From Ruminococcus sp. (GTDB taxonomy: Bacteria; Bacillota; Clostridia; Oscillospirales; Ruminococcaceae): 64,000 nucleotides of DNA. Where the stretch lies: positions 1 to 64,000 of the forward strand of contig JAGAOV010000003.1 in assembly GCA_017623515.1 (NCBI GenBank). The letters run 5' to 3'. The notes beneath the pieces are model-generated. The model did not search any database. It saw only the letters and a list, made by a program, of their open reading frames with translations, and was not told where the DNA came from. How positions within the stretch are numbered: position 1 is the stretch's first letter; every line of letters begins with the position of its first letter. Positions 1-64,000 of the stretch are shown here, one piece after another. A program made the position numbers and the translations under genes.

Positions 1-545
1 CCACTACTACCACTATAACTACTACACTGCTCATAACTACTACACCCGAACCCACCACTGAAAGTACAGCAACCAAGCCTATTACAACAACAACAACTGC
101 ACCAAATGCACCTATCATAATTCTCCCAATAGATGAATCAAAAATTTATGTCGGAAATACCGTTCAGCTTATCTACTACTCCGAAAACGACCTGCGCTGG
201 TTTACTGATAATGCGAACGTTGCCTCTATTGACCAGAACGGACTTATTACCATCACTGGCAGCGGCGAAGCTGCTGTTATTGCAATCGACAGTGCCGGAA
301 ACACCGCTGAGATAAAACTGAATGTCCCAGAACCTGTTCTTTATGGAGATGTAAACCTTGATGAAACCGTATCTCTCATAGATGTAATCTGTATCAGTAA
401 GTACAACGCAGGAGCAATGAACTTTAATGAATCACAAATAGAATGCGCTGATTGCTGCTCCGATGGAGTTATTAATGCATCAGATACAACCGCAATTCTG
501 AAATATGTTGTAGAATCAATAGAAAGCTTGCCTATTATATCATAA
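1..545 (+). CDS. Secreted dockerin protein, 3' end only
   Basis: The 5' part lies outside the window; the open frame runs from base 3 to the TAA at 543-545. In order it shows a Thr/Pro-rich linker, a bacterial Ig-like (Big2-type) segment with the pattern IYVGNTVQLIYY...WFTDNANVASIDQNGLITITGSG, and a C-terminal type I dockerin whose two Ca-binding repeats start at YGDVNLDETVSLIDV and CCSDGVINASDTTAIL. Dockerins dock secreted proteins onto cohesins of a cellulosome or amylosome. The catalytic module, if any, is not visible. A strong intrinsic terminator follows 14 bases downstream. The first calcium loop is ordinary; the second has Cys-Cys-Ser before the DG turn, so it may bind calcium weakly. 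Dockerin identity is confident; the function of the whole protein is unknown. Confidence 0.85.
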   Translation, partial: TTTTITTTLLITTTPEPTTESTATKPITTTTTAPNAPIIILPIDESKIYVGNTVQLIYYSENDLRWFTDNANVASIDQNGLITITGSGEAAVIAIDSAGNTAEIKLNVPEPVLYGDVNLDETVSLIDVICISKYNAGAMNFNESQIECADCCSDGVINASDTTAILKYVVESIESLPIIS

Positions 546-558
546 TGAATAGTATTAT

Positions 559-592
559 AGAGACTGCTGCTTGCTGCGGCAGTCTCTTTTTT
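559..592 (+). terminator. Intrinsic terminator of the dockerin gene
   Basis: A stem AGAGACTGC...GCAGTCTCT with a short loop is followed by a run of six T. It lies just after the stop at 545 and before the promoter of the ABC-F gene. Confidence 0.85.
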
Positions 593-611
593 CAGAATTC
601 ATGGAAATTCA

Positions 612-640
612 TTGCATTATTCTTCCCCATGTGGTATAAT
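612..640 (+). promoter_or_regulatory. Sigma-A promoter of abc-F/putP
   Basis: TTGCAT at 612-617 and TATAAT at 635-640 are separated by 17 bases. The start codon follows about 50 bases later. Confidence 0.8.
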
Positions 641-691
641 AATAAGGAATGTGCCTTTCGGCAATTTAATACCATAATGAAAGGAAATGCT

Positions 692-2293
692 ATGATCACA
701 GTTTCAAATGTAAGTCTGCAATTCGGCGGCGATACGCTGTTTAAGAATGTAGACCTCCAGTTCAACCCCGGTAACTGCTACGGCATTATCGGAGCAAACG
801 GCGCAGGAAAGTCAACCTTTCTCCGTATTCTCAACGGCGAACTGAAGCCAACTACAGGTGAGGTTACTATCCCGAAAAACCTGAGAATGAGCGTTCTCAA
901 GCAGGATCACTTTGCTTATGACCAGTATACCGTTCTGGATACAGTCATAATGGGCAATCAGCGTCTTTATGATGTAATGCAGCAGAAGGACGCACTCTAT
1001 GCAAAGGAGGACTTCTCCGAGGCGGACGGCGAAATAGCTGCGGAGCTTGAAGCAGAATTCGCTGAAATGGACGGCTGGGAAGCCGAATCCAACGTTTCAA
1101 AGCTGATACAGGGACTTGGACTTTCCGAGGATCTCCTCTACCAGCAGATGGCAGACCTCTCCGGTAACGAAAAGGTAAAAATACTCCTTGCACAGGCTCT
1201 CTTCGGCAATCCGGATATTATCCTCATGGACGAGCCTACTAACCATCTTGATATTGATGCTATCAGATGGCTTGAGGATTTCCTGTCTGAATACTTCGGT
1301 ACTGTTATCGTTGTATCTCATGACCGTCACTTCCTCAACAACGTCTGCACCCACACTGTTGACATCGACTACACAAAGATTAAAATGTACGTGGGTAACT
1401 ACGAATTCTGGTACGAATCAAGCCAGATGATGCAGAGACTTATCAAACAGCAGAATAAACGTGTGGAGGAAAAGATAAAGGAACTGAAATCCTTTATTGA
1501 ACGTTTCTCCGCAAACAAGTCAAAGTCCAGACAGGCTACTTCCAGAAGAAAGCTTCTGGATAACCTCGCAGTCGAGGAAATGCCGGCTTCAAGCAGACGT
1601 TATCCCTTTATCGGCTTCGATATGGACAGAGAACTGGGCAAGGATATTCTTCAGGTAACCGACCTCTGTAAAACTGTTGACGGCGTAAAGCTTCTTGATA
1701 ACGTGAGCTTTACACTGAGCAGAGACGACAAGGTTGCCTTTATCGGTGAAAGCGAACAGGCTATCACCATGCTCTTCAAGATCCTCATGGAAGAGGAGCA
1801 GCCGGATTCCGGCAGCTTCAAGTGGGGTATTTCCACTTCTACCTCATACTTTCCTGTAGATAATTCCGAATTCTTCAATGACTGCGACCTGTCTATTATC
1901 GACTGGATACGTCAGTATTCGGAGCATGACATTACAGATACCTTCCTACGTGGCTTCCTCGGAAGAATGCTCTTCTCCGGTGATGACGTTTTCAAGCCGG
2001 TTAAGGTGCTCTCCGGCGGCGAAAAGGTTCGCTGTATGTTCTCTCGTATGATGCTTTTCCATTCAAATGTACTGGTTCTGGACAGACCTACCAACCATCT
2101 TGATCTGGAAAGCATTACCGCAGTAAATAACGGTCTTGAAAGCTTCAAGGGTGTTGTGCTGCTGGCTTCACATGACCACGAGATAATGCAGACTGTTGCA
2201 AACCGCATTATCGAAATTACACCCACAGGCTGCCTTGACAGACAGGGCACATATGAGGAATTTCTTGAGTGGAAGAAAGAACAGGGAAAGTAA
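692..2293 (+). CDS. ABC-F family ATPase (YkpA/YbiT type)
   Basis: A 533-residue cytosolic protein with two ABC domains and no membrane segments, the size and layout of the YkpA/YbiT branch of ABC-F proteins, which act on the ribosome. The start at 692 is preceded by AAAGGAAATGCT and matches the family N-terminus (MITVSNVSLQFGG); the open frame extends further upstream but that is leader. Domain 1 has Walker A GANGAGKST (residues 34-42), signature LSGNEK and Walker B ILMDEPTNHLD. Domain 2 has a degenerate Walker A (FIGESEQAIT), a good signature LSGGEK and Walker B LVLDRPTNHLD, where the catalytic Glu is Arg. A degenerate second Walker A is, from memory, usual in YkpA; the Glu-to-Arg change is not. 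It is probably co-transcribed with putP, 29 bases downstream. Confidence 0.9.
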   Translation: MITVSNVSLQFGGDTLFKNVDLQFNPGNCYGIIGANGAGKSTFLRILNGELKPTTGEVTIPKNLRMSVLKQDHFAYDQYTVLDTVIMGNQRLYDVMQQKDALYAKEDFSEADGEIAAELEAEFAEMDGWEAESNVSKLIQGLGLSEDLLYQQMADLSGNEKVKILLAQALFGNPDIILMDEPTNHLDIDAIRWLEDFLSEYFGTVIVVSHDRHFLNNVCTHTVDIDYTKIKMYVGNYEFWYESSQMMQRLIKQQNKRVEEKIKELKSFIERFSANKSKSRQATSRRKLLDNLAVEEMPASSRRYPFIGFDMDRELGKDILQVTDLCKTVDGVKLLDNVSFTLSRDDKVAFIGESEQAITMLFKILMEEEQPDSGSFKWGISTSTSYFPVDNSEFFNDCDLSIIDWIRQYSEHDITDTFLRGFLGRMLFSGDDVFKPVKVLSGGEKVRCMFSRMMLFHSNVLVLDRPTNHLDLESITAVNNGLESFKGVVLLASHDHEIMQTVANRIIEITPTGCLDRQGTYEEFLEWKKEQGK

Positions 2294-2322
2294 TCCCCAA
2301 AAAATATAAAGGAGAAATCAGC

Positions 2323-3873
2323 ATGAACTCAAATGATCTTACCATGTTCATTACCATTGCTATCTATCTTGTTGCAATGGTAGTGATCGGCATCTGGTGT
2401 TCCAAGAAGAACAACAACGTAGGCGATTTCTATCTGGGCGGACGTAAACTTGGCCCTATCGTTACAGCAATGAGTGCGGAAGCTTCCGACATGAGCAGCT
2501 GGCTGCTTATGGGACTTCCGGGCGTTGCTCTCCTCTGCGGTACTGCGGAGGCAAGCTGGACTGCCATAGGTCTGGCTGTAGGTACATATGTAAACTGGCT
2601 CATTGTTGCAAAGAAATTGAGAACCTACACTCAGCACTGCAAGGCTATCACAATTCCGGATTTCTTTGAAAATCGTTACCGTGATAAGAGCCATGCTCTT
2701 CAGGGTATTTCAGCCCTTATCATTCTCATATTCTTCGTACCCTATACAGCCTCCGGCTTTGCAGCATGCGGAAAGCTTTTCAACTCTCTCTTTGACATTG
2801 ATTACCACGCTGCAATGATCATCAGTGCAATCGTAATCATTCTCTACACAAGTATCGGCGGTTTCCTTGCTGCAAGTACAACTGACCTTATCCAAAGTAT
2901 CGTTATGACTCTGGCTCTTATCATGATCGTTGTTTTTGGTATAAACACAGCCGGCGGATTCGATGCAGTCATGGATAATGCTAAGGAGCTTCCCGGCTAT
3001 CTGTCACTTTCCATGACTCACATCAGCGGTGAGGCTCAGCCCTATTCTCTGCTGACTATCGTATCCCTGATGGCATGGGGCCTTGGTTACTTCGGAATGC
3101 CCCATATCCTCCTGCGCTTCATGGCTATCGAGGACAGCAACAAGATAAAGACCTCTCGCCGTATTGCGTCTGTATGGGTAGTTATTTCCATGGCAATCGC
3201 AATATTCATCGGTCTGGTAGGCAATGCGCTTATGGCAAACGGTTCACTGGAAACTATGACAACAAGCGACCAGTCTGAGAGAGTTATTATCAGAATGTCA
3301 CAGATACTCAGTGAAAATGGTATCATTGCGGCAATATTTGCAGGTCTTATTCTTGCCGGCATTCTTGCCTGCACAATGTCCACAGCTGACTCACAGCTTC
3401 TGGCTGCATCCTCCAGCATGTCTGAAAACATCCTCAAGGGTACATTCAAAATGAAGCTTTCCGACAAGACCTCTATGATCGTAGCAAGAGCTATCCTTCT
3501 GGTAATTGCTGCTCTTGGCGTAGTTCTTGCATGGGATCAGTCAAGCTCCGTATTCAGAATCGTATCCTTCGCATGGGCAGGCTTCGGCGCAACCTTTGGA
3601 CCGGTAGTACTGGCAGCACTGTTCTGGAAACGTTCCAACAAGTGGGGCGCACTGTCCGGCATGGTTGCAGGCGGCGCAATGGTATTCATCTGGAAATATG
3701 TAATTGCTCCTAACTGTGCAGATTGGGGACTTGGATTCCTGAACGTATACGAGCTTCTGCCGGCATTTGTTGTAGCTGTTATTGTGAATGTAATTGTTTC
3801 ACTTCTCACAAAGGCTCCTGAGACTGAAATCACTGAGGAGTTTGAGGAAGTAAAGAAGCTTTGTAAGGCTTGA
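2323..3873 (+). CDS. putP: Sodium/proline symporter PutP
   Basis: A 516-residue sodium:solute symporter of the SSS family that imports L-proline with Na+ across the cytoplasmic membrane. About 13 hydrophobic segments are visible. The early segment AEASDMSSWLLMGLPG matches the PutP family signature around the Na+/proline site. The start at 2323 is chosen because AAGGAG lies 8 bases upstream and the next residues (MNSNDLTMFITIAIYL) begin the first membrane helix; a longer in-frame reading would overlap the preceding gene. It shares a transcript with the ABC-F gene and ends at an intrinsic terminator. Proline specificity is inferred from overall similarity. Confidence 0.9.
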   Translation: MNSNDLTMFITIAIYLVAMVVIGIWCSKKNNNVGDFYLGGRKLGPIVTAMSAEASDMSSWLLMGLPGVALLCGTAEASWTAIGLAVGTYVNWLIVAKKLRTYTQHCKAITIPDFFENRYRDKSHALQGISALIILIFFVPYTASGFAACGKLFNSLFDIDYHAAMIISAIVIILYTSIGGFLAASTTDLIQSIVMTLALIMIVVFGINTAGGFDAVMDNAKELPGYLSLSMTHISGEAQPYSLLTIVSLMAWGLGYFGMPHILLRFMAIEDSNKIKTSRRIASVWVVISMAIAIFIGLVGNALMANGSLETMTTSDQSERVIIRMSQILSENGIIAAIFAGLILAGILACTMSTADSQLLAASSSMSENILKGTFKMKLSDKTSMIVARAILLVIAALGVVLAWDQSSSVFRIVSFAWAGFGATFGPVVLAALFWKRSNKWGALSGMVAGGAMVFIWKYVIAPNCADWGLGFLNVYELLPAFVVAVIVNVIVSLLTKAPETEITEEFEEVKKLCKA

Positions 3874-3890
3874 TTTACGAATAAACATAA

Positions 3891-3927
3891 AAATCGGACT
3901 GTTTCATAATGAAGCAGTCCGATTTTC
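3891..3927 (+). terminator. Terminator after putP
   Basis: AAATCGGACTG and CAGTCCGATTT pair around a 13-base loop and are followed by TTTTCTGTATTTTC. The location right after the putP stop fits a terminator. Confidence 0.8.
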
Positions 3928-4002
3928 TGTATTTTCTTTCATATGTTTTGGGCAATTGCAGTTTATAGGAGAATGTTCTTGATGAATGTTATTATGTTAC
4001 GA

Positions 4003-4023
4003 CGGGCGAGCAATGCTCGCCCG
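4003..4023. repeat. Isolated GC-rich palindrome
   Basis: CGGGCGAGCAATGCTCGCCCG is a near-perfect palindrome in an otherwise AT-rich 170-base gap (3928-4096) between convergent genes. It could be a remnant of a dispersed repeat or a second terminator for the minus-strand ECF gene. No coding potential is seen in the gap. Confidence 0.5.
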
Positions 4024-4096
4024 CAGTCATACATTTATAAATACATAAACCACAATTTATTTCCCAAAATTTGTCACATAACCATTTTTTGCAACA

Positions 4097-4639
4097 TCAT
4101 AATTTCTGCCGTGAAGCGATCCTCAGAGCCTTGATTATGGGCGTGATAAGCAGTCCGCAGAAGAAATTGCTTATGCCATGTATGCAGTCAAATGGCAGAC
4201 CGGCGGCTATCCATGCGATCATACCCTCAAAGTTAAGACCGAATATAAGAGCCTGTGCCGGAGCGTACAGTGTTCCGTAGAGGAAACCGTGCGCCGAGCA
4301 GATGAGCATATAGGCAAGAGGAGCGATCTTTTTCGGCATGTTTTTCGGGAGGAGCATAGCCGCACCCCATAAAGGCAGCCATATGTAAAGGTAAGGCAGC
4401 CACCAGAGGTTGAAGCCGCCGAACATGCCTGTCAGAAATACGAATGTATACAGCGGATACAGAGCCTTTACCCTGTATACAGCGGTTATTGCAACGATGA
4501 ATACACCTATGAGGTGTATATTGGGCAGCATTTCCATTATCATTTTGGAGGCGTACATAAGTGCGCCCAGCATACCGAATATGGCTGTTTCTCTGATGTT
4601 CAGCTTCAATTTATTCTGCCTTGAATGAGTATTCTGCAC
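4097..4639 (-). CDS. ECF transporter S component, probably for cobalamin or a precursor
   Basis: A 180-residue membrane protein with five or six hydrophobic helices and an N-terminal segment ETAIFGMLGALMYASKMIMEMLPNIH typical of ECF S-components, the substrate-binding integral subunits of energy-coupling factor vitamin transporters. The gene lies directly downstream of a DUF4430 lipoprotein and a cobalamin riboswitch, which points to corrinoid uptake. No EcfA/EcfT genes are in the window, so it would share a genomic energising module. The longest reading starts at a GTG (4639) that overlaps the upstream gene by 29 bases. A TTG at 4609, one base after the upstream stop and preceded by AAGG, is an equally plausible start. 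Vitamin specificity rests on the riboswitch. Confidence 0.75.
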   Translation of the reverse strand: MQNTHSRQNKLKLNIRETAIFGMLGALMYASKMIMEMLPNIHLIGVFIVAITAVYRVKALYPLYTFVFLTGMFGGFNLWWLPYLYIWLPLWGAAMLLPKNMPKKIAPLAYMLICSAHGFLYGTLYAPAQALIFGLNFEGMIAWIAAGLPFDCIHGISNFFCGLLITPIIKALRIASRQKL

Positions 4640-5054
4640 CGGCTGTTATATCGGTTGAATCTACGCCTGCTGTGGCATATTCGCCGTCAGCGTAGAACGC
4701 CCAGTACTTGCCGTCGGTATCAAAGTCCAGAGTAATGCCGCCCACGGTCTTGACGTAGAGACCGTATTCGCTCTCATCGCCTGCAATGAGGTCAAGCTCC
4801 AGAAGAGCGTCGCCTACTACAGTCTTGTCAGTGTGGATCTCGTAGCCTGTTTCATTGCCTTCGGTATCCACTATTGTGAAAGTGAATTCTGTTTCGCCTG
4901 TGCCCAGTACTTCGTACTGAGAAGCGTCTGCTGCTGAAGAAATGCTTTCTTCAGGCTTTTCGCTGCATCCGGCAGCTGTAATGGGCATTGCCGCAATCAA
5001 TGCCATGCAAAGGATAAATGCAATCGGATTTCTTCTGTTTTGTTTTTTCTGCAT
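4611..5054 (-). CDS. DUF4430 lipoprotein, likely corrinoid-binding partner
   Basis: A 147-residue exported lipoprotein. A basic N-terminus, hydrophobic segment and lipobox ITAAGC give Cys30 as the probable lipidated residue. The mature part (about residues 45-147) fits the DUF4430 fold, which is related to the C-terminal beta domain of transcobalamin and intrinsic factor: TDKTVVGDALLEL..., GLYVKTVGGI and KYWAFYADGEYA are the usual conserved patches. It is the first gene after a cobalamin riboswitch and overlaps or abuts the ECF S-component. The inference is that it captures cobalamin or a precursor outside the membrane and hands it to the S-component. Family assignment is good; ligand is inferred. 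Confidence 0.8.
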   Translation of the reverse strand: MQKKQNRRNPIAFILCMALIAAMPITAAGCSEKPEESISSAADASQYEVLGTGETEFTFTIVDTEGNETGYEIHTDKTVVGDALLELDLIAGDESEYGLYVKTVGGITLDFDTDGKYWAFYADGEYATAGVDSTDITAGAEYSFKAE

Positions 5055-5084
5055 GATAAAAACTCCTATTATATTATTTGTCTC

Positions 5085-5285
5085 TCAGCAGGCACTCGCT
5101 GCATTTGTGTGAGACATTTCCTGTGCCGGTAAGTATTCCGACTCCGGTGCATATCTGACCGCCTTCTCAGGAAAATCCCAATGGTATTTCGGATATTGCG
5201 GTATCCTACAGGACAGATATTTTCCGCACCTTACGGCAACGTGCTTGTACAGGATTTACACCTGTTTCCATTCCGGCTATGCTAT
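5085..5285 (-). promoter_or_regulatory. Cobalamin riboswitch
   Basis: Read on the minus strand, the leader contains GAAACAGGTGTAAATCCTGT followed by ACAAGCACGTTGCCGTAAGG, the core of the B12 element. Further on GGTCAGATATGCACCGG is a variant B12 box (AGTCAGATAcctGCC). The element ends about 30 bases before the DUF4430 start codon, a position that could control translation or termination. The class assignment is by motif; ligand subtype is not resolved. The rest of 5286-5402 is AT-rich with nothing recognisable. Confidence 0.8.
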
Positions 5286-5402
5286 TATATCATATATCAG
5301 GTTAGATTGCAAGCCATGATATTAAAATTACAGTTGTTCTGCAATATCAGAAAAATGATCTTTTTCATATAATAAATTTTTATGTATTTTATAGGAGAAC
5401 AC

Positions 5403-5431
5403 TTGCACTCCTGTGAAAGATATGTTATAAT
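5403..5431 (+). promoter_or_regulatory. Sigma-A promoter of the aminotransferase gene
   Basis: TTGCAC at 5403-5408 and TATAAT at 5426-5431 with a 17-base spacer. Confidence 0.8.
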
Positions 5432-5473
5432 AAGGAACGGAAGTTTTCATTATCAGAAAATGAGAATAGCATG

Positions 5474-5504
5474 AAAGGAGTAGGATTTCCAAGGGAAATC
5501 CGAT
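5474..5504 (+). promoter_or_regulatory. Small hairpin between Shine-Dalgarno and start
   Basis: A strong Shine-Dalgarno AAAGGAG (5474-5480) is followed by a perfect 8-bp stem GGATTTCC / GGAAATCC (5483-5490, 5494-5501) with a three-base loop, then the GTG start at 5505. Unfolded, the spacing is 24 bases; with the stem formed it is about 5. A weaker AAGGGA inside the stem is the alternative ribosome site. Confidence 0.5.
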
Positions 5505-6788
5505 GTGGTTGAGATGAAGTTATCAGAAATGAACAAGGAAGCACTTGAACAGTTCCTCAATGACTGCAAGGCTGAATATGCAGGCTATCAGGCAGAGAAC
5601 CTGAAGCTTGATATGTCAAGAGGAAAGCCCTCACCTCAGCAGCTTGATCTGAGCATGGATCTTATGGACTGCCTGAAGCGTGATGATTATAAAGCGGAGA
5701 ATGGTCTGGACTGCCGTAACTACGGCGTACTGGACGGACTTCCGGAGGCAAAGGAATTCTTTGCACAGATGCTGGGCGTTGCTGCATCTGAAACAATTAT
5801 TTTCGGCAACTCAAGCCTTAACGCTATGTACTGGGCAATGTCCGTTGCAATGACCAATGGCGTTATGGGCGGCAAGCCTTGGGCACAGCAGGGCAAGATC
5901 AAGTTCCTGTGTCCTGTACCGGGCTATGATCGTCACTTTGCAATTACTGAATTTTTCGGCATTGAAATGATAAATATTCCTATGGATGACAACGGCCCTG
6001 ATATGGATATGATCGAGAAGCTTGTTGCTGAGGATGAAACTATCAAGGGTGTATGGTGTGTACCGATGTACTCAAATCCCGGCGGCGTAGTATACAGCGA
6101 CGAGGTCGTAAAGCGTTTTGCGGCACTGAAGCCAAAGGCTGCTGATTTCCGTATCTTCTGGGATAACGCTTATTGTGTGCATCATCTGGTTGACAATCCT
6201 CCTGTACAGGCAAACCTCCTTGCAGAAGCAAAGAAGGCTGGAAATGAGGACATTTGCTATATGTTTGCCTCCACTTCAAAAATCACATTCCCCGGCACAG
6301 GCGTATCACTGATGGCTGCAAGCGAGAATAACATGAAGAGCCTGAAGAAGTCTCTGGGCTTTGCAACTATCAGCTATGACAAGATAAACCAGCTCCGTCA
6401 CCTCCGTTTCTTCGGCGGCAAGTATGAGAACATGGTTGAGCACATGAAGAAGCACAAGGAGCTTATTGCACCTAAGTTTGCCATTGTAGAGAATACTCTG
6501 GAAAAGGAACTGGCAGAACTTGGCATTGCAAACTGGTCTGATCCTCTGGGCGGATACTTCATTTCCTTCAATCAGGAAGGCTGTGCAAAAAGAATCGTAT
6601 CCCTGTGTAAGGAAGCTGGCGTAGTGCTTACTGGTGCAGGTGCGTCTTTCCCGTATGGCATTGATCCTAAGGATGAAAACATCCGTCTGTCACCCACATT
6701 CCCAACTGAGGAAGAACTCCAGAAGGCAATGTATGTATTCGTATGCAGCGCAAAGCTTGCCGCTGCTGAAAAGATGCTTGCAGAGTAA
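5505..6788 (+). CDS. Aspartate-type aminotransferase (AspT family)
   Basis: A 427-residue PLP-dependent fold type I aminotransferase resembling the Corynebacterium AspT family (Asp_aminotransf), which transaminates aspartate and 2-oxoglutarate. Visible landmarks are MSRGKPSPQQLDLS near the N-terminus, GNSSLNAMYWAM in the cofactor region, MYSNPGGVVYSDEVV, the aspartate of IFWDNAYCVHHL that contacts PLP, and the Schiff-base lysine in STSKITFPGTG. The start is GTG at 5505 or the in-frame ATG three codons on. It is a single-gene unit with its own promoter and a strong terminator. Aspartate as substrate is family inference. Confidence 0.9.
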   Translation: MVEMKLSEMNKEALEQFLNDCKAEYAGYQAENLKLDMSRGKPSPQQLDLSMDLMDCLKRDDYKAENGLDCRNYGVLDGLPEAKEFFAQMLGVAASETIIFGNSSLNAMYWAMSVAMTNGVMGGKPWAQQGKIKFLCPVPGYDRHFAITEFFGIEMINIPMDDNGPDMDMIEKLVAEDETIKGVWCVPMYSNPGGVVYSDEVVKRFAALKPKAADFRIFWDNAYCVHHLVDNPPVQANLLAEAKKAGNEDICYMFASTSKITFPGTGVSLMAASENNMKSLKKSLGFATISYDKINQLRHLRFFGGKYENMVEHMKKHKELIAPKFAIVENTLEKELAELGIANWSDPLGGYFISFNQEGCAKRIVSLCKEAGVVLTGAGASFPYGIDPKDENIRLSPTFPTEEELQKAMYVFVCSAKLAAAEKMLAE

Positions 6789-6800
6789 ATGGAATATAAG

Positions 6801-6834
6801 AGGGCAGCTGTATCTTATGCAGCTGCCCTTTTTG
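6801..6834 (+). terminator. Terminator after the aminotransferase
   Basis: AGGGCAGCTG and CAGCTGCCCT pair with a 9-base loop and are followed by TTTTT. The convergent deacetylase gene ends at 6847. Confidence 0.85.
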
Positions 6835-6846
6835 CGTTATCAGTTA

Positions 6847-7587
6847 CTATACAATATAACCCATACCTCTGAACGAATCAATTACGTCACCGAGAATTTC
6901 AGCGTTTGTCTGAGAAACAGAATGGAGCAGAAGAATCTCACCGCCGTGTGCGCTTTTTGTCAGTCCCTCAAGTGCCGCTGCTGGCTCAGGCTGTGAATCT
7001 GTCTGCCAGTCAACATAAGCATAGCTCCAGAAAAGAGTCTTATAACCCAGTGACTGTACTGTTTTCAGGCTTTCCTCCGAATATTCTCCGCATGGACAAC
7101 GGAAATACTGCATATCGTATCCGTATACATCCAGTACATATTCATGAAGAGAGCTTATCTCATGCCTTGCCTCTTGCTCATTAAGCTCCGGCAGGCTTGC
7201 ATGAGTCATACCGTGATTGCCAAGAACATGTCCCTCGTCAATCATTCTCTTCACAAGCTCCGTTTCCTTTTTTGCATAATCACCTGTCAGAAAAAATATA
7301 GCCGTTACGTCTTTTTCTTTAAGTGTGTCAAGTATATCCGCTGTATAGCCGTTCTCATATCCCTGATCAAAGGTGATAATGATTCTGCTTTCGTCGTTTG
7401 TTAATGCATAAGCGTCATACTTTCCAAACTCTTCGTCAAACATCACCGCACCGCTGGGACGGTTTTCACTGTCCACTGATGTCCCTTGTCCATAGCCGAT
7501 TGCAGAAACACATTCATTTACTGTCTGTGTCAGCAGAATTATTGAGGCTGTGACTGCTGCGGCTTTAAATCTGCGTCTCTTTGTCAT
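6847..7587 (-). CDS. Polysaccharide deacetylase, PdaA-like
   Basis: A 246-residue NodB-fold deacetylase with an N-terminal membrane anchor or signal (MTKRRRFKAAAVTASIILLTQ). The start at 7587 is preferred over a longer reading because AGGAG lies 10 bases upstream. The metal-binding motifs are TFDQGYENGYT (first Asp) and GNHGMTHAS (HxxxH); RCPCGEYS and ILLLHSV complete the catalytic core. The pattern FDxGYENGYT is characteristic of PdaA, which deacetylates N-acetylmuramic acid on the way to muramic delta-lactam in the spore cortex. That fits the presence of dipicolinate synthase genes nearby, but a vegetative peptidoglycan deacetylase cannot be excluded. No clear promoter was seen. Confidence 0.8.
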   Translation of the reverse strand: MTKRRRFKAAAVTASIILLTQTVNECVSAIGYGQGTSVDSENRPSGAVMFDEEFGKYDAYALTNDESRIIITFDQGYENGYTADILDTLKEKDVTAIFFLTGDYAKKETELVKRMIDEGHVLGNHGMTHASLPELNEQEARHEISSLHEYVLDVYGYDMQYFRCPCGEYSEESLKTVQSLGYKTLFWSYAYVDWQTDSQPEPAAALEGLTKSAHGGEILLLHSVSQTNAEILGDVIDSFRGMGYIV

Positions 7588-7694
7588 ATCTCTGCTGCTC
7601 CTGTCTGCGGATTCCTCCGCAGTAACAGTTTGTGCGAAAGACGGAACATAATGCATGGAAAAAACAGGTTATTTTTTTGATGCATTGTAATTAA

Positions 7695-7728
7695 TTAAAA
7701 AACGAACCGCCTGAGCGATTCGTTTCTT
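7695..7728 (-). terminator. Terminator of the minus-strand ROK gene
   Basis: On the minus strand AACGAATCGC...GCGGTTCGTT forms a stem followed by TTTTTTAATT. It lies beyond the MITE copy that follows the regulator gene. Confidence 0.7.
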
Positions 7729-7731
7729 TAT

Positions 7732-7850
7732 GGCAATACCGGATAAAGCCTGTGCGTCAGATGCGCAGTCAGATTTTTTGTGATATATGACGGAAAATAT
7801 GCAAGCAGATGACGTGCAGAACCGTCAGGCGGGCTTTGTGCAGTGTTGCC
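7732..7850. mobile_element. MITE, copy 1 (119 bp)
   Basis: The ends GGCAATACCGGATAAAGCC and, inverted, GGCAACACTGCACAAAGCC are imperfect terminal inverted repeats. The element is flanked by TTAT on both sides (7728-7731 and 7851-7854), a 4-bp target duplication. Related copies are at 21823 and 36648. It has no coding capacity. Confidence 0.75.
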
Positions 7851-7861
7851 TTATGTATTAT

Positions 7862-9115
7862 TTATTCGTCCTCTTCGTCATCAGGCATAATGTAGCAGTT
7901 CTGGAAGAAGCCGCACTGAATTGCATATGCACTGCATCCTCTGCTAAGACGTTTGCCCTTTGTATCATACTGTTCTATAATATCAGCAAGATCGCTGAAT
8001 GCGTTTGCAATAAGGCATGTGCGAATCTGCTCCATATTTCTTTCGCTGAATCCGAAATTATAAAGGCATATTTTTTCTGCATTGTAGATAACCTTCAGGT
8101 TATTCAGCATCAGACAGAACTCATGGAGAAGTGAACTTGCAAGGTCTTCAATCTCACCATCACCGTTTTCCATAGCTGTAAGCATCTGTGCAAGTGTGAT
8201 GTATTCACCGTTGCCGCCTGTCAGTTCATACAGTGCCGGTGTAAGTGCTTCACAGTAGCGGTCAGATGCCTTATATGCGATTGCATAAGGTGTAAGCTCT
8301 GCCATTACTGAACCGTTGCAGTAGCCTTCATGAAGACGGCCGCCGGGATTTACACAAAGCTTGTTTACTTCTGTTGTATTTGCAAGGAATTCTTCCTTCA
8401 CTTCATTATTGTATACAACGCCAAGATGATAACCACTCTGATCTGCTGCAAGCATTACCATATTGTACGGAACCTGAACATGCTCACGGATATTGAATGT
8501 TTCAAGAGTAAGGAGAGAAATTGCATTTGCAGCATATACCGGAACGTTAAGACGCTTTTCAAATATTTCTGCAAGGCTGTCATAATCGGAAAGCTCCATT
8601 GACGGTGCTGTACCCATTTTTGCAGCCATTTCAGGCATAACACCCACGCCCATTGCAACTACACGATCAAATGTTATTGAGTTATATTCAACAAGCTCGG
8701 AACAAAGCTGACAGATAATATCAACAACCTCTTCTCTTGTTGTTTTGCTGTTTATATCAGCTTCACGCTTACCCATTGTATCATTTGTAACAGTTGAAAT
8801 TCCAACGGAGATCTTTTCACTGGAAATATGTACACCAAGTGCATAGCAGAATGTAGGCTCAAAGTCGATAAGAACCTTTCTTCTGCCCTTATGTATCTGG
8901 CTCTTGTGATAGAATACTTCCTCACCCAATTCTTTCAGCATACCTATTTCGATCATTTCATTTACTATTACAGTTACAGCTGCTCTTGTAATGCACAGAC
9001 GTTCTGCTATATCAACTCTTGAAACAGGCCCGATTTCACGGATAGCCTTCAGAACCTGCAATCTGTTTCTTCTTTTCAGATCACGTTTGCTAATTCCCAA
9101 TTCTTTCATATTCAT
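7862..9115 (-). CDS. ROK-family transcriptional regulator (NagC/XylR type)
   Basis: A 417-residue protein with an N-terminal winged helix-turn-helix (RLQVLKAIREIGPVSRVDIAERLCITRAAVTVIVNEM, about residues 17-52) and a C-terminal ROK/actin-like domain. Such proteins usually repress sugar genes and respond to a sugar ligand. The start at 9115 has GAGGTG eight bases upstream. The ROK core is degenerate: the usual DxGGT phosphate loop reads LGVHISSEK, and the CxCGxxGCLE zinc motif is replaced by NPGGRLHEGYCNG, so it is unlikely to be a sugar kinase. Its targets are unknown; the nearest sugar genes are malQ and the long ABC operon, neither adjacent. Confidence 0.85.
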   Translation of the reverse strand: MNMKELGISKRDLKRRNRLQVLKAIREIGPVSRVDIAERLCITRAAVTVIVNEMIEIGMLKELGEEVFYHKSQIHKGRRKVLIDFEPTFCYALGVHISSEKISVGISTVTNDTMGKREADINSKTTREEVVDIICQLCSELVEYNSITFDRVVAMGVGVMPEMAAKMGTAPSMELSDYDSLAEIFEKRLNVPVYAANAISLLTLETFNIREHVQVPYNMVMLAADQSGYHLGVVYNNEVKEEFLANTTEVNKLCVNPGGRLHEGYCNGSVMAELTPYAIAYKASDRYCEALTPALYELTGGNGEYITLAQMLTAMENGDGEIEDLASSLLHEFCLMLNNLKVIYNAEKICLYNFGFSERNMEQIRTCLIANAFSDLADIIEQYDTKGKRLSRGCSAYAIQCGFFQNCYIMPDDEEDE

Positions 9116-9174
9116 ATAAAACACCTCATTTTTGTCGCCGTAACAATTCACCAAAAGCGACTTGATATATATTG

Positions 9175-9203
9175 ATTATATCATACAATTACACAAATTG
9201 CAA
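9175..9203 (-). promoter_or_regulatory. Sigma-A promoter of the ROK gene
   Basis: On the minus strand TTGCAA (9203-9198) and TATAAT (9180-9175) are 17 bases apart. Confidence 0.8.
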
Positions 9204-9269
9204 TCCGTATTTGACAAATAGCGAATTTTTTTTACAAATAATACACTGTTTGTCTACGTTTTAATGTCA

Positions 9270-10202
9270 TCACATCAAATCAAGAAGTAAAGTGAAAATT
9301 TTCACCAACAGCGGAAGTGTTCCCATTGAGAGAATAGTAGTAAATGCAAAAATCTGTGAGGCATAAACATCATGGAGACCGAGTTTCTGACATTGCAGAG
9401 TACACATTGCGGCGGAGGGTGCAGCGGCAAGAAGAAGAACTACTATGCGAACCTCCTCAGCTATAAAGCCGAAGCAAAGGAGCATTGCCATTGTGAGGAA
9501 AGGCAGAATGATAAGCTTGCAGGCTGATGTCCAGTATACACGCACATTCTTAAACGCACTTAGAATATTCGCCTGAGCAACGCTTACACCAGAGGCTATC
9601 ATAGCAAGAGGAGTATTAAGGTCGGCTATGTAGTTCATGGTATCCCCAAGCACTGATGGTATGGGCAGTCTTGTAAAATAGAGGATAAGACCGATACCAA
9701 TGGCAATTATCGTTGGTGAACGCATTACATGGAGAAGAGCCTTGATGTCACCTTTTCCTGTAAGGAGCATAATTCCGTGAGTCCATGAAAACAGAAAAAA
9801 TATAGTAAGGAAAGCTGTTACATAAAAAACGCCCTCCGAACCGAAAAGTGCATTTGCAAGAGGGATTCCCATAAATCCACAATTGCTGTATATTGCGGAA
9901 AAGCGTTCTATGGCAGTTTCTCTGCATGTTTTTTTTCTGAGGAGGAGCATTGCACCTGCAATGGTAATTATATAGGAGAATACGGCAAGCAGAAACGTCC
10001 ACAGAAGATTAACAACTAGACGCTTATCGAATTCAACATCCATATATGCATGTACAACCAGAACTGGGGTTACTATCTCAAGAACTACCTTGGAAAGCTG
10101 TCTTCCTCCGTCACGGTTTATGATTTTAAGCTTATAGGCAAGTATGCCCACAAGATTGAGCAGCAGCATTATAACTGCCTGATTTGCAATTATCTGAGCC
10201 AT
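9270..10202 (-). CDS. AEC-family transporter (auxin efflux carrier type)
   Basis: A 310-residue integral membrane protein with about ten hydrophobic segments and the AEC-family features VTPVLVVHAYMD in the second helix pair and SNCGFMGIPLANALFG in the central conserved loop. Bacterial members export or import organic acids such as malate; the substrate here cannot be told. The start at 10202 is set by GGAGG seven bases upstream. It follows dpaB on the same strand with a 92-base gap containing a strong hairpin, so it may be partly co-transcribed with the dipicolinate synthase genes. A link to sporulation is only suggested by position. Confidence 0.8.
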   Translation of the reverse strand: MAQIIANQAVIMLLLNLVGILAYKLKIINRDGGRQLSKVVLEIVTPVLVVHAYMDVEFDKRLVVNLLWTFLLAVFSYIITIAGAMLLLRKKTCRETAIERFSAIYSNCGFMGIPLANALFGSEGVFYVTAFLTIFFLFSWTHGIMLLTGKGDIKALLHVMRSPTIIAIGIGLILYFTRLPIPSVLGDTMNYIADLNTPLAMIASGVSVAQANILSAFKNVRVYWTSACKLIILPFLTMAMLLCFGFIAEEVRIVVLLLAAAPSAAMCTLQCQKLGLHDVYASQIFAFTTILSMGTLPLLVKIFTLLLDLM

Positions 10203-10218
10203 TTTAAACCTCCATAAA

Positions 10219-10252
10219 CAGCCGCCTGTCTGTTTTATCAGGACAGGCGGCA
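10219..10252 (-). terminator. Hairpin between dpaB and the AEC gene
   Basis: GCCGCCTGTC and GACAGGCGGC form a perfect 10-bp stem around an 11-base loop. Only a weak T-tract follows on the minus strand, so it could be a partial terminator or an mRNA processing element. Confidence 0.55.
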
Positions 10253-10294
10253 TAATAATTTTATTATATCATTCTTTGAAGAATGTGTCAACTC

Positions 10295-10876
10295 TTAAAT
10301 CAATACCGGCTGTATCTGCTTGCCCTCAAGTGCGGCTTCTACAGTTTCCTGCAAGCGTTCAAAATGCGCTACAACGGAGGAAGGCTTTTGCATGGGTGCA
10401 TCCTGCCCCATTGGAACGAAGTAGTAATTTCGTGAATTCATAAGCAAGCCTATATTTTTCGCCGAACAGCGCAGAGCGTCGTTTGTTGCAAGGGCGATTA
10501 TGACCGGCATTTCGTTGCGGAGCATAGACTTCACCGCCATTGTTACTGTTGTATCTACCACGCCAAGGGCAAGCTTACCCAGTGTATTTGAGGTACAGGG
10601 TGCAACTGCAATGCAGTCGAGCATTTTCTTAGGGCCTAAGGGTTCTGCCTCGCTAATGCTGAGCAAGGCTTTCCTCTGGCTTATTTCCTCCATACGGCGA
10701 ATATGATCTGCTGCCTTTCCGAAGCGGGTGTCTATTGACGCTGCGTGTTCGGAGAATATCGGCGTTACCTCCGCACCTGCTTTCACAAGTGCCTCCGCTT
10801 GCTGAAAGGCTCTGTCAAAGGTGCAGAACGAACCAGTCACCGCAAATCCGATTCGTCTGCCCGAAAGCTTTTTCAT
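10295..10876 (-). CDS. dpaB: Dipicolinate synthase subunit B
   Basis: A 193-residue flavoprotein-like subunit of dipicolinate synthase (SpoVFB), which with DpaA converts dihydrodipicolinate-pathway intermediate to dipicolinic acid in the mother cell of a sporulating cell. Recognisable are RIGFAVTGSFCTFDRAFQQ at the N-terminus (flavin-type phosphate-binding loop), VAPCTSNTLGKLA in the middle and ALATNDALRCSAKNIGLLMNSRNYYFVPMGQD near the C-terminus, all typical of SpoVFB, at the usual length. The ATG follows the stop of the dpaA 3' fragment by one base, the normal operon junction. Its expression therefore depends on the promoter of the split dpaA gene or on read-through from the inserted element. 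Confidence 0.92.
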   Translation of the reverse strand: MKKLSGRRIGFAVTGSFCTFDRAFQQAEALVKAGAEVTPIFSEHAASIDTRFGKAADHIRRMEEISQRKALLSISEAEPLGPKKMLDCIAVAPCTSNTLGKLALGVVDTTVTMAVKSMLRNEMPVIIALATNDALRCSAKNIGLLMNSRNYYFVPMGQDAPMQKPSSVVAHFERLQETVEAALEGKQIQPVLI

Positions 10877-10877
10877 G

Positions 10878-10957
10878 TTATACTCTCTCCTCTATTATAC
10901 GGCTGATCTCTTCAGCTATTATTTCTCCGGCTGATACCGGTGCAGCTTTTCCTGGAA
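10878..10957 (-). CDS. dpaA: dpaA 3' fragment, separated from its 5' part
   Basis: Immediately upstream of dpaB the minus strand encodes PGKAAPVSAGEIIAEEIS and RIIEERV, then stop, with no start codon. This is the C-terminal end expected of dipicolinate synthase subunit A. The rest of dpaA is at 16060-16856. The fragment begins at TTCC (10957-10954), which is also the last sequence of the dpaA 5' part. Joining the two across TTCC gives codons GGT CTT CCA GGA AAA GCT, that is GLPGKA, in frame, and a 290-residue DpaA. The fragment is not a CDS on its own unless the intervening 5.1 kb is removed. Confidence 0.9.
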
Positions 10958-10976
10958 CGGTTGATGTGGGATGACA
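10940..10976. repeat. Left hybrid attachment site (dpaA 3' / element)
   Basis: The host half carries GTGCA (10940-10944) and the element half carries GGATGACA (10969-10976). The shared core GGAA (minus strand TTCC) is at 10954-10957. The element half-arm is the inverted copy of the arm at the right end. Confidence 0.8.
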
Positions 10977-11050
10977 GATTTTGCTGGCTGTCTTTGATGG
11001 GAACTGAAACTTTACTTTCTGGATGAGATTTAATTGGAGGGGAAAGTTTT

Positions 11051-12319
11051 TTATCGGAGGATTATGCTTATCTCGTTCTCTGTAAGTATTATATTTTTTA
11101 TAAGTATTTTGGCGGCTGCCTTTTTCTGCTCAAAATCAAGCATACCAAAGCCTCTGAACGCCCTGCGCTTTTTATTAGTGAATGGCATTCCGGCAATGGC
11201 ATTCAGTTCCCTGTCCTGTCCTGTTTTCTTGCAGCTTTCCCTCAGAAGTTTCCCCATTTCCTTTTCAAGCACCTGCGCTGCAAACTCCTCCGCCGGCTTC
11301 GTTTTCACTGCGCTAAGTCCCTGACAAATCCCGTTTCTCTTACCACGGCATACGAAATATACATACCTGTCATCTTTGCCGGAGCATCTGACATAACAAG
11401 AATTCCCGCATTTTCCGCACAAAACCAGACCTTGCAGCCATGATTTCTTTCCAGAACCGGAATTTGAGGATGGTTTTCTCTGAAAAATAATATCCTGCGT
11501 TTCAAGCCACATTTCAGCCGGAATAATTCCCTTGTGAGTACCAGCCGCAATGTAGAGAACGTTTCGGCGTTGAATTGTAATGCATCCATTTCCTTTGCAG
11601 TATTCATCGTCACTATGGAGAAGCTTTCCCTTTGACGCAAGATACTTCCGCACTTCCTCATTTCCGGCGGCATATACTGTATTTTTCACTATCCTTGAAA
11701 CCTGCATTCCCGTCCACTTACTGCGGGATGGTGAAGGTTCGTGACGTTTATTAAGCATTGCGGCTGTACTGTCGAAGCTCATGCCGCTTATAACGCATCT
11801 ATATATCTCATGAACCACATCTGCTTCATGGGGACATATCTCCCACTTTTCGTTGTAGCCGTAAGGTCTTATGCCGCCCAGAGGCTTGTGCATTTCGGCA
11901 CGTGCAAGGTAATTGTCACTGATTCTTGCGGAGATGGTTTTCTGTTCCATTTCTGCAAACATTATAAGCAGCTTCACAAGCATTTCACCCATTGGAGTTC
12001 TTGTGTCAAACTGTTCAGAGTAAGATATTAGTTTTACATTTGCGTTATTTAAAACGTCCCATAATTTAGCAAAATCAATAAGTGAACGGGATATTCTGTC
12101 AAGTTTATAAACTACAATACATTTCACATCGCCGTTTTTTATCATACTAAGCATTTTCTGGAATGCAGGACGGCGTGTGTTAGTTCCGCTAAAGCCTTTA
12201 TCCTGAAAGATCTCCCTTTCTGCACTATCAGGTATCAATCTGCTGCAAAGGTCTATCTGCATTTCTATTGAGATTGAATCCTTTTTATCCAAAGACTGTC
12301 GGGCATAAATTGCATACAT
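11051..12319 (-). CDS. Large serine recombinase (SpoIVCA-like)
   Basis: A 422-residue site-specific recombinase. The resolvase domain has the nucleophile Ser9 in YARQSLDKKDS, GFSGTNTRRPAF, and the catalytic arginines of YKLDRISRSL (R75, R78). It is followed by the recombinase domain (about 145-280), a zinc ribbon with Cys301, Cys304, Cys324 and Cys332, and a short C-terminal tail. It is shorter than SpoIVCA (about 500), lacking much of the coiled-coil region. GAGGTG lies six bases before ATG 12319. It sits about 95 bases from the left border, as recombinases of intervening elements usually do. The natural inference is that it inserted the element into dpaA and may excise it; a separate directionality factor was not found. 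Confidence 0.92.
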   Translation of the reverse strand: MYAIYARQSLDKKDSISIEMQIDLCSRLIPDSAEREIFQDKGFSGTNTRRPAFQKMLSMIKNGDVKCIVVYKLDRISRSLIDFAKLWDVLNNANVKLISYSEQFDTRTPMGEMLVKLLIMFAEMEQKTISARISDNYLARAEMHKPLGGIRPYGYNEKWEICPHEADVVHEIYRCVISGMSFDSTAAMLNKRHEPSPSRSKWTGMQVSRIVKNTVYAAGNEEVRKYLASKGKLLHSDDEYCKGNGCITIQRRNVLYIAAGTHKGIIPAEMWLETQDIIFQRKPSSNSGSGKKSWLQGLVLCGKCGNSCYVRCSGKDDRYVYFVCRGKRNGICQGLSAVKTKPAEEFAAQVLEKEMGKLLRESCKKTGQDRELNAIAGMPFTNKKRRAFRGFGMLDFEQKKAAAKILIKNIILTENEISIILR

Positions 12320-12349
12320 AGAATCACCTCAGATAATTCTATGCTTGAA

Positions 12350-12384
12350 TTTAAAAAAAAGGCACTCCCATATAGGGAGTACCT
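12350..12384 (-). terminator. Terminator of the cohesin-like gene
   Basis: On the minus strand GGTACTCCC...GGGAGTGCC is followed by TTTTTTTT. It lies between the anchored protein gene and the recombinase start, so the two are probably separate transcripts. Confidence 0.8.
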
Positions 12385-12432
12385 TTAATTCAGATGTTAA
12401 TCTGTGTTAGTCTTAGTTTCTCTTAGGAGAAA

Positions 12433-13353
12433 TTACTTTCTCTTCTTAGCAACCAGAGCTACGCCACCGATTACAACCAGAGCAGCAGCTGCGCCAGCTA
12501 CCGGCAGAACATCGCCAGTCTTAGGAGACTCTGTAGAGCCCTTCTTAGCTGTTGTTGTAGTTGTAGCCTTTGTTGTAGATGTAGTAGTTGTTGTTGTGTC
12601 AATACCAGACAGCGGGATAGAAGCTGTTGTTGTAGTTGTTGTAGCCTCAGGAGTTGTTGTTGTGGATGTAGTAGTTGTTGTTGTCGGCTCTTCTGTTGTT
12701 GTAGTTGTAGAAGTTGTTGTTGTAGTTGTAGTAGTTGTTGTTTTAGTTGAAGTAGTTGTAGTAGTAGTAGATGTTGTTGTATCCTCACCTGCGATGATGA
12801 TCTGACCGCTTACGAGAGAAGAAGCACTCTTACCATCAGCTGTGTTGATTTCCTGATATGTGTCACCGTTGTTTACGAGAGCTGTCAGGTCATAAACGTC
12901 GCCAGCCTTAGCGTTAGCGTTTACCTTGAATACGATTGTGGAAACGCCGCCGTCCTGAACGTAGTTAATTGTAGAACCAGAAGGAGTTACAGCGTAACCC
13001 AGCCAAAGAATACCCAGATCGTTGTTAATACCAGTACCACGAGCAACGTCATAACCATAATCATTCTGAGCAGACTGAACAGCTGCGCCGTTGATTACTC
13101 TTGAGATTGTTACTTCAGCTACATTGAAGCTAACACCGTAACCCAGAGAATACCAGCCGCCAGAACCAGCTACATCTACAGGAATCTTTACTTCATAGTT
13201 AGCTGCCTGAAGTTCTTCCAGAGTCAGAGTAACAGTACCAACAGTCAGTGTGCCGCCTGCAGCGTTAGCAGGTACAGCAAATACAGCTGCAGAAGCAGCT
13301 ACTACAGCAGCTGCGGAAAGAGCAGCCATGCTCTTCTTAAATGTAGTCTTCAT
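12433..13353 (-). CDS. Sortase-anchored single-cohesin-like surface protein
   Basis: A 306-residue secreted protein: signal peptide (residues 1-31, ending PANA), one beta-sandwich domain of about 155 residues, a Thr-rich linker (about 192-270), and a cell-wall sorting signal with SPKTGD, a hydrophobic stretch and terminal KKRK. The domain has the cohesin pattern: VKIPVDVAGSGGWYSLGYGVSFN early, LGILWLGY in the middle and VSTIVFKVNANAKAGDVYDL near the end. A wall-anchored single cohesin is the layout of R. flavefaciens ScaE, which holds the cellulosome on the cell. It lies downstream of a dockerin protein, like cttA-scaE. AAAGGA is 10 bases before the ATG. Cohesin identity is by pattern and should be tested by structure; the anchor is clear. 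Confidence 0.75.
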   Translation of the reverse strand: MKTTFKKSMAALSAAAVVAASAAVFAVPANAAGGTLTVGTVTLTLEELQAANYEVKIPVDVAGSGGWYSLGYGVSFNVAEVTISRVINGAAVQSAQNDYGYDVARGTGINNDLGILWLGYAVTPSGSTINYVQDGGVSTIVFKVNANAKAGDVYDLTALVNNGDTYQEINTADGKSASSLVSGQIIIAGEDTTTSTTTTTTSTKTTTTTTTTTTSTTTTTEEPTTTTTTSTTTTPEATTTTTTASIPLSGIDTTTTTTSTTKATTTTTAKKGSTESPKTGDVLPVAGAAAALVVIGGVALVAKKRK

Positions 13354-13450
13354 TTTCGAAAATTCCTTTCAAATATAAAATTTATTTTATACAACCGAGC
13401 GCATTTCTCATACGCTCAGTCATATACGTACCACTAATTACTTAAATTAC

Positions 13451-15706
13451 TTATCTTCCAAGAATTGCATCCCAATCAGCGTCAAGACCTGAACCAACAT
13501 ATGCATAGTATGTCAGGATTGCAGTAGCATCTGTAAGGTGGATGCTGTTCTCACCTGCTACATCTCTGCCGTTTGTTGACTCAGTATCAACGTCTGCAAG
13601 GAAGTATGCAAGTCCTTCAAGATTAGGATCATCGTTAAATGATGCATCGAGGGACGCACCAACATTTGCATAGTATGCAAGAACCTTTGTAGCATCATCC
13701 AGTCCTACTGCGCCATCCAGATTAGCGTCACCCTTAACACCAATGTAAACTGTAGGATACTCAATCGGATCAATAGTCATGTTAGTCATGTAGGATGTCT
13801 GGATATTTGCAGGATTGAAGGAAATTGCCAGTGAGCTTGCTACATAAGCTGTACCAGCAACATTGTTGAAGTATTCAGCAGGTGTAGCAAAAGCAGGTGT
13901 CAGGTATGTAGAGAAGTCAGATGCTGCGATCTGGAAGCTCTTAGCTTCGCCGTTGATGTTACCGATCAGTGTCAGCTTGTTGATCAGCTTAGACAGATCG
14001 AATTCGTTCTCATCGTGTGAGAAGTAGTAACCAACGCCGCTCTCAACTTCAATATCCTCAAGAATGAAATCTACAGGGATTTCAGTTGTTGTGGTTGTTG
14101 TACCTGTGCCTGATGTTGTTGTATCAGTTGTGTCTGTAGAAGACTCTGTAGAAACTGTTGTATCTGTAGAGGTCTCAGTTGTTTCTGTAGATGTCTCTGT
14201 AGAATCAGTTGTGTCTGTAGATGTCTCTGTAGAATCAGTTGTATCTGTAGAGGTCTCAGTTGTATCTGTAGATGTCTCTGTGGAAACTGTTGTATCTGTA
14301 GAGGTCTCAGTTGTGTCTGTAGATGTCTCTGTGGAAACTGTTGTTTCTGTAGAGGTCTCAGTTGTGTCTGTAGATGTCTCTGTAGAAACTGTTGTTTCTG
14401 TAGAGGTCTCAGTTGTGTCTGTAGATGTCTCTGTAGAAACTGTTGTTTCTGTAGAGGTCTCAGTTGTGTCTGTAGAGGTTTCTGTAGAAACTGTTGTTTC
14501 TGTAGAAGTCTCTGTGGTATCTGTAGTTGTTTCTGTTGTAGATGTTGTTGTTACTTCTTCTTCCTTGTACTCAATAATTCTTGTTACATCGAAGAATGCA
14601 ACGCCATCTGTTGTCAGGCTAGCTTCAACCAGCTTGGAGGAAGATGCATAAACCATCTTAACGCCTTCATCGTTAACAACAGCATTTTCATTTACCCAAG
14701 CTTCAACTTCAGCTGCTTCAGCATCCGGAATTGTGAAAGATACTTCATATGTACCGCCGCTTACTGCAACATTGAAATCAGAACCAGACTTAGCCAGCTC
14801 AGCTACTGAATCAGCTGTGATGTCGAGAACATAGCCGCTTGTAGAAGCAATGCCGCTTATCAGATCAACAGCCTTATTGAAGCCTGCGCCGTGTCTTGCA
14901 ACAGCCTCGTCAACAGTCTTCGGGAAGTTGTAGATTTCTGTTCTCTTGTCAACGAACTTAGCGATTGCAGCCATCATTTCGTCAGCTGTACCGTATGAAC
15001 CAGTACGCTCCAGAGCTTCTGCTCTGTTGAAAAGTGTTTCTGCTCTCTCAATCTTGTCGATGATCTCGATAGTCATAGCTTCTTCGATAGCAGCGTCAAC
15101 GCCAACCTGTGCGCTTACTTCAGCAGCCAGCTCATCAGCCAGACCCTTGAAATAATCAGCAGCGTTATCCTCATTGACTGCATCGCCGCCAACGCTTACT
15201 GAATAGATAACATCTACAGACTTTCCGTCAGCCAGTACGCTTGCATCAAAAGTAACATAATAGTCAATCTGCTTGCTGAATGCGTTGAGTGTCAGATCCA
15301 TACCAGCAGCTTCTCTGATCTTGGAGTAGATCTTCTTTTCTGCATATGCAGAAAGATCAGCAGTACCCATAACAGTAACAACGCCGTTTTCTACAGTCAG
15401 AACAGGATTAGGAGCGTCTGCCAGAAGTTCTGCCAGCATTACGCCGTATGTGTTTGTCTGCGGGATCAGATTGATGAAATCAGCAGCTGTGATTTCCTTC
15501 TGTGTACCTTCCATGTTCAAGAACATGTTCAGTGCAGCTTCATTCCATCTGGACTCAGTCTGGTCATAAGGAATAGCTGTGAAGGTATCAAGAGTAAGCA
15601 CCTTTGCGCCTGTGTCTTCTGCAGAAACATTCATAACAACACTCTGAGTAAGTGCCATAGGAACAGCAATTGCAGCAGCCAAGACTCTGTTGAAAATCTT
15701 CTTCAT
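13451..15706 (-). CDS. Secreted Thr/Ser/Glu-repeat protein with C-terminal dockerin
   Basis: A 751-residue secreted protein. The start at 15706 follows AGAGGT by nine bases; a TTG two codons upstream is less likely. Residues 1-30 are a signal peptide. Residues 31-385 form an unrecognised region, partly helical. About 390-555 is a tandem repeat with the 17-residue unit STETSTDTTETSTETTV. About 560-655 may be an X-module, and about 660-750 is a dockerin: KGDANLDGAVGLDDATKVL then ADVDTESTNGRDV...SIHLTDATAIL. The second calcium loop has an insertion of roughly nine residues. Position before the anchored cohesin-like gene recalls R. flavefaciens CttA, a substrate-binding protein ending in X-dockerin. 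No catalytic or carbohydrate-binding module was recognised. It lies inside the dpaA element. Confidence 0.75.
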   Translation of the reverse strand: MKKIFNRVLAAAIAVPMALTQSVVMNVSAEDTGAKVLTLDTFTAIPYDQTESRWNEAALNMFLNMEGTQKEITAADFINLIPQTNTYGVMLAELLADAPNPVLTVENGVVTVMGTADLSAYAEKKIYSKIREAAGMDLTLNAFSKQIDYYVTFDASVLADGKSVDVIYSVSVGGDAVNEDNAADYFKGLADELAAEVSAQVGVDAAIEEAMTIEIIDKIERAETLFNRAEALERTGSYGTADEMMAAIAKFVDKRTEIYNFPKTVDEAVARHGAGFNKAVDLISGIASTSGYVLDITADSVAELAKSGSDFNVAVSGGTYEVSFTIPDAEAAEVEAWVNENAVVNDEGVKMVYASSSKLVEASLTTDGVAFFDVTRIIEYKEEEVTTTSTTETTTDTTETSTETTVSTETSTDTTETSTETTVSTETSTDTTETSTETTVSTETSTDTTETSTETTVSTETSTDTTETSTDTTVSTETSTDTTETSTDTTDSTETSTDTTDSTETSTETTETSTDTTVSTESSTDTTDTTTSGTGTTTTTTEIPVDFILEDIEVESGVGYYFSHDENEFDLSKLINKLTLIGNINGEAKSFQIAASDFSTYLTPAFATPAEYFNNVAGTAYVASSLAISFNPANIQTSYMTNMTIDPIEYPTVYIGVKGDANLDGAVGLDDATKVLAYYANVGASLDASFNDDPNLEGLAYFLADVDTESTNGRDVAGENSIHLTDATAILTYYAYVGSGLDADWDAILGR
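14120..14560. repeat. Tandem 51-bp coding repeat
   Basis: Within the dockerin gene a 51-base unit coding the 17 residues STETSTDTTETSTETTV is repeated about eight times with small changes, the later copies (toward the dockerin) more divergent. Such arrays vary in number between strains by slippage. The opposite strand also stays open and gives a false Val/Ser-rich reading frame. Confidence 0.85.
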
Positions 15707-15879
15707 TTCCAATTACCTCTCTTCTTAAATTTTTTTCGTGTTCATGCTGCGCTTACGTGATTGCAATACGCTTCATCCTTTTTTGTACACATCTTTTTGC
15801 TGTATACCTGATGATTGAACACTTAATAAATTCGCCTATGGACACGGTGCATGCGTCACTATAAACGATTTACACAAGT

Positions 15880-15946
15880 ATTTTAACACATTCTGCGAAG
15901 AATGTCAAGTGATACGGATGTTTTTTTTTAAAATTCTTCGCAGAAT
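15880..15946 (-). promoter_or_regulatory. Promoter with two palindromic operator sites (dockerin gene)
   Basis: Minus-strand TTGACA (15908-15903) and TAAAAT (15885-15880) are 17 bases apart. The palindrome ATTCTGCGAAGAAT fills the spacer (15890-15903). The same sequence inverted, ATTCTTCGCAGAAT, occurs at 15933-15946. The two centres are 43 bp apart, about four helical turns. This arrangement suggests a repressor that blocks RNA polymerase, possibly with looping. The remaining 15713-15879 is a leader without other recognised elements. Confidence 0.7.
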
Positions 15947-16038
15947 ATTGTCCTCAATTTTGGTGCATTTTCACAATATTCTCTTATCCGCACTCTTTTT
16001 GTACGTGTCAGAACAGGCTTGTTTTCTTGATTTTTCTT

Positions 16039-16075
16039 TGTCATCCTGTATCTTCCGCCGGAAGACCTGATGCAC
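16039..16075. repeat. Right hybrid attachment site (element / dpaA 5')
   Basis: The element half has TGTCATCC (16039-16046), the host half has TGCAC (16071-16075), and the core GGAA is at 16060-16063. It mirrors the left site at 10940-10976. Confidence 0.8.
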
Positions 16076-16856
16076 TCACATACACAATTTCTCTGCCAGC
16101 CGCCCTTTCCGGCGTAACACCTCCAGAAACCGACGCAAGCTCTACATATGCACATTCAGGCTCTATCCTTTCTATTTCCTTTTCCCCGAATATTTCCGCT
16201 GGAATTGTATTGAATATTATATCAAATCCAAATTTCTCATCCGGATCAAATGGTATTTCTATGACTTCTGCTCCGGCTGCCTCAAGCCTTATACGATCGC
16301 TCCTCTTTCGTGCAGCTGCGGTCACTTTCGCTCCCATGCTGCATAGTCTGTCTGTGAGAAGTGTTCCTATTCGTCCGCCGCCTGTTACAAGCACCCTGCT
16401 TCTCCACATTGTACGTCCAGTGACTTCCATTGCTGTTTTTATCGCACCTTCTGCTGTGGGTACTGCATTTGCCTGTGCGGCGGATGTACTATTTATATAA
16501 TCTATATATTGAATTCCCTTTCTGCCGCATAATTCTTTTACTATTCCTTTGTCATTGCCTCCCAGCACTGCTCCGCCCTCTTTAAGCCGCCCTGCGATCT
16601 CCTCCGGTGATATATCCTCTTCGCCGTATGGTGCCGGTATCATTCCTTTATTATTAACTGTAAGCGGCGGCAGAAACAGAAAATCTGCCTGCTCTCCATT
16701 GACCTCCGCAAGCTGTGATAATGTCCGCTTCCCTTTTCCTGAAAGCTTCCCATCATCAAAGCCCATTATCATAACATCATATTTCCCCGAAAGCTTCTCT
16801 GCCGCATATATCATCCTCAGGTCTCCGCCTGCTGCAAGTATTTTCTGCTTTGCCAT
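16041..16856 (-). CDS. dpaA: dpaA 5' part (dipicolinate synthase subunit A, interrupted)
   Basis: The reading frame gives 271 residues; the first 266, to SASGLP, are genuine DpaA and the last five (AEDTG) come from the inserted element. DpaA has a Rossmann-type NADPH fold; RVLVTGGGRIGTLLTDRL is the nucleotide-binding GxGxxG loop and FDIIFNTIPAEIF follows it as in SpoVFA. Dipicolinate synthase makes the dipicolinic acid that fills the spore core. Start 16856 (MAKQKILAAGG) is chosen because GGAGG stands seven bases upstream; an ATG six codons earlier is possible. The missing last 24 residues are encoded at 10878-10957. As it stands the protein lacks its C-terminus and is probably inactive unless the 5.1-kb element is excised. 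Confidence 0.9.
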   Translation of the reverse strand: MAKQKILAAGGDLRMIYAAEKLSGKYDVMIMGFDDGKLSGKGKRTLSQLAEVNGEQADFLFLPPLTVNNKGMIPAPYGEEDISPEEIAGRLKEGGAVLGGNDKGIVKELCGRKGIQYIDYINSTSAAQANAVPTAEGAIKTAMEVTGRTMWRSRVLVTGGGRIGTLLTDRLCSMGAKVTAAARKRSDRIRLEAAGAEVIEIPFDPDEKFGFDIIFNTIPAEIFGEKEIERIEPECAYVELASVSGGVTPERAAGREIVYVSASGLPAEDTG

Positions 16857-16900
16857 TCTGCGCCCTCCATTCATTCCTTCCTTTTCCTCACGTTTCCCTA

Positions 16901-16930
16901 CATTCTATGCCAGACCGCTTCTATGAGTGC
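16901..16930 (-). promoter_or_regulatory. Possible sigma-K-type promoter of dpaA
   Basis: On the minus strand CATAGAATG (16909-16901) fits the sigma-E/sigma-K -10 pattern CATAnnnTR, and AC within GCAC (16930-16927) lies 17 bases upstream, as in sigma-K promoters. No sigma-A promoter is seen between the upstream terminator and dpaA. spoVF in Bacillus is sigma-K controlled. The match is short and could be chance. Confidence 0.4.
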
Positions 16931-16933
16931 CTG

Positions 16934-16966
16934 AAAAAGCACCTGTCCGGAGACAAGTGCTTTTTT
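16934..16966 (-). terminator. Terminator after htrA
   Basis: GCACCTGTC / GACAAGTGC pair around CGGA, with A-rich and T-rich tracts on both sides; on the minus strand the T-tract follows the stem. It separates htrA from dpaA. Confidence 0.8.
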
Positions 16967-17012
16967 CAGAAAATAATAAGGAGAATGTATGAAGATAAGA
17001 AAACTGCGTGGA

Positions 17013-18701
17013 TTAGTTGACAGCGTCCGGTTCAGGTTCTGTGGAAGCTACTGTTTCCTCCAGAATTACTGTGACATCCATCTGCTGACCGTAGCGCACG
17101 ATCGTCAGAACGACTTCTTCGCCTGCATCATGCTCATTTTTATAATCATTAAGCTCTTCTGTAGTCTTAATTTCATTGCCGTCAATTGCAATGATAACAT
17201 CCTGTATCTGGAGACCTGCCTTATCAGCCGCACCGCCTTCGGTAATGCTGATAATATAAGAGCCTACGGGAATATTATATGCCTGTGAAACTGCCTCGGA
17301 AACATCCTGACATGTGATTCCAAGCTGCGGTCTGCCGGTAACGTAACCGTAATTGATAAGGTCATCTACGATTTCCTTCGCCTCTGTTATCGGAATTGCA
17401 AAGCCGATACCCTCAATGCTTGCACTGCCAGAAGAATAGCTGGAGGACATTTTAGCAGAGTTGATTCCCACAACCTGACCTGCACTGTTGATAAGAGGGC
17501 CGCCAGAGTTGCCGCTGTTGATTGCTGTATCAGTCTGGATAAGAGTCATTTCCTTATCGTTTATAGTAACCTCACGGTTGAGTGCTGAGATGATACCGCA
17601 TGTTACTGTATTCTGAAGCTCAAGTCCCAGCGGATTGCCGATAGCAACTACAAGCTCGCCTACCTGACATTCATCGCTGTTGCCGAATTCTGCCGGCGTG
17701 AGACCTGTCTGGTCGATCTTGAGAACGGCAAGGTCGGATTCAACGTCATAGGCAACGATTTCAGCAGGATAGATAGTTTCCTGATCCGACATCTGAACCT
17801 CTACTGACTGGGCTGCACCGTAGCCGGAGGTTGAATCGTATATAACATGTGCATTTGTTATAATATATCCGTCCTCGGACATTATAACGCCTGTTCCTGT
17901 ACCTACAGCCTGCTTTGTCTGAGGCTGACTGCTGTCGCCCCAGCCGAAATAGCCGAAATTAAAGCCGAAGTTTGACGGAAAATCAGATTGAGTCTGGACG
18001 ATATAGGTTGCCTGAATGCCTACAACAGAGGGTGTGAGTTTTTCAACGATCTGGGGAATCGTGATAGCGTCCTCTCGTGCTGCAAGTTCAAAGAGACTCT
18101 GGGCATTACCGCTTGCGGGAGTTGTATTCTGAGGCTTCTTATTCTCTGCGGCATTATTCTTGTCGGATGATGAATTACTCTGAACTATATTATTCTTTGC
18201 CGGTTTATCATTATTTTTATTTGCAAAATATCCGCCTGCAAATGATGCTCCTGCAACGACAGCAACCGCTGTTACCAGTGCTGCGATCTTCAGCCATCCG
18301 CCCTTTTTCTTCTTCTTTTCAGGCTGCTGCTGAACGGAATTCTGATTGTTGTAATAATTTGCGTAATTGTAACCGTTCTGTGTGCCGGTCTGGTTTGTAT
18401 ATGCTGTATTCTGGTATGAACCATAGCTGTTAGGCTGGCTTCCGTTCTGTCCGTATGTGTTTGTACTTGTATATGTTCCGGCTGCATTACGTGCTGCATT
18501 TGTATATACAGTACGGGATACGGGTTCATCCTGATGAGGATTTGTATTGCGGTAGTATCCGCTTCTGTAGTCGTTATATGTTGAACCAGAGGTGTTTCCT
18601 GAGCCTGCGTTTACTTCAGAGCCAGTTGTTTCAGTGTTCTGCACTGGTGAAACATTTTCTTCTGTACCGTTATCTATATTTTTATTCTCAAATTCGTTCA
18701 T
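17013..18701 (-). CDS. HtrA/DegP-like membrane-anchored serine protease
   Basis: A 562-residue S1C protease. An Asn/Thr/Gln-rich cytoplasmic N-terminus (1-130) ends at KKKKKGG, a single membrane helix follows (about 135-158), then an extracytoplasmic linker, the trypsin-like domain and one PDZ domain. The catalytic triad is visible: His in IITNAHVI, Asp in ESDLAVLKI, Ser in INSGNSGGPL. The PDZ domain begins near YVTGRPQLGITCQDV and contains AADKAGLQIQDVIIAIDG. Such proteases degrade misfolded exported proteins. AAAGGAAGAG precedes the ATG. It is a single-gene unit ended by a terminator; no consensus sigma-A promoter is evident upstream. Confidence 0.92.
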   Translation of the reverse strand: MNEFENKNIDNGTEENVSPVQNTETTGSEVNAGSGNTSGSTYNDYRSGYYRNTNPHQDEPVSRTVYTNAARNAAGTYTSTNTYGQNGSQPNSYGSYQNTAYTNQTGTQNGYNYANYYNNQNSVQQQPEKKKKKGGWLKIAALVTAVAVVAGASFAGGYFANKNNDKPAKNNIVQSNSSSDKNNAAENKKPQNTTPASGNAQSLFELAAREDAITIPQIVEKLTPSVVGIQATYIVQTQSDFPSNFGFNFGYFGWGDSSQPQTKQAVGTGTGVIMSEDGYIITNAHVIYDSTSGYGAAQSVEVQMSDQETIYPAEIVAYDVESDLAVLKIDQTGLTPAEFGNSDECQVGELVVAIGNPLGLELQNTVTCGIISALNREVTINDKEMTLIQTDTAINSGNSGGPLINSAGQVVGINSAKMSSSYSSGSASIEGIGFAIPITEAKEIVDDLINYGYVTGRPQLGITCQDVSEAVSQAYNIPVGSYIISITEGGAADKAGLQIQDVIIAIDGNEIKTTEELNDYKNEHDAGEEVVLTIVRYGQQMDVTVILEETVASTEPEPDAVN

Positions 18702-18826
18702 AACGCTCTTCCTTTCTTTACATTTTATAAGCGAATGTTCTATCTGTTTCTGTGATTATAATTATATCAATCTATGTGATAATCTTATGATAGCAGATGG
18801 AAAACGCCGTAAAAGCAGACATACGC

Positions 18827-18860
18827 AAAAACTGCCGCAGTATCAGTCTTACTGCGGCAG
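18827..18860 (-). terminator. Terminator of the GDSL-dockerin gene
   Basis: CTGCCGCAGTA and TACTGCGGCAG form an 11-bp stem; on the minus strand TTTTT follows. Confidence 0.85.
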
Positions 18861-18874
18861 CCTTATAATATCAT

Positions 18875-20110
18875 TTACTTATTTTGTTCAGCATATTCCA
18901 TAAATGTGCCGTCAAATGCATTTGCGCCCTTTGCGGCATAATAGCCGAGAACCAAGGTTGCGTCTGAAATATCAACTGTTCCGTTCTGGTCAGCATCAGC
19001 TGCCTGTGCATTAACGCCTGTTATCGGAGATTCTGTACCTGCACCGTTTGCAGCATATATGCTCAGTACAGAGGTTGCGTCTGCGATCTCAACAGCACCA
19101 TTTGCATCCACGTCACCATAGCTGTTCTTCATCACCTTGCCCATAATACTATCATTCAGTGCAGAATCAATATTTCCCAGAGTTTTCTCTGCGCCGGAGG
19201 CTGTATATGCCAGACGGAGCTTTGTTCCGTTTTCAGCACCTGTTTCCGGAAGTGCAAGTGCATCAATAATTGTCTCTGCAATAGCAAGATGTCCGATACT
19301 GTTGGGATGTACATCAACCATCTTTATGTCAGTATAATAATATCCATGATCATAGACAGTCTGGAACGTATCTACTACTGTTACACCGGTAAGATCACGT
19401 ATTGCACCATTTACACACTGTCCCTTTGGAAAAGCTGTATTATCTGCAATACCTTCAAGAAATTTATTTACATTGCTGCTTAATATCTCCATAGAACCGC
19501 TGACTGCAAGATCAGTGTCATCAGCATCACAATCCATAGGGTTGTATACTGTCTGGAAAACTATCTTTGCATTGGTAGATGCTTTAAGCTGTTCCGCAAT
19601 AGCTGCAACATTTGATCTGAAATTTGCTATAACTCCCGGCATCGTTTTTGTAAGGTAAAGATTAAACGGTGTCAGAACCGCATAATTCGGTGCACCGGAT
19701 TCAGTTTTAAGACCGGAAATAAGCTGATTCATGCTTTCATACTGAGTCGCATCAATGTAATCATTATTCAGCACTAGCTGAAGAATATCGTTTCCTCCGA
19801 TAGTTACAAGCACAACATCCGCTTCAGCTACTGCTGCCTGTACTGACACATCTGAAAGCTGTTCCAGAAGCCCTGCGCTGGTAAGTCCATCCTGTGCAAA
19901 ACTTGTAAGCTCTGCTCCGTAATAATCGCTAACCATTTCAGCATAGCTTGCAATAAGCGTGCCATCCTTTGAGTATCCGGTTGTAATGCTGTCGCCAAGT
20001 GCTACAATTGACATTGATTCTTCCGCACTTGCTTCTGTGGGAACAGCAGACATCATAAGAGATATTGCCGCAAGTATTGCTGCGGCTCTTTTGAGGTTGT
20101 TCTTTTTCAT
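18875..20110 (-). CDS. Secreted SGNH/GDSL hydrolase with dockerin
   Basis: A 411-residue secreted esterase. Signal peptide 1-29 ends at EASA. The SGNH domain (about 33-290) shows block I GDSITTGYS with the nucleophile Ser, block III GGNDIL and block V DVHPN with the catalytic Asp and His. The C-terminus (about 333-400) is a type I dockerin with two good calcium loops, GDVDANGAVEIADATSVL and ADADQNGTVDISDATLVL. The enzyme would act in the cellulosome, for example removing acetyl groups from plant polysaccharide; the exact substrate is not evident. It has its own promoter and terminator. The start has AAAGGAG upstream. Confidence 0.9.
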   Translation of the reverse strand: MKKNNLKRAAAILAAISLMMSAVPTEASAEESMSIVALGDSITTGYSKDGTLIASYAEMVSDYYGAELTSFAQDGLTSAGLLEQLSDVSVQAAVAEADVVLVTIGGNDILQLVLNNDYIDATQYESMNQLISGLKTESGAPNYAVLTPFNLYLTKTMPGVIANFRSNVAAIAEQLKASTNAKIVFQTVYNPMDCDADDTDLAVSGSMEILSSNVNKFLEGIADNTAFPKGQCVNGAIRDLTGVTVVDTFQTVYDHGYYYTDIKMVDVHPNSIGHLAIAETIIDALALPETGAENGTKLRLAYTASGAEKTLGNIDSALNDSIMGKVMKNSYGDVDANGAVEIADATSVLSIYAANGAGTESPITGVNAQAADADQNGTVDISDATLVLGYYAAKGANAFDGTFMEYAEQNK

Positions 20111-20160
20111 AATTTACTCCTTTCATGTTTGACGATTCAGTTTAATCTCCCTACAATAAT

Positions 20161-20189
20161 ATTATACCTGTTTTTTCATACGATGTCAA
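20161..20189 (-). promoter_or_regulatory. Sigma-A promoter of the GDSL-dockerin gene
   Basis: Minus-strand TTGACA (20189-20184) and TATAAT (20166-20161), spacer 17. Confidence 0.85.
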
Positions 20190-20212
20190 GAATTGCACGT
20201 ATATTCCAGAAA

Positions 20213-20258
20213 AGCCCAAAACAGCCGCACTGCATTGCAGTAACGGCTGTTCTGGGAA
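20213..20258 (-). terminator. Terminator after the aquaporin gene
   Basis: CCCAAAACAGCCG pairs with CGGCTGTTCTGGG around a 16-base loop that is itself partly self-complementary. It lies between the aquaporin stop and the next promoter. Confidence 0.65.
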
Positions 20259-20299
20259 AAACAATGAGAAAAAAGAGATAAATGCTCTGGACTTCGTAA

Positions 20300-21016
20300 T
20301 TAGTTCTTGCTATCCTCCGGCTGGAGCAGCTTGAATACGATAGCTGCGATAGCTGCGCCGATAAGCGGAGCAACGATAAATACCCATACCTGTGACAGAG
20401 CCTCGCCGCCCATAAACAGAGCCGGACCAAAGCTTCTTGCAGGATTTACAGATGTACCTGTGAAAGGTACGCCGAGAATATGTACAAGTGTCAGCGTAAG
20501 ACCGATAACGATACCAGCAACAGAGCTGTTCTGTACCTTTGAGGTCACGCCGAGAATAGTAAATACAAATACAAATGTGAGAACTACCTCAATAGCAAGT
20601 GCCTGTGCAAGAGTTGCGTCCATTGCGCTTGCATCTGCTCCATAGCCGTTTGTACCGAGACCGTATTCTGTTCCTCCGAGAATACCCATCAGAACTGCTG
20701 CGCCTGCGATACCGCCCAGAAGCTGAGAAATAACATAGCCGATAAAATCAGTTACAGACATTCTGCCTGCAATAAGCATACCCAGTGATACTGCCGGATT
20801 GATATGGCAGCCGGAAACATTTCCTACTGAATAAGCCATAGCGACAATTACAAGACCAAACGCTACGGATATTGCAAGTGTTGAGAATGAAAGTGCAACC
20901 ATTACTCCCTGTGCATCCAGCATTGCATTTGCTGCAACTGCACTTCCGCAGCCGAATATTACCAGAACTGCTGTACCAATAAATTCTGCTATGTACTTAC
21001 GTATTGAACTCATCAT
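20300..21016 (-). CDS. Aquaporin of the MIP family (AqpZ-like)
   Basis: A 238-residue membrane channel with six helices and two half-helices. Both NPA boxes are present: GCHINPAVSLG near residue 75 and TSVNPARSFGPALF near residue 195, and the start (SSIRKYIAEFIGTAVLVIFGCGSA) is typical. The Arg after the second NPA is kept, as in water-selective AqpZ, so water transport is more likely than glycerol. Two ATG codons lie in tandem at 21016 and 21013 with AAAGGAAGA upstream. It is a single gene under its own promoter. Confidence 0.92.
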   Translation of the reverse strand: MMSSIRKYIAEFIGTAVLVIFGCGSAVAANAMLDAQGVMVALSFSTLAISVAFGLVIVAMAYSVGNVSGCHINPAVSLGMLIAGRMSVTDFIGYVISQLLGGIAGAAVLMGILGGTEYGLGTNGYGADASAMDATLAQALAIEVVLTFVFVFTILGVTSKVQNSSVAGIVIGLTLTLVHILGVPFTGTSVNPARSFGPALFMGGEALSQVWVFIVAPLIGAAIAAIVFKLLQPEDSKN

Positions 21017-21052
21017 ATAAAAATCTTCCTTTCTAAGAATTTCTATGTTGAT

Positions 21053-21081
21053 ATTATACCACTTTTCACCTCTTTTGTCAA
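21053..21081 (-). promoter_or_regulatory. Sigma-A promoter of the aquaporin gene
   Basis: Minus-strand TTGACA (21081-21076) and TATAAT (21058-21053), spacer 17. Confidence 0.85.
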
Positions 21082-21142
21082 TGAAAATTGTCCGTCAGGA
21101 TGTAAAAATATAAGTCTTACTTTTGTGCATATTGCCTATTGG

Positions 21143-21173
21143 CAAAAAATCAGCACCTGCAAAAAAGCAGGTG
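21143..21173 (-). terminator. Terminator after the dockerin remnant
   Basis: CACCTGC and GCAGGTG pair around an A6 loop; on the minus strand the T-tract TTTTTTG follows. Confidence 0.75.
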
Positions 21174-21191
21174 ACGATTCACTATATAAAA

Positions 21192-21818
21192 TCAATTTAT
21201 GTTATTAAGAAAACCGGGATCATTATCTTCAAAAGTATAGTAATATACTGTTCTCGCATCAAGTTCTTTATTCATGCCAGCACGCCTCATTGCGTAGATC
21301 GTAAGAGCAAGAGCAGCATCATCAATAGTCACATTACCGTCACCGTCAACATCAGCAAGATTCATCTGAAGCTGAGTCATCGGATAATCAATACCTGCGC
21401 CAGTATTTGTGATATACTTCAAAATCGTATCTGCGTCATCAATGCTGATATAATCCTTTTCAGAGTGCAGTACAAGACCGATAGGAAAAACCTGCATCTC
21501 ATTATACAGCTTATCAGCGTCTGCCTGAGTAACCTCGCCGTCCCCGTCAACATCTGCAAGGGCAAGCTGTTCATCTGTAAGCACATAACCCTCAGTCACA
21601 AGATAGCGTGATACCATTGCGGTGTCATGTCCGGTTACTATTCCGTCCATATCTACATCGCCGATTTTACCGAATCCATTTTCAAGATAACCAGCATCAT
21701 CAAAATTTAAAGAATAGTAATATATATTGTTTTCAGTTAGGAATTTCTCCATTCCAGCGCATCGAACAGCATGTGCCTTAGAAATCAGTTCAGCATCATC
21801 TTTGTCAACTTTACCATT
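21192..21818 (-). pseudogene. Dockerin-repeat protein, 5' end lost at a MITE
   Basis: The frame is open from 21818 to the stop at 21192, about 208 codons, and carries four calcium-loop repeats: the frame opens inside one (NGKVDKDDAELIS), then GDVDMDGIVTGHDTAMV with LADVDGDGEVTQADADKLY, and LADVDGDGNVTIDDAALAL near the C-terminus. No signal peptide, promoter or Shine-Dalgarno is present. Directly upstream the frame meets TAA (21821-21819) at the edge of a MITE half-copy, and beyond that comes the terminator of the sugar operon. The first visible repeat is cut in the middle. An internal ATG at 21752 could start a 186-residue product but has no ribosome site. It is best read as the 3' remnant of a secreted dockerin protein gene. 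Confidence 0.75.
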
Positions 21819-21822
21819 TTAA

Positions 21823-21885
21823 GGCAGCACCGCATAAAGTCTATGCATCATATGCGCAGTCAGATTTTTCGTAAGATATAACAAA
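21823..21885. mobile_element. MITE, copy 2 (half element)
   Basis: GGCAGCACCGCATAAAGTCT and the following 40 bases match the first half of copy 1 (7732-7795), including TATGCGCAGTCAGATTTTT. The second inverted end is absent, replaced by the terminator of the sugar operon. Confidence 0.7.
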
Positions 21886-21914
21886 AAGCCGCCTCACCAG
21901 CGAGACGGCTTTTT
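21883..21914 (-). terminator. Terminator of the sugar ABC operon
   Basis: AAAAAGCCGCCTC and GAGACGGCTTTTT pair closely; the minus-strand T-tract follows the stem, six bases after the last permease gene. Confidence 0.85.
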
Positions 21915-21920
21915 AAACAA

Positions 21921-22937
21921 TTATCCAACCAGACCTGAACGTTCAATACCCTCAGTAAAGTGCTTCTGAAGGAATATGTACATTATCAGAATAGGTGCTA
22001 TGGCGAGGAGACAGCCTGCCTCCATCCATACGATCTGCTCTCTGGGGCTTACGTCTGCATTATTGAACAGAGCCTGTGAAAGCAGTGTGCTGAGATTCTT
22101 CAGCATCAGAGCGATAGTCTGATTCTTTGTGAAGAATGTGGAGCTTACATAAAAGTCATTCCAATACCATACGATTGAGAAAAGGAATACGGTGAGGAAT
22201 GATGACTTGGCATTGGGAACCATAACCTTGATAAAGGTCTTGAACGGCCCGCAGCCATCCAGATACGCCGCATCCTCCAGTTCCTTGGGAAGTCCCTTGA
22301 AGAACTGACGGAAAATGAATATCATAAGTCCTGATTTCAGTCCGCAGCCCATTGCCGCCGGCAGATACATACACAGCGGATTATTGATAAGATTGAACGG
22401 GCCGAAATAACGGAACAGCATATACTGGGGAATTGATATTACCTGTGTGGGTACAAGGATCATGAGGATTACGATGCCGAACAGCAGTCCTCTGCCCTTG
22501 AACTTAAATCTTGCAAAGCCGTAGCCGGCTACCGCACAGGACGCTACCTGTATAAGTGAACAGCCTACGTTCAGGAATATTGTTGTACCCAGAGTACTCC
22601 AGAAATTCATTACCTCCATTGTATCTTTCATTACGCTGAGAGTAAGATTTCTCGGAATCCACATTACTGTGGGATCGCTCATATCCTCCGGCGCACGAAA
22701 CGCACAGCTGAGCATATAAATAAGGGGATATACGATTACGAAGCAAAGTCCGAAGAGAATAAAGAATCGGAATATGGGCCACACAACTGCAAAAAGCTTT
22801 GCACGGCGCATATAGGCAATCTCTGATTTGTTCATGCTCTGCATACGTATTTTCTGCGCTTCACGCTTGCTCATGCCGTTGCCCACTTCTTCATCAGGCT
22901 TGGGTGACGCAAGCGGTTTATTAAGAACTTTTTCCAT
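21921..22937 (-). CDS. Carbohydrate ABC transporter permease (MalG type), last operon gene
   Basis: A 338-residue inner-membrane permease with six helices. An extra 60-residue charged N-terminus precedes the first helix. The EAA loop that contacts the ATPase is ELEDAAYLDGCGPFKTFIKVMVP. GGAAGGAGG stands before the ATG. It follows the MalF-type partner by 14 bases, so the two form a permease pair. The substrate is an oligosaccharide by family; no closer call is possible. Confidence 0.9.
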   Translation of the reverse strand: MEKVLNKPLASPKPDEEVGNGMSKREAQKIRMQSMNKSEIAYMRRAKLFAVVWPIFRFFILFGLCFVIVYPLIYMLSCAFRAPEDMSDPTVMWIPRNLTLSVMKDTMEVMNFWSTLGTTIFLNVGCSLIQVASCAVAGYGFARFKFKGRGLLFGIVILMILVPTQVISIPQYMLFRYFGPFNLINNPLCMYLPAAMGCGLKSGLMIFIFRQFFKGLPKELEDAAYLDGCGPFKTFIKVMVPNAKSSFLTVFLFSIVWYWNDFYVSSTFFTKNQTIALMLKNLSTLLSQALFNNADVSPREQIVWMEAGCLLAIAPILIMYIFLQKHFTEGIERSGLVG

Positions 22938-22951
22938 GACTGCCTCCTTCC

Positions 22952-23845
22952 TTAGTCTACCTCGTAGTAAATGAACTTATTGAGTATCAGTGTAACGATA
23001 CCGATAGCAACGAGAACTATTGAGAAATAGATCCATGCCATTGCAGAAGCCTCACCGTATTTCCAGTCCATCTGGAGATCGCTTATTCTTCCCATTACAG
23101 CATTATTGGGATCTGTAAAGGAATCAATAATTGTAAAAATGAAGCATGTAAGAATCATCGGGCTTACATTCGGCAGAGTGATCTTCCAGAAATATTCCCA
23201 TGCTGTTGCACCCTCGATCTGCGCTGCTTCCTTTGCAGACGGCGGAATGTTCTGAAGTGCTGACAGGAACATGAGGATCTGGATACCTGCGTTCCATACG
23301 ATACCGAAGATATTGTCGGAAATGGTTTCAATAGTTGTCTGAACGCTGTCGGAGATTCCATAGATTCCAAGGAATTCCATCAGTTCGCCCAACAGGTCTG
23401 TTGAGAACATTGTTGAGAACTGGCTTGCATCGCTGTTGCCTGTGCTTGCCATGTTGCCGTTGATGATGTTGAATACTGGACCTGTTGCAATGATTACAGG
23501 CAGGAAGAATACTGCTCTTGCAAAGGTTCTTCCCTTGAACTTCTGGTTGAGTATTACTGCAACAAACAGTGAGAACACCAGAATCAGAGGTGTTTTCCAG
23601 AGTGTTGCCTGAAGAACTGATACCAGATACTGACGGTAGTTAGGGTCAACATTGAGAGCGTAGTTGTACTTCTCAAGTCCTACCCAGCCGCCTACCATGC
23701 CGCCGGTGTCAGGACGGATGTCCTGAAATGAGTACAGGAATGACTGTACCAGCGGAACCATAAAGAATACGAGAGCACCCACAAACCATATTGCTATGAA
23801 GCCGTAGCCATACATGCTCTTTCTTTTTTCATAACCCATTTTCAT
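22952..23845 (-). CDS. Sugar ABC transporter permease (MalF type)
   Basis: A 297-residue permease with six helices and the EAA loop SAKEAAQIEGATAWEYFWKITLP. The start at 23845 follows the stop of the DUF5696 gene by seven bases; the Shine-Dalgarno GGAAGGAG lies within the end of that gene, indicating coupled translation. It pairs with the MalG-type protein next to it. A long periplasmic-side loop (about 110-175) separates helices 3 and 4. Confidence 0.9.
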   Translation of the reverse strand: MKMGYEKRKSMYGYGFIAIWFVGALVFFMVPLVQSFLYSFQDIRPDTGGMVGGWVGLEKYNYALNVDPNYRQYLVSVLQATLWKTPLILVFSLFVAVILNQKFKGRTFARAVFFLPVIIATGPVFNIINGNMASTGNSDASQFSTMFSTDLLGELMEFLGIYGISDSVQTTIETISDNIFGIVWNAGIQILMFLSALQNIPPSAKEAAQIEGATAWEYFWKITLPNVSPMILTCFIFTIIDSFTDPNNAVMGRISDLQMDWKYGEASAMAWIYFSIVLVAIGIVTLILNKFIYYEVD

Positions 23846-23852
23846 GCGATAC

Positions 23853-26630
23853 TCACGCTCCTTCCTTTACATAATCTGCAAGCAGATACTCTGTACCGTT
23901 TACTGTAACAGATTCTGCTTCAAGGTCAACGACTGTTACCGTTCCATCTTCATATGTAGTTGTGATAACACCGTCTTCCTCTTCATAGCCTGTTATAAGC
24001 TTATCACCTGTTCCAGCAAGAACGTCTCTTGTAAAGCTCCAGCTCTGTGCTGCTTCTTCTGTCCAGTCTGCATAGTAAGCATAGTAGAGATTATCAAGCT
24101 CTGTGTCCTTGAGAATGCTTGTCTCCTCACCTATCATATCATAATGAATACCGCTGCCTGCTGCAATGGAACGGAGTACAGTTTCATTTGTATCTGCGCT
24201 GCCGTTTACCGCTGTGCCGGAGTAGGATTTCAGTCCGTGGAGAACTATCTGATAGAAAGGAATGTCTGCGTCAAAAATATCATAGCCGCTTGACTGGAGA
24301 GGAACATTGCTTATCCTGTCAACATAAGGAAGTGCATAAGCATTTGCTGTATTGCCAAGAATGCTGTCAACTGAACCGCTGAGTGTTTCATAGGATTCAA
24401 TAAGAAGCTCCTGAGCCTTGTCTCTGCCTGCAAGGTTCTTGCCGTAGTCGCCGTAAAGTGCGGAGGTAAGTTCGGAAAGTCCGATATTCTTTATGCCCTT
24501 GTCAGAACAGCTTTCTGCAAGGTCGGAGAATATTTCAGGATAAGCTGTAGGAGTTATCAGGGACAGCGGCTTCTTGCTTGTCTGCTGTGTGCCGTATGCA
24601 AGGTTGTATGTATACTCTCTTGCGTATGAGCCTGATACTCTGATAGTTGTATCCTTGAATGTCATATAGCCGTTGCCGGATTTGAAGCCCGTGTTCTGAA
24701 CTGACGGATAGAGAGCAATGCCGTTATTTTCCGCATATGCAAGCAGGTCTTCAAAATCGCCCTTGCCCCCGATAGTACCGGATGCCTTTGCATCAGCGTC
24801 GATCTTGTTCTTGATTCCGTCATTCGTCCACTTGTTGTAGCTTACAACCAGATTTGAACCGCCTGCGTCAATAAGGGACTGCAAAATGTTCTCTGCCTGT
24901 TCACATGTAGTAAGGGCTGTTTTCAGCGTTACAGGAATACCCAGAATAGAACGTGATTTCTGCACACCGCCGTAAATATCAACATAAAGCTCAGGCAGAC
25001 CGTTCATCTCTGACTTCTGCACACCCATTTCACCGGTAAGATAGTTACGATATGCATTCGCAACATCTATGTAGTCCATGCCGGTCTCTGCCGTATCCTC
25101 AAGAGGATAGTAACGAAGCTCGATAGTCTCGGTTTTGATGTCACCCTCTTCAAACACTGTAAGAGTCGTAGTATTATCGCCGGACATGTAGTAACTGTCG
25201 GTACTTCTGAGGGTAAACTCAAAGCTGCAAAGATTATAGCTGCTCTTGGACTGACCGCTTACAGTTGCCTTGAGCTTGGCATTGGAGTCGCCCTCTGAGC
25301 ATACTACCATCATAGCATTATCGCCGTTTACGATACCGTACATCGGGAAGTAAACCTGCTCGGTAACATCCGGCTCCTGAAGCGGAACTGCTGTAAGGTC
25401 TGCACCGTAAACAGTCTGTGTGTATGCTTTGGCTGCTGTCTTGCCGTTATTGAAATTGATAAGTGCGCCTGAGCCGTCTGGAATTACAAAGTAACCCTCG
25501 TCATCAGAATCAGCTGCGCCGAAATTATTCATAACAGTAAGGCTTGTGAGGATCTTTCCGGATTCGTTTGAGGTATCATCCTCGTTAATATCGGCTGTTT
25601 CCACAACTGCGGAAAGGTGATCCTCCTGAAGCTCGTACATTACAGGAATGCTGATTCCAGCGTCCTTGAAATCGTATGTGATCTCAACGCCGTCGCCCTT
25701 GTCCTTTACCTTTACGGAAGCGTCGCTGCCGGAGCGCATGTTTGTTGTTGCTCGCTTAGCAGGCTCGCCGTAAACAATGTTCATAGAGGACTGGAGGTCG
25801 GAAACGATAGTGCCTGTTGCCAGAGGATCGTGACCTGAGCCTACCGGTGATGACCACCACATGTAATCAGACTTCTTGTCCTTGACTGCAATAATGCCGT
25901 TATCATCGTTTACATAAAGCGCAAGGTTATCATTCTCAGTAACAAAGCGTACTGCGCTCTTTATCTGAGTGAATTCCTTGTTCAGAACGTAGTCCCATAC
26001 CTTTTCATCATCGGTATAGTGAACCTCGCCGTCCTTTGCAGCACCGTCCTGCTTCAATGAACGTACAACCTCGTCAAAGTCGTCGTTGTAGACCTCAAGA
26101 GTCTTGTTGTCCATAGACAGGAAAGTAAACTCATTATCAAGAAGAGATACTATCTTTCTTACCATAGTAACCTTCTTGTACTCCGGATCGGTGTATACAA
26201 GCCATCTGCCCTCTTCACTGAGGAAAATAACAAATTCCTTTGTATCGTCCTCTTCTTCAAGTGTGCAGACAACCTCGCCTGTTTTGTCGTCTATACCAGC
26301 AAGCTCGATCTTCTTCAGAAGATCCACAACATCCTCATCTGCGATCTCATCCTTGTATTCCTCAGGACGAAGATAGAATGTGATGCCCTCACAGGAATTG
26401 AGCTTTGTCATATACTTTTCAACATCCGCTGCTGTGATCTCGATCTCCTCAACAGGTTCGGTACGGCGTTTGGATTCCTCTTCCTCTGCGCCCTCCTCTG
26501 TACCTGTCTCGGCTGCGGCGTTGACTGCTTCCTCTGTTTCATTGTCAGCATACGCCGGCACAGCGGCAAGCGGAATCATCATAGTCACTGCCAGCAGACC
26601 TGCTGCGATCTTTTTCCAGTTATTATACAA
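23853..26630 (-). CDS. Secreted DUF5696 protein of a sugar-uptake operon
   Basis: A 925-residue exported protein with signal peptide 1-28 (ending AYA) and an acidic Glu-rich segment to about residue 65. Residues 70-480 look beta-rich; residues about 540-860 look like an alpha/beta barrel (GLPELYVDIYGGV, LVVSYNKWTNDGI, GIALYPSVQNTGF, IGLSELTSALYGDYG, YALPYVDRISNVPL), matching DUF5696 as I remember it. Several acidic residues at strand ends (VDIYG, LSELTS, YVDRIS) suggest a glycosidase-like active site, unproven. The start is TTG at 26630 with AAAGGCGGTG upstream. It lies between a Yip1 gene and a permease pair, so it probably processes or binds the transported glycan at the cell surface. Confidence 0.75.
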   Translation of the reverse strand: MYNNWKKIAAGLLAVTMMIPLAAVPAYADNETEEAVNAAAETGTEEGAEEEESKRRTEPVEEIEITAADVEKYMTKLNSCEGITFYLRPEEYKDEIADEDVVDLLKKIELAGIDDKTGEVVCTLEEEDDTKEFVIFLSEEGRWLVYTDPEYKKVTMVRKIVSLLDNEFTFLSMDNKTLEVYNDDFDEVVRSLKQDGAAKDGEVHYTDDEKVWDYVLNKEFTQIKSAVRFVTENDNLALYVNDDNGIIAVKDKKSDYMWWSSPVGSGHDPLATGTIVSDLQSSMNIVYGEPAKRATTNMRSGSDASVKVKDKGDGVEITYDFKDAGISIPVMYELQEDHLSAVVETADINEDDTSNESGKILTSLTVMNNFGAADSDDEGYFVIPDGSGALINFNNGKTAAKAYTQTVYGADLTAVPLQEPDVTEQVYFPMYGIVNGDNAMMVVCSEGDSNAKLKATVSGQSKSSYNLCSFEFTLRSTDSYYMSGDNTTTLTVFEEGDIKTETIELRYYPLEDTAETGMDYIDVANAYRNYLTGEMGVQKSEMNGLPELYVDIYGGVQKSRSILGIPVTLKTALTTCEQAENILQSLIDAGGSNLVVSYNKWTNDGIKNKIDADAKASGTIGGKGDFEDLLAYAENNGIALYPSVQNTGFKSGNGYMTFKDTTIRVSGSYAREYTYNLAYGTQQTSKKPLSLITPTAYPEIFSDLAESCSDKGIKNIGLSELTSALYGDYGKNLAGRDKAQELLIESYETLSGSVDSILGNTANAYALPYVDRISNVPLQSSGYDIFDADIPFYQIVLHGLKSYSGTAVNGSADTNETVLRSIAAGSGIHYDMIGEETSILKDTELDNLYYAYYADWTEEAAQSWSFTRDVLAGTGDKLITGYEEEDGVITTTYEDGTVTVVDLEAESVTVNGTEYLLADYVKEGA

Positions 26631-26648
26631 TTCACGTCACCGCCTTTC

Positions 26649-27278
26649 TTAAACCTTCATACGATAGGAAATCTCGGTATATACAGATGTTGCAAATACA
26701 TATACCTGCTGGAACAATGCTACCAGAAGTACCAGAAGTATCAGGATAAGGAGCATTGCCACAACGGTAAGAATCATAGCGAACAGTGTCTTGGATACAC
26801 TGTACTGATGAACTGCCTTGATCGCCATGAACATCAGAACCACTGACCAGACTGTTCCGATAACGGATACTGTTGTGATGAAGATAGCCTCATCTCTTGT
26901 CAGGAAGTGGGACAGTATTACCTGAATGTAAAGCTGAACTACATAGGGTATCAGCGCATATGCACTGTAGATATAGATCTTCTTCATTGTACCCTCACCC
27001 TCAAGGAGCGTACATATAGACCAGTTGCCTACTACCCATGTAAGGAAGAGAACGATGGTCTGAACGATATAGGGAACAATGCTGAAAAGTCTTACGGAGG
27101 ACATCATGAACTGCTGTCCGTAAAAGTTATCATAGAGAATAGCACCGATAAACCAGAGAACGATAACGATGCTTGCAAAGAGGACTGAGCCGCCCTTCTT
27201 CCAGCGGAGATCCTCAAAGCCTTCAAATGGATGAAAGACTGTATGCTTTACCCACTGCTTTTGTGTTAAATCCATCAT
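26649..27278 (-). CDS. Yip1-domain membrane protein
   Basis: A 209-residue membrane protein with about five hydrophobic helices (from VLFASIVIVLWFIGAILYD to the C-terminus) in the Yip1 pattern, after a short hydrophilic N-terminus with HPFEGFEDLRWKKGG. The ATG at 27278 follows the NHL gene stop by only 5 bases, and its Shine-Dalgarno GGAGAGGAGG overlaps the end of that gene. The function of bacterial Yip1 proteins is unknown; its place in the middle of a sugar-import operon suggests a role in assembling or holding the surface machinery. Confidence 0.75.
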   Translation of the reverse strand: MMDLTQKQWVKHTVFHPFEGFEDLRWKKGGSVLFASIVIVLWFIGAILYDNFYGQQFMMSSVRLFSIVPYIVQTIVLFLTWVVGNWSICTLLEGEGTMKKIYIYSAYALIPYVVQLYIQVILSHFLTRDEAIFITTVSVIGTVWSVVLMFMAIKAVHQYSVSKTLFAMILTVVAMLLILILLVLLVALFQQVYVFATSVYTEISYRMKV

Positions 27279-27285
27279 AGCCGCA

Positions 27286-28803
27286 TCATTCCTCCTCTCC
27301 CTCGTGGAGCATTTCCACAAGATTCTTCGGCTGCTTCTTCTGGTTCTTCTTCTTGTAGTGACGGTATACGATATAAAGCACTATCAGAATAACCACAACT
27401 GCTGCAACAAGCGTGAAGTGTGAGTCAAGCCATTCTGAACGGTATCCCTCGAAAGCCTTGTTGTACTGAATGGAGGATTCCGCAAGCTCTGCATACTTCA
27501 TTGCACCCTCATAGTCGCCCTTGTTGAGAAGAGCAGAAGAAATGCCTACGTATGCTGCACGGTAGTTGCCGTCACGTCTGAGAACCTCGTACCACGGCTC
27601 AAGAGCCTCTTCATAGTAACCGTCATTGTAGAGACCAACTGCCTCGTGAACTATCTCGCCGAAGTCAGTTTCCTCGAAAATTGTAATAGTATCCTTGAGA
27701 CCGTCTGTTACATAGATATTGCTGCCCAAGGTCTCAACAGCTGTAGGCTGGAGTGAGAATCCGCCCAACTGGTCGGAACGTGTACCCATGATGAACAGCA
27801 GGTTGCCGTCCTCGTCGTACTGGAACACACGTCCTGTCTCCATATCAAGACAGTTGAGTCTGCCGATGTCGTCAACATCTATGTCCACAAGCTTTGTGGA
27901 GAAGGTCTGGTTTGTGGCTGCGTCATACATGGACGCAATGTCACCGAATGTTGCTTCCAGTCCTGAGAACAGGTTTACACCGGATGGATTTACCTTCTTT
28001 ACACGGTCGGACTCTGAGCTTGAGGACTGAGTTACTGTGAATACAAAGCCTTCGTCGTCAATGTCAAAGTTTGTAATGCCTGCCGCAACGTTTCTTGATG
28101 AATTCGCTCTCATCTCATCAGTTGCGATAAGATTCCAGAAGTAGCCTGCTACAACCTCTGCTGTAGCTTCAACGGCGTTTGCACCGTAGTAGCCCTGAAA
28201 TTCACCGTCACTGTTGAAGAACGCTGCACCGTTTGTAATGTTGTTGAGTACGGAATAGATATTTCCAGCCTTGTCAACAACTACCTTCTGCGGCTTGAAT
28301 GTCTCATTCTCATAAAGTGTTGAATCAGGTCTTGTAATGTTCTTTACAACATTACCATCCATATCAGTTACAAGCAGTCTTGAGTTGCCTGTATCCGCTA
28401 TGTACATATAACCTGTATCCTCGGAAACGAACACACCCTCAGGTGATGACAGTGTAAGAGTACTGCCGTCCTCGTCCTTGAATTCGCTGTATTCCTTTAC
28501 AGCCTTTGTAAAGGTCTCGTCTACTACTACGATACGTCCGTTTCCGCTGTCAACAACATAGAACTGATTCTCGCTGTCACGGAAGATGTCCTGAATAACA
28601 TCCATCTCACCGCAGCCAAGGTCTGTACCTCTTACTGCACGGACTGCCTCATAGCCTGCCTGTGAGGGTGTTGCCTCGGTCCAGCGGTCGTAGTTGTACA
28701 CATTGTAATGCTCCTCGGCAGATACAACAGGAAGAACCGTTCCTGTCATAAGAAGTGCGCAGGAACACATTACAGACGCTATTGCTTTAAATTTTTTCTG
28801 CAA
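27286..28803 (-). CDS. Membrane-anchored NHL-repeat protein
   Basis: A 505-residue exported protein. The start is TTG at 28803 with GAGGTG six bases upstream, giving a good signal peptide (KKFKAIASVMCSCALLMTG... ending VSA). Several NHL/beta-propeller blades follow, for example QFYVVDSGNGRIVVVDE, GYMYIADTGNSRLLVTD, VDDIGRLNCLDMETGRVFQ and SNIYVTDGLKDTITIFEE. A TPR-like helical region (about 395-470) and a membrane helix (TLVAAVVVILIVLYIVY) with a basic tail come last. Propeller and TPR usually mediate protein or ligand binding. It is the middle gene of the sugar operon; its partner is unknown. Confidence 0.8.
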   Translation of the reverse strand: MQKKFKAIASVMCSCALLMTGTVLPVVSAEEHYNVYNYDRWTEATPSQAGYEAVRAVRGTDLGCGEMDVIQDIFRDSENQFYVVDSGNGRIVVVDETFTKAVKEYSEFKDEDGSTLTLSSPEGVFVSEDTGYMYIADTGNSRLLVTDMDGNVVKNITRPDSTLYENETFKPQKVVVDKAGNIYSVLNNITNGAAFFNSDGEFQGYYGANAVEATAEVVAGYFWNLIATDEMRANSSRNVAAGITNFDIDDEGFVFTVTQSSSSESDRVKKVNPSGVNLFSGLEATFGDIASMYDAATNQTFSTKLVDIDVDDIGRLNCLDMETGRVFQYDEDGNLLFIMGTRSDQLGGFSLQPTAVETLGSNIYVTDGLKDTITIFEETDFGEIVHEAVGLYNDGYYEEALEPWYEVLRRDGNYRAAYVGISSALLNKGDYEGAMKYAELAESSIQYNKAFEGYRSEWLDSHFTLVAAVVVILIVLYIVYRHYKKKNQKKQPKNLVEMLHEGEEE

Positions 28804-28819
28804 GCTCCTCACCTCTTCC

Positions 28820-29707
28820 TTAATCCTTGATGCCCGAATGAGCCATTGTTTCGATAACCTGTCTCTGTGCCAGCATGAATATAACGATCGGCGGAACAAG
28901 CATGAATACTGCCGCTGCCATCGCAACGCCGGCTCTTGCAAGACCTGCTGACGCTGCCTGCTGTACTACTGTGGGCAGAGTCTTGAGGGATTCATTGAAT
29001 ACCATTGTACCGCCCTGTATGTTCCATGCAGCCTGAAATGCGAAGATAACAACTGTCATCATTGCAGGCTTCTGGTTCGGCATTACTATCTGCCAGCAGG
29101 TACGGAACAGTCCTGCACCGTCAACCTTTGCCGCTTCTATCATAGCGTCCGGAATCTGACTGATGGACTGACGCATAAGGAAGAGACACATCGGTGATGC
29201 AATTGACGGGAATATAAGTGCCATCCATGTATCAACCATGCCCATCTTTGCAAGCACCATGTACTGCATGATGTAGATTACGTTTGACTGATACAGCAGG
29301 GATACAACGATTATGCCGTTCATGAACTTAGCACCGGGGAATTTGACCTTTGCAAGACAGAATGCTGCCATTGCAGAGAATACAACCTGACAAACTGTAA
29401 CTGTTACCGTTACGAATACGCTGTTGAATACGTATCTTGAGAAAGGTACCCACAGGTCGCTGCATATACGGAACATTGATGTGTAGTTTGAAAGGGTTGG
29501 TTCAATTACATAGAGCTTCGGCGGGAATACGAACAGCTCCTGCACAGGCTTGATTGACATTACTACCGCAAGATAGATAGGCAGTACCATGAACAGACCC
29601 AGCAGCAGGAGGAATACGAAAATTCCCACTGTACCTCTTATCTTGTGACCTGCTCTCTTTGTGGACACCTTGAGGTGTTTGCCATATTCTTTTTCTTTTT
29701 TCGCCAT
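28820..29707 (-). CDS. Carbohydrate ABC transporter permease (MalG type)
   Basis: A 295-residue permease, six helices, EAA loop MIEAAKVDGAGLFRTCWQIVMP. CTAAGGAGG stands before the ATG. It follows its MalF-type partner by 12 bases. This is the first of two permease pairs in the operon. Confidence 0.9.
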   Translation of the reverse strand: MAKKEKEYGKHLKVSTKRAGHKIRGTVGIFVFLLLLGLFMVLPIYLAVVMSIKPVQELFVFPPKLYVIEPTLSNYTSMFRICSDLWVPFSRYVFNSVFVTVTVTVCQVVFSAMAAFCLAKVKFPGAKFMNGIIVVSLLYQSNVIYIMQYMVLAKMGMVDTWMALIFPSIASPMCLFLMRQSISQIPDAMIEAAKVDGAGLFRTCWQIVMPNQKPAMMTVVIFAFQAAWNIQGGTMVFNESLKTLPTVVQQAASAGLARAGVAMAAAVFMLVPPIVIFMLAQRQVIETMAHSGIKD

Positions 29708-29719
29708 GACATAACCTCC

Positions 29720-30652
29720 TTAGTCCATATACTTGCTCAGCAGCTTGCTGATAAGCTTATTCATAAAGTACATCGCAATAAACAGTATCATACAGATCGC
29801 AGAGGCATAACCCATCTCGTATCTGATCCAGCCGTAGTCGTAGGCATGGTTCATGATAGTATGTGCCTTGTAGTCTGTACTTGGGAAACCAACAAGGTTC
29901 TGTGAAACAGTACCTGCGGTAAATGAGCTTACGATCTGCATTACGGCAGCGAACATGAGCTGCGGTCCCATTGAGGGGATAGTAATGTAGATAAGCTCCT
30001 GCCAGCGGTTCTTGATACCCTCGATAGCACCAGCCTCGTACTGGGAACGGTCGATGTTCTGGAAGCCGGCACGGAGTGCAAGGAAGCCTGCACCAAGGCT
30101 GATCCACATCTGTACTACGATAGTAACTGCAAGAACATATGAACCGTCTGTCAGCCACTGGATAGGCGATGTGATGATACCCAGATCCAGCAGAACAGAG
30201 TTGAGATAGCCGTGTGTATCACCGCTGAAGATAAGCTTCCATACGGTGTAAACATTCGCCATTGACGGCGCATAGAAAATCAGTGTAAAGAGCGTTCTCA
30301 GCTTGGGATGAAGCTCGTTGATGAGCCATGCAAGCAGGAAGCAGAGCACGTAGCTTACAGGCCCTGTGAAGATCGCAAAGACCAGTGTTACACGGACAGA
30401 TTCAATAAAAATCTTATCCGCAAGGAAAAGTGTTGTAAAGTTTGAAAGACCTACGTATTTCGGGAACTGTACCATGTTGAAGTCTGTGAAGCCTACAGGC
30501 AGTGACAGTACGACCGGAATAACAGTAAATACGATAAAGAACAGCATAAACGGCAGCATCATTACATAAGCAGCCTTGTTCTGCTTCATGGAAATAAGCG
30601 TCATGCGCCGCTGCTCTTGTTTGGTTCTTCTACCGATAGCGGCAGTATCCAA
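29720..30652 (-). CDS. Sugar ABC transporter permease (MalF type)
   Basis: A 310-residue permease, six helices, with the EAA loop QYEAGAIEGIKNRWQELIYITIP. The start is TTG at 30652, preceded at seven bases by GAGGAGG; no ATG fits better. It lies 34 bases after the large binding protein gene and forms the first permease pair with the next gene. Confidence 0.9.
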   Translation of the reverse strand: MDTAAIGRRTKQEQRRMTLISMKQNKAAYVMMLPFMLFFIVFTVIPVVLSLPVGFTDFNMVQFPKYVGLSNFTTLFLADKIFIESVRVTLVFAIFTGPVSYVLCFLLAWLINELHPKLRTLFTLIFYAPSMANVYTVWKLIFSGDTHGYLNSVLLDLGIITSPIQWLTDGSYVLAVTIVVQMWISLGAGFLALRAGFQNIDRSQYEAGAIEGIKNRWQELIYITIPSMGPQLMFAAVMQIVSSFTAGTVSQNLVGFPSTDYKAHTIMNHAYDYGWIRYEMGYASAICMILFIAMYFMNKLISKLLSKYMD

Positions 30653-30686
30653 TGTAAACCCTCCTCATTTTTTATTAGAGCGAAAC

Positions 30687-33671
30687 TTATTCCGCTGTGT
30701 CAAGTCCCAGATTTTCACGCTTTCTGGTAATTTCCTCATTGATGTCACGGTTGTACCACATGAGAGTATCTCTCGGATTCTCAGAATTGTTTACAACCTC
30801 ACGGAACGCATTCATTACGTTTCTTGTAACGGCATATGATGCCGGAATGATGGGAACTTCCACAAGCTCATCCATTGCTGTTTCCAGAGACTCTACCTCA
30901 TCCGGAGACCATGCAAGCTGTGTGAGAGCCTCCTTGTTTGCCGGAGCGTAGCGTCCCATCTGTCCCATAAGTCCCTCTATCTGTGTTGCATACGCAACCT
31001 GTGTATCTGTTGAACAGAACCACTTGAGGAATGTCCATGCGTTATCAATACCGTTCTCCTTTTCAGCCACCTTATTAAAGATAACCGCACCGGAGCTTGA
31101 TGAGTTTACTGCGTGTGATACTGTGCCGTCCTCCTGAAGTGTACCGGGGATAGTTGTAAAATCCCAAAGTCCCTTGATTTCAGGAGCTGCAACCTGAAGC
31201 TGATTGTAGAATGAATAATCTGCAATAACGATCGGATATTCACCTGTACGGAATCGGCTGAAGCCGTCGTACTGCTGGTCAAAGTCATACTTTGTATAGA
31301 AGGATGTCCACATCTCGAAAGCGTCGATAGCCTCGTTGGTGTTGAACATTGTCTCGGTCATTGCTTCATTGTAGTAATTTGTACCGCTCTGGAGCATGAG
31401 CGTTGCAAAGGTATGACCGCTTTCTGTTGCCGGAGAGATCTGAGCCATGTTGGAGTCGGCTGCTACTGCCGGAAGAACCAGACCTGCGGACATGTAGCTT
31501 CTCTGGAGAGCAGGGAGCATATCAATAAGGTCAGTCCATGTTTCCGGAGGGGCTGTGAAGCCAAGCTCGCTGAGAACGTCCTTACGGTAGAACATCATCG
31601 CCCAGCTTCTTGTAAGAGGCATACCATATGTGCCGCCCTCATACTGATATGGCACCATAGCCTCTTCCTGATAAAGCTGTGTTATTTCCTCGTAGCCCTC
31701 CATCTGGGAAACGTCTGCTAAAAGTCCACGGCATGCAAGGTTTACAGGGAATTCGCCGCCGAGGAACAGTGCAACATCAGGGCCTTTGTCTGCAAGCGTC
31801 GCTTCAACAACGCCGCCTACTACAAGGTTAATGGATACAGGAATTTCATATTCGGGAATAAATTCAGACTCAACCAGTGACTTGACTACCTGCGCCTGAT
31901 CACGTCCGAGGGATACCCATACATCAATAGTATCCTCACCTGTTGTATCGGTCAGTGAGGAGTAGTCCTCATTGAAGGAGGCACAGAATCTCTTGAAGCT
32001 GTATGCGAGATTATCAAAGAATCCCGGCTCTGCTTCACCGAATTCATTGTCCGCTGTTGTAAGCTCAATATAGTCAATTTCCAGCGGCTGATCACGGTAG
32101 TCACGCATCCATGATGAAATGGATGTTATATAGTCCTTTATCTGGGAAAGGTAGTTCGGAATCTTCAGCGGATCGTCCACGCACTTTTCAAGAACGATAG
32201 CCATGCTTTCCAGTGAAGCGGCTTCTGAACCCTCGGATTTTGCAAGGGATTCGATCTCGTCCTGCACTGTGCGGAGTTTCTTTGCGATACCATCGAAGGT
32301 GTCAACGATTTCCGGAATCTTCTCATGTACATAGTAGTCTGTATATGTATCCGGCTCTGGACCTGTTATCATAACTATCTTACGGTAGTATGTATTCAGG
32401 TCAAGAACAATATCGTCAAGCTGCTGCATGTACTCACCGATAGCACCGGGGACAGCCTCCATTGTAATGGTGTGCTTTTCACCTGCTGTCAGGTAGATAT
32501 ACAGATCTTCACCATCAGATGTTTCAACCTCGTTGATCTGGAAATCAGTGCTGTAGTAGAAACGCACCTGATCCATATCTTCACAGAGAACCTGTCCGTC
32601 AATATAGATACGGCGGTTTGAGAAGAATCCTCGCATTTCCTCCTGACGTGCCTTGATACCCATTTTGTACCAGCCGTCATTCGGAACAGTAGCTTCCCAT
32701 GTTATAGTCTGCTGTGCCTTGTCCCAGTTGCCCTGACCTATTGTATTGTACAGAAGGTGCTTTGGATCTGATGGAGATATTGCACAGCTTGAATTATCAT
32801 ATGTAGGATAAAGAACAGAGTCAGACTTATAAAGTGCAGTCTCACCCTCGATACGCACTGTACCGGAAGGAGTTGCTTCAACTGATACCGCAGCGTCAAC
32901 AGAGGATGTATATTCATCATATGTCTGATACTCATCAGGATTGTAGAATTTCAGATATTCAAGAGCAAGCCAGCCCTTTGACGCTTCAAGAGTTACAGTA
33001 TGTCTGCCCTCTTCAAGATAAAATACTATAGGCTCATTAAAAAGACCATCGGGATCTTTAAGAGGAGTTGTCTGCCACATTTCAACCTGTATCTGTGACG
33101 GACGCACCTCGTCACCTGAGGAGTCCTTTTCAATATCCTTTTCATTTCTGAAAACCTTGTTAAGTGTGATTCTGGACGCTGCATCGTATGGTACTTCACC
33201 GTCGATAGCAACCGAAAGCTCTATAGTTGCCGTATTTGACGCAATCGGGCAATAAGACGCTTCCACACAATAGAGACCGGTTTCAGGAACTTCGATCTCA
33301 TAGGTAAAGCTGCCATCTGCGCTGTTCCATATGAGAGCATCGCTGCGGCTGCTGCCGTCCTCTTCTCCCGTATACGAACCCACCTCATACGTTTCGCAGT
33401 CTGCCTCAGTAAAGCTGCTGCCTGCCACCAGAATTGACGCATCCGGTCTCGGCTCTGACTGGTACTGCTCAAAGTAGTCACTGTAAGACACCTGCTGCTC
33501 ATAATAAAGCGCACTGCCTTCATCGGAAACAGCATTTATCTCTTCCGCCTCTGACTGAGACCGAGCAGCTGTATCTTTATCGGCAAATGCCTGAAGAGGA
33601 GCAATACCTGATGCCGCCGTACAGACAACCAGCAAAGCTGCCAGAGTGCCTTGCCATTTTCTGTTTGTCAC
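30687..33671 (-). CDS. Very large extracellular solute-binding protein with two CBM-like domains
   Basis: About 994 residues. The GTG at 33671 is preferred because AAAGGTGG lies seven bases upstream and the product begins with a clean signal peptide (to QAFA). Two beta-sandwich domains resembling CBM6/CBM35 follow (about 75-255 and 270-415; for example TGLYCVEASYC, GRHTVTLEAS, RIEGETALYKSD, DGWYKMGIKARQEE). A helical linker (430-545) leads to a family 1 solute-binding domain from about 575 to the end (VNLACRGLLADVSQM, PLTRSWAMMFYRKDVLSELGF, PETWTDLIDMLPAL, AWTFLKWFCSTDTQVAYA). Ordinary binding proteins have about 450 residues. No lipobox cysteine is present, so membrane attachment is unclear. 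It is the first gene of the operon, behind a perfect promoter. Confidence 0.85.
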   Translation of the reverse strand: MTNRKWQGTLAALLVVCTAASGIAPLQAFADKDTAARSQSEAEEINAVSDEGSALYYEQQVSYSDYFEQYQSEPRPDASILVAGSSFTEADCETYEVGSYTGEEDGSSRSDALIWNSADGSFTYEIEVPETGLYCVEASYCPIASNTATIELSVAIDGEVPYDAASRITLNKVFRNEKDIEKDSSGDEVRPSQIQVEMWQTTPLKDPDGLFNEPIVFYLEEGRHTVTLEASKGWLALEYLKFYNPDEYQTYDEYTSSVDAAVSVEATPSGTVRIEGETALYKSDSVLYPTYDNSSCAISPSDPKHLLYNTIGQGNWDKAQQTITWEATVPNDGWYKMGIKARQEEMRGFFSNRRIYIDGQVLCEDMDQVRFYYSTDFQINEVETSDGEDLYIYLTAGEKHTITMEAVPGAIGEYMQQLDDIVLDLNTYYRKIVMITGPEPDTYTDYYVHEKIPEIVDTFDGIAKKLRTVQDEIESLAKSEGSEAASLESMAIVLEKCVDDPLKIPNYLSQIKDYITSISSWMRDYRDQPLEIDYIELTTADNEFGEAEPGFFDNLAYSFKRFCASFNEDYSSLTDTTGEDTIDVWVSLGRDQAQVVKSLVESEFIPEYEIPVSINLVVGGVVEATLADKGPDVALFLGGEFPVNLACRGLLADVSQMEGYEEITQLYQEEAMVPYQYEGGTYGMPLTRSWAMMFYRKDVLSELGFTAPPETWTDLIDMLPALQRSYMSAGLVLPAVAADSNMAQISPATESGHTFATLMLQSGTNYYNEAMTETMFNTNEAIDAFEMWTSFYTKYDFDQQYDGFSRFRTGEYPIVIADYSFYNQLQVAAPEIKGLWDFTTIPGTLQEDGTVSHAVNSSSSGAVIFNKVAEKENGIDNAWTFLKWFCSTDTQVAYATQIEGLMGQMGRYAPANKEALTQLAWSPDEVESLETAMDELVEVPIIPASYAVTRNVMNAFREVVNNSENPRDTLMWYNRDINEEITRKRENLGLDTAE

Positions 33672-33751
33672 ATTCTTTCCACCTTTCCTTTTCATATCCT
33701 GCACCAGTTTTTCACAAAAAACAGGACAGGATACCTCATTCTATACTTGTA

Positions 33752-33780
33752 ATTATAACAATTTTCGCTCTTCTTGTCAA
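33752..33780 (-). promoter_or_regulatory. Consensus promoter of the sugar ABC operon
   Basis: Minus-strand TTGACA (33780-33775) and TATAAT (33757-33752) with 17 bases between, both perfect. No cre-like or other operator was recognised around it. Confidence 0.88.
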
Positions 33781-33863
33781 GGTGCGCAAACAAAAATTCC
33801 AATACATTTTTCTTTTTGGTGAAACTGCACTGTAACGTGAGCAATATTATCCTGTTTAATAGC

Positions 33864-33907
33864 AAAAAAATACGGTTCGGACGAAACCGCTTCCATCCGA
33901 ACCGTAT
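33864..33907 (-). terminator. Terminator after tadA
   Basis: ATACGGTTCGGA and TCCGAACCGTAT form a 12-bp stem; on the minus strand TTTTTTT follows. Confidence 0.88.
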
Positions 33908-33970
33908 TATATCCTGTATTTAAGCGCATTTTCCAATGAGAATAGCTCGGTAGTATGCACGGCAAAATTT

Positions 33971-34537
33971 TTATATGCCGCTTTCTTCATCGTTTACGCC
34001 TGCAAGCGCATTCTCACACGCCTTTGACATTTCTCTGCGCCATTTTATCCCAATTGATTTTTTCTTTGCACGAAGCTCCCGAAAAAACTTTTTCATAAGC
34101 TCTCTGCATTCCTCTTCCATGTAGCCGCCAGTTATTTCCGGCTTATGATTATACGGAAAGGAAAACATCTCCTGAACGGAGCAGAGCGAACCGGACTTTT
34201 CGTCATAAGCCCCGAATATCACATCATCTATACGTCCATGGAGTATACCTCCGGCGCACATTGGACATGGTTCAAGGGTGACATACATTGCACTGTCAAC
34301 GATACGCCATCCACCAAGCCTCCGGCTTGCGGCATTTATCGCCATTATTTCCGCATGTGCAAGAGGTGATCTCTCGGTTTCACGCATATTCCAGCCCTCG
34401 CCTACTATGATCCCTGTAGGCTTATGGACAATGACTGCGCCTACCGGAACTTCACCAAGCGACGCTGCATATTCTCCAAGCTCTATTGCACGTTCCATAA
34501 ATTTTCTTTCCGGTTTATAATTAGTTTCCGCCGGCAC
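33971..34537 (-). CDS. tadA: tRNA adenosine(34) deaminase
   Basis: A 188-residue zinc deaminase that converts A34 of tRNA-Arg(ACG) to inosine. Catalytic HAE occurs in SPLAHAEIMAIN and the zinc cysteines in TLEPCPMCAGGILHGR. The start is GTG at 34537 with GTAGGAG nine bases upstream. The C-terminus (about 155-188) is longer than in E. coli TadA. The gene lies 12 bases after the CPBP gene and is probably co-transcribed with it. Confidence 0.92.
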   Translation of the reverse strand: MPAETNYKPERKFMERAIELGEYAASLGEVPVGAVIVHKPTGIIVGEGWNMRETERSPLAHAEIMAINAASRRLGGWRIVDSAMYVTLEPCPMCAGGILHGRIDDVIFGAYDEKSGSLCSVQEMFSFPYNHKPEITGGYMEEECRELMKKFFRELRAKKKSIGIKWRREMSKACENALAGVNDEESGI

Positions 34538-34549
34538 TGTATTATTCTC

Positions 34550-35710
34550 CTACATTGCTATTTCTATTATCATGAGAAGCAGACATACTATCCATACCAG
34601 AAGCAGCGGCCCGTTCCATGAAACAATACTGATTTTCTCCTTCACAGAGAGGAATGTGTCGTTCGTTGTAATGATAAGCTTTTTCTTTCCAAAAAGCTGC
34701 ATTATAAGAAAGCATACGATTCCTGTTACAAGCATTATGAATATACACAACGCCTGTGCCTGAATACCGCCCACTTCCGGAAGTTCACTGCACATGAACA
34801 TGATATACCCAAGTATTCTTGCCTCTGCATGAACTATAATACCTGTAATCAGCGATCCGCTTTTCCATACACCCCAGCCGGCTATTGCTGAAGTAATAAA
34901 TATCGCCGCACTGGATTCAGGATTATGCATCATTGCCATGTTAAGCACCGCTGTGAACAGAATTGCAAAAACAGTTCCGAACTGTCTCATACTCTGAAAC
35001 AATGCGCCATGGAAAAGAAATTCCATAAGTGCAGGTACAGACACAAGCTCAAATATCATATAAACTGTGCGGCACCATCCATTCATATATGATGTTACCT
35101 GATATGACATTCCTATATTATTCGCTGCAAAAGCACCAACCGGAAAGAAGAGCCTCGGTATGCTTACTGCGCTGAATGCTGCACAAAGAACGAATATTGC
35201 TGCCCATGTATACCAGCCACGTCTTATCTTCATAGGGCAGGCCGCCTTCACCGGCATTTTCAGCCTGATTCTCATTAAAACAGCCGGAATAACAAGCTTG
35301 AGGATGCTTTCAAATGCTGTTACACCAAGAACAGCATACTGATTCCCGTATGCGATCTTATCATTGAAGCTGTAGCTTATTTCCACGCTTGATTTCTCAA
35401 GTATCATCATCAATGGCAGAACCAATACATTTTCGATAAGTGCATAAAGAATCATTACCGACATTGTAAGCAGACAAAGATTCTTCAGCGCAGTTTCTTC
35501 ACGTTTTGCGCCTCCGTTTGTCTGTACGCCTATTCCGTCTACATAAGTATAATTACTCTGACGAAGCTTGCCGCTGAACGCAAACAGATTATCCTCTCTG
35601 CACCGCCATTCACGAAACAGCTCGTTATACTCCTCTGTCTGCGCTGGGAATCGTGAGACATCTTCGATCTCCTTGTTCTCCGCCAGCAGCAAAGAATCCT
35701 TTTTTTTCAT
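34550..35710 (-). CDS. CPBP-family membrane protein, probably without protease activity
   Basis: A 386-residue membrane protein with a 75-residue cytoplasmic N-terminus and about eight helices. The segment SVPALMEFLFHGALFQSMRQFG corresponds to CPBP motif 1, normally EExxxR; one Glu is missing and Arg is His. The motif 2 region FTAVLNMAMMH and a later IVHAEARILGY keep histidines. CPBP proteins are intramembrane endopeptidases or bacteriocin immunity proteins. The altered motif suggests a non-catalytic or diverged member. It lies before tadA in the same transcript. A possible promoter GTGACA-16-TATAAA lies upstream. Confidence 0.7.
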   Translation of the reverse strand: MKKKDSLLLAENKEIEDVSRFPAQTEEYNELFREWRCREDNLFAFSGKLRQSNYTYVDGIGVQTNGGAKREETALKNLCLLTMSVMILYALIENVLVLPLMMILEKSSVEISYSFNDKIAYGNQYAVLGVTAFESILKLVIPAVLMRIRLKMPVKAACPMKIRRGWYTWAAIFVLCAAFSAVSIPRLFFPVGAFAANNIGMSYQVTSYMNGWCRTVYMIFELVSVPALMEFLFHGALFQSMRQFGTVFAILFTAVLNMAMMHNPESSAAIFITSAIAGWGVWKSGSLITGIIVHAEARILGYIMFMCSELPEVGGIQAQALCIFIMLVTGIVCFLIMQLFGKKKLIITTNDTFLSVKEKISIVSWNGPLLLVWIVCLLLMIIEIAM

Positions 35711-35770
35711 TAAATCATCCCTGTTTTTCAGACTTTATATTCTCATTTCAAAGTCTGTCACGTTTTATCC

Positions 35771-35799
35771 TTGACAATTCCTGCGAAATATCGTATCAT
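35771..35799 (+). promoter_or_regulatory. Promoter of the arsR-type gene
   Basis: TTGACA (35771-35776) and TATCAT (35794-35799), spacer 17. AAGGAGG precedes the ATG. Confidence 0.75.
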
Positions 35800-35825
35800 T
35801 ATTATATTAACAAGGAGGAATTATC

Positions 35826-36164
35826 ATGGAACATAAATGTATCATAGAGGAAGAACTGCATCCCATTCTGAAAGAGAACATGGACAATGAAGAGACTCTC
35901 TGCGAGGTTGCAGAGTTATTCAAGGTGTTCGGCGACACCACACGCATACGTATTATTTTTCTGCTTTTCCAGCATGAGGAGTGTGTCTGTGACATCGCAC
36001 GCAAGCTCAACATGACTCAGTCTGCCATATCTCACCAGCTGCGTATTCTCAAGCAGGCAAGGCTCGTTTCAGCCCGACGTGAGGGTAAAACCATTTTTTA
36101 TGCGCTTGCAGATCACCATATTGGTACGATTTTCCGTCAGGCTATGGAGCATATCTCAGAATAA
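35826..36164 (+). CDS. ArsR/SmtB-family metal sensor repressor
   Basis: A 112-residue winged helix repressor of the ArsR/SmtB type. The recognition helix region is LNMTQSAISHQLRILKQARLV. Two metal sites are visible: an alpha-3N/alpha-3 set with Cys5 and the ECVCD motif (as in CadC, for Cd/Pb/Zn), and a complete alpha-5 set DxHx10HxxE in DHHIGTIFRQAMEHISE (as in SmtB/CzrA, for Zn). It has its own promoter, but no metal pump follows, so it may act on a distant operon or only on itself. Metal selectivity is inferred from the motifs. Confidence 0.88.
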   Translation: MEHKCIIEEELHPILKENMDNEETLCEVAELFKVFGDTTRIRIIFLLFQHEECVCDIARKLNMTQSAISHQLRILKQARLVSARREGKTIFYALADHHIGTIFRQAMEHISE

Positions 36165-36338
36165 GCCCATCTTCCTTTATACTACACATTTATTATACCA
36201 CACCCATTGACGTATGCAATGTGATTTTTGCACATATTTTGTGAAATTTTTCACATTTTTTCATACGAGCAATTACATCTTTTTGCGATAAAATATTACC
36301 TCTCAAAAAAAGAAATTGCTCCCACCTCGAAAAACCTC

Positions 36339-36597
<259 letters not shown>

Positions 36598-36606
36598 GAT
36601 ATGACC

Positions 36607-36641
36607 ACTAAAGCCGCTTCTCTTATCGGGAGGCGGTTTTC
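36607..36641 (+). terminator. Terminator after the ferredoxin gene
   Basis: AAAGCCGC and the GGCGGTTTT segment pair with a few mismatches, followed by TTTTCATTTT. Confidence 0.65.
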
Positions 36642-36647
36642 ATTTTA

Positions 36648-36730
36648 GGCAATACCGCATAAAGCCTGTGCATCAGATATGCAGTCAGATGACGCACAGA
36701 GCTGTCAGGCAGACTTTGTGCGGTGCTGCC
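36648..36730. mobile_element. MITE, copy 3 (83 bp)
   Basis: GGCAATACCGCATAAAGCC at one end and the inverse of GGCAGCACCGCACAAAGTC at the other are terminal inverted repeats. TTTA flanks both sides (36644-36647 and 36731-36734). It is a shorter version of copy 1 and lies just upstream of the lipoprotein gene. Confidence 0.78.
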
Positions 36731-36775
36731 TTTAGTATAATGCATTTCATATTTTTACATACAAAGGAGTTCTTT

Positions 36776-37378
36776 ATGAAATTCAAAAAATTTTCCCTGC
36801 TTGCTTGCAGTATTGCTGTCATCGCCGCTTTTTCCGGATGTGCTGACAAGGAATCTGTAAAACCTGCTTCCGGCGACAATGCTCCTGTTGTTACCACTCG
36901 TGTTACTAAAACAGGCAGCGTAGGCAATATGATCGAAATGGACGGCGTTGAGGTTACTATAAACGGTGTGTATTCAAGTGAATATCAGGGTTATGTAGGT
37001 GATATTCCCACAAGAGTCGTATTCCTTGACGTTACCGTTACAAATAATACTGATGACGAAATAGACACCAATATGCTCACATCATTTGAGTTTGAGGCGG
37101 ACGGCGAGTATTTCGACAGTGCCACTCTCTATGCTATCAGCTGTGCTAAAAAACAGTACGGAGATGATGTCAATATGTTCACCGAAACCATCAAACCCGG
37201 CAATTCTCAGACCGGCTGTATTTCTGCCGAGCTGCCTGAGAATTTCACCTCAATCCAGCTTTCATTCCTGCCCTTCGGCGGTGCTGATAAAAACTACGAT
37301 CTTTCCAAGGCTATAACATACTCTTTCACCAAGGACGACCTCACTGAAATTAAGCGTCCGACTTTATCCGAGGATTGA
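36776..37378 (+). CDS. DUF4352-like lipoprotein
   Basis: A 200-residue lipoprotein. The start at 36776 follows AAAGGAG by six bases; the lipobox is AAFSGC with Cys22 lipidated. The mature part (about 60-185) has the DUF4352 pattern of a beta-sandwich: VEVTINGVYSS, RVVFLDVTVTNNTDDEI and the later PGNSQTGCISAELPENFTSIQL. Such domains are telokin-like and of unknown function. A TATAAT occurs at 36736-36741 just after the MITE, without a good -35. It ends at an intrinsic terminator. Confidence 0.8.
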   Translation: MKFKKFSLLACSIAVIAAFSGCADKESVKPASGDNAPVVTTRVTKTGSVGNMIEMDGVEVTINGVYSSEYQGYVGDIPTRVVFLDVTVTNNTDDEIDTNMLTSFEFEADGEYFDSATLYAISCAKKQYGDDVNMFTETIKPGNSQTGCISAELPENFTSIQLSFLPFGGADKNYDLSKAITYSFTKDDLTEIKRPTLSED

Positions 37379-37403
37379 TCGCCTGTTTCTCTTGCTTAAT
37401 GAC

Positions 37404-37442
37404 AAAACTGGTGCAGCTTTTACACTGCACCAGTTCTTTTTA
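37404..37442 (+). terminator. Terminator after the DUF4352 gene
   Basis: ACTGGTGCAG and CTGCACCAGT pair around CTTTTACA, followed by TCTTTTT. The convergent superoxide reductase gene starts its stop at 37447. Confidence 0.88.
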
Positions 37443-37446
37443 TAAA

Positions 37447-37821
37447 TCAGGATTTCCAGAGACTATGAATATTGCAGTATGCGTAAACTGCCTCTACTTC
37501 ATCTCCGTCACAAAGAGCAAAGCATATCTCAGGCGGAATTCCAGGCTTCAATGCCTTTCTCTGGTTGCCCTCCTTGGTCTGGATGGAGATCCATTCAATG
37601 TAATGCTCAGGCAGCATGGGATGTTCAGCCTCGCCTACCTTTACCTTTACGATGTTATTTTCAATTCTGTACACAGGTACATGCTTTTCCACAGATGCGT
37701 CAGTAGTTCCGGGAATAATCTCCTTCATCTTCTGTCCGCAGCACATTACAGGTACTCCGCTTTCCTTTACCAGTGCTACGATCTTTCCGCAGTGCTCGCA
37801 GATGTAGAATTTCTGTTCCAT
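37447..37821 (-). CDS. Superoxide reductase (desulfoferrodoxin)
   Basis: A 124-residue two-centre superoxide reductase that reduces superoxide to hydrogen peroxide in anaerobes. The N-terminal desulforedoxin-type Fe(Cys)4 centre is made by CEHCG and the CC pair in VMCCGQ. The catalytic Fe(His)4Cys centre is made by EKHVP, EAEHPM, PEHYIEW and the C-terminal CNIHSLW. It is transcribed alone. The leader holds a small hairpin ACGGC-AGAA-GCCGT. Confidence 0.95.
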   Translation of the reverse strand: MEQKFYICEHCGKIVALVKESGVPVMCCGQKMKEIIPGTTDASVEKHVPVYRIENNIVKVKVGEAEHPMLPEHYIEWISIQTKEGNQRKALKPGIPPEICFALCDGDEVEAVYAYCNIHSLWKS

Positions 37822-37884
37822 AACTTTTACTGCTCCTTTTCATATAGGTTATATTTTTACGGCTTCTGCCGTTTTTTCTTTTAT

Positions 37885-37913
37885 AGTATAACATTTTTTC
37901 AGACGGAATGCAA
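37885..37913 (-). promoter_or_regulatory. Promoter of the superoxide reductase gene
   Basis: Minus-strand TTGCAT (37913-37908) and TATACT (37890-37885), spacer 17. Confidence 0.78.
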
Positions 37914-37951
37914 GTGAAACGCCAAAAAAACTTCTGCCATGTGAAAAACTA

Positions 37952-37980
37952 TTGATTTCCATACTGAAATATGGTAAAAT
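37952..37980 (+). promoter_or_regulatory. Promoter of the AAA ATPase gene
   Basis: TTGATT (37952-37957) and TAAAAT (37975-37980), spacer 17. Confidence 0.75.
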
Positions 37981-37999
37981 AAGGCATGGAGGGATGCAC

Positions 38000-39304
38000 A
38001 TGTTTACATATGTCAGACTAAAGAATTTCTTATCCTTAGGGGATATAGTATTTGATTTCAGAAAAAAACGTAATCCTAAAAGCGTCAGAGATGTCAAACA
38101 GTTTATAGTGATTTACGGTGAAAACGGAAGCGGCAAGTCAAATCTGGCAGACAGCTTTGCATTTTTAATAGCTTCATCGTATGCATTCAATTATCCCGAC
38201 AGGGATAAAGAAAAAAACTGGAGCGATATGTATTCAATGTACAGAACAGCAGAGTGTTCGGATGTGACAGAAGCAGAATACGGTATACTTGCTGAAGGAA
38301 AAGAGATGCGCTATAAAATTAAGTTTACCAACAGACTTATTGAAGAAGAACTGCGCATTGAAAATGATATATCGGATACTCCTGTATTCAGAATATCCTC
38401 CGGTTGTGACGGCAGTATCAACAGAGAATTCAAAAGTGATATTTTTACAGAAGACAATGCCCGCAGCTTTATTATGGACGAGATTGACAAGCACTGGGGT
38501 ACATATACGTTTATCAGCCTGCTGTATCACTTCATATCAAAAAAGCCATTCAGCATTGATGATGTGAATATTCCGGATGACCTGTTATTTTTTGCAGGAC
38601 ATCTTGCACGCAGCTGTGTATCACTCAGAACAAGACACGGTGATGTAAGATTATGTAAGCAAAACAAATATCTTCTTGAAGACCTTGTAAATGGTACAGT
38701 TGAACATGTGGATATTCCGGTTCTGAAAAATACAGAGAGAATTATAAACAGCTTTCTTATGCAGGCATACTCCGAGGTAAGACGTGCCTTCTATGTAACA
38801 CGTCCCGAAAAAAACAACAATGTAATGTATGAGCTTCATATTGACAGAATCGTTGCAGACCGACTATGCCGTATGTCATTTACGCACGAATCGGAGGGCG
38901 TTCACAACTCAATTGAGCTTCTAAGAAGTATCGTACACGCCCTGAACGGAGAACTTTCTGTATGTGACGGCATTGACTGCGGTATTCATGATCTTTTGCT
39001 GGAGGCAATGCTTCTTTCCGCAAAGGACAAGCTGGAGGAAATGTCATCACAGGCTGAAAAGAAAGGTCAGGAATTTACAGGGCAGCTTATTTTTACTACA
39101 CACAGCACTCAGCTTCTCAACACTCTTGATCCGTCTGATGTTTACCTCATAAAATCCGACTACAGAGGTCAGAAGGAATCAGTCTGCCTCAGCAGCTTCA
39201 TGCTCCGGAAGAGAGATGATATTCGTTTGAAATATATAAACGGTCTTTTCGACGGCGTGCCTATAGCAGACAGCATTGATTATACATTTGCAATCGAACA
39301 GTAA
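38000..39304 (+). CDS. AAA-type ATP-binding protein (AAA_15/AAA_21 class)
   Basis: A 434-residue P-loop protein starting MFTYVRLKNFLSLGDIVFDF, the usual N-terminus of SMC-like/ABC-type AAA_15 proteins. Walker A is YGENGSGKSN; the C-terminal half has QLIFTTHSTQLLNTLDPSDVYLI, the switch His motif with its preceding Walker B-like strand. The start at 38000 follows GGAGGG. Proteins of this class occur in restriction or abortive infection systems, often with a small RloB or nuclease partner. None is adjacent here (purA follows with its own promoter), so the role is open. Confidence 0.75.
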   Translation: MFTYVRLKNFLSLGDIVFDFRKKRNPKSVRDVKQFIVIYGENGSGKSNLADSFAFLIASSYAFNYPDRDKEKNWSDMYSMYRTAECSDVTEAEYGILAEGKEMRYKIKFTNRLIEEELRIENDISDTPVFRISSGCDGSINREFKSDIFTEDNARSFIMDEIDKHWGTYTFISLLYHFISKKPFSIDDVNIPDDLLFFAGHLARSCVSLRTRHGDVRLCKQNKYLLEDLVNGTVEHVDIPVLKNTERIINSFLMQAYSEVRRAFYVTRPEKNNNVMYELHIDRIVADRLCRMSFTHESEGVHNSIELLRSIVHALNGELSVCDGIDCGIHDLLLEAMLLSAKDKLEEMSSQAEKKGQEFTGQLIFTTHSTQLLNTLDPSDVYLIKSDYRGQKESVCLSSFMLRKRDDIRLKYINGLFDGVPIADSIDYTFAIEQ

Positions 39305-39348
39305 GCCGCCATTATTTTCGATAATCCAAGCTTTTATCAGAAAAAGAC

Positions 39349-39377
39349 TTGATTTTTCATAATCAGCATGATATAAT
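39349..39377 (+). promoter_or_regulatory. Promoter of purA
   Basis: TTGATT (39349-39354) and TATAAT (39372-39377), spacer 17. The leader contains a short hairpin with loop GTGA (39386-39403). Confidence 0.8.
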
Positions 39378-39436
39378 GATAAAGGTCTGTCGTGAGACGG
39401 ACAGTAGAAAAATATTGAAGGAAAAGAGGTACTATC

Positions 39437-40711
39437 ATGCCTGCTAATGTAATAGTCGGTTCTCAGTGGGGCGATGAGGGTAAAGGAAAAATCATTGATA
39501 TTATGGCATCCCGTGCGGATGTTGTTGTACGTTCAACAGGCGGCAATAATGCCGGACATACTGTTGTAAATAACGGAGAGGTATATAAGCTTCACCTGAT
39601 TCCCTCCGGTATTCTGTATCCCAATACTCTGTGCCTTATCGGTGCTGGCGTTGTACTGGATCCCAAGGACTTTATCGGTGAGCTGGATTCACTTGAAAGC
39701 CGTGGCATATCCACTGCCAACCTGAAAATTGATCCCCGTGCTCACGTTGTAATGCCTTGGCATATTGCACTGGACGGACTTTCTGAACAGTTCAGAGGTA
39801 ACTCTGACATCGGTACTACCAAAAGAGGCATAGGCCCTACCTATATGGATAAATACGAACGCTGCGGTCTGCGTATGTGCGATCTCATCAATCCTGAAAT
39901 ATTCGCACAGAAAGCAAAGGCTACAGGCGAACTCAAGAATGCTATAATCACAAAGGTTTACGGCGGAGAGGGCTTTGACCTTGACGCAGTTATTGCTGAA
40001 TACATCGAATACGGCAAGAGACTTGCTCCTTATATTGCAGATGTTTCCGTTCTCACATACGAGGCAAACAAAGCCGGCAAAAACATCATGTTCGAGGGCG
40101 CACAGGCTACACTCCTTGATATTGACTACGGCACATACCCCTACGTTACATCCTCACATCCTGTATCAAGCGGTATGTGTGCAGGCGTAGGCGTTGGCCC
40201 GAAGATGGTTTCCAATATCATCGGCGTTGCAAAGGCTTACACAACAAGAGTAGGCAAAGGCCCGTTCCCGACAGAGCTTGATGATGAAACAGGCGATATG
40301 ATCCGAAACAAGGGCGGCGAGTTCGGTACTACTACCGGCAGACCAAGAAGAACAGGCTGGTTTGACGCAGTTATCGTTCGTCACTCTGTAAGAGTAAATG
40401 GTCTGGATGGCCTTGCCATCAACAAGCTGGATACACTTTCCGGTATTCCGGTTCTGAAGATGTGCGTAGGCTATGAAAAGCCGGACGGCAGCATTCTGAA
40501 GGACTTCCCTGCTGCACTGGAAGAACTGGCTGACTGCAAGCCGGTATATGAGGAATTTGAAGGCTTCACAGAGGACATCAGCGGTCTGACTGAATATGAC
40601 CAGCTGCCGGAGAACTGCAAGAAGTACATCGCAAGACTGGAAGAGGTCTGCGAGTGTAAGGTTGTTATGGTAGGCAACGGCCCTGACAGAACTCAGATCC
40701 TTGAGAGATAA
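39437..40711 (+). CDS. purA: Adenylosuccinate synthetase
   Basis: A 424-residue cytosolic enzyme that joins IMP and aspartate with GTP in AMP synthesis. The glycine loop GSQWGDEGKGKIID is at residues 8-21 and contains the catalytic Asp; NNAGHTVV, the IMP-binding DIGTTKRGIGPTYMDK and FEGAQATLLDIDYGTYPYVTSS are all present, as is the C-terminal GNGPDRTQ. Length is normal. AAAGAGGT lies before the ATG. It is monocistronic with a good terminator. Confidence 0.97.
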   Translation: MPANVIVGSQWGDEGKGKIIDIMASRADVVVRSTGGNNAGHTVVNNGEVYKLHLIPSGILYPNTLCLIGAGVVLDPKDFIGELDSLESRGISTANLKIDPRAHVVMPWHIALDGLSEQFRGNSDIGTTKRGIGPTYMDKYERCGLRMCDLINPEIFAQKAKATGELKNAIITKVYGGEGFDLDAVIAEYIEYGKRLAPYIADVSVLTYEANKAGKNIMFEGAQATLLDIDYGTYPYVTSSHPVSSGMCAGVGVGPKMVSNIIGVAKAYTTRVGKGPFPTELDDETGDMIRNKGGEFGTTTGRPRRTGWFDAVIVRHSVRVNGLDGLAINKLDTLSGIPVLKMCVGYEKPDGSILKDFPAALEELADCKPVYEEFEGFTEDISGLTEYDQLPENCKKYIARLEEVCECKVVMVGNGPDRTQILER

Positions 40712-40725
40712 TTGAATATAAAAAT

Positions 40726-40758
40726 ATGGAGCTTCCGTTTGATTCCGGAAGCTCCTTT
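40726..40758 (+). terminator. Terminator after purA
   Basis: GGAGCTTCCG and CGGAAGCTCC pair, followed by TTTT. Confidence 0.88.
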
Positions 40759-40812
40759 TATATTGATTCATGCTGATATGTGTAGTTTGTATGTGCCGTA
40801 GGCACACCATGA

Positions 40813-40977
40813 AAGGCTAATAATGTAATCAACTTAAGGATAGACCAATTTGTAGGGGACGGCGCCCACGACGTCCCGTTAATTACGCACAACACCTACG
40901 GGGCGTCGAAGGCGCCGCCCCCTACAATTGCAGATGTTTAAGTTGATGACATTGCCCTTAGTAAGGGGAGGCTTTCG
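40813..40977. repeat. Palindromic intergenic repeat, copy A
   Basis: TGTAGGGGACGGCGCC at the left pairs with GGCGCCGCCCCCTACA at the right, forming a long hairpin. Outside this core are arms related to AAGGGCAATGTCATCAACTT. The same family occurs at 43722, 47953, 52625 and 56197. It lies between the convergent ends of purA and malQ; the rest of the gap has no gene. Confidence 0.85.
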
Positions 40978-41012
40978 GCTCGTTCTTTCAATCAGAATAG
41001 AATCATTATATT

Positions 41013-42485
41013 TTATCTATAATAAATCTCATTCAGCGCAAGTATCTTCTTCGCAAGCTTCGCAGTAAATGCACCCTTCTGAACTCTGTACTGCCAGTTT
41101 CCTGACGGTGTAGCAGGAGTATTCATTCTTGCGTTCGGATCTTCACCAAGGAAATCCTGCATCTGTGCAACAGCAAGCTCCGCTGTACTGCTCCATGCAA
41201 GGCGCACCATTGCCTCCGGAATATCCTTTCTGTCCTTTACACGGAGATACTTCTTTGCAAAGGTCATAGACCTTGCACCAAGTGATTCCGTCCAGCCGGT
41301 GAGCGTCATGTTGTCATGTGTTCCCGTATAAACTATGCAATTGCTGTTTGCGAAGTTATGGGGCAGATCTCCGCATGAAGAGCCGCTGTCAAAGGCAAAC
41401 TGCAATACCTTCATGCCCGGATAACCGCAGTTTTTCAGCATTTCTCTTACCTCATCAGTGATAAGTCCCAGATCCTCCGCTATAATTGACATATTGCCAA
41501 GAGCCTTTTCTGCCTTTTCAAAAAGGTCAGTATTCGGGCCTTTCCGCCACTCGCCTATCTCAGCGGTTTCATTTCCGTATGGAATTGCGTAGTAGCTTTC
41601 AAAGCCTCTGAAATGGTCTATTCTTACAGTATCGTAAAGCTTCATTGCACTTTCAAGACGCTTTATCCACCAGTTGTAGCCTGTCTTTTTGTGATATTCC
41701 CAATCGTACAGAGGGTTGCCCCAGAGCTGTCCGGTAGGCGAGAAGAAATCAGGAGGACAGCCTGCAACATCAGTGGGAAGCTTTTCCTTGTCCAGACAGA
41801 AAAGCTCCGGATACTGCCATACTTCTGCACTGTCATATGCCACGTATATCGGAATATCGCCTACTATAGATATACCCTTTTCATTGCAGTATTTTCTCAG
41901 GTCATTCCACTGACTGTAGAACCAGTACTGCATAACGCTGTAGAATTCAGCTTCATCTGAATACTTTTCACGAGCCTCAAGGATAGCTTCTTCCTCGAAC
42001 ATAGCAAGAGGCTTTTCCCATTCCTGCCAAGGTCTGCCGCCATGAGCCTCTTTAAGTGCCATGAAAAGAGAATACGCCGGCAGCCATTCGGATTTTTCCT
42101 TGCAGAATGAAATGTAATCCTCATCGCTGGTATCGAATCTTTCGTATGCCTTTCTCAGCACAGAGAAAACGTTCTCATAGATAAGAGCATAGTCAACACG
42201 GCGTGAGTCACTGCCCCAGTTTACATTTTTGTACTCCTCAGGAAGAAGAAGCCCCTGTTCCTCCAGCTTTTCAAAGTCGATAAAGTATGGGTTGCCTGCA
42301 TGGACGGAGAATGACTGGTAGGGTGAATCGCCGTAGCTTGTAGGAGAAAGAGGGAGTATCTGCCATACGGACACGCCGCCTTTCTCCAGAAAATCCGCAA
42401 ATTCATATGCCTCCTTTCCCAGCTTGCCTATGCCGTAATCTGACGGCAGACTGGATATGTGCATTAAAATACCGCTTCTGCGCAT
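41013..42485 (-). CDS. malQ: 4-alpha-glucanotransferase (amylomaltase)
   Basis: A 490-residue GH77 enzyme that transfers alpha-1,4-glucan segments, used in maltodextrin and glycogen metabolism. RRSGILMHISSLPSDYGIG is the family N-terminus; the catalytic nucleophile lies in VRIDHFRGFESYYAIP, the acid/base in IIAEDLG, and the transition-state Asp in YTGTHDNMTLTGW. The length is that of bacterial type II MalQ. AAAGGAAG precedes the ATG. It is divergent from a small membrane protein gene and is not next to other maltose genes. Confidence 0.95.
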   Translation of the reverse strand: MRRSGILMHISSLPSDYGIGKLGKEAYEFADFLEKGGVSVWQILPLSPTSYGDSPYQSFSVHAGNPYFIDFEKLEEQGLLLPEEYKNVNWGSDSRRVDYALIYENVFSVLRKAYERFDTSDEDYISFCKEKSEWLPAYSLFMALKEAHGGRPWQEWEKPLAMFEEEAILEAREKYSDEAEFYSVMQYWFYSQWNDLRKYCNEKGISIVGDIPIYVAYDSAEVWQYPELFCLDKEKLPTDVAGCPPDFFSPTGQLWGNPLYDWEYHKKTGYNWWIKRLESAMKLYDTVRIDHFRGFESYYAIPYGNETAEIGEWRKGPNTDLFEKAEKALGNMSIIAEDLGLITDEVREMLKNCGYPGMKVLQFAFDSGSSCGDLPHNFANSNCIVYTGTHDNMTLTGWTESLGARSMTFAKKYLRVKDRKDIPEAMVRLAWSSTAELAVAQMQDFLGEDPNARMNTPATPSGNWQYRVQKGAFTAKLAKKILALNEIYYR

Positions 42486-42556
42486 AAAAAACTTCCTTTC
42501 GTTCCTCTGTATAAAAATGAGAGGATATAATAATAATTAAAGTATCGGAGGTGCAT

Positions 42557-42991
42557 ATGAAAAAACCAATTTACTTTTATGAGCTTATATTCATGTTTCT
42601 CCTCGGCAGTCTTATTTATAGTCTGCTTGAAATACTTTTCAGAGGGTATACGCACTGGACAATGACGATTCTCGGCGGTGTGACCGGTGCAGCTCTGTAC
42701 GTTATTTCATCAGGAAAAACACCCATTTTCATTCAATGCCTTTATGGTTCGTTTATAATAACCGCATTTGAGCTGATTGTAGGTATATTCGTAAATATAA
42801 TACTTCACTGGGATGTGTGGGATTATTCCGACGTTCCCTTCAACCTCCTCGGACAAATATGCCTGCCCTTTTCTGTTGTATGGTACGTTATTTCCCTGCC
42901 GGCACTTCTTCTATGCCGTTTTGTGCGGGAAACCTTTTCCTGTAGTATTATACCACATAACACGGCTGATAGCAATAGATATGAGCTTTGA
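42557..42991 (+). CDS. Small membrane protein, CmpB/PF06541-like
   Basis: A 144-residue protein with four hydrophobic helices. The sequence WDVWDYSDVPFNLLGQICLPFSVVW is the hallmark of the putative ABC-transporter CmpB-type family of Firmicutes, and LEILFRGYTHWTM is the other conserved patch. Its function is unknown. The start at 42557 is set by GGAGG five bases upstream. It is divergently placed from malQ. Confidence 0.75.
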   Translation: MKKPIYFYELIFMFLLGSLIYSLLEILFRGYTHWTMTILGGVTGAALYVISSGKTPIFIQCLYGSFIITAFELIVGIFVNIILHWDVWDYSDVPFNLLGQICLPFSVVWYVISLPALLLCRFVRETFSCSIIPHNTADSNRYEL

Positions 42992-43001
42992 CAAAAGCAT
43001 A

Positions 43002-43030
43002 TTGACAAATGTTTTCATATAGTGTAAAAT
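43002..43030 (+). promoter_or_regulatory. Promoter of the HMW rubredoxin gene
   Basis: TTGACA (43002-43007) and TAAAAT (43025-43030), spacer 17. Confidence 0.85.
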
Positions 43031-43069
43031 AAAAATATGGAAAATACAAATTTGTCAGGAGGCATCAGC

Positions 43070-43675
43070 ATGGACAAAAAATCAATGTACAAACTCTCAT
43101 ACGGCTTATTCGTTCTTTCAACAAAGCTTGGAGAACGCTGTCAGGGATGTATCATCAACACTGCAATGCAGGTAACAACAACCCCTAATCGTATCACTAT
43201 TACAGTAAATAAGGAAAATCTCACTCACAATGTACTGTTGTACACAAAGGAATTCAATATATCCATTATCTCAGAAGAAGCAGACTTTGAGCTTTTCAGA
43301 CACTTCGGATTCCAAAGCGGAAGAGATACTGATAAATTTGCAGATTTCAGTGAGCAGAAAAATGCACCTAACGGAATGCCCGTTGTAACAAAGGGGACGA
43401 ATGCATGGATTTCGGGCAAGGTTATTGACACAGTTGACCTTGGAACGCATACCATGTTTATTGCAGATGTTACAGACGGCGAGGTGCTGTCTGATGTACC
43501 CTCTGCAACATATGCTTATTATCAGGATAATATTAAGCCCAAGCCCGCAAAAAAGCCGGACGAGACCGGCTACAGATGCAGGATATGCGGATATGTGCAT
43601 AAGGGCGAGGAACTGCCGGAGGATTTCATCTGTCCTATCTGCAAGCATGGTGCGGATGATTTTGAGAAAATTTAA
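43070..43675 (+). CDS. High-molecular-weight rubredoxin (flavin reductase-rubredoxin fusion)
   Basis: A 201-residue fusion: an FMN-binding flavin-reductase-like domain (1-150) and a C-terminal rubredoxin (about 158-201) with YRCRICGYVHKGE and DFICPICKHGADDF, giving the four iron cysteines. Such HMW rubredoxins reduce flavodiiron proteins that remove oxygen or NO in clostridia and Moorella. AGGAGG lies nine bases before the ATG at 43070. Its presence, like the superoxide reductase gene, indicates oxygen defence of an anaerobe. Confidence 0.92.
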   Translation: MDKKSMYKLSYGLFVLSTKLGERCQGCIINTAMQVTTTPNRITITVNKENLTHNVLLYTKEFNISIISEEADFELFRHFGFQSGRDTDKFADFSEQKNAPNGMPVVTKGTNAWISGKVIDTVDLGTHTMFIADVTDGEVLSDVPSATYAYYQDNIKPKPAKKPDETGYRCRICGYVHKGEELPEDFICPICKHGADDFEKI

Positions 43676-43721
43676 AATGTAGTTTATATGCGTTTGATAA
43701 AATATTCCTAATTGCATGAAC

Positions 43722-43859
43722 TGTAGGGGACGCTCCTTACTGAAGCCTGTCCCATTTGTCCTACGGACATTTCCCCATTCCATGGGGAATACCCTCGTCA
43801 TCCCATTAATTACGCTCAACACCTGCGGGGCGTCTAAAGACCGCCCCCTACATATTCTG
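43722..43859. repeat. Palindromic intergenic repeat, copy B (with insertion)
   Basis: The ends CTGTAGGGGACGCTCC and GACCGCCCCCTACA match the family, but the middle is longer and contains another small inverted repeat (CCCATT...CCATGGGG). Its right flank, read inverted (TAATTTATCGTTCAGTTAAG), matches the left flank of copy D. Confidence 0.75.
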
Positions 43860-43918
43860 TCTTAACTGAACGATAAATTACAATTTACACCAAACTATTC
43901 ATAACCGAAACCAAAAAC

Positions 43919-43955
43919 AGAGCCGCTGCAAACCTGACGCAGCGGCTCTTGCTTT
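43919..43955 (-). terminator. Terminator of the BFD-like gene
   Basis: AGAGCCGCTGC and GCAGCGGCTCT form an 11-bp stem with T-tracts on both strands, so it may serve in both directions. Confidence 0.85.
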
Positions 43956-44150
43956 TTACTTATTCATAATCTCTGAAATTGCGTCAAGGATCTTGTCATG
44001 ACATCCGCCGCAGCCTGTGGAACAGTGTGTAATTTCCTGAACATGCTGAAAAGCGGAAAGCACGTCAGTAAAGCTGGTCATAGTGTGCAGTGCGTCTTCA
44101 ACGTCGGCATAGGTAACTCCCATGCAGTGGCATATCTCGTAGTTATTCAT
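43956..44150 (-). CDS. BFD-like [2Fe-2S] protein
   Basis: A 64-residue protein of the bacterioferritin-associated ferredoxin type. The ligands are ICHC near the N-terminus and STGCGGC near the C-terminus, in a helical context (VTYADVEDALHTM). It may act as a small electron carrier, for example in iron release or NAD(P)H-dependent reductions. ATG 44150 follows AAAGGAAC by seven bases; a longer upstream reading contains the promoter and is rejected. The leader contains the hairpin ACAGCAT-CGGA-ATGCTGT. Confidence 0.85.
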   Translation of the reverse strand: MNNYEICHCMGVTYADVEDALHTMTSFTDVLSAFQHVQEITHCSTGCGGCHDKILDAISEIMNK

Positions 44151-44198
44151 ATCAATTGTTCCTTTCTGTACAGCATTCCGATGCTGTTTATTTTTTAT

Positions 44199-44227
44199 AG
44201 TATAGCATATTTTCGCTCTGTTGTCAA
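44199..44227 (-). promoter_or_regulatory. Promoter of the BFD-like gene
   Basis: Minus-strand TTGACA (44227-44222) and TATACT (44204-44199), spacer 17. Confidence 0.82.
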
Positions 44228-44283
44228 TAATTATTTTCAACAGCGAAAGATAAAATTGGTCTGAATATGGCAATCACTGATGC

Positions 44284-44316
44284 AAAAAAAGACTGCCGCA
44301 CATCGTACAGCAGTCC
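44284..44316 (-). terminator. Terminator after rny
   Basis: On the minus strand GGACTGCTG...CGGCAGTC forms a stem followed by TTTTTTT. Confidence 0.75.
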
Positions 44317-44335
44317 ACTTAATGTTATAATATCA

Positions 44336-45937
44336 TCACTTAGCGTAGTCAACTACACGGCTTTCACGAATCAGATTAATCTTGATCTGTCCCGGATAAT
44401 CCATCTCAGCCTCGATCTGTTTAGCGATCTGACGTGCAACCAGTACCATCTTCTCATCATTGATAGCTTCCGGCACTACCATTACACGTATCTCTCTGCC
44501 AGCCTGAAGAGCATAGCACTTGTCAACGCCCTCATAGGATGCACAGATGCTCTCAAGCTTCTGGAGACGCTTGATGTAGTTTTCATAGTTTTCACTTCTT
44601 GCAGCCGGTCTTGCAGCGGAAATAGCGTCTGCTGCCTGAACGATACATGCAATAGCAGTCTTAGGCTCAACATCATTATGGTGCGCCTCAACTGCATGAA
44701 TAACCTCTGCGCTTTCGTTGTACTTCTTACATACATCCACACCGATCTGTACGTGTGATCCTTCGATCTCCGCAGTAAGAGCCTTACCAATATCATGGAG
44801 GAGACCTGCTCTTCTTGCAAGGTTAGCGTCAACGCCCAGCTCAGATGCAAGTATACCTGCAAGCTTAGCAACCTCGATAGAGTGGTTCAGTACGTTCTGG
44901 CGGTAGCTTGTACGGTAGTACAAACGTCCAAGAAGCTTAACAAGCTCGTGATTGATACCATGTACGTTTGTTTCAAGGATAGCTCTTTCGCCCTCCTGAC
45001 GTATGCGGTGTTCAACCTCACGCTTTGCCTTTTCAACCATTTCCTCGATCTTTGTGGGATGTATTCTTCCGTCAGCGATAAGCTTCTCAAGAGCGATACG
45101 TGCAATCTCACGGCGAACATGGTCGAAACATGAAAGTGTTATAGCCTCAGGTGTGTCATCAATGATGAGATCAACACCTGTAAGTGTTTCGAGGGTTCTG
45201 ATATTTCGTCCCTCTCTGCCGATAATTCTGCCCTTCATTTCATCGTTGGGCAGCGGAACAACCGATACTGCTGTTTCAGATACCTGATCAGCTGCACATT
45301 TTGCAATAGCGAGTGAAATGTAATTTCTTGCCTTTTCCTCGCATTCATCCTTGAGCATCTGCTCATATGCTGTAACCTTTACAGCCTTTTCATGAACAAG
45401 CTCGTTTTCCATAGCACTGAGAATGTACTCCTTAGCCTGTTCACGAGTAAATTCAGAGATGCGCTCCAGAACATTCATCTGATCACGCTTCAGATCTTCA
45501 GCCTCCTGAAGTTTTTCCTCTGCACTTTTCAGTTTTTTCTGAAGAGTCTCTTCCTTGCGTTCAAGGTTGTCAGTTTTCTTATCAAGAGTTTCTTCCTTCT
45601 GCTGAATACGTCTTTCCTGACGGCTTATCTCAGAACGGCGATCCTTGATTTCCTTGTCCGCTTCAGAGCGCAGCTTGTGAATCTCATCCTTGGCTTCTAC
45701 CAATGCGCTCTTCTTTTTGTTTTCTGCTTCTCTTTTCGCATCAGAGAGAATGCGGTCTGCTTCCTTCTCTGCTGATCCAATTGCTGCTTCAGCCTGCTGC
45801 TTTCTCTGCTCTATACCAGCTGCCACGCCTGCGTCATACGCCTGCTGCTTCTTGCCGTTCATAAAAATCACTCCGACAGCACAGCCCAGTATAAGAGTGA
45901 TCACAGCGACTGCAATCATCACCCAAATTGAAATCAT
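44336..45937 (-). CDS. rny: Ribonuclease Y
   Basis: A 533-residue membrane-anchored endoribonuclease that starts mRNA decay in Firmicutes. An N-terminal helix ([23 protein letters not shown]) is followed by a long charged coiled coil (about 35-190), a KH domain with [15 protein letters not shown], and the HD domain with metal ligands in [10 protein letters not shown] and LLHDIGKA. The C-terminus is normal. AGGAGG stands before the start. A consensus promoter lies 350 bases upstream, leaving a long leader. Confidence 0.96.
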
Positions 45938-46011
45938 ATTGTGTGCACAACCTCCTTTATAAATTTGCTTTTGTATTTTTATACAAGCGTTCCGGCGGTA
46001 TGTGCGCTTTC

Positions 46012-46290
46012 TTATTCATTGATGTATGGTCTGCTGCATCTGATGAAAATGCACAGAACCCTTTCTGTCTGTTCCTCACTTCCCGTCTGCCATGAGACGA
46101 CATCTGAAATTTTTTCGCAGACCAAATCTGCGTACATTTCTCCATATGAGGCATCTCTGCCAAAAAATCCATTGTTATGGATACAAATCTATGAATCAGT
46201 AGCTTCACATACTGCTTTCATGATAACCAGCTCTGCGGAGAACCGTTCTCCACAGCAAACTGCACATCTTGTAATTCTATACAGCTCTTT
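46012..46290 (-). pseudogene. Possible small Cys-containing ORF with in-frame TAG in the rny leader
   Basis: Between the rny promoter and rny the minus strand holds one frame of about 90 codons broken by a single TAG (46191-46189). Before it: RCAVCCGERFSAELVIMKA; after it: NGFFGRDASYGEMYADLVCE and then ISDVVSWQTGSEEQTERV, ending PYINE and TAA. Composition is protein-like and CxxC-type cysteines occur, but no start codon with a ribosome site is seen. It may be a decayed gene, or chance. Confidence 0.3.
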
Positions 46291-46291
46291 T

Positions 46292-46320
46292 ATTGTACAC
46301 TTTTTTTATCCCTCTGTCAA
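46292..46320 (-). promoter_or_regulatory. Promoter upstream of rny
   Basis: Minus-strand TTGACA (46320-46315) and TACAAT (46297-46292), spacer 17. Confidence 0.8.
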
Positions 46321-46437
46321 GTCACACAGCGTAAATTATCGGCTTTCTATATGAATTTTTTTAAAACATACTTCACCTGAGGAATATTTCTGTTCTTTGT
46401 GCTAAAAGACAGAATTATTCTTTGTGCAATATGCTTC

Positions 46438-46466
46438 TTGAAATGTATGTGAGTGTATGGTATAAT
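46438..46466 (+). promoter_or_regulatory. Promoter of the second solute-binding protein gene
   Basis: TTGAAA (46438-46443) and TATAAT (46461-46466), spacer 17. Confidence 0.8.
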
Positions 46467-46524
46467 ATTGCTATATGTATATGTGCGGCAGAATATGCCG
46501 GCACTTGAAAAGGAGAAAAAATTT

Positions 46525-47925
46525 ATGAGAAGCTTAAAGGCTGTACTTAGCTGCATTCTTGCAGCTGCTATGTCAATGACTATGTTTGCCTGCGGTGATG
46601 CTAAGGAGGAGGTATCCATGAAGGATATTTCTGCAGATGTGCGTCAGCAGATAATTGATCTCGCAACCTCTGACCCGAATCTTACAGGCGAACTGGAAAA
46701 TAAAACTGTAAAGTGGATGTCTCCGTGGGACATCAATCCCTCCGATTGTTCCGGCAAGAGTACTCCTCTTGACCTTGCGATCTTTCAGGAAAGATACGGC
46801 GGCGTTATTGAGTGGTATCAGGTAAACCACAACACTCGCTACGATGACCTTGCAAATGCTATCAACAGCGACGAGGGTATCGACTTCTTCTTCGGCGGCG
46901 ATGGCGATGCTTTCCCAAAGGGTGCTCTCCGTGGCATGTTCGTGCCTTATGACGGCTATATCGACCTTGAATCTGAGCTTTGGGCTGACGTAAAGGACGC
47001 TAACGAGGGCATTTCATGGCAGGGCAAGCATTACCTTGCTGTAACTGATATTACAGGCGATAACTGCGCCGTTATCTACAACAGAAAGACCATTGAAGAA
47101 GCTGGTCTCGATGATCCGGCAGAGCTTTTTGCAGAGGGCGAATGGGACTGGGATGCGTTTGAGGAAATGCTTGAGGAATTCTGCGATTCCTCTGCTCAGA
47201 AGTATGGTATCGACAGTTGGTACTATGAGATCGGTCTTTCCCAGACAACAGGTGTACCCTATATCGGTCTTGAGGACGGTATTCTGGTAAATAACCTCCG
47301 TGATCCTAACCTTGAAAGAGTTCAGGACTGGATCTATGACCTTTATACAAAGGATTATATTGCACTGGGCAACGGCGACTACGGCTGGTCATCCAATCCC
47401 AACTACATAGGCGAAGGTAAGCTCCTGTTCCATCCATGCGGCACATGGGCTATCGGCAACGACACATGGAAGGAGACTTTCGGTGAGGATATGTTCTTTG
47501 TTCCTATGCCTAAGGATCCTGAATCTGACGTTCACTATGTTGCAGGCAAGATGAACGCTTACCTCTTTGTAAAGGGCGGACACAATCCGGAGGGTGCTGC
47601 AAAGTATCTCGACTGCCTCCGTTTCTCAAAGATGAGTGATGAGGTTCGTGAGATGGATAACCAGAAGCTTAGAGATGACTATGGATGGACTGACGAAATG
47701 ATCGAAATGGCTAACACCATGAATGAAATGGCTCTGGAGAATCCTACCTTTGACTTCTACATCGGCGTATCCTCTGATATTACAGATGTTCTGGACAGCA
47801 GTGTAAACGGTATACGTGCTACAGCGCATGGTGTTCCGTGGGCTGAATCTGTAAATGCAATCGACGCACAGATCCAGAACTTTGTTGACGAGGTAAATGA
47901 GGAAGCTGCGGCTTCTGCAAACTAA
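46525..47925 (+). CDS. Sugar ABC transporter substrate-binding lipoprotein, stand-alone
   Basis: A 466-residue family 1 solute-binding lipoprotein. The start at 46525 follows AAAGGAG; lipobox MFAC gives Cys23. Typical patches are VKWMSPWDINPSD, IDFFFGGDGDAFPKG, CAVIYNRKTIEEAGLDDPAELF, WDWDAFEEMLEEF and FHPCGTWAIGNDTWKE. The trap for a sugar would be rich in Trp and Asp. No permease or ATPase gene is adjacent: the downstream genes are a repeat, then tatD. It may serve one of the two permease pairs in the operon at 21921-30652. It has its own promoter. Confidence 0.9.
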   Translation: MRSLKAVLSCILAAAMSMTMFACGDAKEEVSMKDISADVRQQIIDLATSDPNLTGELENKTVKWMSPWDINPSDCSGKSTPLDLAIFQERYGGVIEWYQVNHNTRYDDLANAINSDEGIDFFFGGDGDAFPKGALRGMFVPYDGYIDLESELWADVKDANEGISWQGKHYLAVTDITGDNCAVIYNRKTIEEAGLDDPAELFAEGEWDWDAFEEMLEEFCDSSAQKYGIDSWYYEIGLSQTTGVPYIGLEDGILVNNLRDPNLERVQDWIYDLYTKDYIALGNGDYGWSSNPNYIGEGKLLFHPCGTWAIGNDTWKETFGEDMFFVPMPKDPESDVHYVAGKMNAYLFVKGGHNPEGAAKYLDCLRFSKMSDEVREMDNQKLRDDYGWTDEMIEMANTMNEMALENPTFDFYIGVSSDITDVLDSSVNGIRATAHGVPWAESVNAIDAQIQNFVDEVNEEAAASAN

Positions 47926-47952
47926 ATAATAAAATGAGCGTACCGACTTAGC

Positions 47953-48107
47953 CTTCGTTTTAGCAAGGGCAATGTTATTGCTTAATCAGCTGAATTGTAG
48001 GGGGCGGCGCCTTCGACGCCCCGTTGACGATTGTCATAAATTACGGGACGTCGAGGGCGCCGTCCCCTACACAAGTAGGTTGGTTACATTGTTAGTAAAG
48101 GGAGGCT
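47953..48107. repeat. Palindromic intergenic repeat, copy C
   Basis: TGTAGGGGGCGGCGCC pairs with GGCGCCGTCCCCTACA. The outer arm AAGGGCAATGTTATTGCTTAA at the left is related to copy A's right arm in inverse. It lies between the binding-protein gene and tatD; the remaining bases of the gap hold the end of copy C and a short leader. Confidence 0.85.
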
Positions 48108-48155
48108 TTTTTGGTGCGCTTTACACTTTTTATTAAATCATAACAGGAGAACCCT

Positions 48156-48929
48156 ATGAATAAAATTTTCGACACCCACGCTCACTACACCGACAGCGCA
48201 TTTGACGAGGACAGGGATGAGCTTCTTTCATCTCTTCCGGAAAAGAATGTAGGTCTTGTAATGCAGGCGTGTACAGACCTTCATGACGCTGAAAAAATAC
48301 TTGCCATTGCAGATAAGTACGAATATATATATGCGTCAGTAGGTATTCATCCAGAGAATATCGCCCTCAGCGCAGTTCCGGATGACGCATATGACCGTAT
48401 GAAAAGTCTTGCCCAGCATGAAAAGGTGCTTGCTATAGGTGAAATCGGTCTTGACTATCACTACGAGGGCTATGACAGAGAAGAGCAGATTAAGCTTTTC
48501 AGAATGCAGCTCCAGCTTGCAAAAGAACTCCAGCTGCCGGTAATCATCCACAGCCGTGACGCTACCGAGGACTGCATGAACATCCTCAGTGAATACAGAC
48601 CAAAGGGCGTTATGCACTGTTTCAGCGGAAGTGCGGAAACTGCAAAGGAAGTTATAGCCTTAGGAATGTACATCGGCTTTACAGGAGTGCTTACCTTTAA
48701 GAATGCGAAAAAGGCTCTCCGTGCATTGGAGGTAATACCGGAAGACAGGCTTGTTCTTGAAACAGACTGCCCTTACATGGCACCTGTTCCGTTCAGAGGA
48801 AAACGCTGCGACAGCTCCATGATAATCCATACAGCCGAGGCTGCCGGAAATGTAATGAAAAAAACAACGGACGAGGTTCTCCGCCTTACCTATGAAAACG
48901 GAATGAGACTTTATGAAATGAAAGGATAA
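48156..48929 (+). CDS. TatD-family metal-dependent hydrolase/DNase
   Basis: A 257-residue TIM-barrel hydrolase. The metal ligands are visible: IFDTHAHYTDSAF (HxH), AIGEIGLDYHY (Glu), PVIIHSRDA (His), VMHCFSGS (His) and LETDCPYMAP (Asp). Such proteins cleave DNA or process aminoacyl-type substrates; the in vivo role is not settled. ACAGGAG precedes the ATG. The CaCA exchanger gene begins six bases after the stop, so the two are one transcript. Confidence 0.93.
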   Translation: MNKIFDTHAHYTDSAFDEDRDELLSSLPEKNVGLVMQACTDLHDAEKILAIADKYEYIYASVGIHPENIALSAVPDDAYDRMKSLAQHEKVLAIGEIGLDYHYEGYDREEQIKLFRMQLQLAKELQLPVIIHSRDATEDCMNILSEYRPKGVMHCFSGSAETAKEVIALGMYIGFTGVLTFKNAKKALRALEVIPEDRLVLETDCPYMAPVPFRGKRCDSSMIIHTAEAAGNVMKKTTDEVLRLTYENGMRLYEMKG

Positions 48930-48935
48930 ACTATT

Positions 48936-49919
48936 ATGACTAACATCGGATTTATGCTCCTTGCGGCAGTTGGACTTGTTGTAAGCTTTGTACTGCTGGT
49001 AAAGGGTGCGGATTATTTTGTAGACGGATGCGTTTCAATCGCTAAACTTCTCCGTGTGCCGAATCTTATTATCGGACTTACCATTGTAGCTATGGGAACA
49101 AGCGCACCGGAGGCTGCGGTAAGTATTTCCAGTGCAATTACAGATCCATCTAACGCCGGCATTACTGTCGGCAATCTGCTGGGTTCAAATCTTCTGAATA
49201 TTCTCGTAATACTCGGCGTATCCGCTGTAATAGTTCCTATCAGCGTTGACAGATCTCTTCTCAAAAAGGACTTCCCTCTTCTTATGGGTTCAGCTATCCT
49301 TGTACCGCTGCTGTTCTGGATATTCGGCTTAAAGGGTACACGTCTTGCTGGTGTTATAGTTCTTGCACTTTTTGCTGTTTTCATGGTATGGACTGTTATG
49401 AATGCCCTTACCAGCCGAAAGAACGCACTGAATGCGCCTTCTGAGGATGTTCCCGATGAAAAGCCCATGTCTGTGCCTAAAAGCATCATCTATGCTGTTG
49501 CTGGTCTTGCAGTAGTTATCGGCGGCGGTCAGCTTGCTGTTACTTGTGCAAAGTACATTGCACACGGCATTGGTATAAGCGATTCCCTCATAGGACTTAC
49601 AGTCGTTGCTCTTGGCACATCCCTGCCGGAGCTTATCACATCTGTAGTTGCTGCAAGAAAGGGCAACAGTGACTTGGCTCTGGGCAATGTCATCGGCTCA
49701 AATCTCTTCAATATCCTCATGGTTCTTGGTCTTGCTATGATAATTGCGCCATTCTCCGTATCAATGGAAAGCATGATAGATGCTCTCGTGGTTCTCGGCG
49801 TTTCTGCGGTATGCTATATTTCCGCTTTCGGAAAAAAGATCGGAAGAGGCTGGGGTATCATTTATCTGCTGCTCTATGCGGTGTATCTGACTTATATTAT
49901 TATAAGAGATTTAGCATAA
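48936..49919 (+). CDS. Calcium/sodium antiporter (CaCA, YrbG type)
   Basis: A 327-residue antiporter with ten helices in two inverted halves. The alpha repeats are MGTSAPEAAVSISSAI with GNLLGSNLLNIL, and LGTSLPELITSVVAA with GNVIGSNLFNIL. The acidic residues of GTSAPE and GTSLPE bind Ca2+. It probably exports Ca2+ in exchange for Na+ or H+. A Ca2+-type P-ATPase follows in the same direction after a terminator, suggesting a local calcium-export theme. Confidence 0.93.
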   Translation: MTNIGFMLLAAVGLVVSFVLLVKGADYFVDGCVSIAKLLRVPNLIIGLTIVAMGTSAPEAAVSISSAITDPSNAGITVGNLLGSNLLNILVILGVSAVIVPISVDRSLLKKDFPLLMGSAILVPLLFWIFGLKGTRLAGVIVLALFAVFMVWTVMNALTSRKNALNAPSEDVPDEKPMSVPKSIIYAVAGLAVVIGGGQLAVTCAKYIAHGIGISDSLIGLTVVALGTSLPELITSVVAARKGNSDLALGNVIGSNLFNILMVLGLAMIIAPFSVSMESMIDALVVLGVSAVCYISAFGKKIGRGWGIIYLLLYAVYLTYIIIRDLA

Positions 49920-49947
49920 TTGCTTGATCATCTGAATAATTCAACTT

Positions 49948-49977
49948 ATGGGCAGCTGTTGGCTGCCCATTTTTCAT
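49948..49977 (+). terminator. Terminator after the CaCA gene
   Basis: ATGGGCAGC and GCTGCCCAT pair around TGTTG, followed by TTTTC. Confidence 0.85.
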
Positions 49978-50073
49978 TGCATCTCTAATATAACCTCCCA
50001 AAAAACAGTTCTCAATCCTGATTCATCCGCATACTCTGTAAAAGGATCAGCAATTCATACGGAGGTGGTCGCT

Positions 50074-52608
50074 ATGTCAGGACTTACACAGCTGGAAGCG
50101 CAGGAGCGTCTTGCCAGAGATGGTGAAAATGCTCTTGCACAGGGAAAGCAAAACAGCGTTATGAAAATATTCCTCGGACAGTTCCGTGACTTTATGGTAA
50201 TGATACTGCTTATAGGCGCAGTTATTGCCGGTCTGCTCGGTGAAATTACCGATGCAGTTACAATTATTCTCATAGTTCTGCTCAATGCAGTCCTTGGGTT
50301 CGTTCAGGAGTACCGGACGGAACGCACACTTGAAGCTCTGAGGAATATGACAGCACCAAAGGCACTTGTATGCCGTGACGGAGAATGGATGAAGATACCG
50401 GCACGTTTTCTGGTATGCGGCGATCTTGTGCGCATTGAAGCAGGTGACAATGTTCCGGCAGACCTTGCACTCACCCTTGCAGAGGGTATCGCAGTTCAGG
50501 AATCAGCACTTACCGGAGAATCTGCACCAGTCTCCAAACAGGTATCCGAGCCTTTGCCGGAAACAAACGAGCTGCACCAGAAGGGCGTGGTTTATTCAGG
50601 CACAGGCGTACTTCGTGGAAGAGGTGAGGGCATTGTAATAGCGTCAGGAGTGAAAACCCAGATGGGACAGATCTCCGAAAGCCTTTCATCCATTGAGGAT
50701 TCTCTTACTCCTCTGCAAAAACGCCTTGCAGGTCTGGGAAAGGCTGTAGGTCTCCTCTGCATAGGCGTTTGTATAGTGGTATTCCTTGCAGGTGTACTCC
50801 GTGGAGAGCCTGTATTCGATATGCTCATGACAGGCATCACTATTGCCATCGCCGCTATTCCTGAAGGACTTCCTGCAACTGTAACCATTGCCCTTGCCCT
50901 TGCAGTAAGCCGTATGCGAACAAAAAATGCCCTTGTAAACCGCCTGCACAGCGTAGAAACTCTTGGCTGTACAAATATTATATGCTCTGATAAAACGGGA
51001 ACTATCACCGAAAATAAAATGACCGTCACCGAAATGAGCATTAACGGAAAGGCATATACAGTTTCGGCAAAATCTGTTTTCACAGACGGAAAATCTGCGG
51101 ATGTTAAAACAGACGCTCCTTTCCGTGAAGTGCTTCTCTGCGGAATACTTTGCAGCACAGCAGAGGAAAACGAGGGTGATCCTACAGAGACAGCCATACT
51201 TGCAGCAGCAGTCAAGGCTGGGCTAAACGTAAAGCAGGTAAGAAAGCATTACAAGCGAACATCCATAGAGCCTTTTGACAGCGACAAAAAATATATGCAG
51301 GCTGCTGTGGATTTTGACGGCAGACGTAAGGTATATGTAAAGGGTGCGGCAGATGTTCTCCTGAAAATGTGCAGGAAATGTATTCATAACGGCGCAGAAG
51401 CTCCTCTTACTGAGGAGCATGTAAAACTTATTGAAAAATCAGTAAGAGAAATGTCTGCTAAGGCTCTGAGGGTTCTCGGCTTTGCATACGGTGATGATGA
51501 AAATGATCTTGTTTTCGCCGGCATATGCGGAATGCAGGATCCTCCTAGACCTGCTGCAAAAAAAGCCATATCGGACTGCGCACGGGCAAGGATACGCACT
51601 GTTATGATAACAGGAGACCATCCGGAGACAGCCGCTGCGATTGCAGAAACGGCAGGCATTCCAAAAGCGGAGAACGTTCTCACAGGCAATGAGATCGACA
51701 GAATGACAGACCAGCAGCTTGCGGCTTCAGCGGAGACCTGCGGCGTTTTCGCAAGAGTAAGCCCTGCCCATAAGCTGAGACTTGTAAGAGCCTTTCAGTC
51801 AAAGGGAAATGTAGTTGCCATGACAGGTGACGGAGTAAATGACGCTCCTGCTATCAAGGCGGCGGATGTTGGAGTGGCAATGGGTAAAAATGGAACGGAT
51901 GTGGCTCGTCAGGCGGCTGATATGGTTCTTCTTGATGATAATTTCGCAACATTAGCAGGTGCAGTGGAGCAAGGACGGTGCGTATATGCAAATATACGAA
52001 AGTTTGTGCGGTATCTTCTCTCCTGCAATATCGGCGAGGTAATGACTATGTTCCTCGGCATTCTTATGGGTATGCCAACGCCTCTTCTGCCTACGCAGCT
52101 TCTCCTTGTGAATCTTGTAACAGACGGACTTCCGGCAATAGCACTTGGACTTGAACCGCCCGATCCTGAAAACATGCAGAAACCGCCGAGAAAGCAGGAT
52201 GAAAGCTTTTTCTCCGGAGGGCTTATGCAGAAAATTGGTATCAGAGGTATTCTCATAGGACTTTGTACTCTGGGTGCATTCGGAACGGCAATGAGAACCG
52301 AGGGTGATCTTACCGGCGCACGTACAGCGGCACTCTGTACACTTGTAATATCACAGCTTATACATGTTTTTGAGTGCAAGTCTGAGACAAAGAGCCTTCT
52401 CCGTATTCCGTACAGGAATAATGTAAAGCTTATCGGCGCAGTTTTAATATCTCTTGCGGTGCTGCTGGCAGCGGTTCTTGTGCCTGCTATGCAGGTTATT
52501 TTTGGTACAGCAACGCTTTCCGCAGCCGGCTGGCTCTGTACACTTGCATTTTCCTTTGCAGTTCCCTTGCTTGCGTCTGCCGGAACTGCCAGAAAAAGAA
52601 AGGATTGA
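50074..52608 (+). CDS. P-type cation ATPase, Ca2+-transporting type (P2A/P2B)
   Basis: An 844-residue ATP-driven pump. The start at 50074 follows GGAGG; earlier in-frame sequence includes the preceding terminator and is rejected. In order: N-terminal cation ATPase segment (MSGLTQLEAQERLARDGENAL), four helices, actuator LTGESAPV, the helix 4 site AIPEGLPATVTIALA, phosphorylation site CSDKTGTITENKMT, nucleotide domain, hinge TGDGVNDAPAIKAADVGVAMG, and six C-terminal helices with NLVTDGLPAIALGLE. PEGLP in helix 4 and NLVTDG in helix 6 are typical of Ca2+ pumps. It exports Ca2+ or, less likely, Mn2+. No terminator of its own was clearly seen before the repeat that follows. Confidence 0.93.
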   Translation: MSGLTQLEAQERLARDGENALAQGKQNSVMKIFLGQFRDFMVMILLIGAVIAGLLGEITDAVTIILIVLLNAVLGFVQEYRTERTLEALRNMTAPKALVCRDGEWMKIPARFLVCGDLVRIEAGDNVPADLALTLAEGIAVQESALTGESAPVSKQVSEPLPETNELHQKGVVYSGTGVLRGRGEGIVIASGVKTQMGQISESLSSIEDSLTPLQKRLAGLGKAVGLLCIGVCIVVFLAGVLRGEPVFDMLMTGITIAIAAIPEGLPATVTIALALAVSRMRTKNALVNRLHSVETLGCTNIICSDKTGTITENKMTVTEMSINGKAYTVSAKSVFTDGKSADVKTDAPFREVLLCGILCSTAEENEGDPTETAILAAAVKAGLNVKQVRKHYKRTSIEPFDSDKKYMQAAVDFDGRRKVYVKGAADVLLKMCRKCIHNGAEAPLTEEHVKLIEKSVREMSAKALRVLGFAYGDDENDLVFAGICGMQDPPRPAAKKAISDCARARIRTVMITGDHPETAAAIAETAGIPKAENVLTGNEIDRMTDQQLAASAETCGVFARVSPAHKLRLVRAFQSKGNVVAMTGDGVNDAPAIKAADVGVAMGKNGTDVARQAADMVLLDDNFATLAGAVEQGRCVYANIRKFVRYLLSCNIGEVMTMFLGILMGMPTPLLPTQLLLVNLVTDGLPAIALGLEPPDPENMQKPPRKQDESFFSGGLMQKIGIRGILIGLCTLGAFGTAMRTEGDLTGARTAALCTLVISQLIHVFECKSETKSLLRIPYRNNVKLIGAVLISLAVLLAAVLVPAMQVIFGTATLSAAGWLCTLAFSFAVPLLASAGTARKRKD

Positions 52609-52624
52609 AATAAATTTTAATTTA

Positions 52625-52715
52625 TCGTTCAATTAAGATAAGAACATGTAGGGATCGGCATCTTCAATGTCCCGCAGGTGTTGTGACTGTTTAACGGGAT
52701 GTCGTGGTATCGTTT
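52625..52715. repeat. Palindromic intergenic repeat, copy D (degenerate)
   Basis: TGTAGGGATCGGCATC, ATGTCCCGC, AACGGGATGTCG and ATCGTTTCTGCA are decayed versions of the family arms. The left flank TAATTTATCGTTCAATTAAG matches the inverse right flank of copy B. Confidence 0.6.
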
Positions 52716-52734
52716 CTGCACCAATAAAACCCGA

Positions 52735-52772
52735 AAAAGGCTGCCGCAATATCAGATTGCAGCAGCCTTGTA
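52735..52772 (-). terminator. Terminator after glyS
   Basis: On the minus strand AAGGCTGC...GCAGCCTT pairs (inner TGCAATCTGATATTGCG also pairs), followed by TTTTTC. Confidence 0.82.
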
Positions 52773-52788
52773 TGCTTGATGATATATT

Positions 52789-54177
52789 TTAGAATTCGAT
52801 CTTCTCACGGAGATACTGAACCAGCTCTGTAATAGGCATACGAACCTGTTCCATAGTGTCGCGGTCACGTACGGTCACACACTGATCCTTTTCAAGAGTA
52901 TCGAAGTCATAAGTAATGCAGAACGGAGTACCGATCTCATCCTGACGGCGGTAACGCTTGCCGATAGAACCAGCCTCGTCGAAATCAACAGAGAAGTACT
53001 TGGAGAGCATCTGGCAAACCTCCATAGCCTGCGGAGAAAGCTTCTTGGAAAGCGGCAAAACTGCGCACTTATACGGTGCAAGAGCCGGATGTAGGTGCAT
53101 AACTGTACGAACATCGTTCTTTTCAGCATCGATAACCTCTTCATCATAAGCCTCTGTTACGATAGACAGGAACAGTCTCTCAACGCCCAGTGACGGCTCG
53201 ATAACATATGGGATGTACTTTGTATTATCCTCCGGATCGAAGTATTCCAGAGACTTGCCGCTGTGGTTCTGGTGCTGAGTCAGGTCGTAGTCAGTTCTGT
53301 CTGCGATACCCCAAAGCTCGCCCCAGCCGAACGGGAACAGATACTCAAAGTCAGTTGTAGCCTTTGAATAGAAGCAAAGCTCCTCCGGATCATGGTCACG
53401 GAGTCTCAGGTTTTCTTCCTTGATGCCCAGATTCAGGAGGAAGTCCTTGCAGTAACCTCTCCAGTAGCTGAACCATTCAAGGTCAGTGCCCGGCTTGCAG
53501 AAGAATTCAAGCTCCATCTGTTCAAACTCACGTACACGGAAGATGAAGTTGCCCGGTGTGATCTCGTTGCGGAAGGACTTGCCAACCTGTGCAACGCCGA
53601 ACGGAACTTTCTTTCTTGTAGTTCTCTGGATGTTTGCGAAGTTTACGAAGATGCCCTGTGCAGTTTCCGGACGGAGATACAGCTCAGACTTGGAATCCTC
53701 GGTAACGCCCTGAAATGTCTTGAACATCAGATTGAACTGACGGATGTCGGTGAAATCAACCTTGCCGCAGTTCGGGCATGCAATACCCTTGTCACGGATG
53801 TAGTCCATCATTTCCTGATTGCTCCAGCCTGCTGGATTTGTGCCGTCGAAAGCTTCAATGAGGTTATCTGCTCTATGACGAGTCTTACAGCTCTTGCAGT
53901 CCATAAGCGGATCGGAGAAGCCGCCCAGATGACCGGAGGCTACCCATGTTTCCGGATTCATGAGAATTGCGCTGTCCAGACCTACGTTGTAGGGACATTC
54001 CTGAACGAACTTCTTTCTCCATGCGTCCTTGATGTTATTCTTCAGCTCTACACCCAGAGGGCCGTAGTCCCAAGTATTTGCAAGACCGCCGTAGATTTCG
54101 GAGCCTGCATATACATAACCTCTGGACTTGCAGAGATCAACGATTTTTTCCATGCTTTTTTCTTTGTTTGACAGCAT
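52789..54177 (-). CDS. glyS: Glycyl-tRNA synthetase (alpha2 type)
   Basis: A 462-residue class II synthetase of the eukaryote-like homodimeric type, not the bacterial alpha2beta2 type. Seen are [28 protein letters not shown], the insert with [11 protein letters not shown] and CPNCG cysteines, motif 2 [25 protein letters not shown], motif 3 [17 protein letters not shown], and the C-terminal anticodon domain ([13 protein letters not shown]). AGAGGT stands eight bases before ATG 54177. It follows recX on the same strand after 43 bases; no T-box leader is seen there. Confidence 0.95.
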
Positions 54178-54220
54178 AATAACATACCTCTTTCAATTTA
54201 AAATTATGGAAGAAAGGGTG

Positions 54221-54853
54221 TCAGCCCTCTTCCTCGTTTTCAAAATATATCCGCACGGCTTCTCCGATAACGCTGTAGCCGTAGCCCATGCGCACCAGAG
54301 CAGCCTTGCATTTTTCAACCTTCTGCCTGTCGTTTTCATCCTCAAGCAGACGACTGTATTTTTTATTCATAAGCCGGAGAACATTCTCCAGCTGAAGCTC
54401 CTCGTCCATATATGGCAGGAGCGTTTTATCTGTAACGGCTGAGGGTATCCCCTTCTGATAAAGTATCTCCTTTATTCTTCTCGGCCCGTAGAGCTTTGTT
54501 TCAAAGGCTCTTCTTGCCGTCTGTTCTGCATATTTCCAGTCGTTAATAAGACCATGATATGCAAGCTTATCAAGAACAGAATAGCATACCTCTTCATCAT
54601 AATTCCGGACAAGCTTGGTAAACAGCATATGATAGCTGTATCCCTGTCCGTCAAGGAGATATAATGCCCTTTGATACGCTCTTCTTGCATCGTTATCGAA
54701 GAGCATCCTTTTCAGAGTATCCTCCTGAATCTCCTGTGAATCAAGGAGACCGTACCTTGCTGCTATTTCACGGTGAATGGAGAAAACATCTCCGTTTTCC
54801 AGGGAAAGCTCAATATAAGCTCCGTGCTGAGGTGTACAAGACAGTATCTTCAT
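54221..54853 (-). CDS. recX: RecX regulator of RecA
   Basis: A 210-residue protein built of the tandem three-helix repeats of RecX: RAYQRALYLLDGQGYSYHML, VCYSVLDKLAYHGLINDWKYAEQTARRAFETKLYGPRRIKEILYQKGI and a final repeat near VEKCKAALVRMGYGYSVIGEA. RecX binds RecA filaments and limits them. It begins six bases after the recA stop, so the pair is one transcript. Confidence 0.9.
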   Translation of the reverse strand: MKILSCTPQHGAYIELSLENGDVFSIHREIAARYGLLDSQEIQEDTLKRMLFDNDARRAYQRALYLLDGQGYSYHMLFTKLVRNYDEEVCYSVLDKLAYHGLINDWKYAEQTARRAFETKLYGPRRIKEILYQKGIPSAVTDKTLLPYMDEELQLENVLRLMNKKYSRLLEDENDRQKVEKCKAALVRMGYGYSVIGEAVRIYFENEEEG

Positions 54854-54859
54854 ACAATA

Positions 54860-56083
54860 TTATACAGGAGTGAATTCATCAAATTCCTCATCATTTCCGG
54901 AATCGGAATCTTCCGGTTCAGCATCGGCTTCATCATTCGCAGCAGACGCAGCGGCAGCCTTTGCAGCGGCAGCTTCAAGGCGTGATGAAGGTGATTTACG
55001 CTGTTTGTCAGCATCAGCCGCCGCCTCCGCAGCCGCCTTTTCCTCTTCCATTTCCTTGAGACGCTTTCTTATTTTTTCTTCAAGCTCGTTCATCATATCA
55101 GGATCGGCAAGGATGATTTCCTTGATGTTGTCTCTTCCCTGTCCAAGCTTATTTCCCTCATAGCTGAACCATGAGCCGCTTTTCTGGATGATGTCAAGCT
55201 CAATAGCCATATCAAGTATTTCACCGGTACGTGAGATACCCGTACCGTACATAATATCGAATTCGCATGTCTGGAAAGGCGGAGCGACCTTGTTCTTGAC
55301 GATCTTCACCTTGGTTCTTGCGCCGATGATATTAGAACCGTCCTTGATAGGCTCGCCCTTTCGTACTTCCATACGTACAGATGCATAGAATTTTAATGCA
55401 CGTCCGCCGGGAGTGGTTTCCGGATTGCCGTACATCACGCCGATCTTTTCACGTATCTGGTTGATGAACAGAGCCACGCAGTTTGACTTGGAAATAACAG
55501 CGGTAAGCTTTCTCATAGCCTGTGACATAAGTCTTGCAAGCATACCAACGTGGGTATCACCCATTTCGCCGTCGATTTCAGCCTTTGTTGTAAGAGCCGC
55601 AACGGAGTCAACTACCAGAACGTCAATAGCACCGGAACGAACCAGTGCTTCTGCAATTTCAAGAGCCTGTTCGCCGCTGTCCGGCTGTGAAACGAGGAGA
55701 TTATCAATATCAACGCCCAGAGCCTTTGCATATTTCGGATCAAGGGCATGTTCAACGTCGATGAAAGCAACCTCGCCGCCCAGCTTCTGAGCCTCGGCAA
55801 CGATATGGAGGGCAACAGTAGTTTTACCGGAGCTTTCAGGGCCATAGAGTTCAACTATACGACCTCTTGGAACGCCTCCTATACCCAGAGCCATATCAAG
55901 AGCGATAGAGCCTGTAGGGATAGCGTCAACTTCCATGGAAGCGGCTTCACCGAGACGCATGATAGTACCGCCGCCGTATACCTTTTTTATATGGGCAATG
56001 GCACTTTCAAGAGCCTTTTTTTTCTCTTCGGCTGTAACAGGAAGAGTGTTCTGGTTTTTCTTTTTAAGGTCAGCTTTTGCCAT
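54860..56083 (-). CDS. recA: Recombinase RecA
   Basis: A 407-residue RecA with Walker [13 protein letters not shown]-like [36 protein letters not shown] and the monomer interface [16 protein letters not shown]. The C-terminal tail (about 345-407) is long, alanine- and acid-rich ([19 protein letters not shown]...), longer than usual, and would modulate DNA binding. AAAGGAAACC precedes the ATG. A weak promoter TTGATT-17-TATACG is upstream; no clear LexA box was recognised. Repeat copy E lies just upstream. Confidence 0.97.
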
Positions 56084-56196
56084 ATATTTGGTTTCCTTTC
56101 TGTAGTAATTTTTTATATTTTCTTATCGTATATATTCTTGAACAGAATGAATCAATCTGAATGTTTTGTCAAAGGCTCATCAACTTGAGCATCGGA

Positions 56197-56279
56197 AATT
56201 GTAGGGGACGGCGCCCACGACGTCCCGTTAATTACGCAAATCACCTGCGGGGCGTCGAAGGCGCCGCCCCCTACAAATT
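56197..56279. repeat. Palindromic intergenic repeat, copy E
   Basis: TTGTAGGGGACGGCGCC pairs with GGCGCCGCCCCCTACAA, nearly identical to copy A. The outer arm AGGCTCATCAACTTGAG precedes it. It lies between the glycosyltransferase 3' end and the recA start. Confidence 0.88.
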
Positions 56280-56302
56280 CAGGGATTTTTATAATACAAG
56301 AT

Positions 56303-57373
56303 TCACCCCAAAAACGTCCTCAGCTGTTCTTCAAGCTGCGCCTTGACCACATTGTATGAAAAATCCTGCTGTCTCCTGCGCTGCTCACCGATTATTTCAC
56401 GTTTCAGGACAGAATCACAAAGTACACGGTCTGCTGCAAACGCTGCTTCAAGGGGGTCTTTGTTGTCAAGAAGTACGCCTGTTCCGCCCAGTGTATCCGG
56501 AACTGCACATGAAGCATAGGCAAGTATCGGCACGCCGAAGTGCATAGCCTCTACAAGCGGCACACAGAAGCCCTCATGCTCACTCATGCAGATGAACATA
56601 TCAGCTATCTGGTAGTAGGCTATCATCTGTGAGAATGGAATGTGACCGGTGAAAAGAACGTTTTCCAGCTCAAGAGCATGAACATAGCGCATCAGACGCT
56701 TATAGTATGCCTCCGTTCCCTGCCATGAACCAACAAAAATAAGACGTGATCTGGGATTACAATGCTTCTGGTAGCAGTAGAATGTCTTTATTATATCCTC
56801 ATGCTTTTTATTTGGAGCAACTCTTCCCACAAAAAGGAAGTTTACATATCCGTCACTGTCGTATCTTCTGAGAATATCAGAGTCCGGTCTCTGTGCATAG
56901 TCAGAAAATGGTATAAGTATAGGTCTTACAGCAATGTCACAGTTATATCCGAGGTCACGAAGCTCGGATTTGTTGTACTGTGAATCCGCAAGGCAGAAGT
57001 CAACCTTGCCTGCAAGATGTGCCGCACCCTTGCGCCCGTAATCAAGAAGCTCCTCTATTTCACCGTTGTATGGTCTGAAAAAATATGAGGGCGTTATATT
57101 ATGGTATATGACACCTTTGCGGCAGCGAAGCTTATCAATAGTAAAACTGAGGTCGGAGCCGGTGGAAAGATGATAGAGAACGGCATCAGACTGGGAAAGT
57201 CTTGGCATACGGCTGACATGCTTTGCCGAACCGGATGGAAGTCTCTTATCAATATTTTCTGCAAATATGCTGGTCTCATATCCCATGTCCCTGAGAACCT
57301 TTCCTACTGCAATTGCGTCATTGCTTACAGCATCGCCCATTGCAAGGGTAGGCAGGAGCTGAAATACACGCAT
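56303..57373 (-). CDS. GT-B glycosyltransferase (family 4 type)
   Basis: A 356-residue cytosolic glycosyltransferase. The C-terminal donor domain has FLFVGRVAPNKKHEDIIKTF and the EX7E motif in EHEGFCVPLVEAMHFGVPILAY. It likely adds a sugar from a nucleotide donor to a cell-surface glycan. The ATG overlaps the stop of the upstream gene (TGATG), so the two are translationally coupled. The acceptor and sugar are unknown. Confidence 0.88.
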   Translation of the reverse strand: MRVFQLLPTLAMGDAVSNDAIAVGKVLRDMGYETSIFAENIDKRLPSGSAKHVSRMPRLSQSDAVLYHLSTGSDLSFTIDKLRCRKGVIYHNITPSYFFRPYNGEIEELLDYGRKGAAHLAGKVDFCLADSQYNKSELRDLGYNCDIAVRPILIPFSDYAQRPDSDILRRYDSDGYVNFLFVGRVAPNKKHEDIIKTFYCYQKHCNPRSRLIFVGSWQGTEAYYKRLMRYVHALELENVLFTGHIPFSQMIAYYQIADMFICMSEHEGFCVPLVEAMHFGVPILAYASCAVPDTLGGTGVLLDNKDPLEAAFAADRVLCDSVLKREIIGEQRRRQQDFSYNVVKAQLEEQLRTFLG

Positions 57374-57870
57374 CAGCCATTCTCCTTCCGCAGCTGCTGA
57401 AGCTGGTCACTGAGATAGATGACCTGCTGCTGGAGCTTGTCTATTTCCATACGGTTGCTTTTTTGCTGAAGCTCCAGTGCTTCAATGCGCTTTGCAAGGG
57501 ACGCTGTACTCTGCGCCTGAGCGTCCTGAATATAGAGTTCAAGCTGCTGCACAGCCTGCGCAGTGTTTGCATTTATTGCAGACTGCTCATCGGCAATAGG
57601 TTCAGCATAGAAACGGATAAATTTTCTTATTGCCTTCCTGAAAAGTCGTGTTACAGGATTGCCCTCAATAGGGTTATCAGTAGTCAGATGGAAATTATCC
57701 GATATGTAGCATACATTTTTATGAAGATGATCGGGATCATAGTGCTCTGCACGGTCTCTGGGATTTGCGTCACAAGGAATATCCGCAAAGGACAGCATTT
57801 CGCCTGAAAGACCTTTTTCCTGTATGTCGGCTCGTATTTCCGACATTATCTCTTCAATATTAAGACTCAT
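57373..57870 (-). CDS. Coiled-coil protein coupled to a glycosyltransferase
   Basis: A 165-residue protein without membrane segments. The N-terminus (SLNIEEIMSEIRADIQEKG) and the central HLTTDNPIEGNPVTRLFRKAIRKFIRFYAEPIADEQSAIN are like proteins found next to surface glycan glycosyltransferases and methyltransferases; the C-terminal half (about 105-163) is a predicted coiled coil (LAKRIEALELQQKSNRMEID). It may scaffold or set chain length of the glycan made by the overlapping gene. Function is unknown. Confidence 0.7.
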   Translation of the reverse strand: MSLNIEEIMSEIRADIQEKGLSGEMLSFADIPCDANPRDRAEHYDPDHLHKNVCYISDNFHLTTDNPIEGNPVTRLFRKAIRKFIRFYAEPIADEQSAINANTAQAVQQLELYIQDAQAQSTASLAKRIEALELQQKSNRMEIDKLQQQVIYLSDQLQQLRKENG

Positions 57871-57909
57871 AATCAGTGCATTCCTTTCTTCATGGCATTA
57901 TTCAGATTT

Positions 57910-57938
57910 ATTATACCCCATTTCTGCGGAAAAGTCAA
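57910..57938 (-). promoter_or_regulatory. Promoter of the coiled-coil/glycosyltransferase pair
   Basis: Minus-strand TTGACT (57938-57933) and TATAAT (57915-57910), spacer 17. Confidence 0.8.
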
Positions 57939-58036
57939 TACACAACGAAAACTCGTTTATCATCCTCTCATCAGTAAGCCCTAAAAAGAATATTCGCAGA
58001 GAATGGAGCATAGGCTGTAGCAGTGGAGGTATGCCT

Positions 58037-59866
58037 ATGAAAAAAGAGAACGGTGCAGCATATACAATAGCACTTGCAGGAAACCCGAATTCGGGAAAAT
58101 CGACCTTGTTCAATCTGCTTACGGGAATGAAGCAGCATACAGGAAACTGGGCAGGGAAAACAGTGGAAAGTGCGGCAGGAGAATTTCACAGGAATGGAAA
58201 GAGATACCGTCTGATAGATCTGCCGGGCATATACAGTCTTTCATGTCAATCTGCGGAAGAAAAGGCGGCATATGATTTTATAGCAGATGAACATCCGGAT
58301 GCTGTTATAGTTGTATGCGACAGCACATGCCTTGAAAGAGGTCTGATACTGGCAGCTGAAACAAAGTCTCTTGGGTGTCCGATGGTGCTGTGTGCAGGTC
58401 TTATTGACGAGGCTGAAAAATGCGGATTCAGAATTGATTTTGAAAAAATGTCAGAGCTTTTGGGCGTGCCAACAGCAGGCATTTCCGCAAGAAAAAAGAT
58501 CGGGATAGATCATCTTCTTGATATTCTTGACAATGTTCTTATGAATAATGAAACCTCTGATGAAAAAGAACCGGAGCTTCCTACGTCAGAGGAGGCAGCA
58601 GGTAAAGCAGAGGAAATATTCAGGGAATGTGTTTCCGTTCCGGAAAATGCTGGAAAAAACGACCGCCGTACAGACCAGTTCATTCTCGGAAAATTTACGG
58701 GCATTCCTATCATGCTCCTGCTTCTGGGACTGGTTCTCTGGATAACTATTATCGGCGCAAACTATCCCTCTCAATGGCTGCAATCAGGATTTGCTATCCT
58801 CGGCGAATACCTGCGAAGTATTCTTTCCGCTGTGCCTGACTGGCTGGAAAGCATGCTAATTGATGGAATATATACGGTGCTTGCGTGGGTAGTTGCGGTT
58901 ATGCTGCCCCCCATGGCGATATTTTTTCCGCTTTTCACACTCCTTGAGGACTGCGGATTTCTTCCGAGGGCGGCATTCATCCTTGATAAGAGCTTTGAAA
59001 AAGCCGGAGCATGCGGAAAGCAGGGACTTACGATGTGCATGGGACTTGGCTGCAATGCGGTAGGCGTAACCGGATGCAGGATAATACATTCAGAGCGTGA
59101 ACGGCTCATAGCCATACTTACGAATTCCTTTGTACCATGCAACGGACGTTTCGGGACGCTCATTGCACTTATTACGGCATTTTTTGCACAAGGCAGCGGC
59201 GGATCATTTTTATCGGCAGCAATTCTTTCCCTGCTGATCCTTCTGGGAATATGTCTTACACTTCTTGTATCAAAGCTTCTTTCGGTGACAGTTCTGCGTG
59301 GAACATCATCTTCATTTATATTAGAGCTGCCGCCGTACCGCAAGCCGGAGATAGCAAAAACTCTTGTTCGTTCACTGATTGACAGAACGCTGAAGGTTCT
59401 GGGGAGAGCCGCAGTAACAGCTGCGCCTGCCGGACTTATTCTCTGGATACTTGTAAATCTGAAAATAAACAATACCTCTCTTATAGCATACGTTTCCGAT
59501 TTTCTCGATGCTCCGGCATCGTTCATAGGACTTGACGGCGAAATACTTACCGGATTCATTATGGGATTTCCAGCCAATGAAATAGTTCTTCCGGTTATTC
59601 TGATGCTGTACCAGTCAGGCAGCGTTCTTACGGAAACAGCAGGCACTCATGAAGTTTTTGAAATTCTTTCCTCAAATGGCTGGAGCTGGGTAACAGCACT
59701 ATGTACGATAATTTTCATGCTGTTTCATTATCCATGTGCAACAACCTGTCTTACAATAAAAAAGGAAACGGGAAGTCTGCGCTGGACGATTCTTGCTATG
59801 ATAATTCCGCTTATCTGCGGAATAATTCTCTGCGGAATAATTGCATGTATATTCAGAGCCTTTTGA
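58037..59866 (+). CDS. feoB: Ferrous iron transporter FeoB
   Basis: A 609-residue protein with an N-terminal G domain and a C-terminal membrane part of about eight helices. G1 is GNPNSGKSTLF, G3 is LIDLPGIYSL. The G4 motif, normally NxxD, reads CAGLIDEAEKCG, so the guanine-contacting Asn is absent. The two Gate motifs are FTLLEDCGFLPRAAFILD with MGLGCNAVGV, and GFPANEIVLPV. GGAGG lies seven bases before ATG 58037; an ATG two codons earlier is too close. No feoA is adjacent, and the length is below that of most FeoB (about 650-770), mainly by a shorter linker and C-terminus. Confidence 0.92.
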   Translation: MKKENGAAYTIALAGNPNSGKSTLFNLLTGMKQHTGNWAGKTVESAAGEFHRNGKRYRLIDLPGIYSLSCQSAEEKAAYDFIADEHPDAVIVVCDSTCLERGLILAAETKSLGCPMVLCAGLIDEAEKCGFRIDFEKMSELLGVPTAGISARKKIGIDHLLDILDNVLMNNETSDEKEPELPTSEEAAGKAEEIFRECVSVPENAGKNDRRTDQFILGKFTGIPIMLLLLGLVLWITIIGANYPSQWLQSGFAILGEYLRSILSAVPDWLESMLIDGIYTVLAWVVAVMLPPMAIFFPLFTLLEDCGFLPRAAFILDKSFEKAGACGKQGLTMCMGLGCNAVGVTGCRIIHSERERLIAILTNSFVPCNGRFGTLIALITAFFAQGSGGSFLSAAILSLLILLGICLTLLVSKLLSVTVLRGTSSSFILELPPYRKPEIAKTLVRSLIDRTLKVLGRAAVTAAPAGLILWILVNLKINNTSLIAYVSDFLDAPASFIGLDGEILTGFIMGFPANEIVLPVILMLYQSGSVLTETAGTHEVFEILSSNGWSWVTALCTIIFMLFHYPCATTCLTIKKETGSLRWTILAMIIPLICGIILCGIIACIFRAF

Positions 59867-59925
59867 GTTATAATACTCCTTGCAAGGCGAACAGCCTGCA
59901 AAAAAACACGAAAGGCGGATTTACC

Positions 59926-60081
59926 ATGAGCTATCAGGAAAACCGTAACCAGAACAACAGCAATAATAACAACAGCCAGAACAAAAACCAGAACAACAAT
60001 CAGAACAGAAATCAGAACAACAACCAGAACAGAAGCCAGAATAACAGCCAGAACAGAAACAACCAGAATCAGAACGGCTGA
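59926..60081 (+). CDS. Asn/Gln-rich 51-residue peptide
   Basis: A short gene with a good ribosome site (AAAGGCGG seven bases before the ATG) and a terminator 15 bases after the stop. The product begins MSYQENRNQNNSN and is then almost only Asn and Gln with a few Arg, Lys and Ser, for example QNRNQNNNQNRSQNNSQNRN. Such composition is seen in some clostridial spore-associated and gamma-type small acid-soluble proteins, but no sequence motif of those is present. A TATAAT-like element (59869) without a sigma-A -35 lies upstream. Function unknown; real expression is likely from the signals. Confidence 0.65.
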   Translation: MSYQENRNQNNSNNNNSQNKNQNNNQNRNQNNNQNRSQNNSQNRNNQNQNG

Positions 60082-60095
60082 GAAATTCTGTAGAA

Positions 60096-60132
60096 AAAGG
60101 GAGCTGCTGCATTACTGCAACAGCTCCTTTTA
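60096..60132 (+). terminator. Terminator after the Asn/Gln-rich gene (bidirectional)
   Basis: AAGGGAGCTG...CAGCTCCTTTT with inner CTGCA/TGCAA pairing; A- and T-tracts flank both sides, so it can also end the minus-strand recR transcript. Confidence 0.85.
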
Positions 60133-60136
60133 CTTA

Positions 60137-60739
60137 TTACATTTCACTTCGGTTATGCAGCGACTTATATAAAGTCACCTCGTCCGCATATTCAAGGATA
60201 CCGCCGACAGGCAGACCGAATGCAAGACGTGTTACGGTTATATCCATAGGCTTGAGAAGACGTGCAATATACATCGCCGTAGCATCGCCCTCTACCGTTG
60301 GATTAGTCGCCATAATGACCTCTTTGACATTGCCCTTTTGTATTCTTGCCAGCAGCTCACGTATTTTCAGCTGATCGGGCATTACGCCGTCGATAGGCGA
60401 AATGAGACCGTGAAGTACATGATACACGCCGTTATACTCATTAGTTCGCTCAAAAGCGGAAACGTCCTTAGGGCCTTCAACAACGCAGATAACGTCATGT
60501 TCTCTTCTGTCGTCATCGCATATGGGACAGATTTCTCTGTCGGTGAGATTCTGACAGCAGCTGCAATAACGTATCTCCTTTTTTGCTGCACGAAGAGCAT
60601 CGGCGAAAGAATCAATTTCCTCGTGACTTCTGGAAATCATGTAGTAAGCAAGCCTCTCCGCAGTTTTCATGCCGATACCCGGCAGACGTGCAAAATGCTC
60701 TGTGAGAACTACAAGAGGCAGTGCGTTATGATCTGCCAT
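60137..60739 (-). CDS. recR: Recombination protein RecR
   Basis: A 200-residue DNA repair protein that loads RecA with RecF/RecO. Helix-hairpin-helix FARLPGIGMKTAERLAYYM, the zinc finger CSCCQNLTDREICPIC, and the Toprim domain CVVEGPKDVSAFERT through ATNPTVEGDATAMYIARLL are all intact. It lies six bases after ybaB at the end of the dnaX-ybaB-recR transcript. Confidence 0.97.
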   Translation of the reverse strand: MADHNALPLVVLTEHFARLPGIGMKTAERLAYYMISRSHEEIDSFADALRAAKKEIRYCSCCQNLTDREICPICDDDRREHDVICVVEGPKDVSAFERTNEYNGVYHVLHGLISPIDGVMPDQLKIRELLARIQKGNVKEVIMATNPTVEGDATAMYIARLLKPMDITVTRLAFGLPVGGILEYADEVTLYKSLHNRSEM

Positions 60740-60745
60740 TACCGA

Positions 60746-61093
60746 TTAAAACATTCCCGGCAGAGAAACACCGCCAGTGATCTTGCTCATTTCAGTTTCA
60801 GTAGTTGTTTCAACAGCGCCTACAGCCTCATTGAATGCGCTGATGATAAGATCCTGAAGCATCTCAATATCCTCCGGATCAACGACTTCCGGCTTAATTG
60901 TGAGAGCCTTTACAGTTTTCTTGCCTGTTACAACAATCTCAACTGCACCGCCGCCTGCTGTTGCAGTAAATTCTCTTCCTTCGATGTCTTCCTGAAGTTC
61001 AGTAATCTGATCCTGCATCTTCTGTGCCTGACGGATCATTGCATTCATGCTCTGTGCTCCGCCCTGATTCTGCTTGGGTAATCTTGCTTTCAT
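60746..61093 (-). CDS. YbaB/EbfC nucleoid-associated protein
   Basis: A 115-residue DNA-binding protein of the YbaB/EbfC family. MIRQAQKMQDQITELQEDIEGREFTATAGGGAVEIVVTGKKTVKALTI covers the N-terminal helix and the conserved GGGAVEI-V strand. Its gene stands between dnaX and recR as in many bacteria. The N-terminal 15 residues are rich in Lys and Gln. Confidence 0.95.
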   Translation of the reverse strand: MKARLPKQNQGGAQSMNAMIRQAQKMQDQITELQEDIEGREFTATAGGGAVEIVVTGKKTVKALTIKPEVVDPEDIEMLQDLIISAFNEAVGAVETTTETEMSKITGGVSLPGMF

Positions 61094-61159
61094 TGTGAAA
61101 ATCTCCTTAAAGATAAATTTTTAAAGTTTTTCCGGAAACATCCGTGATATGGAGTTCCG

Positions 61160-62686
61160 TTATTCAACAGCAGTTTCAATATTGCTGTTAATTGCCTTTT
61201 GTATAAGATTCTGAGCCATGCTTTCCTGCTGGCTTTCCTCATTGCATTTTCCGAGTATCTTGTATTCTCTTCCCATAATGCGTTTTACCGTTTCACCCAG
61301 AGACTGGGCATTTTCACGGTTTTTGAGAAGTGTGAGGAAAAATCTGTTTTTGGTTACAATAAGCATGTAGCCGCCGTTTACAAATGCGCTTGATTCTGCA
61401 AGGCTTCCGGATACTGCGGGATTTACCGCCCTGTATTCCTCAAGAATATCCGCCCACTGTTCAACAGGCTTAAAATCCTCTGGTCGAAGCTTTTTCTGCG
61501 GCTGACCTGATTCCTGACGTTCCTGCTGTACAGGTTCAGTTTTCCGGCTTACTGCCGGCTGAACTATCTGCTGCACCGGCTGAACCGCTGCCTGAACTGC
61601 CTTGGGCTTCGGCATTGTAAGTGAAATAAGAGCCATTTCCAGTTCTATCCGCTTATTAGGACTTCTCTGCATTCTCTCACGGCAGTCCTGAAGAGCCGCT
61701 GTATGTGAAAGAATATCCTCCATGCTCATTTTCTTTGCAGCTGCGGCAAGTCTTTCCATTTCATCGGGCATACATGACAGAAGCTCATTTTTACTGCATC
61801 CTGCTTTGAGAAGCATAATATTTCTAAGCTGTTCTGTAAGTTCCTCGCAAAGCCTGCTCATATCCTTTGAACATCTGTGAAGCTCCCCAGTTACCTCCAG
61901 AGCCTTTGCAGCCTGTCCGTCTGTAACAGCGTCAATAATATCAAAAAGAGCATCCCTGCCTGCTGTTCCTGCGGATTCCGAAACAACCGCCGATGTTATT
62001 TCATCAGATACAGCGGCACACTGATCCAGAAGAGATATAGCGTCACGCATACCTCCGTCTGATATTCTTGCAATAAGGAGTGCAGCGTCCTCATGAAGAG
62101 TGATCTGCTCCTCTGCCGCAATAAAGCTCAGTCTTGCAGCAATATCCTCTGTTCTGATCCTTCGGAAATCATAACGCTGACATCTTGAAATAATAGTAGC
62201 AGGTACTTTGTGTATCTCGGTAGTTGCAAGTATGAACTTCACATATGCCGGCGGTTCTTCCATTACCTTCAGAAGCGCACCCCATGCACTGGGCGACAGC
62301 ATGTGAACCTCGTCAATGATATACACCTTGCAGCGGCAGCGTTCGGGCATATATACAGTACCCTCACGGAGATCACGAATATCCTCTACGCTGTTATTTG
62401 AAGCAGCGTCTATTTCTATAATATCGGAGAGTGTTCCCTTGTCAGCATCTCTGCATATATCGCAGGAGAGACACGGTACGCCGTTTTCTGCGTTGGGACA
62501 GTTGACCGCCTTTGCAAGTATTCGGGCGCAGGTAGTCTTGCCCGTACCTCTTGAGCCTGTGAAAAGATAAGCATGGGCAGTTTTGCCGGTGCATACCTGA
62601 TTTCTCAAGGTAGAGGTTATATGCGGCTGCGAAATAACGTCATCAAAGGACAGAGGCCGCCATTTCCGGTATAATGCTTTATACAT
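61160..62686 (-). CDS. dnaX: DNA polymerase III subunit gamma/tau
   Basis: A 508-residue clamp-loader ATPase. YRKWRPLSFDDVISQPHI, Walker A GSRGTGKTTCARILAKAV, zinc cysteines in CPNAENGVPCLSCDIC, Walker B YIIDEVHML, sensor 1 ILATTEIHKVPATIISRCQRYDFRRI are seen. Domain III follows, then a Pro/Gln-rich linker (about 365-400) and a short C-terminal domain. It is the first gene of the dnaX-ybaB-recR operon, directly after the SRP RNA gene. AAAGGGGCG precedes the ATG. Confidence 0.96.
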   Translation of the reverse strand: MYKALYRKWRPLSFDDVISQPHITSTLRNQVCTGKTAHAYLFTGSRGTGKTTCARILAKAVNCPNAENGVPCLSCDICRDADKGTLSDIIEIDAASNNSVEDIRDLREGTVYMPERCRCKVYIIDEVHMLSPSAWGALLKVMEEPPAYVKFILATTEIHKVPATIISRCQRYDFRRIRTEDIAARLSFIAAEEQITLHEDAALLIARISDGGMRDAISLLDQCAAVSDEITSAVVSESAGTAGRDALFDIIDAVTDGQAAKALEVTGELHRCSKDMSRLCEELTEQLRNIMLLKAGCSKNELLSCMPDEMERLAAAAKKMSMEDILSHTAALQDCRERMQRSPNKRIELEMALISLTMPKPKAVQAAVQPVQQIVQPAVSRKTEPVQQERQESGQPQKKLRPEDFKPVEQWADILEEYRAVNPAVSGSLAESSAFVNGGYMLIVTKNRFFLTLLKNRENAQSLGETVKRIMGREYKILGKCNEESQQESMAQNLIQKAINSNIETAVE

Positions 62687-62719
62687 AAAAATACGCCCCT
62701 TTCGTTATTACACAAAAAA

Positions 62720-62843
62720 TCCGGAACATAGGTGTGCAGGTTTACTGCGGCACACAAAACGATCCGCTTAATGCTGCTCGGTCTCCCGCCTGACATGGTT
62801 CACGGTGCTTCATTGCACAGGACCCGCACACCTATATTCCGGA
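62720..62843 (-). ncRNA. ffs: Signal recognition particle RNA
   Basis: On the minus strand the conserved domain IV reads GTCAGGCGGGAGACCGAGCAGC, split here as GTCAGGC, the GGGA-type loop and GAGCAGC. Outer arms TCCGGAATATAGGTGTGCGGG and CCTGCACACCTATGTTCCGGA pair end to end, followed by TTTTTT. This location upstream of dnaX is conserved in Firmicutes. The strong promoter at 62895-62923 would start the transcript about 45 bases upstream of the paired region, so the primary RNA may be longer or be processed. Confidence 0.9.
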
Positions 62844-62894
62844 TACTGTCCGGACATACTCCAACTGATATAGAAATCCGAATCAGATGAATCT

Positions 62895-62923
62895 ATTATA
62901 CCACACTCAAAAACAAATTTCAA
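62895..62923 (-). promoter_or_regulatory. Promoter of the SRP RNA
   Basis: Minus-strand TTGAAA (62923-62918) and TATAAT (62900-62895), spacer 17. Confidence 0.82.
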
Positions 62924-63036
62924 GTCTTTTTTCACAAAAAAATCGTTCAGGAGAAACTTTTTTTATCCTCTGTGCATTCTGCGTGAAAATCATACGTTGG
63001 TCAGGTGAATTTAGAGGGGATTTTATTGAGATTCCG

Positions 63037-63066
63037 TTGACATAAAGATGTAGAATATGTTACAAT
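63037..63066 (+). promoter_or_regulatory. Promoter of the papain-family protease gene
   Basis: TTGACA (63037-63042) and TACAAT (63061-63066), spacer 18. Confidence 0.75.
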
Positions 63067-63111
63067 AACATACAGAGAGGAATACATCAACCTTTAAGGA
63101 GGCAACTTTTT

Positions 63112-64000
63112 ATGAAAAACAGAATAATCACAGGAATGCTTACATCACTCGCTATGCTGTCCGCATCACTTACATCACCCTATACTGCTGCCGCAGAGGA
63201 AATGTGCAGCAACGGATATGTAAACGGAGGATATGTTCATCTTCCAGAGCAGTATAATTATAATAGTATATATGAATACGACGAAAGCACTGATCCTGTT
63301 GTTGGGGCGGCTTCTTTTCCGGATGCATACGATCTGAGAGATGAGGGATGCGTTACATCTATAAAGGATCAGGGCGCAGAGGGAATGTGCCATGCTTTCG
63401 CTGCCATAGGCGCATGCGAGACAAATCTCCTTAAACAAGGTCTTGAAACTGATCCGGATTCTCTCAATCTTTCTGAAGCTCAGCTGGGATATTTTCTTTA
63501 TACATTGCAGGGCGATCCCTTTGATTCATGTTATGGTGATTATCTTAATGCACCTGCAAAGGGTGCTGCCGGTGGAAACGGACTTTTTGCAATGGCAGCT
63601 CTTGCAGGCGGAATTGGAACACAGCTTGAGGAATACTGCCCATACAGTCAATGGAACAGCGGATATTCTGAATACAACAGATATACAGGAGAATACCGTC
63701 TTAATAAAATGGAAACTATCACTCAGTTATCAAGTCAGACTGATATTGACACTATTAAAAGCTGGCTTATGGAAAGCGGCGGTGTAGGCTTTGCCTTCTA
63801 CAGCAGAAGAACACTTTATTATGATAACGGAACGTCATTTTCTTATTATGCACCAGGTAAATCCTTCCGTGAAAACGCTAACCATGCGGCTTTGATAATC
63901 GGTTGGGATGACAATTACAGCAGAGAAAATTTTGCCGGTGATGAACTGCCTTCCTCTGACGGTGCATGGCTAGTAAAAAACAGCTACGGCCCTGATTACT
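63112..64000 (+). CDS. Secreted papain-family (C1A) cysteine protease, 5' part
   Basis: The frame is open from ATG 63112 (AAGGAGG upstream) to the window end, 296 codons. Residues 1-28 are a signal peptide. The mature protein enters a C1A domain at FPDAYDLRDEGCVTSIKDQG; the oxyanion Gln and catalytic Cys are in DQGAEGMCHAFAAIGACETN, the His in NHAALIIGWDDNY and the Asn in WLVKNSYGPDY. The usual QGxCGSCWAF is altered: the first Cys and the Trp are missing, as in some bacterial C1A enzymes with other disulfides. Bacterial relatives often carry a lectin-like or dockerin domain beyond the catalytic one; whether this one does lies outside the window. Confidence 0.85.
   Translation, partial: MKNRIITGMLTSLAMLSASLTSPYTAAAEEMCSNGYVNGGYVHLPEQYNYNSIYEYDESTDPVVGAASFPDAYDLRDEGCVTSIKDQGAEGMCHAFAAIGACETNLLKQGLETDPDSLNLSEAQLGYFLYTLQGDPFDSCYGDYLNAPAKGAAGGNGLFAMAALAGGIGTQLEEYCPYSQWNSGYSEYNRYTGEYRLNKMETITQLSSQTDIDTIKSWLMESGGVGFAFYSRRTLYYDNGTSFSYYAPGKSFRENANHAALIIGWDDNYSRENFAGDELPSSDGAWLVKNSYGPDY

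What the first reader, a model, noticed from the sequence alone, without database searches (positions are those of the whole stretch)
10878..16856. A spore gene (dpaA) split by a 5.1-kb recombinase-bearing element that could restore it by excision
The sequence shows a dpaA 5' part (16060-16856) ending at GLP and the matching C-terminal 24 codons (10878-10957) directly before dpaB, with 5106 bases between. Both breakpoints carry TTCC. Joining there gives GGT CTT CCA GGA AAA, in frame, and a 290-residue DpaA, close to the roughly 297 residues of SpoVFA. A large serine recombinase lies about 95 bases from one border. From established knowledge, skin elements in sigK and similar insertions in other spore genes are excised in the mother cell by such recombinases. 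I do not recall one described in dpaA (spoVFA) or in a Ruminococcus. It is inference that excision is developmental; the insertion may instead have made the strain unable to form dipicolinate.
Basis: partly seen in the sequence, partly recalled or inferred. Interest (0 to 1): 0.95.

Follow-up and report, generated by a model that had tools for sequence, protein, structure and literature searches.

The report
Spore gene split by excisable element
In gut Ruminococcus bacteria the gene dpaA, needed for the spore chemical dipicolinate, is cut in two at one and the same codon by a small DNA element that carries a recombinase gene and two fibre-adhesion-like genes, and that is likely cut out again when the cell makes a spore.

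Summary
dpaA is cut at its GLP codons; its last 25 codons lie just before dpaB, 5,106 bases away. In 14 of 16 genomes held for this genus both halves flank the same kind of element at the same codon; one (G003) shows only the 5' half, one (G002) has an intact dpaA. The 11 elements seen whole each carry a large serine recombinase, a CttA-like X-dockerin gene and a ScaE-like cohesin gene; no other phage-type gene was seen. The stranded 3' codons are under purifying selection (median dN/dS 0.22), most simply because the halves are read together. The element ends form an inverted repeat round a CC core, and both arms change together between genomes. CATA sits 24-26 bases before the recombinase in 11 of 14 genomes; dpaA has a sigma-K-like AC-N17-CATA in 9 of 16. 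In two other genera dpaA breaks off at the same codon next to recombinases of other lineages (both halves found in one genus). Mother-cell excision that restores dpaA-dpaB is the best explanation. No rejoined copy of a split species, no expression data and no directionality factor were found. It is a new variant of the known sporulation-gene intervening elements.

The parts
16060..16874 (-). dpaA 5' part, up to the CC of the proline codon of GLP; the ORF runs on to 16041 with five foreign residues after GLP
   Evidence: PF16924 E 3e-16; solved relatives 2rir, 3d4o
10878..10955 (-). dpaA 3' remnant, 25 codons plus stop (PGKAAPVSAGEIIAEEISRIIEERV), no in-frame ATG, GTG or TTG upstream in this genome
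10295..10876 (-). dpaB, dipicolinate synthase subunit B
   Evidence: TIGR02852 and NF006161 over cut-off
10956..16061 (-). the intervening element, 5,106 bases
16030..16061 (-). CC core and right arm of the element end (holds GGATGACA), predicted recombinase half site
10954..10985 (-). left arm of the element end (holds TGTCATCC) and CC core, inverted to the right arm, predicted half site
11051..12319 (-). large serine recombinase, 422 aa, Resolvase + Recombinase + zinc ribbon domains, YARQS serine present
12340..12343 (-). CATA, 24 bases before the recombinase start (predicted mother-cell-type -10 box)
   Evidence: in register (24-26) in 11 of 14 genomes
12353..12383 (-). hairpin plus T run between the ScaE-like gene and the recombinase, predicted terminator
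   Evidence: read from the sequence; no terminator scan was run
12433..13353 (-). ScaE-like cohesin protein with LPXTG-like C-terminus, 306 aa
   Evidence: (Gram_pos_anchor below its cut-off)
13451..15712 (-). CttA-like X-dockerin protein, 753 aa (751 from the first ATG), Thr/Ser-rich linker
   Evidence: profile of 7 members hits CttA XDoc 4iu2_B, E 1e-16; CttA_N in 6 of 7 members, not the window's; no hit for the window's protein alone
15880..15908 (-). TTGACA-N17-TAAAAT, predicted sigma-A-type promoter of the two cargo genes
   Evidence: 14 of 15 element 5' ends
16906..16928 (-). AC-N17-CATA, predicted sigma-K-type promoter of dpaA

Best explanation
dpaA is interrupted, at the same codon in 14 of 16 genomes of this genus, by a recombinase-bearing element that is predicted to be excised in the sporulating mother cell, which would rejoin dpaA and bring dpaB back under the dpaA promoter. 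Shown by the calls: the split, the open joined frame, the three core genes, inverted-repeat element ends round a CC core, selection on the stranded 3' codons, and congruence of recombinase and host divergence. Inferred: that the element's own recombinase cuts at the CC core; that a mother-cell sigma factor turns it on through the CATA box; that the two cargo genes (CttA-like, ScaE-like) are expressed in vegetative cells from their sigma-A-type promoter; and that the forespore keeps the split copy, so that the element is inherited.
For: Same split codon with both halves in 14 of 16 genomes, recombinase between. 3' remnant mismatch by codon position 0.279/0.170/0.612 in 14 genomes, 0 of 100,000 column permutations as extreme; median dN/dS 0.22 in the 52 of 91 pairs that could be computed; against 0.628/0.640/0.604 for the 72 bases just inside the element in 11 genomes. 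Element arms match as inverted repeats at 16.8 of 30 positions at offset 0 and at 6.1-9.1 at offsets 1 to 4; own arms beat all 100,000 shuffled pairings. Recombinase against host (dpaB + transporter) distances: Mantel r 0.92, 13 genomes. Y(A/L)RQS serine and a long open frame in 13 of 14 recombinases. CATA 24-26 bases before the recombinase in 11 of 14, at most 4 in 2,000 shuffles; AC-N17-CATA before dpaA in 9 of 16 (G003 at another distance), at most 3 in 2,000 shuffles. The 3' part holds a motif kept in nearly all full-length DpaA listed. Spo0A in 16 of 16 and SpoIVA in 14 of 16 genomes.
Against: No rejoined copy was found: among the 226 DpaA proteins listed by two searches, the closest full-length/split pair is 75.6% identical (P0275, P0268), even though the split cluster matching G004 has 1,125 members; the lists are capped at 120 each and 90% clustering may hide copies. 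No clear directionality-factor gene. The recombinase CATA box has no -35 that I could recognise. Seven of 16 genomes lack AC-N17-CATA before dpaA. Full-length dpaA occurs in proteins nested in the split groups, so the element is dispensable. No sigma factor passes the sigma-K cut-off (nor does any control genome). G006 has a broken recombinase. No expression or read data.
Confidence: 0.86

Rival explanations
1. The insertion simply inactivated dpaA; the halves are relics and the strain makes no dipicolinate.
For: No rejoined DNA was seen. G006 shows decay: recombinase frameshifted with leucine in place of the YARQS serine, joined dpaA without its usual stop, spoIVA in two frames.
Against: Purifying selection on the stranded 3' codons over 14 species, no premature stop in any of the 14 joined frames, co-varying arms, long open recombinase frame in 13 of 14.
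Confidence: 0.06
2. DpaA works without excision: the 5' part is active as it stands, or the 3' part is made as a separate small peptide and complements it.
For: In 6 of 14 genomes an open in-frame ATG lies in the left element arm eight codons before the remnant, and G001 and G005 have in-frame start codons further up. In G004, G006 and G008 the 5' frame runs on for 40-54 codons and shares NCE(K/N)ATK near its end.
Against: The other six of 14, the window's among them, have no in-frame ATG, GTG or TTG before the remnant (in G015 a stop follows the ATG). In 9 of 15 5' parts the frame stops six codons past the junction, proline included, with different residues. The 5' part lacks the (T/S)(A/S)G and preceding residues kept in nearly all of 167 full-length DpaA. 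The DNA behind NCE(K/N)ATK is conserved also where the dpaA frame never reaches it.
Confidence: 0.04
3. An active mobile element that excises now and then in any cell, without tie to sporulation, so that the gene is repaired only in some cells. This overlaps with the best explanation in that excision restores dpaA.
For: Full-length dpaA is scattered among split ones, at least 7 changes on a tree of 70 rows; recombinases of other lineages stand at the same codon in two other genera.
Against: Recombinase divergence follows the host (r 0.92); a CATA box before the recombinase and a sigma-A-type promoter for the cargo suggest separate control; besides the recombinase no phage or transfer gene was recognised.
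Confidence: 0.1

Closest known systems
vfbin, in spoVFB (dipicolinate synthase subunit B) of Bacillus weihenstephanensis KBAB4 (Abe 2013, not read; seen as passages in PMC10747680, PMC4191935, PMC6957869 and PMC5595907)
   Same: Intervening element in the dipicolinate synthase genes, described as excised during sporulation by a recombinase expressed then
   Different: Other subunit gene, described as carrying phage-related genes; here dpaA, adhesion-like cargo, genus-wide
gin, in gerE of Bacillus cereus ATCC10987 (PMC5595907, abstract and one passage)
   Same: Non-phage intervening element in a mother-cell gene, excised by a serine recombinase
   Different: gin has three recombinase genes and the extra factor GirX; here one recombinase and no factor found
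skin (sigK) of B. subtilis and C. difficile; SP-beta in spsM; vrin in spoVR; yin in yabG (passages)
   Same: Split sporulation gene, recombinase inside, joining of the gene by excision
   Different: Described as prophage or prophage-like; target genes differ; larger (recalled)
fdxN element with XisF (NCBIfam NF041201; its biology in Anabaena is recalled)
   Same: Best-scoring NCBIfam relative of the recombinase; programmed excision in a terminally differentiated cell
   Different: 127 bits against a cut-off of 375, so not filed as XisF; nitrogen-fixation gene
CttA-ScaE adhesion pair of Ruminococcus flavefaciens (PDB 4iu2, 2zf9; PMC4266597, passages)
   Same: X-dockerin protein next to a cell-wall-type cohesin protein
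   Different: Here carried inside an element in a spore gene; binding was not tested

Membership tests
Sporulation-gene intervening element (skin-like) | Lies inside a gene of the sporulation programme | tested here: met
   dpaA, dipicolinate synthase subunit A
Sporulation-gene intervening element (skin-like) | Joining at the matching cores gives an open reading frame | tested here: met
   no premature stop in 14 of 14 joined frames; 13 of 14 stop within 20 bases of the dpaB start, G006 runs on
Sporulation-gene intervening element (skin-like) | Encodes a site-specific recombinase near an element end | tested here: met
   the window's is 95 bases from one border
Sporulation-gene intervening element (skin-like) | Recombination directionality factor | tested here: inconclusive
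   the most widely shared short ORFs are antisense to the genes; four short plus-strand ORFs are shared with four other element pieces each, two in the leader and two over the recombinase start, where B. subtilis skr also lies (PMC6957869 passage)
Sporulation-gene intervening element (skin-like) | Excision seen in sporulating mother cells, with a circle | not testable with these tools
   no reads or cultures
Sporulation-gene intervening element (skin-like) | Mother-cell promoter for recombinase or host gene | tested here: inconclusive
   promoter-like motifs only
Prophage | Phage structural or replication genes | tested here: not met
   cargo proteins: no PHROG match; the recombinase alone matches phage integrase families (phrog_95, E 6e-86); gene content
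Large serine recombinase | Resolvase, Recombinase and zinc-ribbon domains, catalytic serine | tested here: met
   PF00239, PF07508, PF13408 over cut-off; YARQS serine (its catalytic role is recalled)
XisF equivalog | NF041201 score over cut-off | tested here: not met
   127.2 bits against 375
CttA / ScaE | X-dockerin protein beside an anchored cohesin | tested here: met
   profiles of 7 members hit 4iu2_B (E 1e-16) and cohesins incl. ScaE 2zf9 (E 5e-9); CttA_N in 6 of 7 members at E up to 1, best 2e-5; the window's own CttA-like protein has no Pfam hit
CttA / ScaE | The two bind each other and cellulose | not testable with these tools
   no binding data

The most novel reading that the evidence does not exclude
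The codon GLP|GK of dpaA is a standing docking site where several serine-recombinase lineages have independently built developmental switches in this bacterial family, and in this genus the switch couples two programmes: the growing cell keeps its fibre-adhesion genes (CttA-like, ScaE-like) inside the spore gene, and the mother cell deletes them in the same cut that turns on dipicolinate synthesis.
Probability: 0.4. Interest if true: 0.88.

Novelty: new variant of a known kind. Interest (0 to 1): 0.82.

Why it matters
If true, it would extend programmed DNA excision in sporulation from a few Bacillus, Geobacillus and Clostridium-type cases to most species of a gut Ruminococcus genus, kept over deep divergence, and to the partner subunit of the enzyme gene that vfbin splits in Bacillus. 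To my knowledge it would be the first such element with cellulosome-type adhesion genes as cargo. Surveys that ask for a full-length dpaA would miss these species and could miscall them as poor spore formers. It offers several recombinases with mapped sites for direct test.

Tried and rejected
Recombinase in IMG/VR viral contigs: a pattern scan gave one stretch and no relative. Rejoined proteins: full-length DpaA occurs inside the split groups (P0007 and P0010 on contigs of about 1.1 kb; P0250, P0252, P0275, P0276, P0285), but among all 226 DpaA proteins listed the closest true full-length/split pair is 75.6% identical; pairs of 97-99% with P0116 are a motif miss, P0116 being full length. They may be species without the element rather than excised copies. 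Directionality factor: no clear candidate. Single origin of all dpaA-resident recombinases: rejected, AU p 1.8e-5. Truncated DpaA alignments in G221 and G073 turned out intact, and nine of ten further recombinase loci of the family fetched have no dpaA nearby. The first dpaA tree lost G002 by a script slip and was redone.

Rows dropped or picked: the tree has 70 rows, hand-picked from the listed proteins and the genomes; G012, G029, P0021, P0295, P0325 were taken out (long or unsure branches), P0294 was not cut by the script, P0001 and P0011 repeat G000 and G011; P0307 was labelled intact by eye. G006 was left out of the recombinase distances and tree (frameshifted).

Literature. spoVFA + recombinase + interrupted: 0 papers. 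dpaA + recombinase + sporulation + excision: 1 (PMC3789822, seen as a listing only). No title or abstract start in these listings, and no passage read, describes an element in dpaA; the library holds open-licence papers only.
Full report
Observation. On the minus strand dpaA starts at 16856 (or 16874) and its homology ends at GLP; the ORF then runs five residues into foreign sequence. The last 25 codons of dpaA and its stop lie at 10955-10878, one base before the dpaB start. Both borders share CC (16061-16060 and 10955-10954), and joining there gives an open frame of 290 residues from MAKQ. The 5,106 bases between hold three long genes, all read in the dpaA direction: a 753-aa dockerin protein, a 306-aa cohesin protein and a 422-aa recombinase.

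Spread in the genus. The window's genome is a 57%-complete assembly of 995,773 bases in 25 contigs, with one PF16924 match. Fifteen further genomes of the genus are held; each has one dpaA match. Eleven of the 16 have both halves on one contig with the element between. In G009, G012 and G013 the contig breaks inside the element and a second contig carries recombinase, remnant and dpaB. That makes 14 of 16 with both halves. G003 shows only the 5' half, diverging at the same codon, with no dpaB or recombinase found. G002 has an intact dpaA directly before dpaB and no recombinase match. Their titles say Ruminococcus sp., uncultured Ruminococcus sp. or Oscillospiraceae bacterium.

Selection on the stranded codons. 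If the 3' codons were a relic, codon positions would vary alike. Over 24 codons in 14 split genomes the mean mismatch is 0.279, 0.170 and 0.612 at positions 1, 2 and 3; none of 100,000 column permutations reached the third-position excess, and the median dN/dS is 0.22 in the 52 of 91 pairs that could be computed. The 72 bases just inside the element give 0.628, 0.640 and 0.604 in 11 genomes. The genomes are related, so the sample is smaller than it looks. In six of 14 genomes, the window's among them, no ATG, GTG or TTG precedes the remnant in frame, so rejoining is the simplest way to have it translated. In six others an open ATG lies in the element arm eight codons upstream, and G001 and G005 have start codons further up, so a separate small peptide stays possible there. 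Of 226 listed DpaA proteins 167 were picked as running through the junction by the first six motif positions; in them the next (T/S), (A/S) and G are kept in 166, 167 and 165.

Recombination sites. Putting the element's two ends side by side gives a site with inverted arms, TGTCATCC...CC...GGATGACA in the window. Arms match at 16.8 of 30 positions on average at offset 0, and at 6.1 to 9.1 at offsets of 1 to 4. Each genome's own left and right arm match better than arms dealt at random between genomes: sum 235, shuffled mean 191, highest of 100,000 shuffles 230. So the two ends have changed together, as expected if one recombinase keeps binding both. CC is the start of the proline codon on which the comparison was anchored; the exact point of cutting is inferred. 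In 9 of 15 5' parts the dpaA frame stops six codons past the junction, inside the arm.

Recombinase. It has Resolvase, Recombinase and zinc-ribbon domains, resembles solved integrases such as TP901-1 and SP-beta YokA, matches the phage integrase family phrog_95, and is a weak XisF match far below that family's cut-off. Its divergence follows that of dpaB and the next gene (Mantel r 0.92, 13 genomes, 0 of 10,000 permutations), which points to vertical descent. G006 is the exception: frameshifted recombinase (189-aa frame) with leucine in place of the YARQS serine, joined dpaA without its usual stop, and spoIVA in two frames. That is decay of sporulation and switch together, or poor sequence.

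Regulation, inferred from sequence. CATA starts 24-26 bases before the recombinase start in 11 of 14 genomes, G004 included, where the recombinase is turned round; 2,000 shuffles never exceeded 4. In the window it follows a predicted terminator. CATA is the -10 core of mother-cell sigma-E and sigma-K promoters (recalled); no -35 was recognised. AC-N17-CATA precedes dpaA in nine of 16, one of them (G003) at a different distance; shuffles at most 3. The cargo has TTGACA-N16-18-TANAAT in 14 of 15 element 5' ends; 300 shuffles at most 1. Spo0A is found in 16 of 16 genomes, SpoIVA in 14 of 16 (not G000 or G007), and a sigma-E/K-type factor in 16 of 16, none over the sigma-K cut-off.

Cargo. The 11 elements seen whole carry the same gene trio (broken frames in G006; one extra ORF in G001). 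Profiles of seven members match the X-module-dockerin of R. flavefaciens CttA (4iu2_B, E 1e-16) and cohesins including ScaE (2zf9, E 5e-9); six of seven match Pfam CttA_N, the window's own protein none. In R. flavefaciens this pair ties the cell wall to cellulose (PMC4266597, passages). In G002 the end of a ScaE-like gene lies directly before the intact dpaA, so the pair may be an old neighbour of dpaA that was captured.

Beyond the genus. Four short alignments were looked at: G221 and G073 are intact, G288 and G031 are split. A recombinase search of the same sample, with ten loci fetched, added G234 and no other. G234 and G288, one genus, are cut at the same codon, with the remnant before dpaB and inverted arms (18 of 30 in each); in G234 the element is 8.8 kb and includes LytR-CpsA-Psr and HAD-type genes and others that look like sugar transport. 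G031, another genus, has the 5' half followed by an inverted recombinase at the contig end; its dpaB match is partial and showed no remnant. On the recombinase tree the 13 of this genus fall together with one database protein of unknown place (P0195), while the other two genera lie apart; the label needs four changes, and one clade for all 16 is rejected (AU p 1.8e-5). The simplest reading is at least three arrivals at this codon.

Gains and losses. Full-length proteins (P0007, P0010, P0250, P0252, P0275, P0276, P0285) sit among split ones; a tree of 70 picked DpaA 5' parts needs at least seven changes. Precise loss is the natural reading given the recombinase-host congruence, but repeated gain is not excluded.

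What is not shown. No rejoined copy of a split species was identified, no transcript, no circle, no clear directionality factor. The claim of mother-cell timing rests on promoter-like motifs and analogy with skin, vfbin and gin (passages and abstract).

Verdict. The element works like the known sporulation-gene intervening elements and meets the three membership features that could be settled by sequence; two stay inconclusive (directionality factor, promoter) and excision itself could not be tested. It differs in target gene, in lacking phage genes other than the recombinase, in its adhesion-like cargo, in its inheritance through most of a genus and in the repeated use of one codon as landing site.

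Noticed in passing
G002:C49 (locus L038), just upstream of the intact dpaA: The end of a ScaE-like cohesin gene lies directly before the intact dpaA, without recombinase; the cargo pair may have been a chromosomal neighbour before it became an element.
   Followed up: partly
locus L141 with L151 (G234) and L112 with L152 (G288): In another genus dpaA is split at the same codon; in G234 the element is 8.8 kb and holds LytR-CpsA-Psr and HAD-hydrolase genes besides the recombinase.
   Followed up: partly
locus L111 (G031): In a third genus the dpaA 5' half ends at the same codon, followed by an inverted serine recombinase at the contig end.
   Followed up: partly
G006 (locus L042): Recombinase frameshifted and without the YARQS serine, joined dpaA without its usual stop, spoIVA in two frames: a possible natural loss of sporulation and switch together, or poor sequence.
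   Followed up: partly
window, minus strand from about 15976 down; element leader of other genomes: A DNA stretch TTGTGaAAAaGCnaCAAAA about 70 bases before the cargo promoter recurs in 9 of 15 element 5' ends; in G004, G006 and G008 the dpaA frame runs through it and ends in a shared NCE(K/N)ATK tail. Function unknown.
   Followed up: partly
window 15880-15945: A palindrome ATTCTTCGCAGAAT in the spacer of the cargo promoter and a like copy just upstream; TTC-N6-GAA stands in the same spacer in G007, G014 and G015. Possible repressor site.
   Followed up: no
window 18875-20110 and 21192-21752: A GDSL lipase with a C-terminal dockerin and a small dockerin protein close to the dpaA locus, so cellulosome-type parts cluster here.
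   Followed up: no
G004 (locus L040): The recombinase is inverted within the element yet keeps its CATA box 25 bases before the start codon.
   Followed up: partly
G000:C1:303180-303497: A second large serine recombinase in the window's genome, away from dpaA.
   Followed up: no
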